Part shown: positions 1-64,000 of the stretch, piece by piece
Numbering within the stretch: the first letter of the stretch is position 1
Layout: each line of letters opens with the position of its first letter
The notes under the pieces: model-generated
What the model was told of the DNA's origin: nothing
Database searches by the model: none
Seen by the model: only the letters and a program-made list of their open reading frames with translations
Program-made: the position numbers and the translations under genes
NCBI GenBank assembly: GCA_000471045.1
Contig: KI301992.1
Span: 994,568-1,058,567 of the forward strand
DNA: 64,000 nucleotides
From: an actinobacterium LLX17
GTDB taxonomy: Bacteria; Actinomycetota; Actinomycetes; Propionibacteriales; Nocardioidaceae
Reading direction: 5' to 3'

Positions 1-584
1 TGCTGGCCGACCTGCGCATCGCCCGCGGCCTCGACTACTACACCGGCACCGTGTTCGAGACCCGGTTGAGCGGTTACGAGCAGCTGGGCTCCATCTGCTC
101 CGGCGGCCGCTACGACCAGCTGGCCGCCGACAACCGCAGCACGTATCCCGGCGTCGGCATCTCGCTCGGCGTCTCGCGCCTCCTGGCCGCACTGCTCGCC
201 GACGGCGTCACCGCCTCCCGCACGGTGCCGTCGGCCGTGCTGGTGGCCGTCTCCGACGAGGACACGCGCGCCGAGGCCGATGCCGTGGCCCACGCCCTGC
301 GCTCGCGCGGCATCCCCACGGAGGTCGCGCCCGCGGCGGCCAAGTTCGGCAAGCAGATCCGTCACGCCGAGCGCCGCGGCATCCCCTACGTCTTCTTCCC
401 TGCTGACAGCCGCCCACGGCCCGGCAGCACCCCCGCCGAGGGCGTTACCTCCCACACCGTCAAGGACATCCGAAGCGGCGAGCAGGTCGAGGCCGACCCC
501 GCCACGTGGACACCCGCCCCCGACGAGCTGCGCCCGCAGATCGTCCGCCCCATCACCCCCAACCAGCAGGAGAGCACCCCGTGA
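1..584 (+). CDS. hisS: Histidyl-tRNA synthetase, C-terminal part (5' end outside window)
   Basis: Class II synthetase that charges tRNA-His. The reading frame is open from the first bases, so only the 3' part is present. Near the left edge it shows the histidine-binding HisRS motif [13 protein letters not shown], followed by the class II motif 3 region (GGRYDQL ... [11 protein letters not shown]). The C-terminal anticodon-binding domain follows ([27 protein letters not shown] by parts, then [10 protein letters not shown] near the end). Between IPYVFFP and TVKDIRSG there is an extra proline-rich stretch ([13 protein letters not shown], bases about 405-443) whose DNA resembles repeats in argD and the ACT-GNAT gene. 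It overlaps aspS by GTGA, so the two are translated together. Confidence 0.96.
405..443. repeat. GC-rich repeat copy inside hisS
   Basis: In-frame insertion-like stretch containing the blocks CCCACGGCCC and GCACCCCCGCCG. The same blocks occur in the same order at 45391-45416, and as the reverse complement (one CCACGG/CCCGTGG difference) at 57950-58010. This copy has three extra bases between the blocks. It lies in a surface-type loop of the anticodon-binding domain that varies in length in the family. Relationship to the other copies is inferred from the shared blocks; high GC makes chance similarity possible. Confidence 0.5.
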
Positions 585-2380
585 TCCGCACGCATGACGC
601 CGGAACCCTGACCGCCGACTCGATCGGCGAGCGCGTCACGCTGGCCGGCTGGGTCGCCCGCCGCCGCGACCACGGCGGCGTCGCCTTCATCGACCTGCGC
701 GAGGCCTCCGGCGTCGTCCAGGTCGTGGTGCGCGAGGAGGTCGCCCACCAGCTGCGCTCGGAGTTCTGCCTCAAGATCGTCGGCACCGTCGAGCGGCGCC
801 CCGAGGGCAACGAGAACCCCGGCATCCCCACCGGCCAGATCGAGGTCATCGCCGAGGACGTCGAGATCCTCAGCACGTCCGCGCCGCTGCCGTTCCCGAT
901 CGATGAGTCGGCGGCCTCCAGCGCCGGCGAGGTGGGCGAGGAGGCGCGGCTGCGCTACCGCTACCTCGACATGCGTCGTCCGGCCCTGGCCCACGCCCTT
1001 CGCCTGCGCAGCAAGGTCAACGCCGTCGCGCGCGACGTGCTGGCCCGTCACGACTTCGTCGAGGTCGAGACGCCGACCCTCACCCGGTCCACCCCCGAGG
1101 GTGCGCGCGACTTCCTGGTGCCCGCCCGGCTCCGCCCCGGCAGCTGGTACGCGCTGCCCCAGAGCCCCCAGCTGTTCAAGCAGCTGCTGATGGTCGGCGG
1201 CGTCGAGCGGTACTACCAGATCGCGCGCTGCTACCGCGACGAGGACTTCCGGGCTGACCGCCAGCCCGAGTTCACCCAGCTCGACATCGAGATGAGCTTC
1301 GTCGAGTCCGACGACGTCATGGCCCTGGCCGAGGAGATCTACGCCGCGCTCTGGAAGCTCATCGACGTCGAGCTGCCGACGCCGTTCCCGCGCATCACGT
1401 ACGACGACGCCATGCGCAAGTACGGCTCGGACAAGCCCGACCTGCGCCTCGACCTCGAGCTCGTCGAGTGCACCGACTACTTCAAGGACACGCCGTTCCG
1501 CGTGTTCCAGGCCCCGTACGTCGGCGCGGTCGTCATGCCCGGGGGAGCCTCGCAGGCCCGCCGCCAGCTCGACGCCTGGCAGGAGTGGGCCAAGCAGCGC
1601 GGCGCCAAGGGCCTGGCGTACGTGCTGGTGCAGGAGGACGGCGAGCTGGGTGGCCCCGTCGCCAAGAACCTGTCCGACGCCGAGAAGGCCGGCCTCGCCG
1701 AGCACGTGGGCGCCAAGCCCGGTGACTGCATCTTCTTCGGCGCAGGCGCGGTCAAGTCGACCCGCCAGCTGCTGGGCGCCGCCCGCCTCGAGATCGGCCG
1801 CCGCTGCGACCTGATCGACGAGTCGGCCTGGGCGTTCTGCTTCGTGGTCGACTGGCCGATGTTCGAGTCGGTCAGCGAGCTCGACTCCGGCGACGTGGCC
1901 GTCGGTGGTGGCGAGTGGACCGCGGTGCACCACGCGTTCACCGCGCCCCAGGACCCCGAGACGCTGGCCGATCCCGGCTCGTCGCTCGCGCAGGCCTACG
2001 ACATCGTCTGCAACGGCAACGAGGTCGGTGGTGGTTCGATCCGTATCCACCGCGAGGACGTGCAGAAGCGCGTCTTCGAGATCATGGGCATCGGCAACGA
2101 GGAGGCGCAGGAGAAGTTCGGCTTCCTCCTCGACGCGTTCACCTTCGGCGCCCCGCCGCACGGTGGCATCGCGTTCGGCTGGGACCGCACGGTGGCCCTG
2201 CTGGCCGGGGCCGACTCGATCCGCGAGGTCATCGCCTTCCCGAAGTCCGGCGGAGGCTACGACCCGCTGACCGCGGCGCCCGCGCCCATCACGCCGCAGC
2301 AGCGCGCCGAGGCCGGCGTCGACGCGGAGCCCGACGACAAGGGGCCCGACAAGGCCGAGGGCGGGTCCGACGACGCCTGA
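581..2380 (+). CDS. aspS: Aspartyl-tRNA synthetase
   Basis: Class IIb synthetase charging tRNA-Asp (possibly also tRNA-Asn; not tested). The GTG at 581 overlaps the hisS stop (GTGA) and gives a 599-residue protein, normal for bacterial AspRS. Upstream in-frame codons inside hisS are less likely. Seen in order: OB-fold anticodon domain ([19 protein letters not shown], residues about 17-40), motif 2 region ([20 protein letters not shown]), the GAD insertion domain, and motif 3 ([10 protein letters not shown]). The last ~25 residues are an acidic tail ([15 protein letters not shown]...). Forms a two-gene operon with hisS. Confidence 0.97.
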
Positions 2381-2396
2381 GCTGGTTGAGGGTCGG

Positions 2397-2426
2397 GTGA
2401 CGTGCACCACAACCGTGCGATAGCGT
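2397..2426 (+). promoter_or_regulatory. Candidate promoter of the SDR gene
   Basis: GTGACG (2397-2402) and TAGCGT (2421-2426) are 18 bp apart and resemble -35 and -10 boxes. The expected transcript start falls inside the palindrome at 2430-2447. Inferred from spacing only. Confidence 0.4.
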
Positions 2427-2429
2427 GCA

Positions 2430-2447
2430 ACTAAGCAAGCGCTTAGT
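2430..2447. promoter_or_regulatory. TetR-type operator palindrome
   Basis: ACTAAGC-AAGC-GCTTAGT, an 18-bp inverted repeat with 7-bp perfect arms. Its core AAGCAAGCGCTT is the kind of site bound by TetR-family regulators of lipid and acyl-CoA genes in actinobacteria. It lies just downstream of the candidate -10 box and about 70 bp before the SDR start, a position suited to repression. No TetR gene is in the window. Confidence 0.65.
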
Positions 2448-2515
2448 GATCCGGGAGAGTGGGTCGATGACGGCACCGATCCGACACCACCCCCACGACC
2501 TCGCCAGGAGACCTC

Positions 2516-3289
2516 ATGGACGTCAGCACCCTGTTCAGCCTCGAAGGACGCACGGCACTCGTCACGGGAGGTTCGCGCGGCATCGGCAAGATGATCGCCG
2601 AGGGCTTCCTCCGCAGCGGCGCCAGCGTCTACATCACCTCGCGCAAGGCCGAGGAGTGCGACGCGACCGCTGAGGAGCTCTCGGCACTCGGCACCTGCGT
2701 CTCGCTGCCCGGTGACGTCTCGACGCTCGACGGCATCAACGACCTGGTGGCCCGCTTCGGTGAGCACGAGTCGACCCTCGACGTGCTGGTCAACAACGCC
2801 GGTGCCGCGTGGGGTGCGGACTTCGAGGAGTTCCCCGAGGCCGGCTGGGACAAGGTCATGGACCTCAACGTCAAGACGCCGTTCTTCCTCACGCAGGCGC
2901 TGATGCCGATGATCACCGCGCGCAAGGGTGACCACCTCGGCAAGGTCATCAACATCGCCTCGATCGACGGCCTGGCCGTCAACGCGATGGAGACGTACTC
3001 CTACCACGCGTCGAAGGCCGGGCTGGTCCACCTGACTCGCCGGATGGCGCTGCGGTTGGCCGGCGACGGCGTCATCGTGTCGGCCATCGCCCCCGGCGCG
3101 TTCGCCTCGAAGATGAACCGCGACGCCCGTGACAACGCCGACGCGCTCGCGGAGTCGATCCCGTCCGGGCGCATCGGCAACCCCGAAGACATGGCGGCCG
3201 CCGCGATCTACCTCGCGTCACGAGCTGGCGACTACGTCGTGGGCGAGACCTTGGTGGTCGACGGGGGAGTCGTGCACCAGCCGCACTGA
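2516..3289 (+). CDS. Short-chain dehydrogenase/reductase, RhlG-like
   Basis: NAD(P)-dependent oxidoreductase of 257 residues. Seen: N-terminal cofactor motif TGGSRGIG (about residues 17-24), NNAG at about 92-95, catalytic Ser in NIASIDG and the YHASK catalytic pair, and a C-terminal VDGG. The start [12 protein letters not shown] and the pattern SRMxR-like region (KMNRDARDN) resemble the RhlG/3-ketoacyl reductase branch of classical SDRs. It has a good ribosome-binding site (AGGAGA at about 2506). It stands alone between aspS and a strong hairpin, and has a palindromic operator upstream. The substrate cannot be read from the sequence; a fatty-acyl or polyketide-type ketone is plausible. Confidence 0.85.
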
Positions 3290-3309
3290 CCGCCTCGCCC
3301 TCCCCGTCG

Positions 3310-3361
3310 GGCGGTCAGCTGGCAACCTCATCGGCGCTGATGAGGTTGCCCACTGACCGCC
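3310..3361. terminator. Long hairpin after the SDR gene (terminator or palindromic repeat)
   Basis: Nearly perfect 52-nt palindrome: GGCGGTCAG / CTGACCGCC outer arms (3310-3318, 3353-3361) and GGCAACCTCATC / GATGAGGTTGCC inner arms (3321-3332, 3339-3350), loop GGCGCT. There is no T-run. A degenerate copy of its right half (GAGGTTGCC..CTxACCGCC, 17 of 20 identical) follows at 3372-3391, 30 bp on. It separates the SDR gene from the rarA promoter. Confidence 0.7.
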
Positions 3362-3425
3362 GAGTGAGCGGAGAGGTTGCCTGCTCACCGCCCTCGGCTG
3401 GGTGGGGCCCGTCGGACGTGCCGAC

Positions 3426-3431
3426 TAGGCT
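3426..3431 (+). promoter_or_regulatory. -10 box TAGGCT of leaderless rarA
   Basis: TAGGCT ends seven bases before the GTG at 3439, so transcription should begin at or within a base of the start codon. No ribosome-binding site lies in between. Confidence 0.65.
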
Positions 3432-3438
3432 CGGACGG

Positions 3439-4809
3439 GTGAGCGACGACGGACTGTTCGACCTGCCCGGTGGGGGTCCTCAGCTGTCCGACCCCGCCGG
3501 TGGTGGGAGCCTCGCCGGAAACCCCCACGGGTCGGCCCCGCTGGCGGTGCGCATGCGGCCGCGCACGCTCGACGAGCTCGTCGGCCAGCAGCACCTGCTC
3601 GCGCCCGGCTCGCCGCTGCGTCAGGTCATCGACGGCGACCAGCCGCTCACCATCTTGCTGTGGGGGCCACCCGGCACGGGCAAGACCACCATCGCGTCCC
3701 TCATCAGCCGGCACACCGACCGACGCTTCATGGAGGTCTCGGCCGTCTCGGCCGGCGTCAAGGAGGTGCGCGAGGTCATCGCCGGTGCGCGCCGCGCCGT
3801 GGCCAACACCGGCCGCGAGACCGTGCTGTTCGTCGACGAGGTGCACCGCTTCAGCAAGGCCCAGCAGGACGCCCTTCTGCCCGGCGTCGAGAACCGGTGG
3901 GTCTCGCTCGTCGCGGCCACCACCGAGAACCCGCACTTCAGCGTCATCTCACCACTGCTCAGCCGCTCACTGCTGCTGACCCTGCAGTCGCTGACCGACG
4001 ACGACATCGCCACCATGATCACCCGCGCGCTCACCGACGAGCGCGGACTGGCGGGGGCGGTCACGCTGACCGACGACGCCCTCGACCACCTGGTGCGCCT
4101 CGCCGGTGGTGACGGCCGCCGGGCACTCACCTACCTCGAGGCCGCCGCTGGAGCCACCACCGCGCAGGGTCGCACCGACATCACCGTCGACGACGCGGCG
4201 CTCGCCGTCGACCGGGCGGCCGTGCGATACGACCGCCAGGGCGACCAGCACTACGACGTCACCAGCGCGTTCATCAAGTCCATCCGCGGGTCCGACGTCG
4301 ACGCCGCGCTGCACTACCTGGCCCGGATGATCGAGGCGGGGGAGGACCCGCGCTTCATCGCCCGCCGGCTGATGATCCATGCCAGCGAGGACATCGGCAT
4401 GGCCGATCCCACGGCCCTGCCGGTCGCCACCGCCACGGCCCAGGCCGTGGCCATGATCGGGTTCCCCGAGGCCCGCATCCCGCTGGCCCAGGCGGTCGTG
4501 CACCTCGCCACGGCCCCCAAGTCCAACTCCGTCGTGCGGGCCATCGACGCGGCGATGGCCGACGTGCGCGCCGGCAAGGTCGGCGCGGTGCCGCCAGCCC
4601 TGCGCGACGCGCACTACTCCGGCGCCAAGAAGCTGGGGCACGGGCACGACTACCGCTACGCCCACGATGACCCGCGCGGAGTCGTCAGCCAGCAGTACGC
4701 CCCCGACGACGTCGACGGTGAGCGGTACTACGAGCCGTCGCCGCACGGAGCCGAGGGACCACTCGGCGATCGGCTGGAGCGGCTGCGCGCGATCATCCAC
4801 GATCGATGA
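3439..4809 (+). CDS. rarA: Replication-associated recombination protein A (AAA+ ATPase)
   Basis: RarA/MgsA-family AAA+ ATPase (homologous to eukaryotic WRNIP1), acting at stalled replication forks; 456 residues from the GTG at 3439. Seen: Walker [10 protein letters not shown] (about residues 76-84), Walker [11 protein letters not shown] (about 131-140), sensor 1 TTENPHF, arginine-finger region SPLLSRS, and the C-terminal RarA domain ([26 protein letters not shown]). The start is chosen because TAGGCT lies seven bases upstream, the leaderless spacing seen repeatedly here; longer in-frame versions would start before the promoter. Residues 8-35 form a Gly/Pro-rich linker before the conserved core. 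Confidence 0.94.
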
Positions 4810-4826
4810 CCTCCGTCGTTCCCTAG

Positions 4827-4832
4827 TAGCCT
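4827..4832 (+). promoter_or_regulatory. -10 box TAGCCT of a leaderless gene
   Basis: TAGCCT with exactly seven bases to the ATG at 4840 and no ribosome-binding site, matching the leaderless pattern. Confidence 0.6.
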
Positions 4833-4839
4833 CGGGGGC

Positions 4840-5379
4840 ATGCCCACCGACGTGCTGATCCTCGGCGCGACCGCCCTGCTGGCGGTCGTCGCCCTGGTGG
4901 CGGCCGTGGTCACGGTTCGGGCCGCCCGCATCGTCACGCGTGCCGCGGCCGAGCAGCCCGACGCTCCGACGGCGGCATCCACGCAGCCCGTCGCGGATGC
5001 TTCGGCCGACGACGACGTGTTGCTGCCGGTGCCGTACGAGGCGCCGGCCGGTCCGCTCACCCCCAGCCAGGCCCGCGTGGTCGAGGGCCGGGTCGTCATC
5101 GTGCCCACCGAGCAGCAGGTCGTGGCCACCGCGCTGAACCGGCCGGCCACGCGTCTCACGGTGGTGGTGCACGGCATCGCCCACGCGCTGCGCCCCGAGA
5201 GCCGCGACCGCATCGCCGCCCTGATGCGCCGCGAGCTCAACCGGCGTCGTCGCGAACGCTCACGTGCCGCCCGCCGTGCCGCGCACACCCACGTGCCCGC
5301 GGCTGCACCGAATGTCCCCTCGGCCACGTCGTGGGTGGCCACCGACACCGACGAGCACCCGGGAGGACGGACCGCATGA
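4840..5379 (+). CDS. Membrane-anchored protein of unknown function
   Basis: 179-residue protein not assigned to a family. An N-terminal transmembrane segment (residues about 5-30, very rich in A, V and L) is followed by an Ala/Pro/Asp-rich linker. A cytoplasmic-looking domain follows with [27 protein letters not shown] and a basic Arg-rich stretch ([17 protein letters not shown]) near residues 130-146. The ATG at 4840 is seven bases after TAGCCT. Its stop overlaps the next start by ATGA. Its place between rarA and alaS next to a DUF6167 gene is typical of Nocardioidaceae-like genomes; a joint membrane role of the two is only inferred. Confidence 0.8.
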
Positions 5380-5660
5380 CACCCCGAGCCCTCTGGTTCG
5401 CGGCCGGCTCCGCGGCCGGGGCCTACGCCACGGTGAAGGCCCGCCGCGCCGCCTACCGGCTCTCGGTCCCGGGCCTGGTCGACCAGGCCGCGGCCCTCGG
5501 GCTGGGCTGGCGTGCGTTCAGCAGCGAGGTGCGCGACGGCATGCAGGCCAGGGAACGCGACCTGCTGGGCGACCTGTACCGTCGCGCTGCACCCCCGGGC
5601 GAGACCGCCCCGCCCGCCCTGACGCAGCTCGACGACGACGACGACAAGGACCGCACCTGA
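5376..5660 (+). CDS. DUF6167 family small protein
   Basis: 94-residue protein starting [29 protein letters not shown] by parts: an N-terminal hydrophobic stretch with a GSAAGAY glycine-rich turn, then VKARRAAY, and a C-terminal helix ([19 protein letters not shown]). The tail is acidic ([10 protein letters not shown]). The ATG at 5376 overlaps the upstream stop (ATGA), and its own stop overlaps the alaS start (TGATG). Such small proteins next to alaS are common in actinobacteria; no function is known to me. Confidence 0.78.
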
Positions 5661-8335
5661 TGGAGACCGCCGAGATCCGGCGCCGCTTCCTCGCTCACTT
5701 CGAGAACGCCGGCCACACGGTGGTGCCCTCGGCACCTCTGCTGTTCGACGACCCCAACCTGCTGTTCGTCAACGCCGGCATGGTGCCCTTCAAGCCGTAC
5801 TTCCTGCAGCAGGAGACGCCGCCGTTCCACACCGCCACGAGCGTCCAGAAGTGCGTTCGCACCCTCGACATCGAGGAGGTCGGCAAGACCACGCGGCACG
5901 GCACGTTCTTCCAGATGAACGGCAACTTCTCCTTCGGCGACTACTTCAAGGAAGGCGCCATCACCCACGCGTGGCGCCTCATCACGGGATCGCTCGACGA
6001 AGGCGGTCTCGGCTTCGACCCCGACACGGTCTGGGTCACCGTCCTGCACAGCGACGACGAGGCGCGCGAGATCTGGAAGCGCGTCGCGGGCCTGCCCGAC
6101 GAGCGCATCCAGAACCGTGGGCTGCTCGACAACTACTGGCACATGGGCGTCCCCGGTCCCGGCGGTCCCTGCAGCGAGATCTACATCGATCGCGGGCCGG
6201 AGTTCGGCCCCGACGGCGGACCGGTCGTCGACGAGGACCGCTTCCTGGAGATCTGGAACCTCGTGTTCATGCAGGAGGAGCTCGGCGCGGTGCGCGCCAA
6301 GGACGACTTCGACGTCCTGGGCCCCCTGCCGAGCCAGAACATCGACACCGGCATGGGCCTGGAGCGAGTCGCGTACCTGCTGCAGGGCAAGGCCAACCTG
6401 TACGAGATCGACGAGGTGTACCCCGTCATCGAGCGGGCCGCCGAGCTGACCGGCCGCCGGTACGGGGCCGATCCCGGTGACGACGTGCGGTTCCGCGTCG
6501 TGGCCGACCACGTGCGCAGCGGACTCATGCTGATCGGTGACGGCGTCACGCCCGGCAACGAGGCCCGCGGCTACGTGCTGCGTCGTCTGCTGCGTCGCGC
6601 CGTCCGCTCGATGCGCCTGCTCGGCTTCGAGGATCGTGCGCTGCCGGAGCTGCTGCCCGCGAGCCTCGACCGCATGAAGGCCAGCTACCCCGAGCTGGAG
6701 GCCGACTTCGGCCGGATCAGCCAGATCGCCTACGCCGAGGAGGACGCGTTCCGCACCACCCTCGGCAAGGGCACGCAGATCTTCGACCTCGCGGCCGGTG
6801 CCACGAAGAAGTCCGGCGCGTCGGTGCTGGCCGGCGAGCAGGCGTTCGCGCTGCACGACACCTACGGCTTCCCGATCGACCTGACGCTCGAGATGGCCGC
6901 CGAGCAGGGCCTCAGCGTCGACGAGGAGGGCTTCCGCTCGCTCATGGCCGAGCAGCGCGCTCGCGCCAAGGCCGATGCCAAGTCCAAGAAGGGCAGCCAC
7001 GCCGACACCGGCGTGTACCGCTCGGCGCTCGACCAGCACGGTCCCACCGACTGGCAGGCGTACACGACGCTCACCACCGAGTCGCGCGTCGTCGCGCTGC
7101 TCGCCGAGGGTGCGAGTGTCCCGGTGCTGTCGGAGGGCCAGGTCGGTGAGGTCGTGCTCGACCGCACGCCGTTCTACGCCGAGTCCGGTGGCCAGAACGC
7201 CGACGCCGGTCAGCTCGTCTTCGACAGTGCTGCCGGGGGAGGGGGGCGGGCCGAGGTGCTCGACGTCCAGCGCCCCATCCGCGGACTCGTCGTGCACCAG
7301 GTGCGCATCCTGTCGGGCGAGCTGACGCTCGACGCGAACGTGGAGGCCGCCGTCGACCCCGAGTGGCGCACCGGCGCTCGCCAGGCGCACTCCGGCACCC
7401 ACGTGGTGCACGCCGCGCTCCGCGAGGTGCTCGGCCCGAACGCCCTGCAGTCCGGCTCGTACAACCGCCCCGGCTACCTGCGCCTCGACTTCGGCTGGAG
7501 CGGCGCCCTGGCGCCCGACCAGGTCCGCGCGGTCGAGGAAGCCTCCAACCGGGCCCTCCGTGAGGACCTGCCGGTCAGCGCAGCCACCATGCCGCTCGAG
7601 GAGGCCAAGCGCCTGGGCGCCCTGGCCCTGTTCGGCGAGACCTACGGCGAGGACGTCCGCGTCGTCGAGATCGGCGGACCCTGGTCGCGCGAGCTCTGCG
7701 GCGGCACGCACGTCGAGCACTCCTCGCAGATCGGCACGGTCGTCGTGACGTCCGACAGCTCGGTCGGCGCAGGCAACCGGCGCATCGAGGCCATGGTCGG
7801 CCTCGAGGGCTTCGCCTACCTGGCACGCGAGCGTGACCTGGTCGGCCAGCTGACGGGTCTGCTCAAGACCACGCCCGACGACCTCCCGGCCCGCGTGGGC
7901 GACCTCGTCGAGCGACTCCGCTCGACCGAGCGCGAGCTCGAGAAGTTCCGCTCCGCCCAGCTGCTGTCGGGGGCCGGCTCGCTCGCCGACGGTGCGAAGG
8001 ACCTCGACGGTGTCGCCTACGTCGGCGCGCGACTCGACGGCGTCGGCGGTGGCGACCTCCGCACCCTGGCGCTCGACGTGCGCAACCGGCTCGGTCACGA
8101 GCGACCGTCGGTCGTCGCTCTGTTCGGCGTGGTCGACGACCGCCCGTCGGTCGTCGTGGCGCTGAACCCCTCGGCGGTCGAGCGCGGACTCTCGGCCAAC
8201 GACCTGGTGCGCGCCGCCGGCGAGAAGATCGGTGGACGCGGCGGCGGCAAGGCCGACGTGGCGCAGGGTGGCGGCAGCGACGCCTCCGGGGTCGACGCCG
8301 CGATCGCCGCCGTGTCATCGGCACTGGGCGCCTGA
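5660..8335 (+). CDS. alaS: Alanyl-tRNA synthetase
   Basis: Class II synthetase charging tRNA-Ala; 891 residues, full length. Catalytic core with [13 protein letters not shown], the class II motif 2 region and [12 protein letters not shown]. Then the editing domain with the zinc ligands HSGTHVVH and CGGTHVEH, and a C-terminal DHHA1-type domain (ending [12 protein letters not shown]). The ATG at 5660 overlaps the upstream stop (TGATG). A short Gly-rich stretch ([12 protein letters not shown], about residues 517-528) lies between conserved blocks of the editing region. First of a run with ruvX, mltG and aroE. Confidence 0.98.
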
Positions 8336-8355
8336 GCTCCCGGAGCCACGGAACA

Positions 8356-8826
8356 GTGCGCAGAGGGCGACGGCTCGGGGTCGACGTGGGCGACGTGCGC
8401 ATCGGCGTCGCGATCTGCGACCCCGACGGCATGATCGCCACGCCGGTCGAGACCGTGCCGGCCGGCCCGGACGCCCTGACCCGCCTCGTGGCGGTGGCCG
8501 ACGAGTACGAGGTGATCGAGATCGTCGTCGGTCTGCCGTACTCGATGTCGGGGCGTGAGGGCCCGGCAGCGACGAAGGTCCGAGGTGTCGTGGCCGAGCT
8601 CGTGACGCGCACCGAGCGCCCTGTGCGCCTCATCGACGAGCGCCTGAGCACCGTCAGTGCGGCAGGCATGCTCCGCGCCGGCGGGACCCGCGCGAAGGGC
8701 CAGCGCAAGGTGATCGATCAAGCAGCCGCCACTGTCATATTGCAGAATGCCTTGGACGGCGAACGTACCCGTGGCATCCCCCCGGGCGAGACGGTCGTCC
8801 CGCCACCCACTGAAGGAGACCCATGA
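8356..8826 (+). CDS. ruvX: Pre-16S rRNA nuclease YqgF/RuvX
   Basis: 156-residue RNase H-fold nuclease of the YqgF family, which trims the 5' end of pre-16S rRNA. Seen: GVDVGDVRIGVAICD (first catalytic Asp), VVGLPYSMSG, and RLIDERLSTVSA with the conserved Asp-Glu-Arg; later IDQAAATVILQ. The GTG at 8356 is the only good start near the conserved N-terminus. The stop overlaps a seven-codon mini-ORF (ATGA) that in turn overlaps mltG. Conserved neighbour of alaS and mltG. Confidence 0.93.
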   Translation: MRRGRRLGVDVGDVRIGVAICDPDGMIATPVETVPAGPDALTRLVAVADEYEVIEIVVGLPYSMSGREGPAATKVRGVVAELVTRTERPVRLIDERLSTVSAAGMLRAGGTRAKGQRKVIDQAAATVILQNALDGERTRGIPPGETVVPPPTEGDP

Positions 8827-8843
8827 GCGAGCGAGTCGCATGA
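8823..8843 (+). repeat. Minimal ATGA-bounded mini-ORF element between ruvX and mltG
   Basis: Encodes M-S-E-R-V-A-stop. It begins in the ruvX stop (ATGA, 8823-8826) and ends in the mltG start (ATGA, 8840-8843). It looks like an 17-base insertion into an ancestral ATGA gene overlap. Its ends (ATGAGCGAGCG ... GTCGCATGA) match the ends of the 84-nt elements at 19640 and 56555, so it may be an internally deleted copy. Confidence 0.55.
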
Positions 8844-10012
8844 GCGAGGGCAAGCGGTCGGCCGGTGGAGGTCGGCGGAACGACGGCGGCCTCGACATGG
8901 TCACGGGCGGCGAACCGCCGCGCCGTGAGCCCGGGTCCCGTCGCGCCGAGCGTCCGCCGCGCAAGTCGTGGCGTCCGCTGCTGATCGGGCTCCTCGTGCT
9001 GGCGGTGCTGGTCGCAGGTGGTTGGTTCGCCTACGGCTGGGTCAGCGACCGCTTCGGCAGCCCCGAGGACTACACCGGCGAGGGCACCGGTGAGGTCGTC
9101 ATCGAGGTGCCGTCCGGCTCGGGCTGGCTGCAGGTGTCCCAGATCCTGGCCGAGAAGGACGTCGTGAAGTCGGCTGAGGCGTTCTACCAGGAGGCGCTGG
9201 ACGATCCCGAGCAGTCACAGATCCAGGCCGGTTCGTACCAGATGCGCGAGAAGATGTCGGCGGCCGCCGCGTACCGCGCCCTGACCACCGACATCATCAA
9301 GGCCGAGCTCACGATCACCGTGCCGGAAGGCTCGCGGGTGACGCAGATCGTCGAGCGGATCGTCGAGGCGACCGAGCTGACCGAGCAGGAGGTCGTGGCC
9401 GCGCTCGAGGACCCCGCCGCCATCGGCCTCCCGGCGGTCGCCGGGGGCAACCCCGAGGGCTACCTCTATCCAGCCACCTACACGGTCGCGCCGGGCGCCA
9501 CCGCGGTCGACATCGTCGCCCAGATGGTGGCCAAGACGCAGGAGACCACCGCGTCGCTCGACATCGAGGCGCGTGCCGCCGATCTCGGTCTCAACGCCGA
9601 GGAGGTACTGACCGTGGCGAGCATCGTCGAGAAGGAGGTCAGCCGCGACGAGGACCGCGCCAAGGCCGCCCGGGTGATCTACAACCGGCTCGAGGACGGC
9701 ATGCCGCTGCAGATGGACTCCACGGTCGCGTACGTCAGCGGTCGCGAGGGCGACGTCTTCACGACCGAGGCCGAGCGCTCCAACCCGTCGGCGTACAACA
9801 CCTACGAGAACGCCGGTCTGCCGCCGGGACCCATCAGCTCGCCCGGTCAGGCTGCCCTGGAGGCCGCGCTGAACCCGGAACCGGGTGACTGGGTCTACTT
9901 CGTGGCCGTCGACCTCGAGACCGGTGAGACGAAGTTCGCCACGACGTTGGGCGAGCACAACAAGAACGTCACCGAGCTCCAGGCGTACTGCCGCGAGTCC
10001 GAGCTCTGCTGA
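8840..10012 (+). CDS. mltG: Endolytic murein transglycosylase MltG
   Basis: 390-residue YceG/MltG family lytic transglycosylase that cuts nascent peptidoglycan and so ends glycan strands. Seen: basic/Gly-rich cytoplasmic N-terminus, one transmembrane helix (LLIGLLVLAVLVAGGWFAYG, residues about 49-68), LysM-like middle region (EVPSGSGWLQVSQIL), and the YceG catalytic core with LTVASIVEKEV (catalytic Glu), VIYNRLEDGMPLQMDSTVAY and SAYNTYENAGLPPGPI. The ATG at 8840 is chosen because it overlaps the mini-ORF stop by ATGA; an upstream in-frame start lies inside ruvX. Confidence 0.95.
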   Translation: MSEGKRSAGGGRRNDGGLDMVTGGEPPRREPGSRRAERPPRKSWRPLLIGLLVLAVLVAGGWFAYGWVSDRFGSPEDYTGEGTGEVVIEVPSGSGWLQVSQILAEKDVVKSAEAFYQEALDDPEQSQIQAGSYQMREKMSAAAAYRALTTDIIKAELTITVPEGSRVTQIVERIVEATELTEQEVVAALEDPAAIGLPAVAGGNPEGYLYPATYTVAPGATAVDIVAQMVAKTQETTASLDIEARAADLGLNAEEVLTVASIVEKEVSRDEDRAKAARVIYNRLEDGMPLQMDSTVAYVSGREGDVFTTEAERSNPSAYNTYENAGLPPGPISSPGQAALEAALNPEPGDWVYFVAVDLETGETKFATTLGEHNKNVTELQAYCRESELC

Positions 10013-10878
10013 TGGTCTCGGGGTCGTCATCGGCGCCTGAGTCGTCGGGGTCTGAGTCGTCGGCGTCGGGGCGCTGTGCGGTGCTCGGGTCGCCGGTGAC
10101 GCACTCGTTGTCGCCGGTCATGCACCGCACGGCGTACCAGGAGCTCGGCGTTGACTGGGACTACACGGCCATCGAGGTGACCGAGGACGGACTCGCGGCC
10201 TTCCTCGACGGCCTCGACGACTCCTGGCGAGGTCTGTCGGTCACCGCGCCTCTCAAGCGCCGGCTGGTCGACCTGATGGACGACCTGAGCGAGGACGCCG
10301 CGTTCCTGCGGGTCGCGAACACCGTGCTGCTCGGCGAGGACCGCGTGGGGCACAACACGGACGTGCCGGGCGGCCTCAACGCGCTGCGCGAGGCAGGGGT
10401 GGTGTCGGTCGAGACGGCTCGTGTTCTGGGTGGCGGGGCGACCGCCGCGTCGATGGTGCTGACCCTCGCCCGCCTGGGTGCTCGCGCGGTCGAGGTCGTC
10501 GTGCGGGACCCGGCCCGGGCCGGCGAGGTGGTCGACGTCGCCGAGCGCTGCTCCCTCAGCACCCGGGTGACGACGTTCGACGCCGTTCCGCAGACGCCGG
10601 TCGACGTGCTCGTGTCCACTGTGCCGACCGCTGTGGTCGACCCACTCGCCGCACGCCACGCCGGCGCGGTCTTCGACGTCGTCTACGACCCGTGGCCGAC
10701 GCCGCTGGCCCAGGAGGCCGAACGGCTGGGCCTGCCGGTGGCCAACGGGCTCGACCTGCTGGCACATCAGGCCGCGCTGCAGGTGCACCTGATGACCGGG
10801 GGCAGCGTGCGGCCCTCTCTGCTGCGCGGTGCCGCCGCGCTCGAGCTCGCCGCCCGCGCTCCGCTGCCTGAGGTGTGA
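10012..10878 (+). CDS. aroE: Shikimate dehydrogenase
   Basis: Reduces 3-dehydroshikimate to shikimate with NADPH; 288 residues. Seen: GSPVTHSLSPVMH (shikimate-binding Ser pair, about 27-39), VTAPLKRRL with the catalytic Lys, HNTDVPG with the catalytic Asp, and the cofactor motif GGGATAASM. The start overlaps mltG (TGATG). An unusual Ser/Gly/Glu-rich N-terminal extension of about 22 residues (SSSAPESSGSESSASG) precedes the conserved RCAVLGSP; a later start would remove it but no good ribosome-binding site is there. Paired with aroC, aroK and aroB downstream. Confidence 0.94.
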   Translation: MVSGSSSAPESSGSESSASGRCAVLGSPVTHSLSPVMHRTAYQELGVDWDYTAIEVTEDGLAAFLDGLDDSWRGLSVTAPLKRRLVDLMDDLSEDAAFLRVANTVLLGEDRVGHNTDVPGGLNALREAGVVSVETARVLGGGATAASMVLTLARLGARAVEVVVRDPARAGEVVDVAERCSLSTRVTTFDAVPQTPVDVLVSTVPTAVVDPLAARHAGAVFDVVYDPWPTPLAQEAERLGLPVANGLDLLAHQAALQVHLMTGGSVRPSLLRGAAALELAARAPLPEV

Positions 10879-10952
10879 CGGCGCTCTGCGCCGGAGCCAC
10901 GAAGGCGAGGAACACCTGGGGACGGCCGGCTGGCCCTGAGCCGGGATCCGGG

Positions 10953-10958
10953 TAGCGT
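10953..10958 (+). promoter_or_regulatory. -10 box TAGCGT of leaderless prepilin peptidase gene
   Basis: TAGCGT ends seven bases before the GTG at 10966. An earlier GTG at 10957 lies inside the -10 box and is unlikely to be used. Confidence 0.55.
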
Positions 10959-10965
10959 GCCGCAG

Positions 10966-11646
10966 GTGGAGATCGCCCTGACCGCTGGTGCTGCGGGACT
11001 CATCGGCCTCGTCGGTCCGCTGGTGATCGGCCGCATCCCGGAGCCGCCGGAGCCGGACGACGACAAGCCGCTCTACGCCGACATCGCCCGTCCGCGCTGG
11101 CTGCCGGTGCTGCTGGCGGTCGCGGCCGCGGCCGCCGCGGGGCTGGTGGCCTGGGCGACCGACCTGCCCGAGCTGATGCCCGCGTGGGCCCTCGTCGGCG
11201 GCGTCGGCGCCTGGCTGTCCTACGTCGATGCGCGCACCCGCCTGCTGCCCTACGCCGTCGTTGCGCCGCTGTACCTCGCCGCGTGGGCGCTGGTGGGCCT
11301 TGCGGCGCTGCTGGCTTCCGATCCGCGCATCCTGATTCGCGCCCTCGTCGCGAACATCGTGGTCTACGTGATCTTCCGGGTCATGCACGCCATCGGCCAG
11401 CGCTTCGGCGGGGCGCTCGGCTACGGCGACGTGCGCCTCGCGGCCGTGTTGGCCGTGGTGCTGGGACCGCTCGGGCCGGACGCCACGCTGATCGGCCTCT
11501 ACGCCGGCTTCCTCATCGGGGCGATCTTCGGGATCGGCCTGTCGGTGCTGAAGCTCGTCGACCGCAAGAGCTTCGCGTTCGGGCCGTACATGGTGCTCGG
11601 TGCGGTCGTCGGAGCCGTGTGGGGTCCGAGCCTGTACGGCTCCTGA
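10966..11646 (+). CDS. Prepilin peptidase, A24 family
   Basis: 226-residue polytopic membrane protein with about six hydrophobic helices. The two catalytic aspartates of A24 peptidases are visible: [11 protein letters not shown] (about residue 88) and the GxGD-type motif GYGDVRLAA (about 156). The N-terminal methyltransferase domain of PilD is absent, as in many actinobacterial members. It would process type IV prepilin-like signal peptides, but no pilus or Tad genes are in the window. The GTG at 10966 is chosen from the leaderless -10 spacing. Its place between aroE and aroC is conserved in several actinobacteria. Confidence 0.88.
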
Positions 11647-11668
11647 CCGACCCCTCGGGGGCGCGTGG

Positions 11669-11674
11669 GAGAAT
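11669..11674 (+). promoter_or_regulatory. Weak -10 box GAGAAT before aroC
   Basis: GAGAAT ends seven bases before the aroC ATG and there is no ribosome-binding site, so aroC is probably leaderless like other genes here, though the first base departs from TANNNT. Confidence 0.4.
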
Positions 11675-11681
11675 CACCGAC

Positions 11682-12860
11682 ATGCTCCGTTGGTCCACGG
11701 CCGGTGAATCGCACGGCCCCGCGCTCGCCGCCCTCATCGAGGGCCTCCCGGCCGGTGTGGCCGTCACCAGCAAGGACATCTCCGACGCGCTCGCGCGTCG
11801 TCGGCTCGGCCATGGGCGCGGTGCGCGCATGGCGTTCGAGGCCGACGAGCTCGAGATCATCGGCGGCGTCCGCCACGGCCTGACCCAGGGCGGTCCCATC
11901 GCCCTGCGCATCGGCAACAGCGAGTGGCCCAAGTGGGAGCAGGTCATGTCGGCCGACCCGGTCGATCCCGAGGTGCTCGCCGGGCTCAAGCGCAACGCGC
12001 CCCTGACGCGTCCCCGTCCCGGTCACGCCGACCTGGTGGGCATGCAGAAGTACGACTTCGACGAGGCCCGTCCGATCCTCGAGCGGGCCAGCGCCCGCGA
12101 GACGGCGGCCCGCGTCGCCCTCGGCGAGGTGGCTGCGCAGTTCGTCGAGCAGGCCACCGGGGCCACGATCGTGTCGCACGTCGTCGAGCTGGGTGCCGCG
12201 AAGGCTCCGGCCGGCGTCATCCCGACCAAGGCCGACGTCGAGGCGCTCGACGCCGACCCGGTGCGTTGCTTCGACCCCGAGGCGAGCGCCGCGATGGTCG
12301 CTGAGATCGACGCCGCCCACAAGGATGGCGACACCCTCGGCGGTGTCGTGGAGGTCGTGGTCGAGGGGCTTCCCCCGGGCCTTGGCTCGCACACGCAGTG
12401 GGATCGTCGCCTCGACTCCCGCCTGGCGGGCGCGCTCATGGGCATCCAGGCCATCAAGGGTGTCGAGGTCGGTGACGGCTTCGAGCTGGCCCGCACTCGC
12501 GGCTCGCTCGCGCACGACGAGATCGTGCCCTCCGAGGACGGCATCCGCCGCGTCACCGGCCGAGCCGGTGGCACCGAGGGCGGCATGACCACCGGTGAGA
12601 TCCTGCGCGTCCGCGCTGCGATGAAGCCCATCGCCACCGTGCCGCGCGCCCTGCGCACCATCGACGTGCAGACCGGCGAGGAGACCCGGGCGCACCACCA
12701 GCGCTCCGACGTCTGCGCCGTGCCCGCCGCAGGCATCGTTGCCGAGGCGATGGTCGCCCTCGTGCTGGCCGAGGCCGTGCTCGAGAAGTTCGGCGGTGAC
12801 TCGCTGGGCGAGACGCGCCGCAACGTCGAGGGCTACCTCGCCAACCTGAGGTTCCGTTGA
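11682..12860 (+). CDS. aroC: Chorismate synthase
   Basis: Converts 5-enolpyruvylshikimate 3-phosphate to chorismate using reduced FMN; 392 residues. Seen: [15 protein letters not shown] at the N-terminus (family signature 1), GRGARM, RPGHAD, the [13 protein letters not shown] signature, and GGMTTGE plus [11 protein letters not shown] near the C-terminus. The ATG at 11682 starts exactly at the conserved N-terminus. It overlaps aroK through TTGA and heads aroC-aroK-aroB. Confidence 0.97.
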
Positions 12861-13375
12861 CCGCTCGCGGCCCCCGCGTGGTGCTCGTCGGACCTCCGGG
12901 CGCCGGCAAGACCACGGTCGGCGAGCTGCTGGCGTCGCGCCTCGGCGTGGCCCTGCGCGACACCGATGCCGACATCGTGGAGTCCGAGGGGCGCAGCATC
13001 CAGGACATCTTCGTCACCGACGGCGAACCGGCCTTCCGGGCGCTAGAGGAGCGTGCGGTCGCCGCAGCCCTGGCCGAGCACGAGGGCGTGCTGTCGCTGG
13101 GCGGGGGAGCGGTGCTGAGCTCTCGCACCCGTGAGGCGCTCGCCGGGCACCGCGTGGTGTTCCTGGACGTCGGCCTGTCCGGCGCGACGTCGCGGGTGGG
13201 GATGGGTGCGGCTCGCCCCTTGCTGCTCGGCAACGTGCGCAGCCGCCTCAAGCAGCTGCTGGACGAGCGCCGCCCCGTCTACACCGAGGTCGCCACCGCC
13301 ACGGTGGTCACCGACGACCTGAGCCCCGACGAGGTGGCTGACGCCGTGCTCGGCGCGATCGAGGAGAACTCATGA
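12857..13375 (+). CDS. aroK: Shikimate kinase
   Basis: Phosphorylates shikimate at the 3-hydroxyl; 172 residues. Seen: P-loop GPPGAGKTT (about residues 12-20), the substrate-binding DTDADIV, AFRALEE, and [14 protein letters not shown]. The start is TTG, overlapping the aroC stop as TTGA; this fits the conserved N-terminus and operon coupling, and no ATG or GTG is better placed. The stop overlaps aroB by ATGA. Confidence 0.94.
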
Positions 13376-14457
13376 GGCTGCGGGTCCAGACCGCCACACC
13401 GTACGACGTGCTGATCGGGCACGGGGTGCGCGAGCAGGTCCTGGAGCTGGTCGGCGACCAGGCGGCCCGCGTCGCGATCGTGCACGGCCCCGCGCTCGCC
13501 GGCCGCGCCACCGAGCTGCGCATGCCGCTGGCCGACGCCGGACTGGCGGTGCACCTGCTCGAGGTGCCGGACGGCGAGGCCGCCAAGACCGCCTCGGTGC
13601 TCACCGAGTGCTGGCGCGTGCTGGGCGAGGCCGGCTTCACGCGGTCCGACGTCGTCGTCGGTCTCGGTGGCGGCGCCACCACCGACCTCGCCGGTTTCGT
13701 GGCCGCGTCCTGGTTGCGGGGTGTGCGGTTCGTCAACGTGCCCACCACGGTGCTGGGCATGGTCGACGCCGCCGTGGGCGGCAAGACAGGCATCAACACG
13801 GCGCAGGGCAAGAATCTGGTCGGCGCGTTCCACGAGCCCGCCGGGGTGCTGTGCGACCTGGAGACGCTCACGAGCCTGTCCGAGGCGGAGGTGCGCAGCG
13901 GTCTGGCCGAGGTGATCAAGTGCGGCTTCATCGCCGACCCGTCGATCCTCGAGACTGTGAGCGCCGATCCCGCGGCCGCGCAGGACGTGCACTCGCCCGT
14001 GCTGGCCGAGCTGATCGGCAAGGGCATTGCGGTCAAGGCGCGCACCGTCGCCGGCGACCTCCGCGAGGGTGGCGGCAGCGGCTCGGACATCGGTCGCGAG
14101 GCCCTCAACTACGGCCACACGCTGGGCCACGCGATCGAGCGGCACGAGCGCTACGGCGTGCGGCACGGTGAGGCGATCAGCATCGGCATGGTCTTCGTCG
14201 CCGAGCTGGCCCGCCGCGAAGGACTCATCGACGACGCGCTGCTCGACCGACACCGTGAGCAGCTCTCGTTGGTCGGCCTGCCCACCTCGTACCGCGGCGA
14301 CGTCTGGGACGACCTCCTGGCCGCGATGCGCCTGGACAAGAAGAGCCGCGGGTCGACGATCCGCTTCGTGGTGCTCGACGGGCTCGCGTCACCGCGCATC
14401 CTGGCTGCACCGGACGAGAACGTGCTGCGCGACTGCTACCGAGCCGTGTCGGCCTGA
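13372..14457 (+). CDS. aroB: 3-dehydroquinate synthase
   Basis: Makes 3-dehydroquinate from DAHP, using NAD and a divalent metal; 361 residues. Seen: DGEAAKT, GLGGGATTDLAGF (NAD-binding), PTTVLGMVDAAVGGKTGINT, GLAEVIKCG, and the metal ligands in LNYGHTLGHAIE and YGVRHGEAIS. It overlaps aroK by ATGA and is the third gene of the aroCKB unit. DAHP synthase, the preceding step, is not in this window. Confidence 0.97.
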   Translation: MRLRVQTATPYDVLIGHGVREQVLELVGDQAARVAIVHGPALAGRATELRMPLADAGLAVHLLEVPDGEAAKTASVLTECWRVLGEAGFTRSDVVVGLGGGATTDLAGFVAASWLRGVRFVNVPTTVLGMVDAAVGGKTGINTAQGKNLVGAFHEPAGVLCDLETLTSLSEAEVRSGLAEVIKCGFIADPSILETVSADPAAAQDVHSPVLAELIGKGIAVKARTVAGDLREGGGSGSDIGREALNYGHTLGHAIERHERYGVRHGEAISIGMVFVAELARREGLIDDALLDRHREQLSLVGLPTSYRGDVWDDLLAAMRLDKKSRGSTIRFVVLDGLASPRILAAPDENVLRDCYRAVSA

Positions 14458-14462
14458 CCTGC

Positions 14463-15527
14463 ATGGACTTCGCTGCCCGCCGACTCCGCGCTGCCGAGGC
14501 GCTCGCCGCCACCGAGGCCGACCGTCTGCTGGTCACGCCGCTCGTCAACGTGCGGTGGCTGACCGGGTTCACCGGTTCAAACGCCGTGGCCACGCTGACG
14601 ACCGACGGCACGGCGGTGCTGCTGACCGACGGCCGGTACCGGGACCAGGCGCAGGCCGAGTGCCCTGGCGTCGAGGTGATGGTGGGGCGCGATCTGGAGG
14701 GCATGGCGGCCACCACCGCCGCCGACGCCCGCTGGGCGGTCGAGACCCATGAAATGACGGTCGACACGCACCGTCAGTTCGTCGCCTACCTCACCCAGGA
14801 GCCGATCGCGTCAGGTCGGCTCATCGAGACCCTTCGCGTGGTCAAGGACGTCGACGAGGTCGAGCTGCTCCGCCGGGCCTGTGAGATCTCGGTCGCCGCG
14901 CTCATGGCGATCTGGGAGGGCCCGCTCGTCGGACGCACGGAGCGTGAGGTCGCCCGCGACCTGGAGCGCCGGATGGTCGACCTCGGTGCCGATGGCGTGG
15001 CGTTCGACACGATCTGCGCGGCGGGGGAGAACAGCGCGATCCCGCACCATCAGCCGTCGGATCGTGAGCTGCGCCGCGGCGACCTGCTCAAGATCGACTT
15101 CGGCGCCCTGGTCGCCGGCTACCACGCCGACTGCACGCGAACCGTCGTTCTGGGTGCCGCCGCCGACTGGCAGCGCGAGATCCACGCGGCCGTGCTGCAG
15201 GCGCAGTCGTTGGGCGTCTCGATGCTCCGGACCGACGTGACGCCGGCCGAGATCGATGCCGCGGTGCGCGCCGATCTCGAGACCGGCGGGTGGACCGAGC
15301 ACTTCACCACCGGTCTCGGACACGGCGTCGGACTGCAGATCCACGAGGACCCGTTCTTCGGACCGCACCAGACCGGTAGACTGACCGATCGCACCGTCGT
15401 GACCATGGAGCCGGGGATCTACCTGGTCGGTCGCGGGGGCGTGCGCATCGAAGACACCGTCTGCGTGACACCGAATGGACCCGAGGTCCTCACGCCGGCA
15501 CCCACGAACCTCTTGGAGATCGGCTGA
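14463..15527 (+). CDS. pepQ: M24 family Xaa-Pro aminopeptidase/dipeptidase (PepQ-like)
   Basis: 354-residue metallopeptidase cutting peptides next to proline. N-terminal creatinase-like domain ([15 protein letters not shown]), then the M24 pita-bread fold with the five metal ligands recognisable: [20 protein letters not shown] (two Asp), [12 protein letters not shown] (His), VVTMEPGIY (Glu) and GGVRIEDT (Glu). It starts 5 bases after aroB and its stop overlaps efp (TGATG). An M24 peptidase directly before efp is a widely conserved arrangement and suggests a link between proline peptide turnover and EF-P-aided proline translation. Confidence 0.9.
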
Positions 15528-16090
15528 TGGCCACCACGAACGACCTGAAGAACGGCATGGTTCTCAACATCGACGGACACCTGTGGTCCGTCATCGAGTT
15601 CCAGCACGTCAAGCCGGGCAAGGGCCCTGCCTTCGTGCGCACCAAGCTCAAGAACATCGGATCGGGCAAGGTCGTCGACAAGACGTTCAACGCCGGCACG
15701 AAGGTCGAGACGGCCAGCGTCGACAAGCGCGACATGCAGTACCTGTACAACGACGGCACCAGCTACGTCTTCATGGACATCCAGACGTTCGACCAGATCG
15801 AGATCGCTCCCGAGGCCATGGGCACGGCGACCGACTTCCTGCTCGAGAACCAGAACGCCGTCGTCGCCACCAACGAGGGCCGCGTGCTGTACGTCGAGCT
15901 GCCGGCCTCGGTCGAGCTGCTCGTCGAGCACACCGATCCGGGCCTGCAGGGCGACCGGTCCAGCGGCGGCACCAAGCCCGCCACGCTGGAGACCGGCCGC
16001 GAGATCCAGGTGCCGCTGTTCCTCACGTCGGGCGAGAAGATCAAGGTCGACACCCGCGACGGCAGCTACCTCGGTCGCGTGAAGGCCTGA
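15527..16090 (+). CDS. efp: Elongation factor P
   Basis: 187 residues, normal size. EF-P relieves ribosome stalling at polyproline. Three beta-barrel domains: KOW-like N-terminal domain with the loop [10 protein letters not shown] carrying Lys32 at the tip, a middle OB domain, and a C-terminal OB domain ending [12 protein letters not shown]. The proline-flanked PGKGP loop is the actinobacterial type. Neither epmA/epmB-type nor other modification genes are visible here. Coupled to pepQ (TGATG) and nusB (TGATG). Confidence 0.97.
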
Positions 16091-16500
16091 TGGGGGCACG
16101 CAGCAAGTACCGCAAGCGGGCGCTCGACGTCCTGTTCGAGTCCGAGATGCAGAGCCTCGAGCTCGGCGGTTCGCTCGCTGAGCGGCTGGTGACCAACCAC
16201 CCCCCGATCAACGAGTACACGATCATGCTCGTCGAGGGTGTGGCCGGCGCGCAGGAGCGCATCGACGGCCTGCTCGCCGAGCACTCCAAGGGCTGGGAGC
16301 TCGACCGCATGCCGGGCGTCGACCGCAACCTGCTGCGCCTTGGCGCGTACGAGATCCTCTACGTCGACGACGTGCCGGACGGTGTCGCCGTCAGCGAGGC
16401 CGTCGAGCTGGCCCGCGAGTTGAGCACCGACGAGTCCCCGTCCTTCGTGGCGGGTGTGCTCGGACGCCTCGTGGAGCTGAAGCCCACCCTGCAGGGCTGA
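16090..16500 (+). CDS. nusB: Transcription antitermination protein NusB
   Basis: 136-residue all-helical RNA-binding protein acting with NusE (S10) on boxA in rRNA leader transcripts. Seen: RKRALDVLFESEMQ at the N-terminus, LDRMPGVDRNLLRLGAYEILY, VPDGVAVSEAVELARELSTDESPSFVAGVLGRL by parts, all typical. The ATG overlaps the efp stop (TGATG); longer in-frame readings run backwards into efp. Last gene before a convergent minus-strand island. Confidence 0.96.
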   Translation: MGARSKYRKRALDVLFESEMQSLELGGSLAERLVTNHPPINEYTIMLVEGVAGAQERIDGLLAEHSKGWELDRMPGVDRNLLRLGAYEILYVDDVPDGVAVSEAVELARELSTDESPSFVAGVLGRLVELKPTLQG

Positions 16501-16520
16501 AGTCTCGGCGGCCGCCCCCG

Positions 16521-16577
16521 CGAGTGGCGCAAGGTGGCGTTTCTGAGACGGCGCGTCGCGCCAATCTGCGCCACTCG
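16521..16577. repeat. 55-nt palindromic element, copy 1 (after nusB)
   Basis: Arms CGAGTGGCGCA and TGCGCCACTCG (11 bp, perfect) with an inner TGGCG/CGCCA stem. The core from GAGTG to CACTC is exactly 55 nt, with CCAAT at positions 40-44. The copy at 44432-44494 has the same 55-nt core length, GAGTG/CACTC ends, inner stem in the same place and CCAAT at the same positions, but different paired bases. It lies between nusB (+) and minus-strand sequences, so it could end transcription from both sides. Confidence 0.7.
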
Positions 16578-16650
16578 AGGCCAGGTTTGCGCCAGTCGAT
16601 GACCGTTGCTGAACGCCAGTCCTCGTGAGGCGGTCGGTCGTCGACTCGGT

Positions 16651-16827
16651 CACAGGCGGAGCGGTGTGGGGACCTGGCGCGTGGTGGGTTGCTGCTTGAT
16701 CGTGCGGAGGTACTGGTCAAAGCGCGTCTTGCGCGGCCTGAATGGCGACCAGTGCCTCGCGGTGATCGACCGAATCGAGCGAGCGCGCCGCGGTCCGCAA
16801 TCTCTCGATCACGACCGTCGAACTCAT
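16651..16827 (-). pseudogene. Decayed DUF222/HNH endonuclease (13E12-like) gene remnant
   Basis: The 5' end is intact: ATG at 16827 encodes 36 residues (MSSTVVIERLRTAARSLDSV, then DHREALVAIQAAQDAL) and stops at 16717. This N-terminus resembles those of the DUF222/HNH proteins common in Nocardioidaceae. A shift of one base continues as FDQYLRTIKQQPTTRQVPTP to a stop at 16651. This suggests the body of the gene was deleted, fusing start and end out of frame. The preceding TAGTAT six bases from the ATG and the SOS box at 16843-16854 match the usual control of this family. Assignment rests on memory of the family N-terminus plus the SOS box. Confidence 0.55.
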
Positions 16828-16840
16828 GCGTCCATACTAC

Positions 16841-16856
16841 TCGAACGCACGTTCGG
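16841..16856. promoter_or_regulatory. LexA (SOS) box
   Basis: TCGAACGCACGTTCGG contains GAAC-N4-GTTC, the actinobacterial/Bacillus LexA consensus, with matching flanks. It overlaps the promoter (TAGTAT on the minus strand, 16834-16839) of the decayed DUF222 gene, as known for 13E12-type genes in mycobacteria. Confidence 0.75.
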
Positions 16857-16889
16857 ACACGAGGAAATGTGCTGGAATGTGAGGAAGAA

Positions 16890-17561
16890 TCAGGTCGAGA
16901 CAGGCGAGGCAAACCAGACCGTGCGGTGGGTCCAGTCGCCGGGTCCGCGTCGCTCGCCCGAGCAGACGACGATGGCGACCTGCGGCGGTCCGTCGGTCGC
17001 GTAGTAGCGGGGGAGCAGCTCGGTTGCCGGCATCTCGAGCCGCTCGGAGACCACGTAGCAGAGCTCGACGGCCGAGCCGTCCGGCGCCGTGCCCGCCAGG
17101 ACGATCTGACCACCTTCCGGCAGCTGGTCGAGCAGCACGTTGCCGTTGGCGCCGTCGCCCGGGAAGGTGTGCACGTTCATCAGCACGTTGCCCTTCGGGG
17201 ACCCGGGCGTCGCGCCGGGGGAGGGCTCCCACGCGAAGGCGCGTCCCTCGGACTCGGGCAGGGTGCCGCTCACCTCACCGTCCGGTGGGACCGGGACGAC
17301 GCGAGCGGCGTCGATCGCACCCGGCACGGTGACGGACGTCGGAGTGAACGGCCCCGTCGCGGTCGACGTGCACGGAGCCGGTGTCTCGACGGGCGCTGCG
17401 GTCGAGCTCGGCGCCGCCGCTGGGGCGGGATCGGCCTCCGCCTCGGGCCAGAACCACCACGCCGCCAGTGCCACCAGGACGATCGCCACGACGACTGCCA
17501 CGATCGCCGACCCGCGACGTCGGGTGTCGTGCCGGTGCCGCTCCTGCGGTGTCGTCTCCAC
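16890..17561 (-). CDS. Class F sortase
   Basis: 223-residue membrane-anchored transpeptidase. A short basic cytoplasmic N-terminus (RHRHDTRRRG) is followed by a transmembrane helix (AIVAVVVAIVLVALAAWWFW, about residues 19-38), an Ala/Pro linker to about 65, then the sortase barrel. Candidate catalytic residues: His in NVHTFPGDG, Cys in VAIVVCSG and Arg in DWTHRTVWF, in the order expected for sortases. The GTG at 17561 begins 3 bases after the SdpI-like gene, so the two form an operon. No LPxTG substrate protein is encoded in the window. Confidence 0.82.
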   Translation of the reverse strand: METTPQERHRHDTRRRGSAIVAVVVAIVLVALAAWWFWPEAEADPAPAAAPSSTAAPVETPAPCTSTATGPFTPTSVTVPGAIDAARVVPVPPDGEVSGTLPESEGRAFAWEPSPGATPGSPKGNVLMNVHTFPGDGANGNVLLDQLPEGGQIVLAGTAPDGSAVELCYVVSERLEMPATELLPRYYATDGPPQVAIVVCSGERRGPGDWTHRTVWFASPVST

Positions 17562-17564
17562 GCC

Positions 17565-17927
17565 TCAACGGTACGCGTCGTGCGCACGCCTGGCGGCACG
17601 GTTTGCCCGGGCGGTGGCGACCAGCAACAGCGCGAGCATCGCCAGGTAACCGGCGATCACCACACCGATCGCGACCCGGGAGCCGGCGACTGCGAGCGCG
17701 CCGCCCAGAAGCCCGGCAGCGGCGGACGTCCAGGCACCGGCCAGCACCACACCGGCGGCTGCCTGGTGCCCGGCGGCCCACGCCTCGTCGGACGCCATGG
17801 TCGCTCGTGTGCGGATCCCGATGAGGGAGTTGCGGCCCACGTCTGTGTCGGAGGATGCGTGCGCCAACCACCCGAGCAGCAGGGCTACGGAGACCAACGA
17901 GGCCGCCGGGAGAATCAGTGCACTCAC
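17565..17927 (-). CDS. SdpI/YhfL family membrane protein
   Basis: 120-residue protein with about three transmembrane helices. The family signature reads VGRNSLIGIRTRATMASDEAW followed by a His (AAGHQ), in the cytoplasmic loop after helix 1. SdpI proteins give immunity to the SdpC toxin in Bacillus, but most homologues, including short actinobacterial ones, have no proven role. The GTG at 17927 has a CAGACT -10-like box six bases upstream, so it may be leaderless. First gene of a two-gene operon with the sortase, divergent from pyrR. Confidence 0.8.
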   Translation of the reverse strand: MSALILPAASLVSVALLLGWLAHASSDTDVGRNSLIGIRTRATMASDEAWAAGHQAAAGVVLAGAWTSAAAGLLGGALAVAGSRVAIGVVIAGYLAMLALLLVATARANRAARRAHDAYR

Positions 17928-18009
17928 AGGTGCAGTCTGTCATCTGCGCCCTTCACAACCACGGTTTCAGCCCCTCGACTCCGCCGACCGAACGACCCTC
18001 CGACGCTGA

Positions 18010-18015
18010 TAGGCT
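18010..18015 (+). promoter_or_regulatory. -10 box TAGGCT of the pyr operon
   Basis: TAGGCT predicts a transcript start near 18022 and a ~50-nt leader before pyrR. A clear -35 is not seen. Confidence 0.6.
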
Positions 18016-18030
18016 CGCGGACGAATCGAC

Positions 18031-18072
18031 ATCCTTTAACGGCCGTCCCGTGAGGCGGAGAAGGAGGTCAGC
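18031..18072 (+). promoter_or_regulatory. PyrR-binding RNA loop overlapping the pyrR ribosome-binding site
   Basis: The leader contains CCTTTAACGGCCGTCCCGTG followed by AGGCGGAGAAGGAGG. This is close to the conserved actinobacterial PyrR-binding hairpin (TTTAA..GGCC.GTCC..xGAGGC..GAGAAGGAGG). The strong AAGGAGG (18061-18067) is five bases from the pyrR ATG and forms the 3' side of the element. There is no terminator, so UMP-bound PyrR probably blocks translation, as shown for Mycobacterium smegmatis, rather than causing attenuation as in Bacillus. Confidence 0.75.
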
Positions 18073-18687
18073 ATGGTCCACCCTGCCGACGGACCGGATG
18101 CTGTGCCGGGACCTGTGCTCCCCCCATCCGACGAGACGTCCGTGCGCACCGTGCTGGACGACGGCGAGATCCATCGCGCGTTGACCCGCATCACCCACGA
18201 GATCCTCGAGCGCAACCACGGCTCGGCCGAGGTCGTGCTGCTGGGCATCCCGCGCCGGGGCGTCCCGCTGGCCCGCCGCATCGCTCGCCGCATGGGTGAG
18301 GTCGAGGGTCGCGAGATCCATGCCGGTGCGCTCGACGTCACGATGTACCGCGACGACCTGCGCATGAAGCCTGCCCGTCCGCTCGAGCACACCGAGATGC
18401 CCGACGACGTGGATGACAAGATCGTCGTGCTGGTCGACGACGTGCTGATGAGCGGCCGCACCATCCGCGCCGCGCTCGACGCCCTGGGCGACCTCGGTCG
18501 TCCGCGCGCCGTGCAGCTGGCCGTGCTGATCGACCGCGGCCACCGCGAGCTGCCCATCCGCGCCGACTACGTGGGCAAGAACCTGCCGACCGCCCTGACC
18601 GAGAAGGTGCGCGTGCAGCTGACCGAGGTCGACGAGGTCGACGACTCGGTCTCCATCGTCGGATCCAGCGGGGGAGGTGCGGCATGA
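18073..18687 (+). CDS. pyrR: PyrR bifunctional regulator / uracil phosphoribosyltransferase
   Basis: 204 residues. RNA-binding regulator of the pyr operon with uracil phosphoribosyltransferase activity. Seen: [28 protein letters not shown], and the PRPP-binding motif [21 protein letters not shown]. The C-terminus ([23 protein letters not shown] by parts) matches PyrR. The first ~15 residues ([18 protein letters not shown]) are extra; the ATG is fixed by the strong ribosome-binding site. It controls its own operon through the leader loop. Stop overlaps pyrB (ATGA). Confidence 0.96.
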
Positions 18688-19643
18688 AGAAGCACCTGCT
18701 GAGCGCCGGCGACCTCACGCGTGACGACGCCATCCGCGTGCTCGACACCGCGCAGGAGCTGCTGGGAGTCGCGCAGCGTCCGATCAAGAAGCTGCCCACC
18801 TTGCGCGGTCGCACCGTGGTCAACCTGTTCTTCGAGGACTCCACGCGCACCCGCATCTCGTTCGAGGCCGCCGCGAAGCGCCTCAGCGCCGACGTCATCA
18901 ACTTCTCGGCCAAGGGCTCGAGCGTGTCGAAGGGCGAGAGCCTCAAGGACACGGCGATGACCCTTCAGGCGATGGGCGCCGACGCGGTCGTCATCCGCCA
19001 CCACGCCTCGGGCGCGCCGCACCGCCTGGCCACCGCCGGCTGGACGAACGGCGCCGTGGTCAACGCCGGCGACGGCACCCACGAGCACCCCACGCAGGCG
19101 CTTCTGGATGCCTTCACGATGCGATCACACCTCGGCACAGACGGGGGAGTCGGACAGGACTTGGCCGGCAAGAACGTCACGATCGTCGGCGACGTCCTGC
19201 ACAGCCGGGTCGCCCGCTCGAACGCGCTGCTGCTCCACACGCTGGGCGCCAACGTCACGCTCGTCGCGCCGCCCACGCTGCTGCCGGTCGGGGTCGACGC
19301 CTGGCCGGTCGAGACGTCCTACAACCTCGACGACTCGCTCGAGAAGGCCGACGCGGTCATGATGCTGCGCGTCCAGCGCGAGCGGATGAACGCGTCCTAC
19401 TTCCCGAGCGCCCGCGAGTACAGCCGCCGCTACGGACTCGACACCGCCCGCATGAACCGCCTGCCCGAGCACGCGATCGTCATGCACCCCGGCCCGATGA
19501 ACCGCGGCATGGAGATCGGCGCCGACGTCGCCGACTCCGGCCGCTCAGTCATCGTCGAGCAGGTCACCAACGGTGTCGCGGTCCGCATGGCCGTGCTGTA
19601 CCTGCTGGTCGGCGGGGCCACGAACGACGAGGGAGAAGCATGA
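18684..19643 (+). CDS. pyrB: Aspartate carbamoyltransferase catalytic subunit
   Basis: 319 residues; makes carbamoyl-aspartate from carbamoyl phosphate and aspartate. Seen: carbamoyl phosphate motif [43 protein letters not shown] and [17 protein letters not shown]. No pyrI is present. The start overlaps pyrR (ATGA); the stop overlaps an 84-nt mini-ORF element rather than pyrC directly. Confidence 0.97.
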
Positions 19644-19723
19644 GCGAGCGCCAGCGAGCGAACATCGAAGCGGTCATGGCGGCATCGCCTACCTTCGCGC
19701 ACTTCGAGGCGGTGGCGGCATGA
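19640..19723 (+). repeat. 84-nt MIRU-like mini-ORF element between pyrB and pyrC
   Basis: A 27-codon ORF starting [16 protein letters not shown] and ending VAA-stop. It begins in the pyrB stop (ATGA, 19640-19643) and ends in the pyrC start (ATGA, 19720-19723). The same length and both ends recur at 56555-56638, and a shortened form at 8823-8843. The arrangement looks like an 80-bp insertion that duplicated an ATGA overlap, similar to MIRUs in Mycobacterium tuberculosis. Whether the peptide is made or useful is unknown. Confidence 0.7.
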
Positions 19724-21021
19724 CGAAGTACGTGATCCGGCGCGCCCGCCTGCTGGGCGAGGACGTCGTCGACATCGCGATCGCCGACGGCGTCATCACC
19801 GCGATCGGCACCGACCTGCCCGCCGACGAGGCGACCGAGGTCGACGCCACGGGCCTGGTCGCGCTGCCCGGGCTCGTCGACCTGCACACGCACCTGCGGG
19901 AGCCGGGCCGTGAGGACGCCGAGACCGTGTTCACCGGCACCCGCGCCGCCGCTCGCGGTGGGTTCACCTGCGTGCACGCCATGGCCAACACCGATCCCGT
20001 CGCCGACACCGCCGGCGTCGTCGAGCAGGTCTGGCGGCTCGGCCGCGAGGCCGGCTACTGCGACGTGCAGCCGGTCGGCGCCGTCACCGTCGGCCTGGGC
20101 GGCACGCAGCTCGCCGAGCTGGGCGCGATGGCCGAGTCCGCCGCCAACGTCCGTGTCTTCTCCGACGACGGCAAGTGCGTCTCCGACGCCGTGCTGATGC
20201 GTCGCGCCCTGGAGTACGTGAAGGCGTTCGACGGTGTCGTCGCGCAGCACGCCCAGGAGCCGCGGCTCACCGAGGGCGCTCAGATGAACGAGGGCCTGCT
20301 GTCGGGCGAGCTCGGCCTGACGGGTTGGCCGGCCGCCGCCGAGGAGGCGATCGTCGCCCGCGACTGCGTGCTCGCCGCGCACGTCGGCTCGCGCCTGCAC
20401 GTCTGCCACCTGTCCACCCGCGGCTCGGTCGAGATCGTCCGCTGGGCCAAGAGCAAGGGCTGGGACGTCACCGCCGAGGTCACGCCGCACCACCTGCTGC
20501 TGACCGACGACCTGGTGCGCGGCTATGACCCCATCTACAAGGTCAACCCGCCCCTGCGCACGGCCGACGACGTCGCCGCCGTCCGCGAGGGCCTGGCCGA
20601 CGGCACGATCGACATCGTCGCCACCGACCACGCGCCGCACCCCATGGAGGACAAGGAGTGCGAGTGGTCCGCTGCCGCCTTCGGCATGCAGGGCCTCGAG
20701 ACCGCGCTCTCGGTGGTGCAGCACGCCATGGTCGACACGGGCCTTCTCACCTGGGCGCAGGTCGCGGAGCGCATGTCGGCCACGCCCGCCCGCATCAGCC
20801 GCGTCGGCGGCGGCCACGGTCGCCCCCTCGAGGTCGGCGAGCCCGCCAACCTGGTGCTGCACGATCCCGCCGCGACCCGCACGGTGGAGTCGACGGACAC
20901 CGCGTCGTTGTCGCGGAACAATCCCTACACGGGACTCGAGCTACCGGGTCGCGTCGTCGCCACGTTCCTGCGTGGCACCCCCACCGTCCTCGACGGACAC
21001 CTGCAGGAGGCAGTCAGATGA
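19720..21021 (+). CDS. pyrC: Dihydroorotase
   Basis: 433-residue zinc amidohydrolase that cyclises carbamoyl-aspartate to dihydroorotate. Seen: [12 protein letters not shown] (metal-binding His pair and substrate Arg), the internal Asp/His sites [18 protein letters not shown] and EVTPHHLLL, and [13 protein letters not shown] with the catalytic Asp. The length and motifs are those of type I (PyrC/AllB-like) enzymes. The ATG at 19720 overlaps the mini-ORF stop; the stop overlaps carA (ATGA). Confidence 0.97.
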
Positions 21022-22826
21022 GCCCCACGATCGACGGAGGTACGCAGGCCATCCTCGTGCTCGAGGACGGCCGCACCTTCCACGGCGAGGCGTTCGGCGC
21101 GATCGGCGAGACGATCGGCGAGATCGTCTTCGCCACCGGCATGACCGGGTACCAGGAGACGATCACCGACCCCTCGTACCAGCGCCAGATCGTGGTGCAG
21201 ACCGCCCCGCACATCGGCAACACCGGCTGGAACGACACCGACATGGAGTCGCGACAGATCTGGGTCGCCGGCTACGTCGTGCGCGACCCCGCCCGCGTGC
21301 CGTCCAGCTGGCGCTCGCAGGGCACCCTCGAGGACGCGCTGCGCGAGGCGGGCGTCGTCTCGATCAGTGGCATCGACACCCGCGCCCTGACGCGTCACCT
21401 GCGCGAGCGCGGCTCGATGCGTGCCGGCATCAGCTCCATCACCTCGAACCGCGACGTGCTGCTCGAGCGTGTCGTCGAGGCGCCGACCATGGCCGGTGCC
21501 GACCTGACGTCGGAGGTCACGACGCCCGAGGCGTACGTGGTGCCGGCCGACGGCGAGAAGCGCTTCACCGTCGCCGCCATCGACCTGGGCATCAAGGGCA
21601 TGACCCCCCGACGGTTGGCCGAGCGCGGCGTCGAGGTCCACGTGCTGCCCGCCACATCGACGATCGACGACATCCTGGCCGTCGAGCCGGACGGCGTCTT
21701 CATGTCGAACGGTCCTGGCGACCCCGCGGCCACCGACCACCCGGTCGAGCTGCTGCAGGAAGTCCTCGACCGCCGCATCCCGTACTTCGGCATCTGCTTC
21801 GGCAACCAGATCTTCGGCCGCGCGCTGGGCCTGGGCACCTACAAGCTCAAGTACGGACACCGCGGCATCAACCAGCCGGTCATGGACCTCACGACCCGCA
21901 AGGTCGAGATCACCAGCCAGAACCACGGCTTCGCGGTCGACGCGCCGCTCGAGGGCACCTTCGACACGCCGTACGGCCCTGGCCACGTGACGCACGTGGG
22001 TCTCAACGACGACGTCGTCGAGGGCATTGCGCTGCTGGACCGTCCCGCGTTCAGCGTGCAGTACCACCCCGAGGCCGCGTCCGGACCGCATGACGCCGCG
22101 TACCTGTTCGACCGCTTCGTCGACCTTCTCGCCACCGCGCCCGAGCCCGAGCCCGAGCCGGAGCCGGAGATCGTCACCGAGGCCGGACACGACGCCGAGG
22201 CCCCGGCCGCGGAGTCGACTGAGGCGGAAGGCGCGAGCATCGACGCGGGCGCCGTGGCGTCCGACGACGGCTGGCCCGAGCGGGTCCCGGCCGCGCAGGA
22301 CGACCCGACCCTGCCTGACCCCTACCAGGTGAGTCCCGCACCAGACGGTCCCGACGAGGGTGGCCCCGACGCCGGTGGACCTGCTCCGGTCGAGCCGGAG
22401 GCACGCGCCGCCGAGCTGTACCGCGACGACCACCGCTTCGTGCCGGCGCACGACGACGAGCTGGCCGCGGTCTGGGACGAGCCGCAGGACCTCGACGACC
22501 TCTCGGACCTCGACGACCTGCCGGAGGCCGAGACCTCCCGGTTCGACGTGTCGGCGGACGAGGCGGACGCCGACGACGTGCCCGAGCTCGACCAGCCGAC
22601 CTCGGACGAGGAGCCGATGCCGGCCCCCCCGGGCTGGCTCGGTGACTACCTGACCGAGGAGCCGGAGGCACCGCCCTTCGACCGGCCGCCCTCGGAGCGC
22701 CAAGACACGGACAGGGCCTCCGACGAGGAACGCCCCGCACCCCCGACAGCCCCCCCGCCGTCAGCTGCACCGCCGCCGCGCGTGAGCTTCGACCGTCCCA
22801 CCCCGACCACCGACGAGGAGGCCTGA
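21018..22826 (+). CDS. carA: Carbamoyl-phosphate synthase small subunit with long acidic tail
   Basis: Glutaminase subunit that feeds ammonia to CarB. Residues 1 to about 373 are a normal CarA: N-terminal domain with [12 protein letters not shown], then the class I amidotransferase domain with SNGPGDP, the nucleophile in YFGICFGNQ, and [12 protein letters not shown] for the His/Glu of the triad. The protein then runs on for ~229 residues to 602, far beyond the usual ~380. The tail (bases about 22139-22823) begins with Glu-Pro repeats, is strongly acidic with few hydrophobic residues, and ends in a Pro/Ala-rich stretch. It is probably disordered. Codon use keeps the same third-position GC, and the frame leads cleanly to carB, so the tail is probably real. 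Confidence 0.93.
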
Positions 22827-22827
22827 G

Positions 22828-26237
<3,410 letters not shown>

Positions 26238-26241
<4 letters not shown>

Positions 26242-27056
26242 GCTTCGGTTCCCGGGCCCGGGCCGCGATGGAGGCCTACGGGCCCCTGTGCGTCGGCATC
26301 GACCCGCACTCCGCGCTGCTCGAGCAGTGGGGCGTCGGGGACACGTTCGAGGGCCTGGAGCGCTTCGCCGCCACATGTGTCGAGGCGTTCGCGGGCCAGG
26401 TCGCGTTCGTGAAGCCCCAGGCGGCGTTCTTCGAGCGCTTCGGCTCCCGCGGCGTCGCCGTGCTCGAGCGCACGATCGCCGACCTGCGGCACACCGGCAG
26501 CCTGGTGGTGCTCGACGTGAAGCGTGGTGACATCGGCAGCACCGCGGCGGCCTACGCCGAGGCCTACCTCGACGAGGACTCGCCGATCGCGGCCGACGCC
26601 GTGACGGTGAGCCCGTACTTGGGGTTCGGCTCGGTGCAGCCCTTCCTGACCGAGGCCGCTCGCAACGACGCGGGCGTCTTCGTGCTGGCGCTGACCTCCA
26701 ACCCCGAGGCCGCCGAGGTGCAGCACGCCCGCGGCGCCGACGGCCGCACGGTCGCCGGCACGATCCTGGCTCACCTCGCCGAGCACAACGCCGGTGCCGA
26801 GCCGATGGGATCCTTCGGTGCCGTCGTCGGTGCCACGATCGGCCAGACCGACGAGGACCTCGCCATCAACGGACCGTTGCTCGTGCCGGGTCTGGGCGCC
26901 CAGGGCGGCACCGTCGACGACCTCCGCCGGTTGTTCGGCGACGTCTGGCCCCAGGTCGTCCCGTCGGTGTCCCGAGCCGTGCTGGAGGCCGGACCCGACG
27001 TCGCCGAGCTCCGCGCGTCAGCCGGACGACTCACGGAGCAGCTCGTACAGTGGTGA
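26238..27056 (+). CDS. pyrF: Orotidine 5'-phosphate decarboxylase (type 2)
   Basis: 272 residues; last step to UMP. The length and motifs are those of the long type 2 (mycobacterial) branch: [47 protein letters not shown] with the catalytic Asp-x-Lys-x-x-Asp, [24 protein letters not shown]. The GTG overlaps the carB stop; the longer in-frame reading runs inside carB. Last true pyrimidine gene; pyrD and pyrE are elsewhere. Confidence 0.96.
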
Positions 27057-27127
27057 CCACCGTCAGGGGCCTCGTCCCACACCGCCTGACCAGCCCCGTT
27101 GCATCGACCAGTCCCGGGAGGAACCAC

Positions 27128-27583
27128 GTGCGTCGCGTCGCTGGTGCGGTGATCGCCGCCGTGACCGCCACGACGTTGGCCTCCTGCGGCACCAGCAGCT
27201 ACTGCCAGGCGGTCGAGGACAACCGGGCCGCGCTCGACGGCTTCACGCTCAGCACCGAGGCGTTCCGCGACGGTGCCGAGGCGATGCGCGCCATCGCGAA
27301 GGAGGCCCCCTCCGAGGTGCGCGACGACTACGAGGCCACCGCCGACGCGGCCGAGTCCGTGGTGACCGCGCAGGACGAGTCGGGCGTGCCGATGGACCAG
27401 CTCGACCGCGCGGCCATCGTCGCGATGGACCAGCCGAAGGTCGACGCCCTCCGGGCCGCCTACGCCGAGTTCGCCAACACCGTCACGCAGCGGCGTGCGA
27501 TCGCCGAGGACGTCGCCGACGCGTGCGACGTCTCGCTCAAGACCCCGTCCCAGCAGGCCCAGCCGACCGAACCCGAGAGGTGA
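27128..27583 (+). CDS. Small lipoprotein of unknown function
   Basis: 151 residues from the GTG at 27128, which has GGGAGG about seven bases upstream. A basic start (VRRV) and hydrophobic signal segment end in the lipobox LASC (Cys about residue 20), followed by GTSSYCQAVEDN. The rest is mainly helical and acidic (DGAEAMRAIAKEAPSEVRDDY). The stop overlaps an upstream GTG of mihF. I do not recognise the family; it is presumably an outer-leaflet membrane lipoprotein. Its position between pyrF and mihF gives no functional hint. Confidence 0.83.
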   Translation: MRRVAGAVIAAVTATTLASCGTSSYCQAVEDNRAALDGFTLSTEAFRDGAEAMRAIAKEAPSEVRDDYEATADAAESVVTAQDESGVPMDQLDRAAIVAMDQPKVDALRAAYAEFANTVTQRRAIAEDVADACDVSLKTPSQQAQPTEPER

Positions 27584-27588
27584 GCACC

Positions 27589-27909
27589 GTGGCTCTTCCG
27601 AAGTTGACGCCGGAGCAGCGACAGGCTGCGCTCGAGAAGGCAGCGCAGGCCCGACAGCTGCGGGCCGAGATCAAGCGCCGGCTGAAGACGTCCGGCGCGA
27701 GCCTGGCCGACGTCATCGCGGAGTCGCGCGCCAACGAGGTCGTCGCGAAGCTCAAGGTCGTCGACCTGCTGCAGGCCATGCCCGGCGTCGGCAAGGTCCG
27801 TGCGCAGGAGATCATGCAGCGCATCGGCATCGCCGACAGCCGCCGGCTGCGCGGACTCGGGGCCAACCAGATCCAGGCCCTGCTCCGCGAGTTCGGCCAC
27901 CGTGACTGA
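27589..27909 (+). CDS. mihF: Actinobacterial integration host factor mIHF
   Basis: 106-residue nucleoid DNA-binding protein, unrelated to HU/IHF of E. coli. N-terminal helices [20 protein letters not shown], then AEIKRRLK, and a C-terminal helix-two-turn-helix fold with [20 protein letters not shown] and [15 protein letters not shown], as in the mycobacterial and Streptomyces proteins. Of two in-frame GTGs, 27589 fits the usual N-terminus ([10 protein letters not shown]) and has GAGGTGAG upstream; 27580 overlaps the lipoprotein stop. Conserved position before gmk. Confidence 0.95.
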
Positions 27910-28513
27910 CGCATCCTCCGCAGGAGCCGCCTCGCGCGCCGTGCCGTCCCGTCTGGTCGTCCTGGCGGGGCCCACTGCGGTCGGCAAGGGCACGGTCGCG
28001 CAGTGCATCCGGCGTGACCACCCCGACATCTGGATCTCGGTCTCGGCCACGACCCGTGCGCCGCGGCCCGGTGAGATCGACGGTGTGCACTACCACTTCG
28101 TCAGCGACGAGGAGTTCGACCGGTTGGTCGAGCACGACGGGTTCCTGGAGTGGGCCGTGGTCCATCAGGCCGCCCGGTACGGCACCCCGCGCGCCGCGGT
28201 CGAGGAGCAGCTGCGCGAGGGCCGTCCCGCGCTGCTGGAGATCGACCTGCAGGGCGCACGGCAGGTGCGCGAGCGCCTGCCGGAGGCGTTGATGGTCTTC
28301 CTGGCGCCTCCGTCGTTCGAGGAGCTGGAGCGCCGCCTGCTCGGCCGGGGCACCGAGGACGCCGCCGAACGGGCCCGCCGGCTCGAGACCGCGCGCGCCG
28401 AGCTGGCCGCCGAGGCGGAGTTCGACATCACCATCGTGAACACGGATGTCGAGTCCGCGTGCCAGGAGTTGGTAGAGTTGTTTCGTTCAGGCTCTGCGAG
28501 GGGTCGTCTCTAA
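27902..28513 (+). CDS. gmk: Guanylate kinase
   Basis: 203 residues; phosphorylates GMP to GDP. Seen: P-loop [10 protein letters not shown] (usual GPSGVGKGT), [20 protein letters not shown] (GMP-binding), [28 protein letters not shown], and the lid RLLGRGTED. The GTG at 27902 overlaps the end of mihF by 8 bases and gives the normal length. Followed by rpoZ, a near-universal pair. Confidence 0.95.
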
Positions 28514-28530
28514 CACTTTTGTGAGGTTCC

Positions 28531-28803
28531 GTGTCCACCACGCGCTCCGTCGCCGCCGGCATCACCAACCCGCCGATCGACGACTTGCTCGAGAAGGCCG
28601 ACTCCAAGTACAAGCTGGTGCTCTACAGCGCCAAGCGTGCACGCCAGATCAACGCGTACTACTCCCAGCTGGGTGAGGGGCTGCTCGAGTACGTCGGTCC
28701 GCTGCTCGAGACGCACGTGCAGGAGAAGCCGCTCTCGATCGCCATGCGTGAGATCAACGCCGACCTGCTGACGGTCGAGGACATCGAGCCCGAGCAGGCC
28801 TGA
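28531..28803 (+). CDS. rpoZ: RNA polymerase omega subunit
   Basis: 90 residues. Omega helps beta-prime fold and assemble. Seen: [35 protein letters not shown] and the actinobacterial C-terminal part [19 protein letters not shown]. The GTG at 28531 follows TGAGGT. A TAGAGT box at 28473-28478 inside the end of gmk could provide an extra promoter with a ~45-nt leader. Confidence 0.96.
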
Positions 28804-28819
28804 CCCGGATCCGACGCTC

Positions 28820-30034
28820 ATGAGCGAGATCGTCCTCGGCGTCAGCGGCGGCGTCGCTGCCTACAAGGCGGCGTTGCTGGTCCGACTGTTCACCGAGGCC
28901 GGCCACGGCGTCCAGGTGGTGCCGACGGACTCCTCCCTGGAGTTCGTCGGACGCGCCACGTGGGAGGCGTTGTCGGGCCGCCCGGTGCACACGGGCGTCT
29001 TCAGCGACGTGCACGAGGTGCCGCACGTCCGTATCGGCCAGCACGCCGATCTCGTGGTCGTCGCGCCGGCGACGGCCAACACGCTGGCCCGAGCCGCGGC
29101 CGGCATCGCCGACGACCTCCTCACCAACACGCTGCTGACGGCACGGTGCCCCGTGCTGATGGCTCCGGCCATGCACACCGAGATGTGGGAGCACGCGGCC
29201 ACGCAGGCCAACGTCCGCACGCTGCGCGAGCGTGGCGTCGTCGTGCTCGATCCCGCGGTGGGTCGCCTCACCGGGTCCGACTCCGGGCGCGGGCGGTTGC
29301 CCGAGCCCGAGCAGATCCTCGCCGCAGCCCTGTCGTTGCTGGCCGGCCACCCGCGCGACCTCGTCGGTCGTCACGTGGTCGTGTCGGCCGGCGGCACCCG
29401 CGAGTACCTCGATCCCGTGCGCTACCTGGGCAACCGCTCATCGGGCCTGCAGGGCATCGCGCTGGCCGAGGCCGCCGTCGCCCGCGGCGCCACCGTGACG
29501 CTCGTCGGTGCCAACCTCGCGCTGCCCACGCCGGCCGGTGTCGAGGTCGTGCCGGTCGTCAGCACGGCCGACCTGCGGGCTGCGATGCTCGAGCGGGTCA
29601 TCGGCGCCGATGCGGTCGTGATGGCGGCCGCTCCGGCCGACTTCCGGCCCACCAAGTACGTCGACAGCAAGATCAAGAAGACGCTCGACGGCACGGCCCC
29701 GGTCATCGAGCTCGAGGAGAACCCCGACGTCCTGGCCGAGCTGGTGCGTGAGCGCACCGGTGTCGCCCCGGTCATCGTGGGCTTCGCGGCCGAGACCGGC
29801 GACACCAACGGCTCCGTCCTCGACCACGCCCGCGCCAAGCTGGCCCGCAAGGGGTGCGACCTGCTGGTCGTCAACGACGTCAGCGACGGCCGCGTCTTCG
29901 GTCTCGGCGAGACCGAGGCCGTCGTGCTCACCGCCGACGGCGCGGCCCACGAGGTGCCTCACGGTCCCAAGTCCGTGCTGGCCCACGAGGTCTGGCGCCA
30001 CGTCGCCGACCGGCTTGGACGAGCCGCTCAGTGA
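28820..30034 (+). CDS. coaBC: Phosphopantothenoylcysteine decarboxylase / phosphopantothenate-cysteine ligase
   Basis: 404-residue bifunctional coenzyme A enzyme. N-terminal flavoprotein CoaC half: VLGVSGGVAAYKAA, His in the region VPHVRIGQHADLVVVAPATANTLA (by parts), and the PAMHTEMW substrate motif. C-terminal CoaB half: VSAGGTREYLDPVRYLGNRSSG, AAAPADFRPTKYVDSKIKK, and VGFAAETGD. Start ATG 17 bases after rpoZ. Its 3' end runs into a short GTGAC tandem repeat. Confidence 0.97.
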   Translation: MSEIVLGVSGGVAAYKAALLVRLFTEAGHGVQVVPTDSSLEFVGRATWEALSGRPVHTGVFSDVHEVPHVRIGQHADLVVVAPATANTLARAAAGIADDLLTNTLLTARCPVLMAPAMHTEMWEHAATQANVRTLRERGVVVLDPAVGRLTGSDSGRGRLPEPEQILAAALSLLAGHPRDLVGRHVVVSAGGTREYLDPVRYLGNRSSGLQGIALAEAAVARGATVTLVGANLALPTPAGVEVVPVVSTADLRAAMLERVIGADAVVMAAAPADFRPTKYVDSKIKKTLDGTAPVIELEENPDVLAELVRERTGVAPVIVGFAAETGDTNGSVLDHARAKLARKGCDLLVVNDVSDGRVFGLGETEAVVLTADGAAHEVPHGPKSVLAHEVWRHVADRLGRAAQ

Positions 30035-30070
30035 CCCGCCCCGTGACTCCCACGGTGACCCCACCGTGAC
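30031..30070 (+). repeat. Short tandem repeat of GTGAC units after coaBC
   Basis: GTGAC occurs at 30031, 30043, 30055 and 30066, that is at 12, 12 and 11 bp spacing, each followed by a C-rich run (consensus GTGACYCCNCNC). The first unit contains the coaBC stop. No function is known; it could be slippage-prone DNA or a protein-binding array in the metK upstream region. Confidence 0.5.
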
Positions 30071-30127
30071 CTCTGGGGACCCCGTCCGTTGATCGAGACG
30101 AGTGACCGACCCGCGAGACCGCCGGTC

Positions 30128-30133
30128 TAGACT
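30128..30133 (+). promoter_or_regulatory. -10 box TAGACT of metK
   Basis: TAGACT predicts a start near 30140 and a ~53-nt leader ending in a ribosome-binding site (CCAGGAGC). The leader is too short for known SAM riboswitches. Confidence 0.55.
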
Positions 30134-30192
30134 CGAACCGGCCTCCCGGCACCCGCCGGTGGCCCTCCCGTACCGATTCCCCAGGAGCAGGT

Positions 30193-31380
30193 GTGAGCCG
30201 ACTTTTCACCTCCGAGTCCGTGACCGAAGGTCACCCGGACAAGATCGCCGACCAGATCAGCGACAGCATCCTCGACGCCCTGCTCGCCGAGGACCCCAAG
30301 AGCCGGGTCGCGGCCGAGACGTTCGTGACCACCGGCATGGTGCTGGTCGGCGGCGAGGTCACCACCGAGGCCTACGTCGACATCGCGCGCATCGCCCGTG
30401 ACCGCGTCCTCGAGATCGGCTACGACTCCTCCACCAAGGGCTTCGACGGCGAGTCCTGCGCCGTGCAGGTCACCCTCGACGCCCAGTCGCCCGACATCGC
30501 GCAGGGCGTCGACACGGCCGAGGAGGCCCGCGTCGGCGGCGCCACCGACCCGCTCGACCTCCAGGGTGCCGGCGACCAGGGCTTGATGTTCGGCTTCGCG
30601 GTCGACGAGACCCCCGAGCTGATGCCGCTGCCGATCACGATCGCGCACCGCCTGGCCGAGCAGCTGACCGCCGTGCGCAAGGACGGCACGCTGCCGTACC
30701 TGCGTCCGGACGGCAAGACGCAGGTCACCATCGAGTACGACGACAACGACAAGCCGGTCCGCGTCGAGGCCATCGTGCTCTCGACCCAGCACGAGGACGG
30801 CGTCGACCTGGAGCACCAGCTGCCCGACGACATCAAGAAGCACGTCATCGACGCGGTGCTGGCGCAGTACGACATCGACTCCTCGGACTACCGCCTGCAC
30901 ATCAACCCGACGGGCAAGTTCGTCATCGGCGGCCCCATGGGCGATGCCGGTCTGACCGGCCGCAAGATCATCGTCGACACCTACGGCGGCTACGCCCGTC
31001 ACGGCGGCGGCGCGTTCTCCGGCAAGGATCCGTCGAAGGTCGACCGTTCGGCCGCCTACGCGATGCGGTGGGTCGCCAAGAACATCGTCGCCGCCGGCCT
31101 GGCGACCAAGGCCGAGGTGCAGGTCGCGTACGCGATCGGCGTCTCGAAGCCGGTCGGCTTCTACGTCGACACCTACGGCACCGAGACCGTTCCGGTCGAC
31201 ACGATCCGCGACGCGGTGCTCGAGGTCTTCGACCTGCGTCCCGGCGCGATCGTGCGTGACCTCGACCTGCTGCGCCCCATCTACGCGCAGACCGCCGCGT
31301 ACGGCCACTTCGGCCGTCCGGGCCTGCCGTGGGAGAACACCGACCGCGCCGATGCGCTCCGCGCGGCTGCTGGTCTCTGA
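30193..31380 (+). CDS. metK: S-adenosylmethionine synthetase
   Basis: 395 residues; joins ATP and methionine. Seen: [20 protein letters not shown] (ATP-binding His and Mg-binding Asp), [12 protein letters not shown] signature, DGKTQVT, and the second signature [19 protein letters not shown] by parts. Start GTG after AGGAGC. It has its own promoter and is closed by a strong terminator, so it is largely an independent unit between coaBC and priA. Confidence 0.98.
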
Positions 31381-31404
31381 GTCAGCACAGCATCACCGCT
31401 CGAC

Positions 31405-31449
31405 CACACGACCCCTTCTCCACCGCGTGCGTGGGGGAGGGGTCGTGTG
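31405..31449 (+). terminator. Strong hairpin terminator after metK
   Basis: CACACGACCCC pairs with GGGGTCGTGTG and the stem continues to about 19 bp (two G-T pairs) with a 7-base loop. There is no T-run, as usual for actinobacterial terminators. It lies 24 bases after the metK stop and just before the priA promoter. Confidence 0.8.
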
Positions 31450-31463
31450 TCGTCCGCGGCTGG

Positions 31464-31469
31464 TAGAAC
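31464..31469 (+). promoter_or_regulatory. -10 box TAGAAC of leaderless priA
   Basis: TAGAAC ends seven bases before the GTG at 31477; the last base departs from TANNNT, but the spacing matches the other leaderless genes here. Confidence 0.5.
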
Positions 31470-31476
31470 TCTCACG

Positions 31477-33339
31477 GTGAGCGAGCAGGCAGCACCGGTG
31501 GCACGCGTCGTGGTCGACGTGCCGCTGGCGCACCTCGACCGCCCGTTCGACTACCTGGTGCCGCCGGAGCTCGACGAGCAGGTGGTGCCCGGCTGCCGGG
31601 TCAAGGTCCGCTTCGCCGGACGCCGGGTCGCGGGGTACGTGGTCGAGCGCGTCGCCACCTCGGCGCACGACAAGCTCGCGCCCATCGCCACGGTGGTCTC
31701 GTCCGAGCCGGTCCTGCGGTCCGAGGTGCTGGCGCTGGCGCGCGAGGTCGCCGACCGCTACGCCGGTTCCCTCGTCGACGTGCTGCGGCTGGCGGTGCCC
31801 CCGCGGCACGCCCGCGGCGAGAAGGCGCCCCGCCCCGAGGCCGTCGAGATCCCCGATCCCCAGGTGGCACCGCCGCAGGGACGCACGGTCTGGACCGCCC
31901 TGCCCACCGACGACGTCGCTCGTGAGGTCGCCGGTCTCGCCGCGGCCACGGCGCGCGAGGGGCGGGGCGTCGTGGTGTGCCTGCCCGACCACCGCGACGT
32001 GCAGCGGTGGTCGGCCACGTTTGCCGAGGTGCTCGGCCCGGGCGGACACGTCGAGCTGACGGCAGCGCTCTCGGCCGAGCGCCGGTACCGCAACTTCCTC
32101 GCTGCCGCCCGAGGCGACCGGCTCGTCGTGCTGGGCACGCGCGCTGCCGCCTACGCCCCGGTGCACGACCTCGGCCTCGTGGTCGTGGTCGACGACGGCG
32201 ACGACGCGCACGCCGAGCCGCACGCGCCATATCCGCACACCCGCGAGGTCCTGCTGCTGCGCTCGGCACGCACCGGGGCGGCCGCGCTGCTGGTCGGGCA
32301 CGCCCGCAGCGTCGAGGCGCAGTCGCTCGTCGAGTCCGGATGGGCTCGCGACCGGTCCGACGACTCCGAGCACCGCCGTGCCGCGTGGCCCCGGGTCGAG
32401 GTCACCGACGGCAGCGAGGCCGGCACGGCGCCCGTGCGTCTTCCGCAGCGTGTCGTGCGGCTCGTGCGCGACGCCGACGGTCCAGTGCTCGTGCAGGTGC
32501 CGCGGCGCGGCTACCGCAGCGCCCTGGCGTGCCAGCGGTGTCGCACTCCCGCGCGGTGCCGGGTCTGCGAGGGCCCGCTGGCCCAGCACCGCGGGGGAGC
32601 CGACCCCGTCTGCCGGTGGTGCGGCCATTCGGAGCCCTGGCAGTGCCTGCACTGCTCGGGCACCGTCCTGCGGGCCCCAGTCGTGGGGCACGTGCGCACG
32701 GCCGAGGAGTTCGCCCGCACCTTCACCGACCGTGAGGTGGTCACCTCCGGCGGCGACACCGTGCTCGACACCGTCGACGATCCCCGCAGCCTCGTGCTGG
32801 CCACGCCCGGGGCCGAGCCACCCGCGACAGGTGGGTACGCCCTCGTGGTGCTGCTCGACACCTGGCTCACCCTGTCCCGCGACGACGTCCGCGTCGTCGA
32901 GGAGTCACACCGTCGCTGGTTCAACGCGCTCGCGCTCGCCCGGCCCGACGGCCGGGCCATCGCGGTGGGTGAAGCCGCGCTGCTGCAGGGGCTCGTGCGC
33001 ACCGATCCCGTGGGCGTCGCGATCCGCGAGCTCGCCGACCGCACCGCCACGCACCTGCCGCCCTCCGGTCGGCTCGCCACGATCGACGGCCCGGCCGCCG
33101 AGATCGAACCACTCGTCACGCAGCCGTGGACGCCCCACACCGAGGTGCTCGGCCCGGTACCGGTGCCAGTGCTGTCGGGTGGGGGGCCTCCAGGAGAGGC
33201 CTCAACGGTCCGGCTCGTGCTGCGCGCCCCACGCTCCGAGGGAGCCCAGCTCGCCGCGGCGCTGCGCCGGCACCAGATTGAGCGGTCGGCGGCCAAGCTG
33301 GCCCCGTGGCGCATCCGGGTCGACCCGCCGACGTTCTGA
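31477..33339 (+). CDS. priA: PriA-like primosomal protein N' (degenerate helicase)
   Basis: 620 residues, shorter than the ~730 of E. coli PriA. N-terminal DNA-binding domain is clear (ARVVVDVPLAHLDRPFDYLV, GCRVKVRFAGRRVAGYVVER by parts). The zinc-binding block is kept: CQRCRTPARCRVCEG and CRWCGHSEPWQCLHCSG, eight cysteines in CxxC pairs. The helicase core lacks a Walker A GxGKT and a DEAH box, as known for actinobacterial PriA, so helicase activity is unlikely. A Gly/Pro insertion (LSGGGPPGEAST) sits near residue 570. Followed by fmt after a minus-strand pair, a rearranged form of the usual priA-fmt order. Confidence 0.93.
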   Translation: MSEQAAPVARVVVDVPLAHLDRPFDYLVPPELDEQVVPGCRVKVRFAGRRVAGYVVERVATSAHDKLAPIATVVSSEPVLRSEVLALAREVADRYAGSLVDVLRLAVPPRHARGEKAPRPEAVEIPDPQVAPPQGRTVWTALPTDDVAREVAGLAAATAREGRGVVVCLPDHRDVQRWSATFAEVLGPGGHVELTAALSAERRYRNFLAAARGDRLVVLGTRAAAYAPVHDLGLVVVVDDGDDAHAEPHAPYPHTREVLLLRSARTGAAALLVGHARSVEAQSLVESGWARDRSDDSEHRRAAWPRVEVTDGSEAGTAPVRLPQRVVRLVRDADGPVLVQVPRRGYRSALACQRCRTPARCRVCEGPLAQHRGGADPVCRWCGHSEPWQCLHCSGTVLRAPVVGHVRTAEEFARTFTDREVVTSGGDTVLDTVDDPRSLVLATPGAEPPATGGYALVVLLDTWLTLSRDDVRVVEESHRRWFNALALARPDGRAIAVGEAALLQGLVRTDPVGVAIRELADRTATHLPPSGRLATIDGPAAEIEPLVTQPWTPHTEVLGPVPVPVLSGGGPPGEASTVRLVLRAPRSEGAQLAAALRRHQIERSAAKLAPWRIRVDPPTF

Positions 33340-33363
33340 CGTGAGGCGTCGACGACGGCGCGG

Positions 33364-34035
33364 TCAGTCGATGATGTCGCGCAGCACCGTCTCGAGTCCG
33401 GCGGCGTCGAACGGCGAGCCCGCCGGCACCTGGACGTTCGCGAGGGCCACCTTCGGCCCGGAGCGCACGATCAGCTCCCGCCACGGGTGCGGCGCCGCTC
33501 CCACACCAGACTCGACCCAGCGGTCGACGATGCGGGCGTCGTCGGCCGCCTCGACCGTGATCGCCCGCACGTAGGCGTCCGTGGGGGACGCCGGCGGTGG
33601 GCACGCGGAGATGTCGCGTGCATAGGACTGCATGAAGGCGACCGCTTCCGCCTCGGAGGCGTACTGGATCGAGATCACGACCGCGTCGAGCCCGGCGGAG
33701 GACGCGATGTAGGTGCCCTGCAGGGCGGCGACGGGCTGCGGGTACGCCGGAGGAGCCGTGATCCCGAGGCAGCCGATCGGGGGGAGGGCGGCGTTGAGGT
33801 CGCCGGGGTCGCGGGCCACGAGCCAGTCGCCGTCGAGCTCACCGTGCCCGTCGGCCGTCTGACCAGTGGTCCACCCCTCGCCGAGCTGCTCGGGGTCGGG
33901 GAGGTCCTTGCCGTCGAGGTTCCCGGCGGTCACGGTCGGGTCGGGCGAGGGCGTGGGGTCGTCGGGCCCGCTGCCGGAGCCGGTGCACGCCCCCAGCAGG
34001 ACGAGGGTCGCCATGGCGACGGCCATCCGGCGCAC
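33364..34035 (-). CDS. Lipoprotein, possible sensor-like domain
   Basis: 223 residues from the GTG at 34035. Signal: VRRMAVAMATLVLLGAC, with lipobox LGAC at about residue 17, then a Ser/Gly/Pro/Asp linker. The mature domain (LPDPEQLGEGWTTGQ ... WRELIVRSGPKVALANVQVP by parts) contains two cysteines (IGCLGI and ISACPPP) that could form a disulphide. The layout recalls mycobacterial PknH-like sensor-domain lipoproteins, but I cannot confirm that. It starts one base after the M15-peptidase stop and is co-transcribed with it; both are exported. Confidence 0.8.
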   Translation of the reverse strand: MRRMAVAMATLVLLGACTGSGSGPDDPTPSPDPTVTAGNLDGKDLPDPEQLGEGWTTGQTADGHGELDGDWLVARDPGDLNAALPPIGCLGITAPPAYPQPVAALQGTYIASSAGLDAVVISIQYASEAEAVAFMQSYARDISACPPPASPTDAYVRAITVEAADDARIVDRWVESGVGAAPHPWRELIVRSGPKVALANVQVPAGSPFDAAGLETVLRDIID

Positions 34036-34036
34036 G

Positions 34037-35650
34037 TCAGCCACCGTTGGACGAGAAGTGCTGGTAGTCCGGCAGGCTCCACCGGCCGCCCCACAGCCAG
34101 CCGTACGCCGACAGCGTGCCGTGGATCGCGTCCCCCGGCATGACCATGCCGGGCCGCACATGGCCGCGGTTCAGGTACGTGTTCGACCCGGCGGGGTAGA
34201 CCGTGGACCCGGTGACGTACGGGTTCTCGAAGGGGTTGACGTCGAGAGCGTTGCCGTAGCTGTGCTGCGAGAGCTGCCGTGGGTTGCCCACCACGGTGCG
34301 GCAGTTGAACGCCGAGGAGTTGTCGGCGCTCATGCTGGCGACGTCGTCGCCTCGGTAGTACTCGATGGGCAGCACCTGGCGGATCGCGAAGTGGTCGTTG
34401 AACGCGGCGCGGAACATGGCGTCCACCGCATTGACCGCCGAACGGGCGACGACGATGGAGCCCACGTGCAGCTGGCCGTCGAAGCCCCAGTAGGTCACGT
34501 CCAGACCGTGCAACGACGCAGGACCGACGGGGCAGCCGGGACGGTAGCTGGCCCAGACCTCGCCGCCGCTCACGTCGCGCAGGCGAGACGAGTAGGCGAC
34601 GACCTCGACCGGGGGTTTCCCGAGCGCCGCGTACTCCGAGGCGTTGATGTAGCGGGTGGGCCCGTCGGGAGCGATGGCCCAGAGCGAGGGCGACTCCGGC
34701 GTCCGCACGAACCGCGAGAAGGGCACGGCAGCGATGGGTGTCGGTGCCGGGCGGCCGATGGCCGACCATGACTCGAGGGTGAGGCGGGTGGGGGTGTTGT
34801 CGGGAGCGATCGCATAGATCTCGCTCATCCCGGCGAGGTTGACGATGCGCGAGCCAGGGATGGCGGGGACGAGGCGGGGTGCGGGCGACCCGAGCGCGCG
34901 CCACTCCTCGCCGTTGAGGTGGCTGGCCTCACCGTCCGGGGACACCGCGAACAGTGACGCGGCGCCACCGGTCTTCGCGACGTAGGAACCGGGGATCGCC
35001 GGGACGATCTGCAGCTGGTCGCTGGGCTGGCCGATGGCGTCCCACTGATCGGCCTGGAGGTGGTGGGCGATGCCCTGCACGGTGACGGCGTAGATCGCCG
35101 ATCCGGTGCGTGTGCGCTGCAACGTGGAGCCGGGCACGATCGGCTCGCGCTCCGGGGTGGGGGATCCTGCGGCGCGCCAGTCCGCCGCCGACATGTGGTA
35201 GCCGGCGTCGACCACCGGCAGCACGCCGTAGACGTTGCTCGACCGGGCGACCGAGACGTAGCGGGTGCCCTCGATCTCGGGGACCACGGTCGGCGCCGGG
35301 TTGCCGGCAGCGTCCCACTCCTCGGAGGTCGCATGGGTCAGCGTGTCACCTTCCTCCCGCAGGAGGACCGGGCTGTACGCGACCTTGAGCCAGCGGACCT
35401 GGGCTGCGGCGGCGGGCGGCGGAACATCCTCGAGCGCGTCGGACTCGGTGGGCGCCGGTACCGCCGGCGGTGCCGACGCGGGGGGAGGCGTCACACCCTC
35501 CTCCGCGGGCGGTGTCGCGCCGGGCGCGGGTGTCGGGTCCACCTCGTCGGCGCTGGCGGTCCCGTACGGCAGGGCGCCTCCCAGCACCACGAGACATGCC
35601 GCCGCCGCACATGATCGACGTGACAGGAGGCGGCGGGGGATGCTCGTCAT
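34037..35650 (-). CDS. Secreted M15-family peptidase with WxAxGxP repeats
   Basis: 537 residues from the ATG at 35650. Sec signal peptide (RRLLSRRSC..LVVLGGALPYGTASA, cut after about Ala34), Pro/Ala/Glu linker to about 84, then six repeats of ~47 residues. Each carries [WY]-x-A-x-G-x-P, with partner lines such as VPAIPGSYV and IYAVTVQG/IYAIAPDN. The C-terminal domain has the zinc-binding pattern of M15 D-Ala-D-Ala carboxypeptidases: SQHSYGNALDVNP (His about 463, Asp about 470) and DYQHF (His about 531). It probably trims or cuts peptidoglycan outside the cell, with the repeats binding wall material; substrate is inferred. An alternative TTG start at 35662 adds four residues. Confidence 0.85.
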   Translation of the reverse strand: MTSIPRRLLSRRSCAAAACLVVLGGALPYGTASADEVDPTPAPGATPPAEEGVTPPPASAPPAVPAPTESDALEDVPPPAAAAQVRWLKVAYSPVLLREEGDTLTHATSEEWDAAGNPAPTVVPEIEGTRYVSVARSSNVYGVLPVVDAGYHMSAADWRAAGSPTPEREPIVPGSTLQRTRTGSAIYAVTVQGIAHHLQADQWDAIGQPSDQLQIVPAIPGSYVAKTGGAASLFAVSPDGEASHLNGEEWRALGSPAPRLVPAIPGSRIVNLAGMSEIYAIAPDNTPTRLTLESWSAIGRPAPTPIAAVPFSRFVRTPESPSLWAIAPDGPTRYINASEYAALGKPPVEVVAYSSRLRDVSGGEVWASYRPGCPVGPASLHGLDVTYWGFDGQLHVGSIVVARSAVNAVDAMFRAAFNDHFAIRQVLPIEYYRGDDVASMSADNSSAFNCRTVVGNPRQLSQHSYGNALDVNPFENPYVTGSTVYPAGSNTYLNRGHVRPGMVMPGDAIHGTLSAYGWLWGGRWSLPDYQHFSSNGG

Positions 35651-35723
35651 GCGCGAAGTCAAGCACCGGCGACGGGTAGCAGCAACAGCGGCACGGCCAC
35701 GACGGGCCGCCCGGGGTGGGACC

Positions 35724-35729
35724 TAGACT
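35724..35729 (+). promoter_or_regulatory. -10 box TAGACT of leaderless fmt
   Basis: TAGACT ends seven bases before the GTG at 35737; there is no ribosome-binding site. Confidence 0.65.
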
Positions 35730-35736
35730 CGGGCCG

Positions 35737-36657
35737 GTGAGAGTCGTCTTCGCCGGAACCCCGCAGACGGCGGTCCCGTCCCTCGAGGCCCTGGTCGCCA
35801 GCCGCCACGAGGTCGTCGCCGTCGTGACGCGTCCGCCCGCCCGGTCGGGGCGCGGTCGCAGCCTTGCCGACTCGCCGGTGGCCGAGGCCGCCGCGGCCCA
35901 CGGCATCGAGGTGTTGACGCCGGTCACGCCGTCCGACCCCGACTTCTTGGAGCGGCTGCGCGAGCTGGCCCCCGACTGCTGCCCGATCGTCGCCTACGGT
36001 GCGCTGATCCGGCGTGAGGCGCTCGACATCCCGGAGTACGGCTGGGTCAACCTGCACTTCTCGGTGCTGCCCGCCTGGCGCGGCGCGGCGCCCGTGCAGC
36101 GCTCGATCATGGCTGGCGACGAGGTCACCGGCGCCAGCGTCTTCAGCCTGACCGAGGGGTTGGACGAGGGGCCCGTCCTGGGCGTGCTGACCGAGCGCGT
36201 CCGGGAGGACGACACCGCCGGCACGCTGCTCGAGCGGCTCGCCCACGAAGGAGCCGGGCTGCTCGTCGACGCGCTCGACCACATCGAGATCGGCGACATC
36301 GCGGCCCACCCGCAGCCCGAGGACAACATCAGCCACGCGCCCAAGCTCACGACCGAGGACGCGCGCATCGACTGGGACCGCCCGGCGTTCGCCGTCGACC
36401 GACATGTGCGCGGCTGCACGCCCGCCCCCGGCGCGTGGTCCGAGCTGGGTGATCTCCGGGTCAAGATCGAGCCCTTCGGCATGACCGACGAGAACACGCT
36501 GGCGCCGGGACACGTCGTCTTCGGCAAGCGGGAGGTGCGCGTCGGCACGGCCACGACCGACGTGCTGCTGGGCACGGTGCGGCCGCATGGACGCAAGCCG
36601 ATGGCTGCGGCCGACTGGGGCCGCGGGCTCAGCGACCCACCGGCGGCCTTCGCGTGA
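35737..36657 (+). CDS. fmt: Methionyl-tRNA formyltransferase
   Basis: 306 residues; formylates initiator Met-tRNA with 10-formyl-THF. Seen: [18 protein letters not shown] at the N-terminus, the catalytic Asn/His region [39 protein letters not shown], and the C-terminal OB domain ([15 protein letters not shown]). The start is fixed by the leaderless -10. Overlaps rsmB (GTGA). Peptide deformylase is not nearby. Confidence 0.97.
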
Positions 36658-37925
36658 CGGGCCCCCGCGACATCGCCCTGGCGGTGCTGACGGCCGTCCG
36701 TGACGATGACGCCTACGTCAACCTGCTGCTGCCCCGGCTCCTGCGCGAGCACGAGATCGAGGGCCGTGACGCCGGGTTCGCGACCGAGCTGACGCACGGC
36801 ACCATCCGGCGGCAGGGCACCTACGACGCGATCCTCGACTCCCTGGTCAACCGGCCGCTCGACCCGCCGGTGCGTGACGTGCTGCGCCTCGGCGCCCACC
36901 AGCTGCTGGGCATGCGTGTGCCTGACCACGCGGCGGTGTCGACCACGGTGGCGCTGGTGCGGCGGCACGTGGGCCACAAACCGGCCGGCTTCGTCAACGC
37001 CGTGCTGCGCAAGGTCGCCCAGCAGGACCTCGAGGGCTGGCAGGAGCGGCTGACCGCGAGCGCTCCCGATGGCGACATGGCGCTGGCCGTGCGCCACTCG
37101 CACCCGGCATGGGTCGTCGACCAGCTGCGCCGCTCGCTGCGGGCTGTCGATGCCGTCGACGAGCTCGAGGCATTGCTCGAGGCCGACAACCTCGCGCCGC
37201 GCGTGACGCTGGTGGCCCGCCCCGGCCTCAGCACGCCCGACGAGCTGCCGGGTGAACCGGGGCAGCACTCGCCGTACGCGCGCATCCTCGACGGTGGTGA
37301 CCCCGGCGCGATCGAGGCGATCCGAGACGGTCGCGCCGGCGTGCAGGACGAGGGCTCCCAGATGGTCGCGCTCACGCTGGCCGAGCACCCGGTCGAGGGA
37401 TCGGACACGTCCTGGCTCGACCTCTGCGCCGGTCCCGGCGGCAAGGCAGCGCTCCTGGGCGCGCTGGCTGCGCAGCACAGCGCGCACCTCGTGGCGAACG
37501 AGGTCCTGCCGCACCGGGCCGAGCTCGTGCGCCAAGGCCTCCGCGCCCTGCCCGACGTCGAGGTGACCTGTCACGACGGTCGCGAGGGCCCGTGGGCCGA
37601 GCGGTCGTTCGACCGCGTGCTGGTCGACGCGCCCTGCACCGGTCTCGGCGCCCTGCGGCGTCGCCCTGAGGCTCGGTGGCGGCGTCAGCCGTCCGACCTT
37701 GACGACCTGGTCGTGCTGCAGCGTGACCTCCTGCGCCGCGCGCTCGCCCTGACCCGGCCCGGGGGAGTCGTCGGCTATGCCACGTGCTCGCCGCTGCCCG
37801 CCGAGACGATCGAGGTCGTCGAGTCCGTCGGCCCCGGCGTCGCGACGCTGGAGGCCGTCCACCGGTGGTGGCCGCACCGCGACGGCACCGACGCGATGTT
37901 CCTGGCGCTGCTGCGCCGACGGTGA
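36654..37925 (+). CDS. rsmB: 16S rRNA (cytosine-967) C5-methyltransferase
   Basis: 423 residues. N-terminal NusB-like RNA-binding domain ([11 protein letters not shown] ... [17 protein letters not shown] by parts), then an SAM-dependent NOL1/NOP2/Sun domain with [14 protein letters not shown] (SAM motif), [21 protein letters not shown] (first Cys) and [13 protein letters not shown] (catalytic Cys). Translationally coupled to fmt by GTGA, the usual fmt-rsmB pair. Confidence 0.95.
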
Positions 37926-37961
37926 GGGGCCCGCTGATGACTCCGCCGCTGGCCCCGCCGA

Positions 37962-37967
37962 TAGGGT
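37962..37967 (+). promoter_or_regulatory. -10 box TAGGGT of leaderless rpe
   Basis: TAGGGT ends seven bases before the ATG at 37975, with no ribosome-binding site. Confidence 0.65.
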
Positions 37968-37974
37968 CGCGTCC

Positions 37975-38640
37975 ATGGGCATCCAGATCACCCCGAGCCT
38001 GCTGAACGCCGACTTCGCGAACCTTGCGGCGGAGGCGGCGCGCATCCCCGGCGCCGACTGGTTGCACATGGACGTGATGGACAACCACTTCGTCCCCAAC
38101 CTCACGCTCGGCGCACCGGTCATCGAGGCCCTGAGCAAGGCCGCCGACCAGCCGATCGATGCGCACCTGATGATCGCCGACCCTGATCGGTGGGCCCCCG
38201 CGTTCGCCGAGGCCGGGGCCGGCAGCATCACCTTCCACGTCGAGGCCGCGGCAGCGCCGGTGCGGCTGGCTCGCGAGATCCGCGCCCAGGGCGCCCGCGC
38301 CTCCATGGCCCTGAAGCCCGCCACGCCGATCGAGCCCTATGCCGACCTGTTGCCCGAGCTCGACATGGTGCTCGTCATGACGGTTGAGCCCGGGTTCGGC
38401 GGCCAGAAGTTCCTCGACCTCTGCCTGCCCAAGATTCGCCGCACGCGCGAGCTCATCGAGCGCAGCGGCGCCGACCTCTGGCTCCAGGTCGACGGCGGCG
38501 TGTCGCTGGAGACGATCGAGCGCTGCGCCGAGGCCGGCGCCGACGTGTTCGTCGCCGGGTCGGCCGTCTTCGGTGCCGACGACCCGCAGGCGATGGTCGA
38601 GTCCCTGCGGGAGCGGGCCACCGCCGCCTGCCGCCACTGA
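37975..38640 (+). CDS. rpe: Ribulose-phosphate 3-epimerase
   Basis: 221-residue TIM barrel interconverting ribulose 5-phosphate and xylulose 5-phosphate. Seen: [27 protein letters not shown] (metal-binding His, catalytic Asp), [19 protein letters not shown] and [11 protein letters not shown] (catalytic Asp). Ribulose 5-phosphate is also a precursor of riboflavin through RibB, so its place before the rib operon is sensible. Start chosen from the leaderless -10. Confidence 0.96.
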
Positions 38641-38696
38641 CCCAGCACCAGCCGTCCGTGAGACGGACACCACGGTGAGGCGTCGTGGGCGCGCGC

Positions 38697-38702
38697 TACG
38701 AT
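38697..38702 (+). promoter_or_regulatory. -10 box TACGAT of the rib operon
   Basis: TACGAT predicts a start near 38709, about 16 bases before the FMN riboswitch. No clear -35. Confidence 0.5.
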
Positions 38703-38724
38703 GCTTGACGACGAGTTAACGCTC

Positions 38725-38849
38725 GCGTGCTCCGGGGTCGGTGTAATTCCGAACCGGCGGTGACAGTCCGCGACCCGCATGCAGTCTGGTGCGGTTGAGC
38801 CGGTGGAATTCCGGCGCCGACGGTGAAAGTCCGGATGAGAGGCGCACGC
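38725..38849 (+). ncRNA. FMN riboswitch (RFN element)
   Basis: The conserved RFN core is plain: CTCCGGGGTCGGTGTAATTC, CGAACCGGCGGTGACAGTCC, GCGACCCGC, GAGCCGGTGGAATTCCGGCG, CCGACGGTGAAAGTCCGGAT, GAGAG. The closing P1 stem is GCGTGC (38725-38730) with GCACGC (38844-38849). It senses FMN and controls ribD-ribE-ribBA-ribH. Confidence 0.97.
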
Positions 38850-38851
38850 AG

Positions 38852-38872
38852 CTCCCGTGCCGCGCACGGGAG
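38852..38872 (+). promoter_or_regulatory. Hairpin of the FMN riboswitch expression platform
   Basis: CTCCCGTG-CCGCG-CACGGGAG, an 8-bp stem just after the aptamer. There is no T-run, and the ribD ribosome-binding site (CCGGAGG) is ~65 bases downstream in a GC-rich stretch, so control is probably at translation or by Rho rather than by an intrinsic terminator. Confidence 0.5.
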
Positions 38873-38946
38873 ACGCTGACCGGTCGCGACCCACGGGTCG
38901 GGACCGGGACCACCCCCGGATCGGGCGAGCCCCACCGGAGGACTTC

Positions 38947-39981
38947 ATGGCCAGCGAGAACGAGCTCGATGCGATGCGGCGGGCGATCGATGCCGCCCGC
39001 GAGCGCAGCAGCTGCCTGCCCAACCCCACGGTGGGGTGCGTGGTGCTGGGCGCCGACGGTGCCGAGGTCGGGCGCGGCGCCACGGTCCGGGGTGGCGCCC
39101 ACGCCGAGGTCGAGGCGCTCGCTGTGGCCGGTGACCGGGCTCGCGGTGGCACCGCCGTGGTCACGCTGGAGCCCTGCCGGCACGTGGGCAACACCGGTCC
39201 TTGCACCGACGCGCTGATCGCCGCTGGTGTGGCCCGCGTGGTGGTCGCCGAGACCGACCCCAACCCGGAGGCTGCCGGGGGAGCCGAGGTGCTGCGCGCC
39301 GCCGGCATCGACCTCGAGACCGGCGTGCTGGCCGACGAGGCCGCCCCCCTGAACCATGCCTGGCGGTTCGCCGTCACCCACGACCGGCCGTTCGTCACCT
39401 GGAAGTACGCCGCCACGCTGGACGGCCTCAGTGCCGCGCCGGACGGTTCGAGCAAGTGGATCACCGGGCCCGACGCTCGCCACGACGTGCAGCAGTTCCG
39501 CGCGCAGTGCGACGCGATCGTGGCCGGCACCGGTGCCGTGCTGGCCGACGACCCCCGGCTCACCGTGCGTGACGCCGACGACCTGCCCCTGCCGTTCGAC
39601 CGCCAGCCGTTGCGCGTCGTGGTGGGGGAGACGACGATCCCCAGCTACTTCCGCGTCTTCGACCGTGTCGCGCCGACCCTGGTCATCCAGACGCGCGAGC
39701 CGGCCGAGGTGCTGCAGCGCCTGGCGCAGCAGAAGATCCGGCACGTCTGGCTCGAGGGTGGGCCGCGGCTCGCCGGCGGCTTCTGGAACGCCGGGCTCAT
39801 CGACCGCGTCATCGGCTACATCGCGCCCTCGATGCTGGGCTCGGGACGCGCCGCGCTCGAGGGCGAGGCCACGACGCTCGCCGACCTGCGTCCCATCGAC
39901 ATCACCGACCTGACCACCATCGGCCCGGACATCCGCATCATCGGCACGCCGGGCCAGGCCCCGAGGGAGACCTACCCCTGA
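38947..39981 (+). CDS. ribD: Bifunctional diaminohydroxyphosphoribosylaminopyrimidine deaminase / reductase
   Basis: 344 residues; second and third steps of riboflavin synthesis. N-terminal deaminase domain with zinc ligands GAHAEVEAL and EPCRHVGNTGPC. The reductase domain starts near residue 145 (FVTWKYAATLDGLSAAPDGSS by parts) and has EGGPRLAGGFWNAGLIDR. ATG at 38947 follows CGGAGG; the longer in-frame reading begins inside the riboswitch. Overlaps ribE (TGATG). Confidence 0.96.
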   Translation: MASENELDAMRRAIDAARERSSCLPNPTVGCVVLGADGAEVGRGATVRGGAHAEVEALAVAGDRARGGTAVVTLEPCRHVGNTGPCTDALIAAGVARVVVAETDPNPEAAGGAEVLRAAGIDLETGVLADEAAPLNHAWRFAVTHDRPFVTWKYAATLDGLSAAPDGSSKWITGPDARHDVQQFRAQCDAIVAGTGAVLADDPRLTVRDADDLPLPFDRQPLRVVVGETTIPSYFRVFDRVAPTLVIQTREPAEVLQRLAQQKIRHVWLEGGPRLAGGFWNAGLIDRVIGYIAPSMLGSGRAALEGEATTLADLRPIDITDLTTIGPDIRIIGTPGQAPRETYP

Positions 39982-40622
39982 TGTTCACCGGACTCGTCGA
40001 ATCGGTCGGCACCGTCGACGCCATCGAGTCGCTGGGCGACTCCGTGCGGCTGACGATCGCCGACCCCGTGGTCACCTCCGACGCCACCCACGGCGCCTCG
40101 ATCTCGGTCAATGGCTGCTGCCTCACCGCGGTCGGCCTGGCCCCCGGCCGGTTCAGCGCCGACGTCATGGCGGAGTCACTGAACCGTACGTCCCTGGGTG
40201 CGCTCGAGGTCGGTTCCCCGGTCAACCTCGAACGCGCCATGACGGCCGGCGGCCGCCTGGGCGGACACATGGTGCAGGGCCACGTCGACGGCACGGGCCG
40301 GCTCATCGACCGCACGCCGAGTGAGCCCGGTCCCGATCCACGCTGGGACGTCCTGCGCTTCTCGCTGCCCGACGACATCGCCCGCTACCTCGTCGAGAAG
40401 GGCTCGATCACCGTGCAGGGCGTGTCCCTCACGGTGATCGAGGTCGTCGACTCCGATCCGGACGTGGGCTCCTTCTTCTCGGTCTCCCTGATCCCCACGA
40501 CACTCGCCGACACGACCCTCGGCACGCTGACCCCCGGCGACGCCGTCAACCTCGAGGTCGATGTTCTCGCCAAGTACGTCGAGCGACTGCTCGACCACAG
40601 AAAGGGAGCCACCCATGAGTGA
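39981..40622 (+). CDS. ribE: Riboflavin synthase alpha chain
   Basis: 213 residues; dismutates two lumazines to riboflavin. It begins with the signature [12 protein letters not shown] and has two similar beta-barrel halves ([12 protein letters not shown] in the first, [14 protein letters not shown] in the second), with [12 protein letters not shown] between. Its 3' end overlaps ribBA by 8 bases. Confidence 0.96.
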
Positions 40623-41940
40623 GCCCACCACCATTCCCCAGGACGCCGGGGCAGAGCTTGTTTCTGGGCGCGTGCGCCTGGACTCGATCGAGCAGGCCGT
40701 CGCCGACATCCGCGACGGCAAGGCCGTCATCGTCGTCGACGACGAGGACCGCGAGAACGAGGGCGACATCATCTTCGCCGCCAGCAAGGCCACGCCCGAG
40801 CTGATGGCCTTCCTGGTCCGCTACTCCAGCGGCCTCATCTGCGCGCCCGTGACCGGCGAGATCCTCGACCGGCTCGCGATCCCGCTCATGACGCCGCACA
40901 ACCGCGATCGGCTGCGCACCGCCTACACGGTCTCGATCGACGCCCGCGACGGTGTCACGACGGGCATCTCGGCCGCCGACCGCGCGCGCACCTGCCGGGT
41001 GCTGGCCGACTCGGCCACCGAGCCGTTCGAGATCACGCAGCCGGGCCACATCGTGCCGCTGCGCGCCAAGCCCGGCGGCGTGCTCGAGCGCCCCGGTCAC
41101 ACCGAGGCCGCAGTGGACCTGGCGCGTCTGGCCGGGCTCACCCCGGCCGGCGTGATCGGCGAGGTCATGAACGACCACGGCACGCTCAAGCGACTGCCGG
41201 AGCTGCGCGAGTTCGCCGACGAGCACGGGCTGTCGCTCGTCTCGATCGAGGACCTGCAGACCTACCTGCGCCTGCACGAGAACCAGATCGAGCGGCTGGC
41301 CACGACGCGGCTGCCGAGCGAGTTCGGCGAGTTCACCGCACTCGGCTACCGCGACCGCATCAGCGGCGCCGAGCACGTCGCCCTCATCCATGCGCCCGAC
41401 GGGATCGAGAGCATCGGCCGCGAGAACGTGCTGGTGCGCGTGCACAGCGAGTGCCTGACCGGTGACGTCCTCGGCTCGCAGCGCTGCGACTGCGGGCCCC
41501 AGCTGCAGGCGTCCTTCGCCGCCGTGGCGGCCGAGGGTGCCGGTGTCGTCGTCTACCTCCGTGGGCACGAGGGCCGGGGGATCGGCCTGATCCACAAGCT
41601 GCAGGCCTACGCGCTGCAGGACGCCGGGCGCGACACGGTCGACGCCAACCTCGACCTCGGCTTCGGCGAGGACGAGCGCGACTACGCGGCGGCGGCGCAG
41701 ATCCTGCGTGAGCTGGGCATCGGTTCGGTGCGCCTGCTGACCAACAACCCCGACAAGACCGCGGCCCTCGAGGCGTACGGGGTCAAGGTTGCCGAGCGAC
41801 TGCCGCTGCAGATCACGCCCACGGTGCACAACCTGCGCTACCTGCAGACCAAGGCCGAGCGGATGGGTCACGACCTGCCCGAGCTGGCTTCCATGGACGT
41901 GACCCTCGAGGTCCCCACGACCGAGGGAGATCGCGCATGA
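40615..41940 (+). CDS. ribBA: Bifunctional DHBP synthase / GTP cyclohydrolase II
   Basis: 441 residues; supplies both precursors of riboflavin. RibB half: [25 protein letters not shown]-type region [13 protein letters not shown] and [23 protein letters not shown] by parts. RibA half: [20 protein letters not shown] with zinc-binding cysteines, [12 protein letters not shown], and LLTNNPDK. The ATG at 40615 is used because it matches the conserved start; the longer frame lies inside ribE. Stop overlaps ribH (ATGA). Confidence 0.96.
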
Positions 41941-42413
41941 GCGGGCACGGAGCTCCCGAGCTGACCGTCGACGGCAGCGGTGCACGCGTCGCGATCGTCG
42001 CGTCGAGCTGGCACACCGAGGTGATGGACGGCTTGATCGCCGGCGCCCAGCGAGCGCTCGACGACGCGGGCACCACCGACGTGACCCTGGTGCGTGCGCC
42101 GGGCTCGTTCGAGCTGCCGCTGCTGGTGCAGGCGCACGCCCGCGCCGGCTACGACGCAGTGATCGCTCTGGGCGTCATCATCCGCGGTGGCACCCCGCAC
42201 TTCGAGTACGTCTCGGCCGCCGCCACCGACGGCTTGACCCGGGTCGCGCTCGACACGGGCGTGCCGGTCGGCTTCGGCCTGCTGACCTGCGACACCGACC
42301 AGCAGGCCCTCGACCGCGCTGGGCTCCCGGGCAGCACCGAGGACAAGGGCCGCGAGGCGGTCGAGGCCGCACTGGGCGCGTGGCAGGTGCTGCGCGGCGT
42401 GGGCCTAGACTGA
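41937..42413 (+). CDS. ribH: 6,7-dimethyl-8-ribityllumazine synthase
   Basis: 158 residues; condenses DHBP with the ribityl pyrimidine to lumazine. Seen: [44 protein letters not shown] (catalytic His), VPVGFGLLT. Completes the rib operon; no RibF or transporter gene is near. Confidence 0.96.
42406..42411 (+). promoter_or_regulatory. -10 box TAGACT of hisE
   Basis: TAGACT overlaps the ribH stop and lies nine bases before the hisE ATG, so the transcript would start only a few bases before or at the start codon. Confidence 0.5.
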
Positions 42414-42420
42414 CGACGCC

Positions 42421-42684
42421 ATGAAGACCTTCGAGCAGCTGTTCAGCGAGCTCAGCGACAAGGCCGCCACCCGTCCCGAGGGGTCGCGCACCGTCGCCGA
42501 GATCGACGCCGGCGTCCACGCCATCGGCAAGAAGCTCGTCGAGGAGGCCGCCGAGTCCTGGATGGCCGCCGAGCACGAGGGCCGCGAGCGCACCGCCGAG
42601 GAGCTCAGCCAGCTGCTCTACCACGCGCAGGTCATGATGCTGGCCGCCGGCATCAGCCTCGACGACGTCTACGCGCACCTCTAG
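42421..42684 (+). CDS. hisE: Phosphoribosyl-ATP pyrophosphohydrolase
   Basis: 87 residues; second step of histidine synthesis. MazG-like helical fold with [14 protein letters not shown] and [21 protein letters not shown] by parts. As usual in actinobacteria it is separate from hisI and paired with hisG. Probably leaderless or with a very short leader. Confidence 0.95.
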
Positions 42685-42695
42685 GAGTGCCCGAC

Positions 42696-43541
42696 ATGCT
42701 GAAAGTCGCCGTTCCCAACAAGGGGGCGCTCGCCGAGGCCGCCGCGCAGATGCTGACCGAGGCGGGCTACCGCCAACGTCGCACCAGCAAGGACCTCGTG
42801 GCCGTCGACGCCGAGAACGAGGTCGAGTTCTTCTACCTGCGGCCGCGTGACATCGCCATCTACGTCGGTGCCGGCACGCTCGACGTCGGCATCACCGGCC
42901 GCGACCTCCTGCTCGACTCCGAGGCCGAGGCCGACGAGGTCATGGAGCTCGGCTTCGCCGCGTCCACCTTCCGCTTCGCCGCTCCCGAGGGCGGCCTCGC
43001 CAGCGTCGCCGAGCTCGAGGGCAAGCGGGTCGCCACGTCGTACTCGGGCATCGTTCGCGCCTACCTGGAGCGTCACGGCGTCACGGCCGACGTCGTCCGC
43101 CTCGACGGTGCGGTCGAGACCTCGATCCGGCTCGGCGTCGCCGACGCGATCGCCGACGTCGTCGAGACCGGCACGACGCTGCGCCAGGCTGGCTTGGCCG
43201 TCTTCGGAGACCCGATCCTCGGCTCCGAGGCCGTCCTGATCACGCCGGCTGCCGCCCCCAAGCCGGATGCGTTCGCGGTGTTCCGGCGCCGCATCGAGAG
43301 TGTCCTGGTCGCCCGGACGTACGTGATGATGGACTACGACATCAACGCCGACGCGATGGAGCAGGCGATCCAGCTGACGCCCGGCATCGAGTCGCCCACG
43401 GTCTCGCCGCTGCACCGCGAGGGATGGGTCGCAGTGCGCTCGATGGTGCCGCGCGACGGTGCCCAGCGGATCATGGACGAGCTCTACGCCCTCGGGGCCC
43501 GCGGCATCCTCGTCACCGACATCCACGCGTGCCGCATCTGA
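42696..43541 (+). CDS. hisG: ATP phosphoribosyltransferase (long form)
   Basis: 281 residues; first, feedback-controlled step of histidine synthesis. Seen: VAVPNKGALAEAA, RDIAIYVGAGTLDVGITGRDLL by parts, VATSYSGIVRAYLERHG, ADAIADVVETGTTLRQAGL, and a C-terminal ACT-like regulatory domain (ESPTVSPLHREGWVAVRSMV), making it the long type. ATG 42696 has AGGAG 8 bases upstream; the GTG at 42687 would overlap that site. Confidence 0.96.
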   Translation: MLKVAVPNKGALAEAAAQMLTEAGYRQRRTSKDLVAVDAENEVEFFYLRPRDIAIYVGAGTLDVGITGRDLLLDSEAEADEVMELGFAASTFRFAAPEGGLASVAELEGKRVATSYSGIVRAYLERHGVTADVVRLDGAVETSIRLGVADAIADVVETGTTLRQAGLAVFGDPILGSEAVLITPAAAPKPDAFAVFRRRIESVLVARTYVMMDYDINADAMEQAIQLTPGIESPTVSPLHREGWVAVRSMVPRDGAQRIMDELYALGARGILVTDIHACRI

Positions 43542-43942
43542 TGACGGTCCGACCGCAGGGCGCCCGCGTCGTCGCCTACGGCGTGGCGGCCATCCTGCTC
43601 GTGCTGACCGCGGTGATCGGGCTCGCGCTGCCGGACGAGATCGTCTTCCGGTTCTCCGAGAAGGTCACGCTGGCCCTCATCCTGGCCGCCGCCATCGGAC
43701 TCCTCCATGGCGTGGGCCGCAGCTTCGTCCGCGCCGACGACGACGGTGTCGAGGTCCTCAACGGCTATCGCCGCCACCACGTCCCGTGGTCGCAGGTCGA
43801 GGGCGTCTCGATGCGCGAGGGCGCTCCGTGGCCCACGCTCGTCACGACCGACGACGAGCGGATCATGCTGTTCGCCATCCAGCGCACCGACGGCCCCCGA
43901 TCCCGCGACGCGGTGCAGAAGCTGCGCGAGTGGATCGCGTGA
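43541..43942 (+). CDS. PH-domain-like membrane protein
   Basis: 133 residues. Two transmembrane helices (VVAYGVAAILLVLTAVIGLAL at about 10-30 and VTLALILAAAIGLLHG at about 41-56), then a small PH-like domain (VEVLNGYRRHHVPWSQVEGV, MLFAIQRTDG). This is the layout of the PH-domain (bPH2/YdbS-related) proteins often found after hisG in actinobacteria. It starts in the hisG stop (TGATG) and overlaps the SseB-like gene (GTGA). Function unknown. Confidence 0.82.
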   Translation: MTVRPQGARVVAYGVAAILLVLTAVIGLALPDEIVFRFSEKVTLALILAAAIGLLHGVGRSFVRADDDGVEVLNGYRRHHVPWSQVEGVSMREGAPWPTLVTTDDERIMLFAIQRTDGPRSRDAVQKLREWIA

Positions 43943-44409
43943 CCCACGAGCGGTCCCTGGCCGAGCCGGCGTTCCCCGGTGACGACGGACAGGTCCACCC
44001 CGCGCTGGCCGAGGTCATGCACGACCGGCTCGGCACGCTCGGTGCGCTCGGCCCGGCCCGCGTCTTCGTGCCGATCATCGCCCTCTTGGGGGAGAAGGCC
44101 GCTCCAGGCACCGACAAGGATGCGGAGATGGCTGCGGTGCTCATCACGGGTGCCGACGGCCGCCGCGCCCTGCTGGCGTTCCGCAGTGTGGCAACCATGA
44201 CCCGATGGAACCCCGACGCCCGGCCCGTGCCCGTGTACGGGCAGGCCGCGGCGATCTCCGCGATCGCCGAGGGCGCGTCGGCCCTGCTCCTCGACCTCGG
44301 ATCGCCCGAGATGGTCGTGGTCGAGACCGAGGACCTGCAGCACCTGGCCGCGGGGGACCGGCTCGTGCAGACCGCCGCCGGCACCGCCTGGGTCACCGGC
44401 TCGGACTGA
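43939..44409 (+). CDS. SseB family protein
   Basis: 156 residues from a GTG overlapping the previous stop. N-terminal SseB-like domain: RVFVPIIALLG, EMAAVLITGADGRRALLAFRS (by parts), WNPDARPVPVYGQAAAISAI, LLLDLGSPEMVVVE. SseB-domain proteins are named after a Salmonella/E. coli protein that raises serine sensitivity; in actinobacteria they commonly sit upstream of infC. No catalytic residues can be assigned. Confidence 0.85.
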   Translation: MTHERSLAEPAFPGDDGQVHPALAEVMHDRLGTLGALGPARVFVPIIALLGEKAAPGTDKDAEMAAVLITGADGRRALLAFRSVATMTRWNPDARPVPVYGQAAAISAIAEGASALLLDLGSPEMVVVETEDLQHLAAGDRLVQTAAGTAWVTGSD

Positions 44410-44431
44410 CCGCCAGCTCAGCGCACCTCCC

Positions 44432-44494
44432 CGCTGAGTGTCACGTTTCGGTCGCGAAAAGGCCGGTTTCACGACCAATAGGTGACACTCAGCG
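44432..44494. repeat. 55-nt palindromic element, copy 2 (before the ACT-GNAT gene end)
   Basis: Arms CGCTGAGTGTCAC and GTGACACTCAGCG (13 bp, perfect), inner stem GGTCG/CGACC at the same position as copy 1, and an inner GAAA/TTTC stem. GAGTG to CACTC is exactly 55 nt and CCAAT falls at positions 40-44, as in copy 1 (16522-16576), though the paired bases differ. It sits between convergent genes and could act as a two-way terminator. Confidence 0.72.
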
Positions 44495-44559
44495 CGCCAG
44501 TGGCACGGTGCTTCAGCGCGCCAGTGGCACGGTGTTCCTATCGCGCCAGTGGCACGGTG
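44492..44559. repeat. Triplicated 3' tail of the ACT-GNAT gene
   Basis: CGCGCCAGTGGCACGGTG occurs at 44493-44510, 44517-44534 and 44542-44559, spaced 24-25 bp. The last copy encodes the final residues (TVPLAR) of the minus-strand gene; the two outside copies repeat these codons, the proximal two ending in CGCTGA on the minus strand. This looks like tandem duplication of the gene's 3' end. Confidence 0.8.
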
Positions 44560-45584
44560 ATCCGCACGACGTCGTCGTGCCGCTCGACGCGGGCGACGAA
44601 GCCGGCGCCCCCGACGGAACGCAACAGGGCGTCGTCCGACCCCGCCGACACGAGAGCCAACGACGTCGCACCACGCTCCCGGACCCTCGCCGCCGCGTGC
44701 TTCACGAGTGTCGAGCCCGCGCCCCGCTTCTGCCAGGCGTCGTCCACCAGCACCCGGCACTCCCACCCGCCGTCGACCGGCTCCACCAAGGCGTGCCCGA
44801 CGATGTCGAGCCCCGCTTGCAGCACCAACGCCGTCCCGGCCTCCGGCACCACGAGGCGCCGGGTCATCCGCGTGGTCATCGGCATCCGCAGCGGCACCTG
44901 GTACCGGGCGTACAGCGTCGCCACGCTGCAGCGCCCGTGGAGGGCGGCCACACCGTCGATGTCGGCCAACGACGCCTCGCGGACCAGTGGGACCGGATCG
45001 ATGCCCGACAGGGGCCGCGGCGGCGAAGCGACGAGCGGGACGTCGGCTCCCGCATCACTGACGAGTGACAACAACGCCTGGGCGCGCGCCCGCTCGGCCG
45101 GCGTGAAGGGCACTGCGCGACTGATGCGCAGCACCGTGCCGTTGCGGCGCGTCAGGTCGAGCACGTCGTGCCCCGCGTAGTCGGCGACGTCCGGCGGCTC
45201 GGTCGCCAGCAGCTCGCCCAGCACCTCCTCGACCGACCGGCCGTCCTCGAGCACCTGGTGCACGGCCTCGAGGTAGCGGGTGGGCCCGTCCGTCACCTCG
45301 CGTCCCGTCATCCGCGTGACCGCCACGTCGTGGCCGCCCGCACCGGCGAAGACCTGCGAGACGGCGACATCGTCGAGCTCGGTGCTGTCTGCGGCCCACG
45401 GCCCCGCACCCCCGCCGTGGGCCGCACCCCCGCCGTGCTCGACGACGAACTCGTCGACCGCACGCCCGGCGACCGTGAACACCTGCATCGCCACGATGTT
45501 CAGGCCGGCGTCCCCGCAGGCCCGAGCGACTGCTGCCAGGGCCCCGGGCCGGTCCTCGAGGGTCGTGCGCACGCGCCAAGCCAT
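44538..45584 (-). CDS. ACT-domain plus GNAT acetyltransferase protein
   Basis: 348 residues. N-terminal ACT domain ([40 protein letters not shown]), a middle region, then a GNAT domain ([40 protein letters not shown] as the acetyl-CoA loop R/Q-x-x-G-x-G/A). Proteins of this build occur upstream of infC in many actinobacteria; the ACT domain suggests control by an amino acid, but the acetyl acceptor is unknown. A Gly/His-rich insertion ([19 protein letters not shown], about residues 49-67) in the ACT region carries the shared GC-rich repeat. Convergent with the SseB gene. Confidence 0.85.
45390..45436. repeat. GC-rich palindromic repeat inside the ACT-GNAT gene
   Basis: TGCGGCCCACGG / CCGTGGGCCGCA, 12-bp perfect arms (45390-45401, 45415-45426) around CCCCGCACCCCCG, followed by a second partial unit CCCCCGCCGTG. 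On the coding strand it reads GGCGGGGGTGCGGGGCC plus GTGGGCCGCAGA, almost identical to the argD repeat units (57981-58011) and matching the hisS copy (405-443). Confidence 0.7.
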
Positions 45585-45670
45585 GGGCTCAGCGTGGATC
45601 GAAGGTGTTTCGGGCCGGGGTCACGGGCGTGTCGTCCCTGTGAGATTTCCCCGTCTGCACCTCTCGCTGC

Positions 45671-45676
45671 TAGTCT
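45671..45676 (+). promoter_or_regulatory. -10 box TAGTCT of infC-rpmI-rplT
   Basis: TAGTCT predicts a start near 45683 and a ~170-nt leader before infC. Confidence 0.55.
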
Positions 45677-45682
45677 TGTCCG

Positions 45683-45851
45683 AGAAGTGGAGTCCACCTC
45701 CCACCTGCGGGGTTTAGCGATCCCGGGGTCCACGACCGGCAGCACAGCGGTCACGCCCCTTGGCGTGCCCCGGCTCCGGTCGCCTGGTGGCCTCCGTTTC
45801 TCACGGAGGCTTTTCCTATGTTGGGCCTCCCCACGACCACCAGGAGGACCC
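45683..45851 (+). promoter_or_regulatory. infC operon leader with terminator and ribosome-site hairpin
   Basis: The leader holds an intrinsic terminator (GCCTCCG-TTTCTCA-CGGAGGC then TTTT, 45790-45814). Close to infC, GGCCTCC (45825-45831) can pair with the ribosome-binding GGAGG (45843-45847). The first part (AGTGGAGTCCACCTCCCACC) contains a GTGGAGTCCAC-type stem. The layout fits attenuation of the infC-rpmI-rplT operon, known in other bacteria to respond to L20 or to translation; the actual signal is not identifiable from sequence. Confidence 0.65.
45790..45814 (+). terminator. Intrinsic terminator in the infC leader
   Basis: 7-bp perfect stem GCCTCCG/CGGAGGC with a 7-base loop, followed directly by TTTTCC. 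Its place in the middle of the leader, before the gene, marks it as an attenuator. Confidence 0.75.
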
Positions 45852-46541
45852 ATCACCACAGAGCTCCGCGTCAACGAGCGCATCCGCGTCCCCGAGGTCC
45901 GACTCGTCGGACCCGGCGGCGAGCAGGTGGGCATCGTCCGGATCGAGGACGCCCTGCGTCTGGCCGCCGAGTCCGACCTCGACCTGGTCGAGGTCGCCCC
46001 GACCGCCCGACCGCCCGTCTGCCGCCTCATGGACTACGGCAAGTTCAAGTACGAGAACGCGCAGAAGGCCCGCGAGTCCCGGCGCAACCAGACGAACACG
46101 GTCATCAAGGAGATGAAGCTCCGCCCGAAGATCGACCAGCACGACTACGACACCAAGAAGGGTCACGTCGTGCGGTTCCTCCGGGCCGGGGACAAGGTCA
46201 AGATCACGATCATGTTCCGCGGTCGCGAGCAGCACCGTCCCGAGCTCGGGTACCGGCTGCTGCAGAAGCTGGCCGCCGACGTCGAGGATCTTGGCTTCAT
46301 CGAGTCGAACGCCCGCCAGGACGGTCGCAACATGACCATGGTGCTCGGGCCGCTGAAGAAGAAGTCTGAGGCGCAGGCCGAGGTCAAGGCCGAGAAGGCC
46401 GAGAAGACTGCTGAGAAGGCCGCCGAGAAGGAGGCCGAGGAGGCCGCCGAGAAGGCGCACCGCGAGGCCGTCGCCAGCACCGCATCACCCAAGAAGCCAC
46501 GTCGTCGTTCCGAGAACCTCGACCCGGACATGGAGGCATAA
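45852..46541 (+). CDS. infC: Translation initiation factor IF-3 (AUC start)
   Basis: 229 residues when started at the ATC at 45852, which follows AGGAGGACCC and gives the conserved N-terminus (M/I)[17 protein letters not shown]. No ATG, GTG or TTG lies there; a GTG start at 45690 would add ~54 residues across the attenuator. infC is known to use AUU/AUC-type starts because IF-3 rejects them, giving self-control. Seen: [30 protein letters not shown] (by parts) and [19 protein letters not shown] Lys/Glu/Ala-rich tail ([20 protein letters not shown]) covers the last ~50 residues. Confidence 0.95.
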
Positions 46542-46736
46542 ATGCCCAAGTTCAAGCCCCACTCGGGGATGAAGAAGCGCGTCAAGGTCACCGGCAGCGG
46601 CAAGCTCCGTCGCGAGCAGGCCAACCGTCGCCACCTGCTGGAGCACAAGTCCTCGACCCGCACCCGGCGCCTCGCCGGCACGGTCGACGTGGCGAAGGCC
46701 GATGCCAAGAAGGTCAAGAAGCTGCTCGGTCGCTGA
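46542..46736 (+). CDS. rpmI: Ribosomal protein bL35
   Basis: 64 residues: [20 protein letters not shown], then [18 protein letters not shown] and TRTRRLAG, the normal basic protein. It begins on the base after the infC stop, so it depends on infC translation. Confidence 0.97.
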
Positions 46737-46771
46737 CCGCCGCTTTTCCCCCCATTCGTTAGGAGAACCAG

Positions 46772-47161
46772 ATGGCACGCGTCAAGCGGTCTGTCAACGC
46801 ACAGAAGAAGCGCCGCGAGACTCTCGAGCGCGCTTCGGGCTACCGCGGTCAGCGGTCACGCCTGTACCGGAAGGCCAAGGAGCAGGTCACCCACTCCCTG
46901 GTCTACAACTACCGTGACCGCAAGGCCAAGAAGGGCGACTTCCGTCGCCTCTGGATCCAGCGCATCAACGCTGCGGTCCGCGCCGAGGGCATGACCTACA
47001 ACCGCTTCATCCAGGGCATCAAGGCCGCTGGTGTCGAGGTTGATCGAAAGAACCTCGCCGAGCTCGCGGTCAACGAGCCCGCAGCGTTCTCGGCGCTCGT
47101 CGCGCTGGCCAAGGAGAACCTCCCGGCCGACGTGAACGCTCCGAAGGAGCCGGCCGCCTGA
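46772..47161 (+). CDS. rplT: Ribosomal protein bL20
   Basis: 129 residues: [65 protein letters not shown]. Binds 23S rRNA early in assembly and in many bacteria represses its own operon. Ribosome-binding site TTAGGAGAA 8 bases upstream. Confidence 0.98.
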
Positions 47162-47181
47162 GCGACCGACCTTCTCCACCC

Positions 47182-47997
47182 GTGGCGAGCCCCGGGCCGC
47201 TCACCGTCCGTAGTGGACGTGTGAAGCACGCCCGGCGGCTCGCCACTCGTGCGTTCCGGACCCGTACCGGCGAGTTTCTCGCCGAGGGCCCGCAAGCGGT
47301 CCGCGAGGCCGCCGCCGCCGACGCGGTGCTCGAGGTCTTCGCGACCGTCGAGGCCACGGAGCGGTACGCCGAGGTCGCTGCCACCGTGGCGGCCGATGCC
47401 TGGCACGTGGTCGACGACGACGTGGTCGCCGAGATCGCCGATGCCGTCGCGCCCCAAGGGCTCGTCGCCCGCTGCCGGTCGATCGTCCGGTCGTTGGCCG
47501 ACGTCGACCTCACCGGTGCCCGGCTCGTGGTCGTCTGTGCCGACGTGCGCGACCCCGGCAACGCCGGTGCGGTCATCCGGTGCGCCGACGCCGCCGGGGC
47601 CGACGCAGTGCTGCTGACCGGTGACAGCGTCGACCCACTGGGCCCCAAGGTCGTGCGCTCCACCGCGGGCAGCCTGTTCCACCTGCCCGTCGTGGTCGAG
47701 CGCGACCTGGACGCTGCCCTCGACGCGGTCCGCGCTTCTGGGCTCCAGGTGCTCGCCGCCGACGGCCACGGTGACGTCGGCCTGTTCGAGGAATCTGCCG
47801 GCGGTGGGCTCGACCTCGCGCGGCCCACGGCGTGGCTCACGGGCAACGAGGCGTGGGGGCTGCCGCCCGAGCGCCGCGCACTGGCCGACCGCGTCGTCGC
47901 CATCCCCATCTACGGCCAGGCCGAGAGCCTCAACCTCGCGACGGCCACCGCGATCTGCCTGTACGCCTCGGCCCGCGAGCAGCACCGCACCCGCTGA
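47182..47997 (+). CDS. TrmH-family RNA 2'-O-ribose methyltransferase
   Basis: 271 residues from the GTG at 47182. Short N-terminal substrate-binding domain (VKHARRLATRAFRTRTGEFLAEG, by parts), then the SPOUT knot domain: VVCADVRDPGNAGAVIRCADAAG (motif 1, by parts), LTGNEAWGLPPE (motif 2), PIYGQAESLNLATATAICLY (motif 3). The TsnR/RlmB/TrmH member after rplT is conserved in bacteria; target is probably 23S rRNA, exact site unknown. It could also resemble thiostrepton-type resistance methylases, but the context favours housekeeping. Confidence 0.92.
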   Translation: MASPGPLTVRSGRVKHARRLATRAFRTRTGEFLAEGPQAVREAAAADAVLEVFATVEATERYAEVAATVAADAWHVVDDDVVAEIADAVAPQGLVARCRSIVRSLADVDLTGARLVVVCADVRDPGNAGAVIRCADAAGADAVLLTGDSVDPLGPKVVRSTAGSLFHLPVVVERDLDAALDAVRASGLQVLAADGHGDVGLFEESAGGGLDLARPTAWLTGNEAWGLPPERRALADRVVAIPIYGQAESLNLATATAICLYASAREQHRTR

Positions 47998-48012
47998 GGA
48001 CCCGAGCACCAC

Positions 48013-48018
48013 TAGGGT
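48013..48018 (+). promoter_or_regulatory. -10 box TAGGGT of leaderless histidine kinase gene
   Basis: TAGGGT ends six bases before the GTG at 48025, without a ribosome-binding site. Confidence 0.55.
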
Positions 48019-48024
48019 CGAGCC

Positions 48025-49062
48025 GTGGACCTCGACGACTTCCCGGACGGCGTGATCATCGCCGGGCCCGACGGTCGGGTGACCTACGTCAACGACCGGG
48101 TCCGTCGGCTCGCCCGCGCTGAGGGTGACGAGATGATCGGCATGCCGCTCGACGAGGCGCTACCGTTCGACGACCTCCGCGGACACACGTGGATGGAGTG
48201 CATGCGCCCGTACGACGGGCTGGCCACGCGCCGCAGCATCACCGAGCAGTCCTGGTACTCGCCGCGCGGCTCGGAGTACCTCATCACCGCCTCCCTGGTG
48301 CGTGACGTGCCCGGGGGAGCGGTGCAGCAGGTCGTGCTGAGCATCCGCAGCGCCCGCGCTCGCAACGCCCGCGACCGCGAGCGGTCCGACCTCGTCGCCA
48401 CGGTCGCCCACGAGCTGCGCTCGCCCCTCACCGGCATCAAGGGCTTCACCGCCACGCTCCTGAGCAAGTGGGACCGGTTCTCCGACGAGCAGCGCCAGTT
48501 CATGCTCGAGACGGTCGACGCCGATGCCGACCGCCTGACCCGCCTCATCACCGAGCTGCTCGACGCCGCGCGACTCGATGCGGGCCGGCTGACCCTCAAG
48601 CGCGGACCCGTCCGCCTCAACACCGTGGTCGGGGGAGTCCTGCGAAGCATCCAGGCCGGCACCGCCGAGCCGTCGTGGACCGCCGACCTGCCCGAGGTGC
48701 CGGTCATCTGGGGCGACGAGGACCGGCTGGTGCAGGTGCTGACCAACCTCGTCGAGAACGCGATGCGCCACGGCCACGGCCTGCGTCGGATCGCGGTGGC
48801 GGAGGCGTCGCACGACGGCGTGCCCGGCGTCCGCGTCGACGTCATCGACCAGGGGCCCGGCATCCCGGTCGAAGCACGCCCCCGCGTCTTCAGCCGCTTC
48901 TGGCGGGCCGGACCCGGCGCGGGCAGCGGACTCGGGATGTACATCGTCGGCGGCATCGTGTCGCAGCACGGCGGACAGGTCGACATCGACGACGCTCCGG
49001 GCGGTGGCGCGGCCATCGCGGTCTGGCTGCCGGTCAACGAGCCCGACGCGCTCACGGACTGA
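48025..49062 (+). CDS. Soluble PAS histidine kinase, orphan
   Basis: 345 residues. PAS-like N-terminal domain (DGVIIAGPDGRVTYVNDRVRR, then LDEALPFDDL) to about residue 105, HisKA helix with phospho-acceptor His129 (VATVAHELRSPLTGIKG), and HATPase with N box LVENAMRHGH, GPGIP and GSGLGMYIVGGIV boxes. There are no transmembrane segments, so it senses an internal signal. No response regulator is adjacent; the gene sits between the methyltransferase and pheS, a conserved spot in several actinobacteria. Start set by the leaderless -10. Confidence 0.88.
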   Translation: MDLDDFPDGVIIAGPDGRVTYVNDRVRRLARAEGDEMIGMPLDEALPFDDLRGHTWMECMRPYDGLATRRSITEQSWYSPRGSEYLITASLVRDVPGGAVQQVVLSIRSARARNARDRERSDLVATVAHELRSPLTGIKGFTATLLSKWDRFSDEQRQFMLETVDADADRLTRLITELLDAARLDAGRLTLKRGPVRLNTVVGGVLRSIQAGTAEPSWTADLPEVPVIWGDEDRLVQVLTNLVENAMRHGHGLRRIAVAEASHDGVPGVRVDVIDQGPGIPVEARPRVFSRFWRAGPGAGSGLGMYIVGGIVSQHGGQVDIDDAPGGGAAIAVWLPVNEPDALTD

Positions 49063-49075
49063 CGAGGGCCGTCAC

Positions 49076-49081
49076 TAGACT
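49076..49081 (+). promoter_or_regulatory. -10 box TAGACT of pheST
   Basis: TAGACT predicts a start near 49088 and a ~39-nt leader before the pheS GTG; no leader peptide or T-box-like structure is evident in so short a leader. Confidence 0.5.
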
Positions 49082-49126
49082 GGCCCGGGTCGCCCGACCC
49101 CTCTCTCTCGAAAGTCAGGTCTGCCC

Positions 49127-50230
49127 GTGTCTGCGCCGAACTCCGACTACGACCCCGTCGAGGTGACGCCGCTGCACCCCGACGAGATCGCCCGCATGCG
49201 CGACGAGGCCCTGGCCGCGGTGGCTGCGGCCGACTCGGTCGCGGCGCTCAAGCAGGTGCGCATCGACCACGCCGGCGACCGCTCGCCGCTCGCCCTGGCG
49301 AACCGCGAGATCGGCGCCCTGCCGCCGCAGGCCCGCAAGGAGGCCGGCCAGCGCGTCGGCCAGGCGCGTGGCGCCGTCACGCAGGCGCTGGCCGCGCGGA
49401 CGGCCGAGGTCGAGTCCGCCGAGCTCGAGCGTGCGCTGGAGGCCGAGAAGGTCGACGTCACCCTGCCCACCGACGGGCGCCGTCCCGGCGCCCGGCACCC
49501 GGTCACCACCATCTCCGAGCACGTCGCCGACATCTTCGTCGCGATGGGCTGGGAGGTCGCCGAGGGTCCCGAGGTCGAGGCCGAGTGGCTGAACTTCGAC
49601 GCCCTGAACCTGGGCCCTGACCACCCGGCTCGCACGATGCAGGACACCTTCTGGGTCAGCCCCGAGCAGGCCGCAACCGTGCTGCGCACCCACACCTCTC
49701 CGGTGCAGGCGCGCACGATGCTGACGCGCAAGCCCCCGATCTACGTCGTGTGCCCCGGACGTGTGTTCCGCACCGACGAGCTCGACGCCACGCACTCGCC
49801 GGTCTTCCACCAGGTCGAGGGCCTGGCGATCGACGAGGGACTGTCGATGGCGCACCTGAAGGGCACGCTCGACCACTTCGCCCAGGCGATCTACGGCGAC
49901 GGCATGACCACGCGGTTCCGCCCGTCGTACTTCCCGTTCACCGAGCCGAGCGCCGAGATGGACCTGCTCTGCTACGTCTGCCACAACGAGCCCGCCGACG
50001 TCGCGTCCTGCCGCACCTGCAAGGGCGAGGGCTGGGTCGAGTGGGGCGGCTGCGGCGTGGTCAACCCGCGCGTGCTGACCGCCTGTGGCGTCGATCCCGA
50101 GCGCTACTCGGGCTTCGCCTTCGGCATCGGTCTCGACCGCACCATCACCGGCCGCTACGACATCGCCGACCTGCGTGACCTGTTCGACGGTGACGTCCGG
50201 TTCACCGAGCCCTTCGGAGTGGAGCTGTAA
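49127..50230 (+). CDS. pheS: Phenylalanyl-tRNA synthetase alpha subunit
   Basis: 367 residues, start GTG. N-terminal coiled coil (about 20-110), then the class II catalytic domain: HPVTTISEHVADIFVAMGWE, GRVFRTDELDATHSPVFHQVEG (motif 2, by parts), FTEPSAEMDLLC, and motif 3 FGIGLDRTI. The KGEGWVEWGGCG zinc-free insertion and the two CxxC-like pairs (CYVCHNEPADVASCRTC) are seen in actinobacterial PheS. Overlaps pheT (TAATG). Confidence 0.97.
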   Translation: MSAPNSDYDPVEVTPLHPDEIARMRDEALAAVAAADSVAALKQVRIDHAGDRSPLALANREIGALPPQARKEAGQRVGQARGAVTQALAARTAEVESAELERALEAEKVDVTLPTDGRRPGARHPVTTISEHVADIFVAMGWEVAEGPEVEAEWLNFDALNLGPDHPARTMQDTFWVSPEQAATVLRTHTSPVQARTMLTRKPPIYVVCPGRVFRTDELDATHSPVFHQVEGLAIDEGLSMAHLKGTLDHFAQAIYGDGMTTRFRPSYFPFTEPSAEMDLLCYVCHNEPADVASCRTCKGEGWVEWGGCGVVNPRVLTACGVDPERYSGFAFGIGLDRTITGRYDIADLRDLFDGDVRFTEPFGVEL

Positions 50231-52755
50231 TGCGCGTCCCCGTCAGCTGGCTCCGCGACCACGTGGAGCTGCCCGCCGACCTGTCCGCGGAGGCCTTGGC
50301 CGACCGGCTCACGGCGTTCGACCTCAAGCTCGAGGAGATCGTCTCCTCGGGCGTCTCCGGGCCGTTGGTCGTCGGCCGCGTGCTTGCGCTGGTCAAGGAG
50401 CCGCAGAAGAACGGCAAGACCATCAACTGGTGCCGGGTCGACGTGGGCGAGCGCAACGACCCCTCGGTGCCCGACGCTCCCGGTGACGACGTGCCCTCGC
50501 GCGGCATCGTCTGCGGCGCGCACAACTTCGTCGAGGGCGACCTGGTCGTCGTCTCGCTGCCCGGCACCGTGCTGCCCGAGGTGGGCTTCGAGATCTCGGC
50601 GCGCAAGACCTACGGGCACGTGTCCGACGGCATGATCTGCTCGACCGCCGAGCTCGGCCTGTCCGCCGACGCGTTCCCGGGCAGCGAGGACGGCATCATT
50701 GTGCTTCCCGCGGACGCTGCGGCCCCCGGGGCCGACGCCATCGCCCTGCTGGGGCTCGACCAGGTCGTGCTCGACCTCGAGGTCAACCCCGACCGCGCCT
50801 ACGCGCTGTCGATGCGCGGCGTGGCCCGCGACGCCGGCATCGCGCTCGGCGTGGCGTTCCACGACCCTGCCGATGTCGACGCGGTCGAGGTTGCGACCGA
50901 CGGTCCCGGTGCGTACCCCGTGGTCGTTGACGATCCAGCCGCGTGCCCCGTGTTCGCCGCCCTCACGGTCGAGGGCATCGACCCCACGGCCACCACGCCC
51001 GCCTGGATGGCGCGCCGCATCGAGCTGGCCGGCATGCGGTCGATCTCGCTCGCGGTCGACGTCACCAACTACGTGATGCTCGAGCTCGGGTTCCCCATCC
51101 ACGGCTATGACCGCGCGCTGCTGCGTGGTCCGCTGCGGGTCCGGCGCGCCACCGAGGGCGAGCAGCTGACGACCCTCGACGGCACGGTGCGCACGCTGAC
51201 GGCCGAGGACGCAGTGGTCTGCGACGACCGCGGCCCGGTCGGCCTCGGTGGCGTGATGGGTGGTGAGGAGGTCGAGATGTCGGCCACCACCACCGACGTC
51301 GTCATCGAGGTGGCGTACTGGGACCCGCCGATGATCGCCCGCACGGCCCGCCTGCAGAAGGTTTCGTCCGAGGCCGGCAAGCGCAACGAGCGCGGCGTCG
51401 ATCCCACCCTGCCCGCCCGCGTGGCGCGGCGCGTGGCCGACCTGCTCGTCGAGCACGGCGGCGGCACCCTCCTGCCCGGTCTGACCCTCATCGGGGAGCC
51501 GCCCGTGCTGGGCGCCGTGACCCTCGATGCCGGTCTGCCCGCGCGCATCACGGGGGTCGACATCGACACCCCGACGGCCGTCGCTGCCCTCGAGGCCAAC
51601 GGCTGCACCGTCGAGGTGGCGGGGGACCGGCTGACGGTCCAGCCGCCGCCGTGGCGTCCCGACCTGACCGACCCCTACGACATCGTCGAGGAGGTGCTGC
51701 GCGTCGTCGGCTACGACCAGGTTCCGTCGATCCTGCCGACGGCGCCCGCGGGCCGCGGTCTGACGCGGGCCCAGCAGCTGCGCCGCCGTGCCGGGCGTGT
51801 GCTGGCCGGTGACGGGCTCGTCGAGGTCAAGACCTTCCCGTTCGCCGGTCCCGCCGACCTCGATCGGCTGGGCCTGCCGGCCGACGACCCGCGCCGCGAC
51901 CTCGTCCTGCTGGCCAACCCGCTGTCGACCGAGGAGCCGGGACTCACCACCACCCTGCTCACCGGGCTGCTGCGTGCCGCTGAGCTCAACGTCGGTCGCG
52001 GGCACACCGACGCCGCGATCGTCGAGCTGGCGCGCGTGTTCCGTCCGGCGGAGCGACCGGAAGCGCCGATCTACGGCGTCGACCGGCGCCCGACCGTCGA
52101 CGAGCTGGCCGCGCTCGACGCCGCCCTGCCCGAGCAGCCGCACCACGTGGCCCTCGTCATGACGGGTCGTCGCGAACTGGCCGACTGGTCCGGTCCCGGA
52201 CGCGCGGCCACCTGGGCCGATGCTCTCGAGATCGTGCGCCACCTCGCCACCGAGCTGCACGTGACGCTCGAGGTCGAGGCCGCGAGCGTCGCCCCCTGGC
52301 ACCCCGGACGATGTGCGGCCATGCTGCTGGACGGCACGGTCGTCGGCCACGCGGGTGAGCTGCACCCGAAGGTCGTCGAGGCCTACGGCCTGCCGCCACG
52401 CGCGGTGGCCGCCGAGGTCGATCTCGACGCGCTCATCGCCGCGTCGCCGCCCGTGGGGCCGCGGCCGGAGTTCTCGACCTTCCCCGTGGCCAAGGAGGAC
52501 CTCGCGCTCGTCGTCGCCGACGACGTGCCCGCGGCCCGCGTGGCCGAGGCGATCGCGACTGCCGACCCGATCATCGAGTCGGTGCGCCTGTTCGACGTCT
52601 ACACCGGCGATCAGGTGGCCGAGGGGCATCGCTCGCTGGCGTTCGCCCTGCGACTCCGCGCCCCCGATCGCACGCTGACCGAGGACGACATCCGCACCGC
52701 GCGTGAGGCCGCCGTGGCCGCGGCCGGCGCACGGTGCGGGGCGCAGCTGCGGTAA
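50230..52755 (+). CDS. pheT: Phenylalanyl-tRNA synthetase beta subunit
   Basis: 841 residues. N-terminal tRNA-binding OB domain (IVCGAHNFVEGDLVVVSLPG), B3/4 editing domain (AGMRSISLAVDVTNYVMLELG, by parts), B5 domain, the catalytically inactive class II-like core, and the C-terminal ferredoxin-fold anticodon domain (RPEFSTFPVAKEDLALVV ... SLAFALRLRAPDRTLTEDDI). Full length; forms the alpha2-beta2 enzyme with PheS, whose stop it overlaps. Confidence 0.97.
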   Translation: MRVPVSWLRDHVELPADLSAEALADRLTAFDLKLEEIVSSGVSGPLVVGRVLALVKEPQKNGKTINWCRVDVGERNDPSVPDAPGDDVPSRGIVCGAHNFVEGDLVVVSLPGTVLPEVGFEISARKTYGHVSDGMICSTAELGLSADAFPGSEDGIIVLPADAAAPGADAIALLGLDQVVLDLEVNPDRAYALSMRGVARDAGIALGVAFHDPADVDAVEVATDGPGAYPVVVDDPAACPVFAALTVEGIDPTATTPAWMARRIELAGMRSISLAVDVTNYVMLELGFPIHGYDRALLRGPLRVRRATEGEQLTTLDGTVRTLTAEDAVVCDDRGPVGLGGVMGGEEVEMSATTTDVVIEVAYWDPPMIARTARLQKVSSEAGKRNERGVDPTLPARVARRVADLLVEHGGGTLLPGLTLIGEPPVLGAVTLDAGLPARITGVDIDTPTAVAALEANGCTVEVAGDRLTVQPPPWRPDLTDPYDIVEEVLRVVGYDQVPSILPTAPAGRGLTRAQQLRRRAGRVLAGDGLVEVKTFPFAGPADLDRLGLPADDPRRDLVLLANPLSTEEPGLTTTLLTGLLRAAELNVGRGHTDAAIVELARVFRPAERPEAPIYGVDRRPTVDELAALDAALPEQPHHVALVMTGRRELADWSGPGRAATWADALEIVRHLATELHVTLEVEAASVAPWHPGRCAAMLLDGTVVGHAGELHPKVVEAYGLPPRAVAAEVDLDALIAASPPVGPRPEFSTFPVAKEDLALVVADDVPAARVAEAIATADPIIESVRLFDVYTGDQVAEGHRSLAFALRLRAPDRTLTEDDIRTAREAAVAAAGARCGAQLR

Positions 52756-52777
52756 GGGAGGGAGCGCACGGGACCCT

Positions 52778-54265
<1,488 letters not shown>

Positions 54266-54333
54266 CTTGTCCTCGCCCGACGTCACCGACGGGCTCCACC
54301 ACCCCCATCAGCATCGACATCTGCAAGGGTTGA

Positions 54334-55382
<1,049 letters not shown>

Positions 55383-55383
<1 letters not shown>

Positions 55384-56537
55384 TGTCAGTCACCGCAGCC
55401 CAGGGCTTCCGCGCCGCGGGTGTCACCGCCGGCCTGAAGACCAGCGGGGCGTCCGACCTCGCGGTCGTCGTCAACGACGGGCCCTCCTCGGCGGCCGCCG
55501 CCGTGTTCACCAGCAACCGGTGCAAGGCCAACCCGGTCCTGTGGAGCGAGGAGGCCATCAAGGCCGGCTCCGCGCGGGCCGTCGTGCTCAACTCGGGCGG
55601 CGCCAACTGCTACACCGGCACCGAGGGATTCGTCGTCACCCACCGCACGGCCGAGCGCGTCGCCGAGCAGCTGGGCATCGGTGCGGTCGACGTCCAGGTG
55701 TGCTCGACGGGTCTGATCGGCCTGCCGCTGCCGCTGGACAAGCTGGTGTCCGGCGTCGACGCCGCCGTGGCCGATCTGTCGGCTGACGGCGGTGAGGCCG
55801 CCGCGACGGCGATCATGACCACCGACACCGTCAGCAAGCAGGCCCACGTCGCCCACCCGGACGGGTGGACCGTGGGTGGCATGGCCAAGGGCGCGGGCAT
55901 GCTCGCACCGGCGCTGGCCACGATGCTTGTCGTCATCACCACTGACGCCGACCTGCCGTCGCACCAGCTCGATGCTGCGCTGCGGCTCGCGACGGCGCAG
56001 TCCTTCGACCGGCTCGACTCCGACGGCTGCCAGTCGACCAACGACACCGTGCTGCTGATGGCGAGCGGTGCCTCGGGCGTCAGCCCGGCGGTCGAGGAGC
56101 TCGCGGAGGTGCTCACCCAGGTGTGCCGCGACCTCGCGCTGCAGCTGCTGGCCGACGCCGAGGGCGCCGACCACGAGATCTCGATCGAGGTGCGGGGTGC
56201 GGCCAGCGAGGCCGACGCCCTCGAGGTGGGTCGCTCGGTGGCCCGCAGCAACCTGTTCAAGGCCGCGATCTTCGGCAAGGACCCCAACTGGGGCCGGGTG
56301 CTCGCCTCGGTGGGCACCACGGAGGCCGCGTTCGACCCGGCCGACCTCGACGTCGCGCTGAACGGCGTGTGGGTGTGTCGCAACAGCGGCGTGGGGGAGT
56401 CGGTCGACGGCATCGACCTCAGCCCGCGCGACGTCACCGTGACGATCGACCTCAAGTCCGGCGAGCACGCCGCGACCATCTGGACCAACGACCTCACGCA
56501 CGCCTACGTGCACGAGAACTCCGCCTACTCGAGCTGA
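55383..56537 (+). CDS. argJ: Glutamate N-acetyltransferase / ornithine acetyltransferase
   Basis: 384 residues; recycles the acetyl group from acetylornithine to glutamate. Self-cleaving: the nucleophile lies in [20 protein letters not shown], cut expected between Ala and Thr of ATML. Also [20 protein letters not shown] and [14 protein letters not shown]. The ATG at 55383 overlaps the argC stop; longer in-frame versions lie inside argC. An 84-nt mini-ORF element follows. Confidence 0.96.
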
Positions 56538-56554
56538 ACGAGGAAGTGCACAGC

Positions 56555-56638
56555 ATGAACGAGCGCCAGCGAGTGAATCATCAGGCAGTCATGCCGCCAT
56601 CTGCCCATCGTTGTTCTTCTCGGCAGGTGGCGGCATGA
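56555..56638 (+). repeat. 84-nt MIRU-like mini-ORF element between argJ and argB
   Basis: 27 codons beginning [16 protein letters not shown] and ending VAA-stop, exactly as long as the element at 19640. It ends in the argB start as ATGA (56635-56638). Inside, TCATGCCGCCA (56589-56599) pairs perfectly with TGGCGGCATGA (56628-56638), so the argB start codon lies in an 11-bp stem that translation of the mini-ORF would open. The 5' end is 17 bases after the argJ stop rather than overlapping it. Confidence 0.7.
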
Positions 56639-57587
56639 GCCCTGATGAGTGGAACCCGGCCGACTGGAAGAAGGCGACCGACAAGGCCGTCACGCTCGCG
56701 CACGCCCTGCCGTGGCTGAAGAAGTACCACGGCAAGGTCATCGTGGTGAAGTACGGCGGCAACGCCATGACCGACGAGACGCTGAAGCAGGCGTTCGCCG
56801 AGGACATCGTGTTCCTGCGACTGGCGGGGTTCAAGCCGGTCGTCGTGCACGGTGGCGGTCCGCAGATCAGCGCGATGCTCGATCGTCTCGGCATCGAGTC
56901 GGAGTTCCGCGGTGGCCTGCGGGTCACGACGCCGGAGGCCATGGAGGTCGTGCGCATGGTGCTGACCGGCCAGGTCGGGCGCGAGCTCGTCGGTCTGCTC
57001 AACCATCACGGCGCACTGGCCGTGGGTCTGTCCGGTGAGGACGCGGGCCTGTTCACGGCCGAGCGCACCCAGCCGATCGTCGACGGCGAGCCGGTCGACG
57101 TGGGTCTGGTGGGTGAGGTCGTGGGCGTGCGGCCCGAGGCCGTGCAGGACCTCATCGACGCCGGGCGCATCCCGGTGGTCTCCACCGTCGCGCCCGACGC
57201 GTCGGGCCAGGTGCACAACGTCAACGCCGACACCGCCGCCGCGGCGCTGGCCGTGGCGCTGGGCGCCGAGAAGCTGCTGGTGCTCACGGACGTCGAGGGC
57301 CTGTACGCCGACTGGCCGAGCTCGAGCGACGTCATCGGGGAGATCAGCCCCGAGGCGCTCGAGGAGCTCATCCCGACGCTGGCCAGCGGCATGATCCCGA
57401 AGATGACCGCGTGCCTCAAGGCCGTCCAGGGCGGGGTCAAGCGCGCCACGGTCGTCGACGGCCGCGAGCCGCACTCGGTGCTGCTGGAGTTCTTCACCGA
57501 CGAGGGCGTCGGCACGCAGGTCGTGCCGGGTGCGGAGACGCGCATCCGCACCGCCATGTACGCCACGAGCGTCGACAAGGAGATGTG

Positions 57588-57588
<1 letters not shown>
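56635..57588 (+). CDS. argB: Acetylglutamate kinase
   Basis: 317 residues; phosphorylates N-acetylglutamate. Seen: [22 protein letters not shown] (Lys and Gly loop, by parts), [54 protein letters not shown]. The ATG at 56635 overlaps the mini-ORF stop; an in-frame ATG at 56611 lies within the mini-ORF. Likely arginine-inhibited. Overlaps argD (TGATG). Confidence 0.96.
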
Positions 57589-61763
<4,175 letters not shown>

Positions 61764-61779
61764 CCGTCAGAGAGCCCAG

Positions 61780-62436
61780 CTAGAGGGCCCGGTAGCGCCG
61801 CTCGGGTCGTCCGCCCGTCTCGTAGTTGTGCCGGACGGCGGCGCGGCCGGTCGCGACGAAGTGCTCGAGGTAGCGGCGTGCGGTCACGCGGGCGACGCCG
61901 ATCTCGTCGGCGCACTCGACGGCCGACAGGTCCGCGCGGCCGCGCAGCACCTCGAGGACTGCTGAGGCAGTCGGCTCGCTGAGCCCCTTCGGCAAGGGGG
62001 TCGCGGCGCCGGCCGGGGCGCGGGCGAAGTACGCGTCGATGGCCTGCTGGTCGGAACCGGCGTCGAGCGCGGCCCGACGGGCGCGGAAGTCCTCGAGCCG
62101 CAGCGCGAGGTCGGGCTGCTCAAACGGCTTGACCAGGTAGGCGGCGGCCCCGCCGGCCGCTGCGGCACGGACGCTCTCGGCCTCGCGCGCCGCGGTGATC
62201 ATGATGATGCCGCCGTCGTACCCGTCGTGCCGGGCGTCGCGCAGGACGTCCAGGCCCGAGCCGTCGGGCAGGTGCACGTCCAGGAGCACGAGGTCCGGGT
62301 CGAGCCGGGCGATCTCCTGCCGCGCCGCCGCGGCCGTGGCCGCAGTGCCGACGACCTCGAAGCCGTCGACGCGGTCGACGAACGCGGTGTGGATGCGGGT
62401 GACCATGAAGTCGTCGTCGACGACCAGCACGCGCAT
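61780..62436 (-). CDS. Response regulator, DcuR/CitB family
   Basis: 218 residues. Receiver domain VLVVDDDFMVTRIHTAFVD with the acidic pair, phospho-acceptor Asp in LVLLDVHLPDGSGLDVL (about residue 54), and VKPFEQPDL with the conserved Lys. The C-terminal helix-turn-helix (ADLSAVECADEIGVARVTARRYLEHFVATGRA, by parts, ending YETGGRPERRYRAL) is that of the citrate/malate regulator family. It starts in the kinase stop (ATGATG; the first ATG at 62439 gives one more Met). Likely controls uptake or use of C4-dicarboxylates or citrate; no target is in the window. Confidence 0.9.
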   Translation of the reverse strand: MRVLVVDDDFMVTRIHTAFVDRVDGFEVVGTAATAAAARQEIARLDPDLVLLDVHLPDGSGLDVLRDARHDGYDGGIIMITAAREAESVRAAAAGGAAAYLVKPFEQPDLALRLEDFRARRAALDAGSDQQAIDAYFARAPAGAATPLPKGLSEPTASAVLEVLRGRADLSAVECADEIGVARVTARRYLEHFVATGRAAVRHNYETGGRPERRYRAL

Positions 62437-64000
62437 CATGCCCCCACCGTGCCAGTCGGCAGCACGGCGCGGAACACGGCGCCGTCGGAGTTGTCGACCC
62501 GGACGCTGCCGCCCCGGCGTGCGCACACCATCTGCACCAGTGCGAGGCCGATGCCGCGCCCGCCCACGACGTCGGGCTTGGACGACCAGCCTCGCTCGAA
62601 GATCACCTCGCTCAACGCCTCCGGGACCCCGGGGCCGGAGTCCGCCACCTCGACGACGATGGCGTCGTCGTCGGCGGTGAGGGTGACGACGACTCGCTCA
62701 CCGGACCGGCTGACGTCCAGGGCGTTGTCGACGAGGTTGCCCAGGACCGTCGTCACGTCGCCGGACAGCTCGCGCGCCAGCCGGGGGACAGGGGCGGTGG
62801 TGGTGACCTCGAGCCGCACCCCGGCCTCGGCAGCCAGGCTGGACTTCGCCACCAGCAGCGCGGAGACGAGCGGGTCCTCGACCACGCCGGCCACCTCGTC
62901 GACGATGGCGGCCCGCCGGCGGGTGAGGTCGCCGACCAGCTCGGTCACCTCGTCGTACTCCCTCAGCTGCACGAGCCCGGAGATGGTGTGCAGCTGGTTC
63001 GCGAACTCGTGCGTCTGGGCGCGCAGCGTGTCGGTGATGGTGCGGTGGGTGTCGACGCGACTCTGCAGGGCCAGCAGTTCCGACCGGTCACGCAGCGTCG
63101 TGACCGTGCCGACCAGCCGGTTGCCGGCCGTCACGCGGCTGCGGTTGGCCACCACGATCCGGTCGCCGACCACGAGCGTCGCGTCGGCGACGGTGTCGTC
63201 GGCGAGCAGCACCTCTCGGACGGCAGGGGCGAGACCGAGCCCGTCGACGTGGCGGCCGACCACGTCGGCAGGCAGGTCCAGCAGCGCCCGGGCCGAGTCG
63301 TTCGCGACCGTGACCACGCCGTCGACGCCGACCGCCACGACCCCCTCACGGATGCTGTGCAGCAGCGCCTCGCGGTGATCGGCGAGCGACGCGATCTCGG
63401 CCGGCTCGAGACCGCGCGTGCGCCGCTTGATCAGCTGGGACAACAGGGTCGTGCCGGTCACCCCCAGCAGGGCGGCGAGGCCGAGGAACAGGCCGAGGTC
63501 GGGTGCGGCGGCCCGGAAGCGTTCCCCCCACGAGGGCAGGTCCTGGGCGACGGCGGCGATGCCGACAAGCTGCCCGTCGTCGTCGAGCAGCGGCACGTGA
63601 CCGGCGATGGCCGGACTGCCGGCCAGGTCGACCTCGCCACGCCAGGCCCGCCCCTGCTGGACGTCGCTGGCGCCGAGGTCGATGCGGCGGCCGACCGACG
63701 TCGGGTCGGTCGAGACCAGCACGCGTCCCTCCGCGTCGGTCAGCCAGGCGACGTCGGCACCGGACAGTGACACGGCCCGGTCGGTCGCGAACGCCAGCTC
63801 GTTGGGCAGCACGACGCCCTCACCCGTCGAGCCGTCACCCGTGGACCCTTCCGCCGGCTCGGTGCCTCCGCTCGGCCGGCACGCCGGTCCGCAGATCGTG
63901 TCGCGCACCAGCGGGGTGTTCGCCAGGTTGGTGGCGACCGCGACGACGCGTGATCCCCGGTCGGACCGGAAGTCGGCATCGGCCTGCAGCAGCGAGACCA
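62436..64000 (-). CDS. DcuS/CitA-type sensor histidine kinase (5' end outside window)
   Basis: The frame is open to the window end, so the N-terminus with its first transmembrane helix is missing. Seen (~521 residues): an extracytoplasmic sensor domain (RVVAVATNLANTPLVRDTIC ... DAEGRVLVSTDPTSVGRRI), a transmembrane helix (LGLFLGLAALLGVTGTTLL), a PAS domain (EGVVAVGVDGVVTVANDSAR), and a DcuS-type kinase core with THEFANQLHTISGLVQL (phospho-His), LVDNALDVS, GPGVPEAL and GGRGIGLALV. A Gly/Ser/Thr-rich insertion (GSTGDGSTGEG) interrupts the sensor domain. Pairs with the overlapping response regulator. Confidence 0.9.
   Translation of the reverse strand, partial: VSLLQADADFRSDRGSRVVAVATNLANTPLVRDTICGPACRPSGGTEPAEGSTGDGSTGEGVVLPNELAFATDRAVSLSGADVAWLTDAEGRVLVSTDPTSVGRRIDLGASDVQQGRAWRGEVDLAGSPAIAGHVPLLDDDGQLVGIAAVAQDLPSWGERFRAAAPDLGLFLGLAALLGVTGTTLLSQLIKRRTRGLEPAEIASLADHREALLHSIREGVVAVGVDGVVTVANDSARALLDLPADVVGRHVDGLGLAPAVREVLLADDTVADATLVVGDRIVVANRSRVTAGNRLVGTVTTLRDRSELLALQSRVDTHRTITDTLRAQTHEFANQLHTISGLVQLREYDEVTELVGDLTRRRAAIVDEVAGVVEDPLVSALLVAKSSLAAEAGVRLEVTTTAPVPRLARELSGDVTTVLGNLVDNALDVSRSGERVVVTLTADDDAIVVEVADSGPGVPEALSEVIFERGWSSKPDVVGGRGIGLALVQMVCARRGGSVRVDNSDGAVFRAVLPTGTVGA

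Follow-up and report, generated by a model that had tools for sequence, protein, structure and literature searches.

In the 64-kb window, i.e., the whole stretch of DNA that was analysed, a mini-ORF sits between pyrB and pyrC and shares an ATGA with each of them, and a second mini-ORF of equal length precedes argB (Table 1). The names pyrB, pyrC, argJ, argB, ruvX and mltG are NCBIfam matches. Each of the two ORFs runs from ATGA to ATGA and is open for 27 amino acids plus a stop, as the original prediction had read them, and direct comparison confirms that 21 of the first 24 bases are common to both copies and that the last 13 bases are identical. The same prediction held that the middle differs; the sequences do differ, but the region is a hairpin whose two arms co-vary. 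This hairpin, the Shine-Dalgarno-like stretch within its 3' arm and the agreement of host flank and right end described below did not figure in that prediction. Likewise, the conserved ends reported ahead of argB are present, but the left ATGA of this copy is not the argJ stop, as argJ ends 17 nt upstream and the copy occupies argB's own start codon. The argJ family match starts at residue 68 of its ORF, so the true start of argJ probably lies further into the ORF. A shorter ORF between ruvX and mltG is also present as described, spanning 21 nt from ATGA to ATGA; it can be viewed as a remnant or a minimal version of the element, which may have originated by decay. Allowing up to three mismatches, the 20-nt head occurs twice in the window versus 0.05 occurrences expected, which, together with 15 full copies found in the genome by a covariance model, excludes chance as an explanation for the copies in the window.

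Table 1. Element copies, their parts and neighbouring genes in the window.
Feature	Position	Strand	Remarks
Full element copy at pyrB/pyrC	19640..19723	+	84-nt mini-ORF; left ATGA contains the pyrB stop, right ATGA the pyrC start
Conserved head, pyrB/pyrC copy	19640..19661	+	ATGA GCGAGC GCCA GCGAGC GA
Hairpin 5' arm, pyrB/pyrC copy	19674..19690	+	two mismatches
Hairpin loop, pyrB/pyrC copy	19691..19706	+	
Hairpin 3' arm, pyrB/pyrC copy	19707..19723	+	Shine-Dalgarno-like stretch and pyrC start codon
Full element copy at argB start	56555..56638	+	84-nt mini-ORF; right ATGA contains the argB start
Hairpin 5' arm, argB copy	56589..56605	+	all positions paired
Hairpin loop, argB copy	56606..56621	+	
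Hairpin 3' arm, argB copy	56622..56638	+	AGGTGG and argB start codon
21-nt ATGA...ATGA ORF between ruvX and mltG	8823..8843	+	head start joined to tail GCATGA; in frame; without hairpin
pyrB	18684..19643	+	5' neighbour of pyrB/pyrC copy; NCBIfam
pyrC	19720..21021	+	3' neighbour, start now the element's right ATGA; NCBIfam
argJ ORF	55182..56537	+	5' neighbour of argB copy; NCBIfam
argB	56635..57588	+	3' neighbour of argB copy; NCBIfam

Further copies at gene junctions had been anticipated, and the search for them found more at gene starts. The covariance model, built from six copies found by head sequence alone, detects 15 full copies at 13 sites in the source genome (3,000,939 bases) with E-values of 2.5e-10 or better; six of the 15 are the model's own input, and the other nine come from a search in which the hairpin adds to the score. 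Three copies form a head-to-tail array with an 80-nt pitch, in which an ATGA is shared between units. All 15 copies are 75, 84 or 87 nt in length, and in each an uninterrupted frame leads from the first codon into a stop overlapping the next start, in the same sense as the downstream gene. The downstream genes include pyrC, argB, parB, nuoD, rpsE and rsgA (NCBIfam names), and others named from translations only, the dapA/rnj and rsmH/ftsL sites among them. The copy at rpsE does not overlap an upstream stop, and its left end is GTGC. Weaker matches to the model include hairpin-less heads that form the first codons of parB (L033), of an aminopeptidase-like gene named by translation (L032) and of another gene (L037), at position 1501 of these loci.

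The element comprises 80 nt plus a shared DTGA. It begins with a fixed head, ATGAGCGAGCG, followed by one or two free bases and AGCGAG, and continues through a short spacer into a terminal hairpin, TCAT...ATGA, with 17 pairs and a loop of about 16 nt, the 3' arm of which contains a Shine-Dalgarno-like stretch and terminates with ATGA. The head (e.g., 19644-19659) follows the pattern GC-GA-GC-GNA (or GNNA)-GC-GA-GC, and the motif GA-GC-GNA-GC-GA recurs at the tip of the hairpin in many other genera. In single-stranded DNA, mini-loops of this GNA type, with tandem G-A pairs, have unusual stability.

To describe the reading frame in the genus, taken to be Aeromicrobium, we used 73 copies, the best-scoring ones with loci: the 15 of the source genome, the single best copy from each of 29 genus genomes and the next 29 best of one genome (G010). 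All 73 end in DTGA, and 70 are open with a length that is a multiple of three, the exceptions being L051, L313 and L323. In 55 of the 73, an upstream frame open for at least 100 codons runs into the left TGA; the right DTGA leads into a same-sense ORF of at least 60 amino acids in 67 and into a tandem copy in six. In the full lists of matches above 50 bits, the length is divisible by three in 46 of 48 (G010) and in 36 of 42 (G019 and G022), and broken frames thus do occur, with two and six such lengths, respectively. For example, the orthologous copies L313, L337 and L343 are frameshifted in G010 and G022 and intact in G019, and the hairpin is kept in all three. In other genera, where the scan required an ATGA at some distance in any frame, the 119 stretches listed yield 128 distinct heads, and among these matches 118 of the 128 heads end in frame at DTGA versus 15 and 5 in the other two frames; of the ATGAs at the scanned distance, again among the matches listed, 124 are in frame, compared with 7 and 3 in the two shifted frames.

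The hairpin is maintained by paired changes. In the six copies found by head alone, 95.1% of the stem cells are paired. Across the 15 source-genome copies the value is 92.9%, with 9 of the 17 pairs changed on both sides. None of 500 shuffles reached this level, and pairing fell to 33-54% when the partner was shifted by one to three columns; the six-copy test is the cleaner of the two, since nine of the 15 copies were found with the hairpin-scoring model. Pairing of at least nine of the last ten bases is observed in 66 of 72 distinct Aeromicrobium copies versus 3.3% of shuffles, and, with the upstream arm, in 69 of 119 distinct elements of other genera among the matches listed versus 2.1% of shuffles. 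Whole-element folding z-scores in other genera, from a shuffle test that gives a weak signal, average -1.0, with 17 of 86 below -2. In the stem of one orthologous pair (L307/L348), C-G is exchanged for T-A in one base pair and G-T is changed to A-T in another; across eight ortholog comparisons, some of which share a sequence, there are six further pair-keeping changes and two gains, and three of the eight show one lost pair each. Rfam returned no match for positions 19000-20500 of the window at E-values up to 1, and in the 12 loci with source-genome copies its sole gathering-level match is the mraW RNA, which lies away from the element; a known RNA family was accordingly rejected, with no Rfam match on the element itself. 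The mraW RNA (RF01746, 58.7 bits) is located at L023:372-470, upstream of an rsmH-like gene in the source genome.

Comparison with relatives reveals the corresponding sites in their empty form. At pyrC, loci were compared in 29 relatives, out of 46 other genomes with a hit. Every one of these loci has a bare ATGA or GTGA in which pyrB stops and pyrC starts, and the 80 extra bases are found only in the source genome, which identifies the pyrB/pyrC copy as an insertion into the ATGA overlap, as the original prediction proposed. At nuoC/nuoD, 29 loci were retrieved, and the element is absent from all 28 that are readable; 22 of these display a plain overlap (20 DTGA and 2 CTGATGA), and six carry other sequence. 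Empty sites in sister species, foreseen as the mark of mobility, are thus present at both junctions, and the refuting outcome, one spacer and one conserved peptide shared by all relatives, was not observed. By alignment of the flanks in the arg operon, the copies of the source genome (G000) and of G038 lie at different junctions, each genome lacking the other's copy; the G038 locus is without the argB copy. Several sites, namely dapA/rnj, rsmH/ftsL and a hemA-like gene (all named by translation), are occupied in several species, and one copy at the hemA-like gene is decayed.

Some relatives carry other sequence at these junctions. In G030 (L078), the ATGA is followed by GCGAGCGCCAG, fused to the pyrC start, giving the head-like scar ATGAGCGAGCGCCAG and a protein that begins MSERQYVIRR; this looks like a head left behind after loss of the remaining element. 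A shorter scar may be present at the pyrC start of G042 (L081), where the protein reads MSEQYLIR. Decay of the element may in this way leave N-terminal extensions on proteins. The six nuoC/nuoD loci with other sequence (L273, L276, L277, L278, L281 and L298) have these other sequences after the nuoC stop, some with a hairpin-like GCTCGCTCCGCTCGC, and several of them resemble a partial repeat of the nuoC 3' end.

Matches are found in 44 of the 49 genus genomes, the source included, with 1 to 78 in each; one of the five genomes without a match is 99% complete and 3.7 Mb in size. Beyond the genus, a scan of genome contigs for the head pattern, with ATGA required at both ends, yields at least 119 stretches, at least 111 of them with an intact element. 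Intact elements occur in at least 23 actinobacterial genera, such as Micromonospora, Nocardia, Nocardioides, Streptomyces, Microbispora, Nonomuraea and Flexivirga; the matches listed span 24 actinobacterial genera as titled in their sequence records, of which Pseudonocardia, represented by a metagenome bin, has no intact element by the filter used. In the genus taken as Mycobacterium, the head is found in 7 of 248 genomes. We take the breadth of the element from the pattern scan, because the phylum-wide model search, with hits in 3 of 396 genomes including the source and one outside the genus, scored just 11 candidates per genome with a model built from the genus. A Myxococcales metagenome bin (L208) also has an intact element, which may reflect contamination or transfer.

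Fold predictions of naked RNA, comparing 69 distinct open copies with their flanks and 29 empty pyrC starts, place the downstream start codon inside the hairpin. The predicted probability that the downstream ATG is unpaired has a median of 0.00 in the 69 copies (below 0.1 in 54) versus 0.52 at the empty starts (below 0.1 in 3). When the 5' arm is masked, mimicking a translating ribosome, the predicted median for the ATG rises to 0.48, with 32 of the 69 copies above 0.5, and for positions -13 to -6 relative to the ATG the value increases from 0.10 to 0.33. Predicted pairing of the stretch ahead of the ATG with the anti-Shine-Dalgarno tail averages -11.1 kcal/mol, compared with -3.4 for base-shuffled sequence and -7.7 at empty starts, and is lower than shuffled in 69 of 69 copies. 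The two copies in the window behave differently: the argB copy switches in the prediction, its ATG going from 0.00 to 0.78 unpaired with the arm masked, and the pyrB/pyrC copy, with its weak hairpin, has almost no switch (0.34 to 0.38).

From the predicted folds, it is probable that the hairpin and the mini-ORF together hand ribosomes on to the interrupted gene, a scheme in which we infer both the translation of the mini-ORF and the coupling. After insertion, the host's own ribosome-binding site would start the mini-ORF, and the ribosome translating it would open the hairpin; this ribosome would then terminate at the TGA overlapping the next ATG and re-initiate on the host gene, aided by the exposed Shine-Dalgarno-like stretch. 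We propose that the insertion would be tolerated, even before rpsE, nuoD and parB, because the host gene would stay expressed.

The host sequence at the left of the element agrees with the element's right end. For this comparison, 62 non-tandem copies were taken from the 73 by setting aside six copies just downstream of another copy, four with at least eight matching flank bases, and the rpsE copy. Across the NNDTGA, left and right ends agree at D in 60 copies (52.7 expected), at -1 in 55 (48.4) and at -2 in 37 (23.0), each with p<0.0002; further out there is no clear agreement, with -5 at p=0.027. Taken jointly, the three positions give p=0.0003 in the source genome, p=0.0014 in G010 and p<0.0001 in the genus, and the lowest p among control positions is 0.07. 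Concordance is weaker in 87 copies from other genera (-1, p=0.0024; -2, p=0.029; -3, p=0.043; -4, p=0.0008), with repeats counted once and 45 candidates dropped (21 tandem, 11 without an ORF, 9 with a long flank match and 4 at edges). In the 62 copies, the left and right ends are identical at all three bases in 35; the right end matches the complement of the 5' arm in 54, and the left end does so in 31. The concordance would reflect either a short duplication after which the stem was repaired or a pairing-guided choice of site. On the latter view, the foot of the hairpin would be a guide, whose 5' arm, TCAT plus two further bases, would base-pair with the NNDTGA start chosen for insertion, served by non-Y1 machinery, and the same pairing would later act as the translation switch; we hold this reading to be doubtful, though conceivable. 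If it were true, a single sequence would combine the roles of targeting device, coding sequence and regulator, across much of a bacterial class. The left flanks of L023, L058, L061 and L301 match 10-15 bases of the element's right end with no head upstream; they may represent tandem copies that have decayed, with the remaining tail forming the end of the upstream gene.

Two candidate means of movement were rejected. The Y1 transposase (PF01797) is found in 0 of 49 genus genomes, with matches in 5 of 14 control genomes. Carriage by a phage or plasmid was set aside after one copy gave no match against phage and plasmid collections (blastn) and the viral contig with a pattern match, L270, proved to be without such a mini-ORF; this contig carries several GAGCGNAGCGAG-like motifs at L270:9739-9814 and no mini-ORF of the element's kind. 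Among 30 copies from G010, a genome with 58 matches, the dispersed ones are at most 85% identical, with a median of 67%, arguing that these copies are old or that mobility is slow, with no recent burst. One subfamily in the source genome shows 86-92% identity between separate places.

The element thus has dispersed copies, empty counterparts in relatives, an open frame, a hairpin with paired changes and a host that agrees with it at NNDTGA. We consider it probable that it is a short non-autonomous mobile element, of 80 nt plus the shared DTGA, that enters actinobacterial genes at NNDTGA start codons and passes ribosomes on by termination-reinitiation; the route of its mobility we infer. The main alternative, which we regard as unlikely, is a DNA-level repeat of the REP/BIME kind, retained because it binds protein or serves its own transposition, whose frame persists because frame-breaking copies at start codons have mostly been purged. 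The head is indeed fixed as DNA beyond coding need, with codon 3 being GAG in 72 of 73 copies and codon 6 being CGA in 49 of 73, frame-broken copies retain the hairpin, and the concordance between host and right end points to recognition of DNA. Yet a DNA-level repeat alone leaves unexplained both the placement at starts and the Shine-Dalgarno-like stretch before the ATG in 69 of 69 copies, Y1/RAYT enzymes are absent, and this explanation overlaps with a mobile coupling element rather than excluding it.

Attenuator-like leaders usually consist of a mini-ORF and a hairpin concealing the next start, and the element fits this anatomy; however, a non-mobile cis-regulatory leader evolved for gene control is highly improbable here, given that the same element precedes genes as unrelated as pyrC, argB, parB, nuoD, rpsE and rsgA, exists as a tandem array and does not occur at these genes in relatives. 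We give hardly any credence to an old family of small proteins (MSERSER peptides) that would reside in operons and act as peptides, despite a frame open in 70 of 73 copies and an N-terminus common across genera, because the peptide past the head differs within and between genomes, which led us to reject a conserved peptide, because relatives have the same junctions without the element, and because the conserved part is conserved as nucleotides.

If a mobile coupling element is the correct reading, it would extend start-codon insertion with built-in coupling, described for mycobacteria, to a repeat present in about two dozen genera of actinobacteria, whose hairpin makes the coupling mechanism testable. 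For annotation, it would mean that mini-ORFs have been missed and that some proteins, ParB among them, carry head scars at their N-termini. The copies would also provide natural experiments on termination-reinitiation, and they raise the question of the mobilising enzyme.

Among known systems, REP/BIME repeats (mobilised by RAYT) and non-autonomous IS200/IS605 (Y1) derivatives consist of a short hairpin repeat beside a fixed tetranucleotide, and assignment to REP/RAYT or to the IS200/IS605 derivatives calls for a cognate Y1 (HUH) transposase in the genome. The present element resembles them in the hairpin beside a fixed tetranucleotide and in its tandem copies, and differs in its full-length ORF at start codons and in the lack of Y1_Tnp in all 49 genus genomes. 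It resembles leader-peptide and uORF coupling hairpins in having an upstream mini-ORF whose translation should open a hairpin hiding the start, whereas its unit is a dispersed insertion and not a gene-specific leader. A description of this element was not found in the title-level listings of the literature searched.

The closest likeness is to the mycobacterial MIRUs, with which the original prediction had compared it. The two share a small ORF overlapping both neighbours, gene-sense orientation, similar size, tandem arrays and start-codon insertion with the -4 coupling geometry (PMC12548453, PMC4473831, PMC4213456, PMC2734929); according to the 2025 review, MIRUs appear to be mobile, and their insertion at start codons leaves a -4 spacing (PMC12548453). 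In orientation, the present element agrees through the same-sense ORF downstream of 67 of 73 copies and the tandem copy downstream of six; in start-codon insertion, it agrees in geometry, as 29 of 29 relatives have a bare DTGA where pyrB and pyrC meet. In four genomes of the genus taken as Mycobacterium, no array with a period of 45-115 was present in 30 histidine kinase loci (of 40 matches). What separates the two is the hairpin: the definition of MIRUs in the 2015 review includes the absence of dyad symmetries (PMC4473831), whereas the present element has a covarying 17-bp stem, a strong hairpin in which both the downstream start and a Shine-Dalgarno-like stretch are enclosed. The host range of the element, many actinobacterial genera, also differs, and the comparison with MIRUs is one of published descriptions. 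The earlier comparison therefore stands for the mode of action, an ORF overlapping its neighbours and insertion at start codons, but not for the classification: the element should work like a MIRU and is not filed as one.
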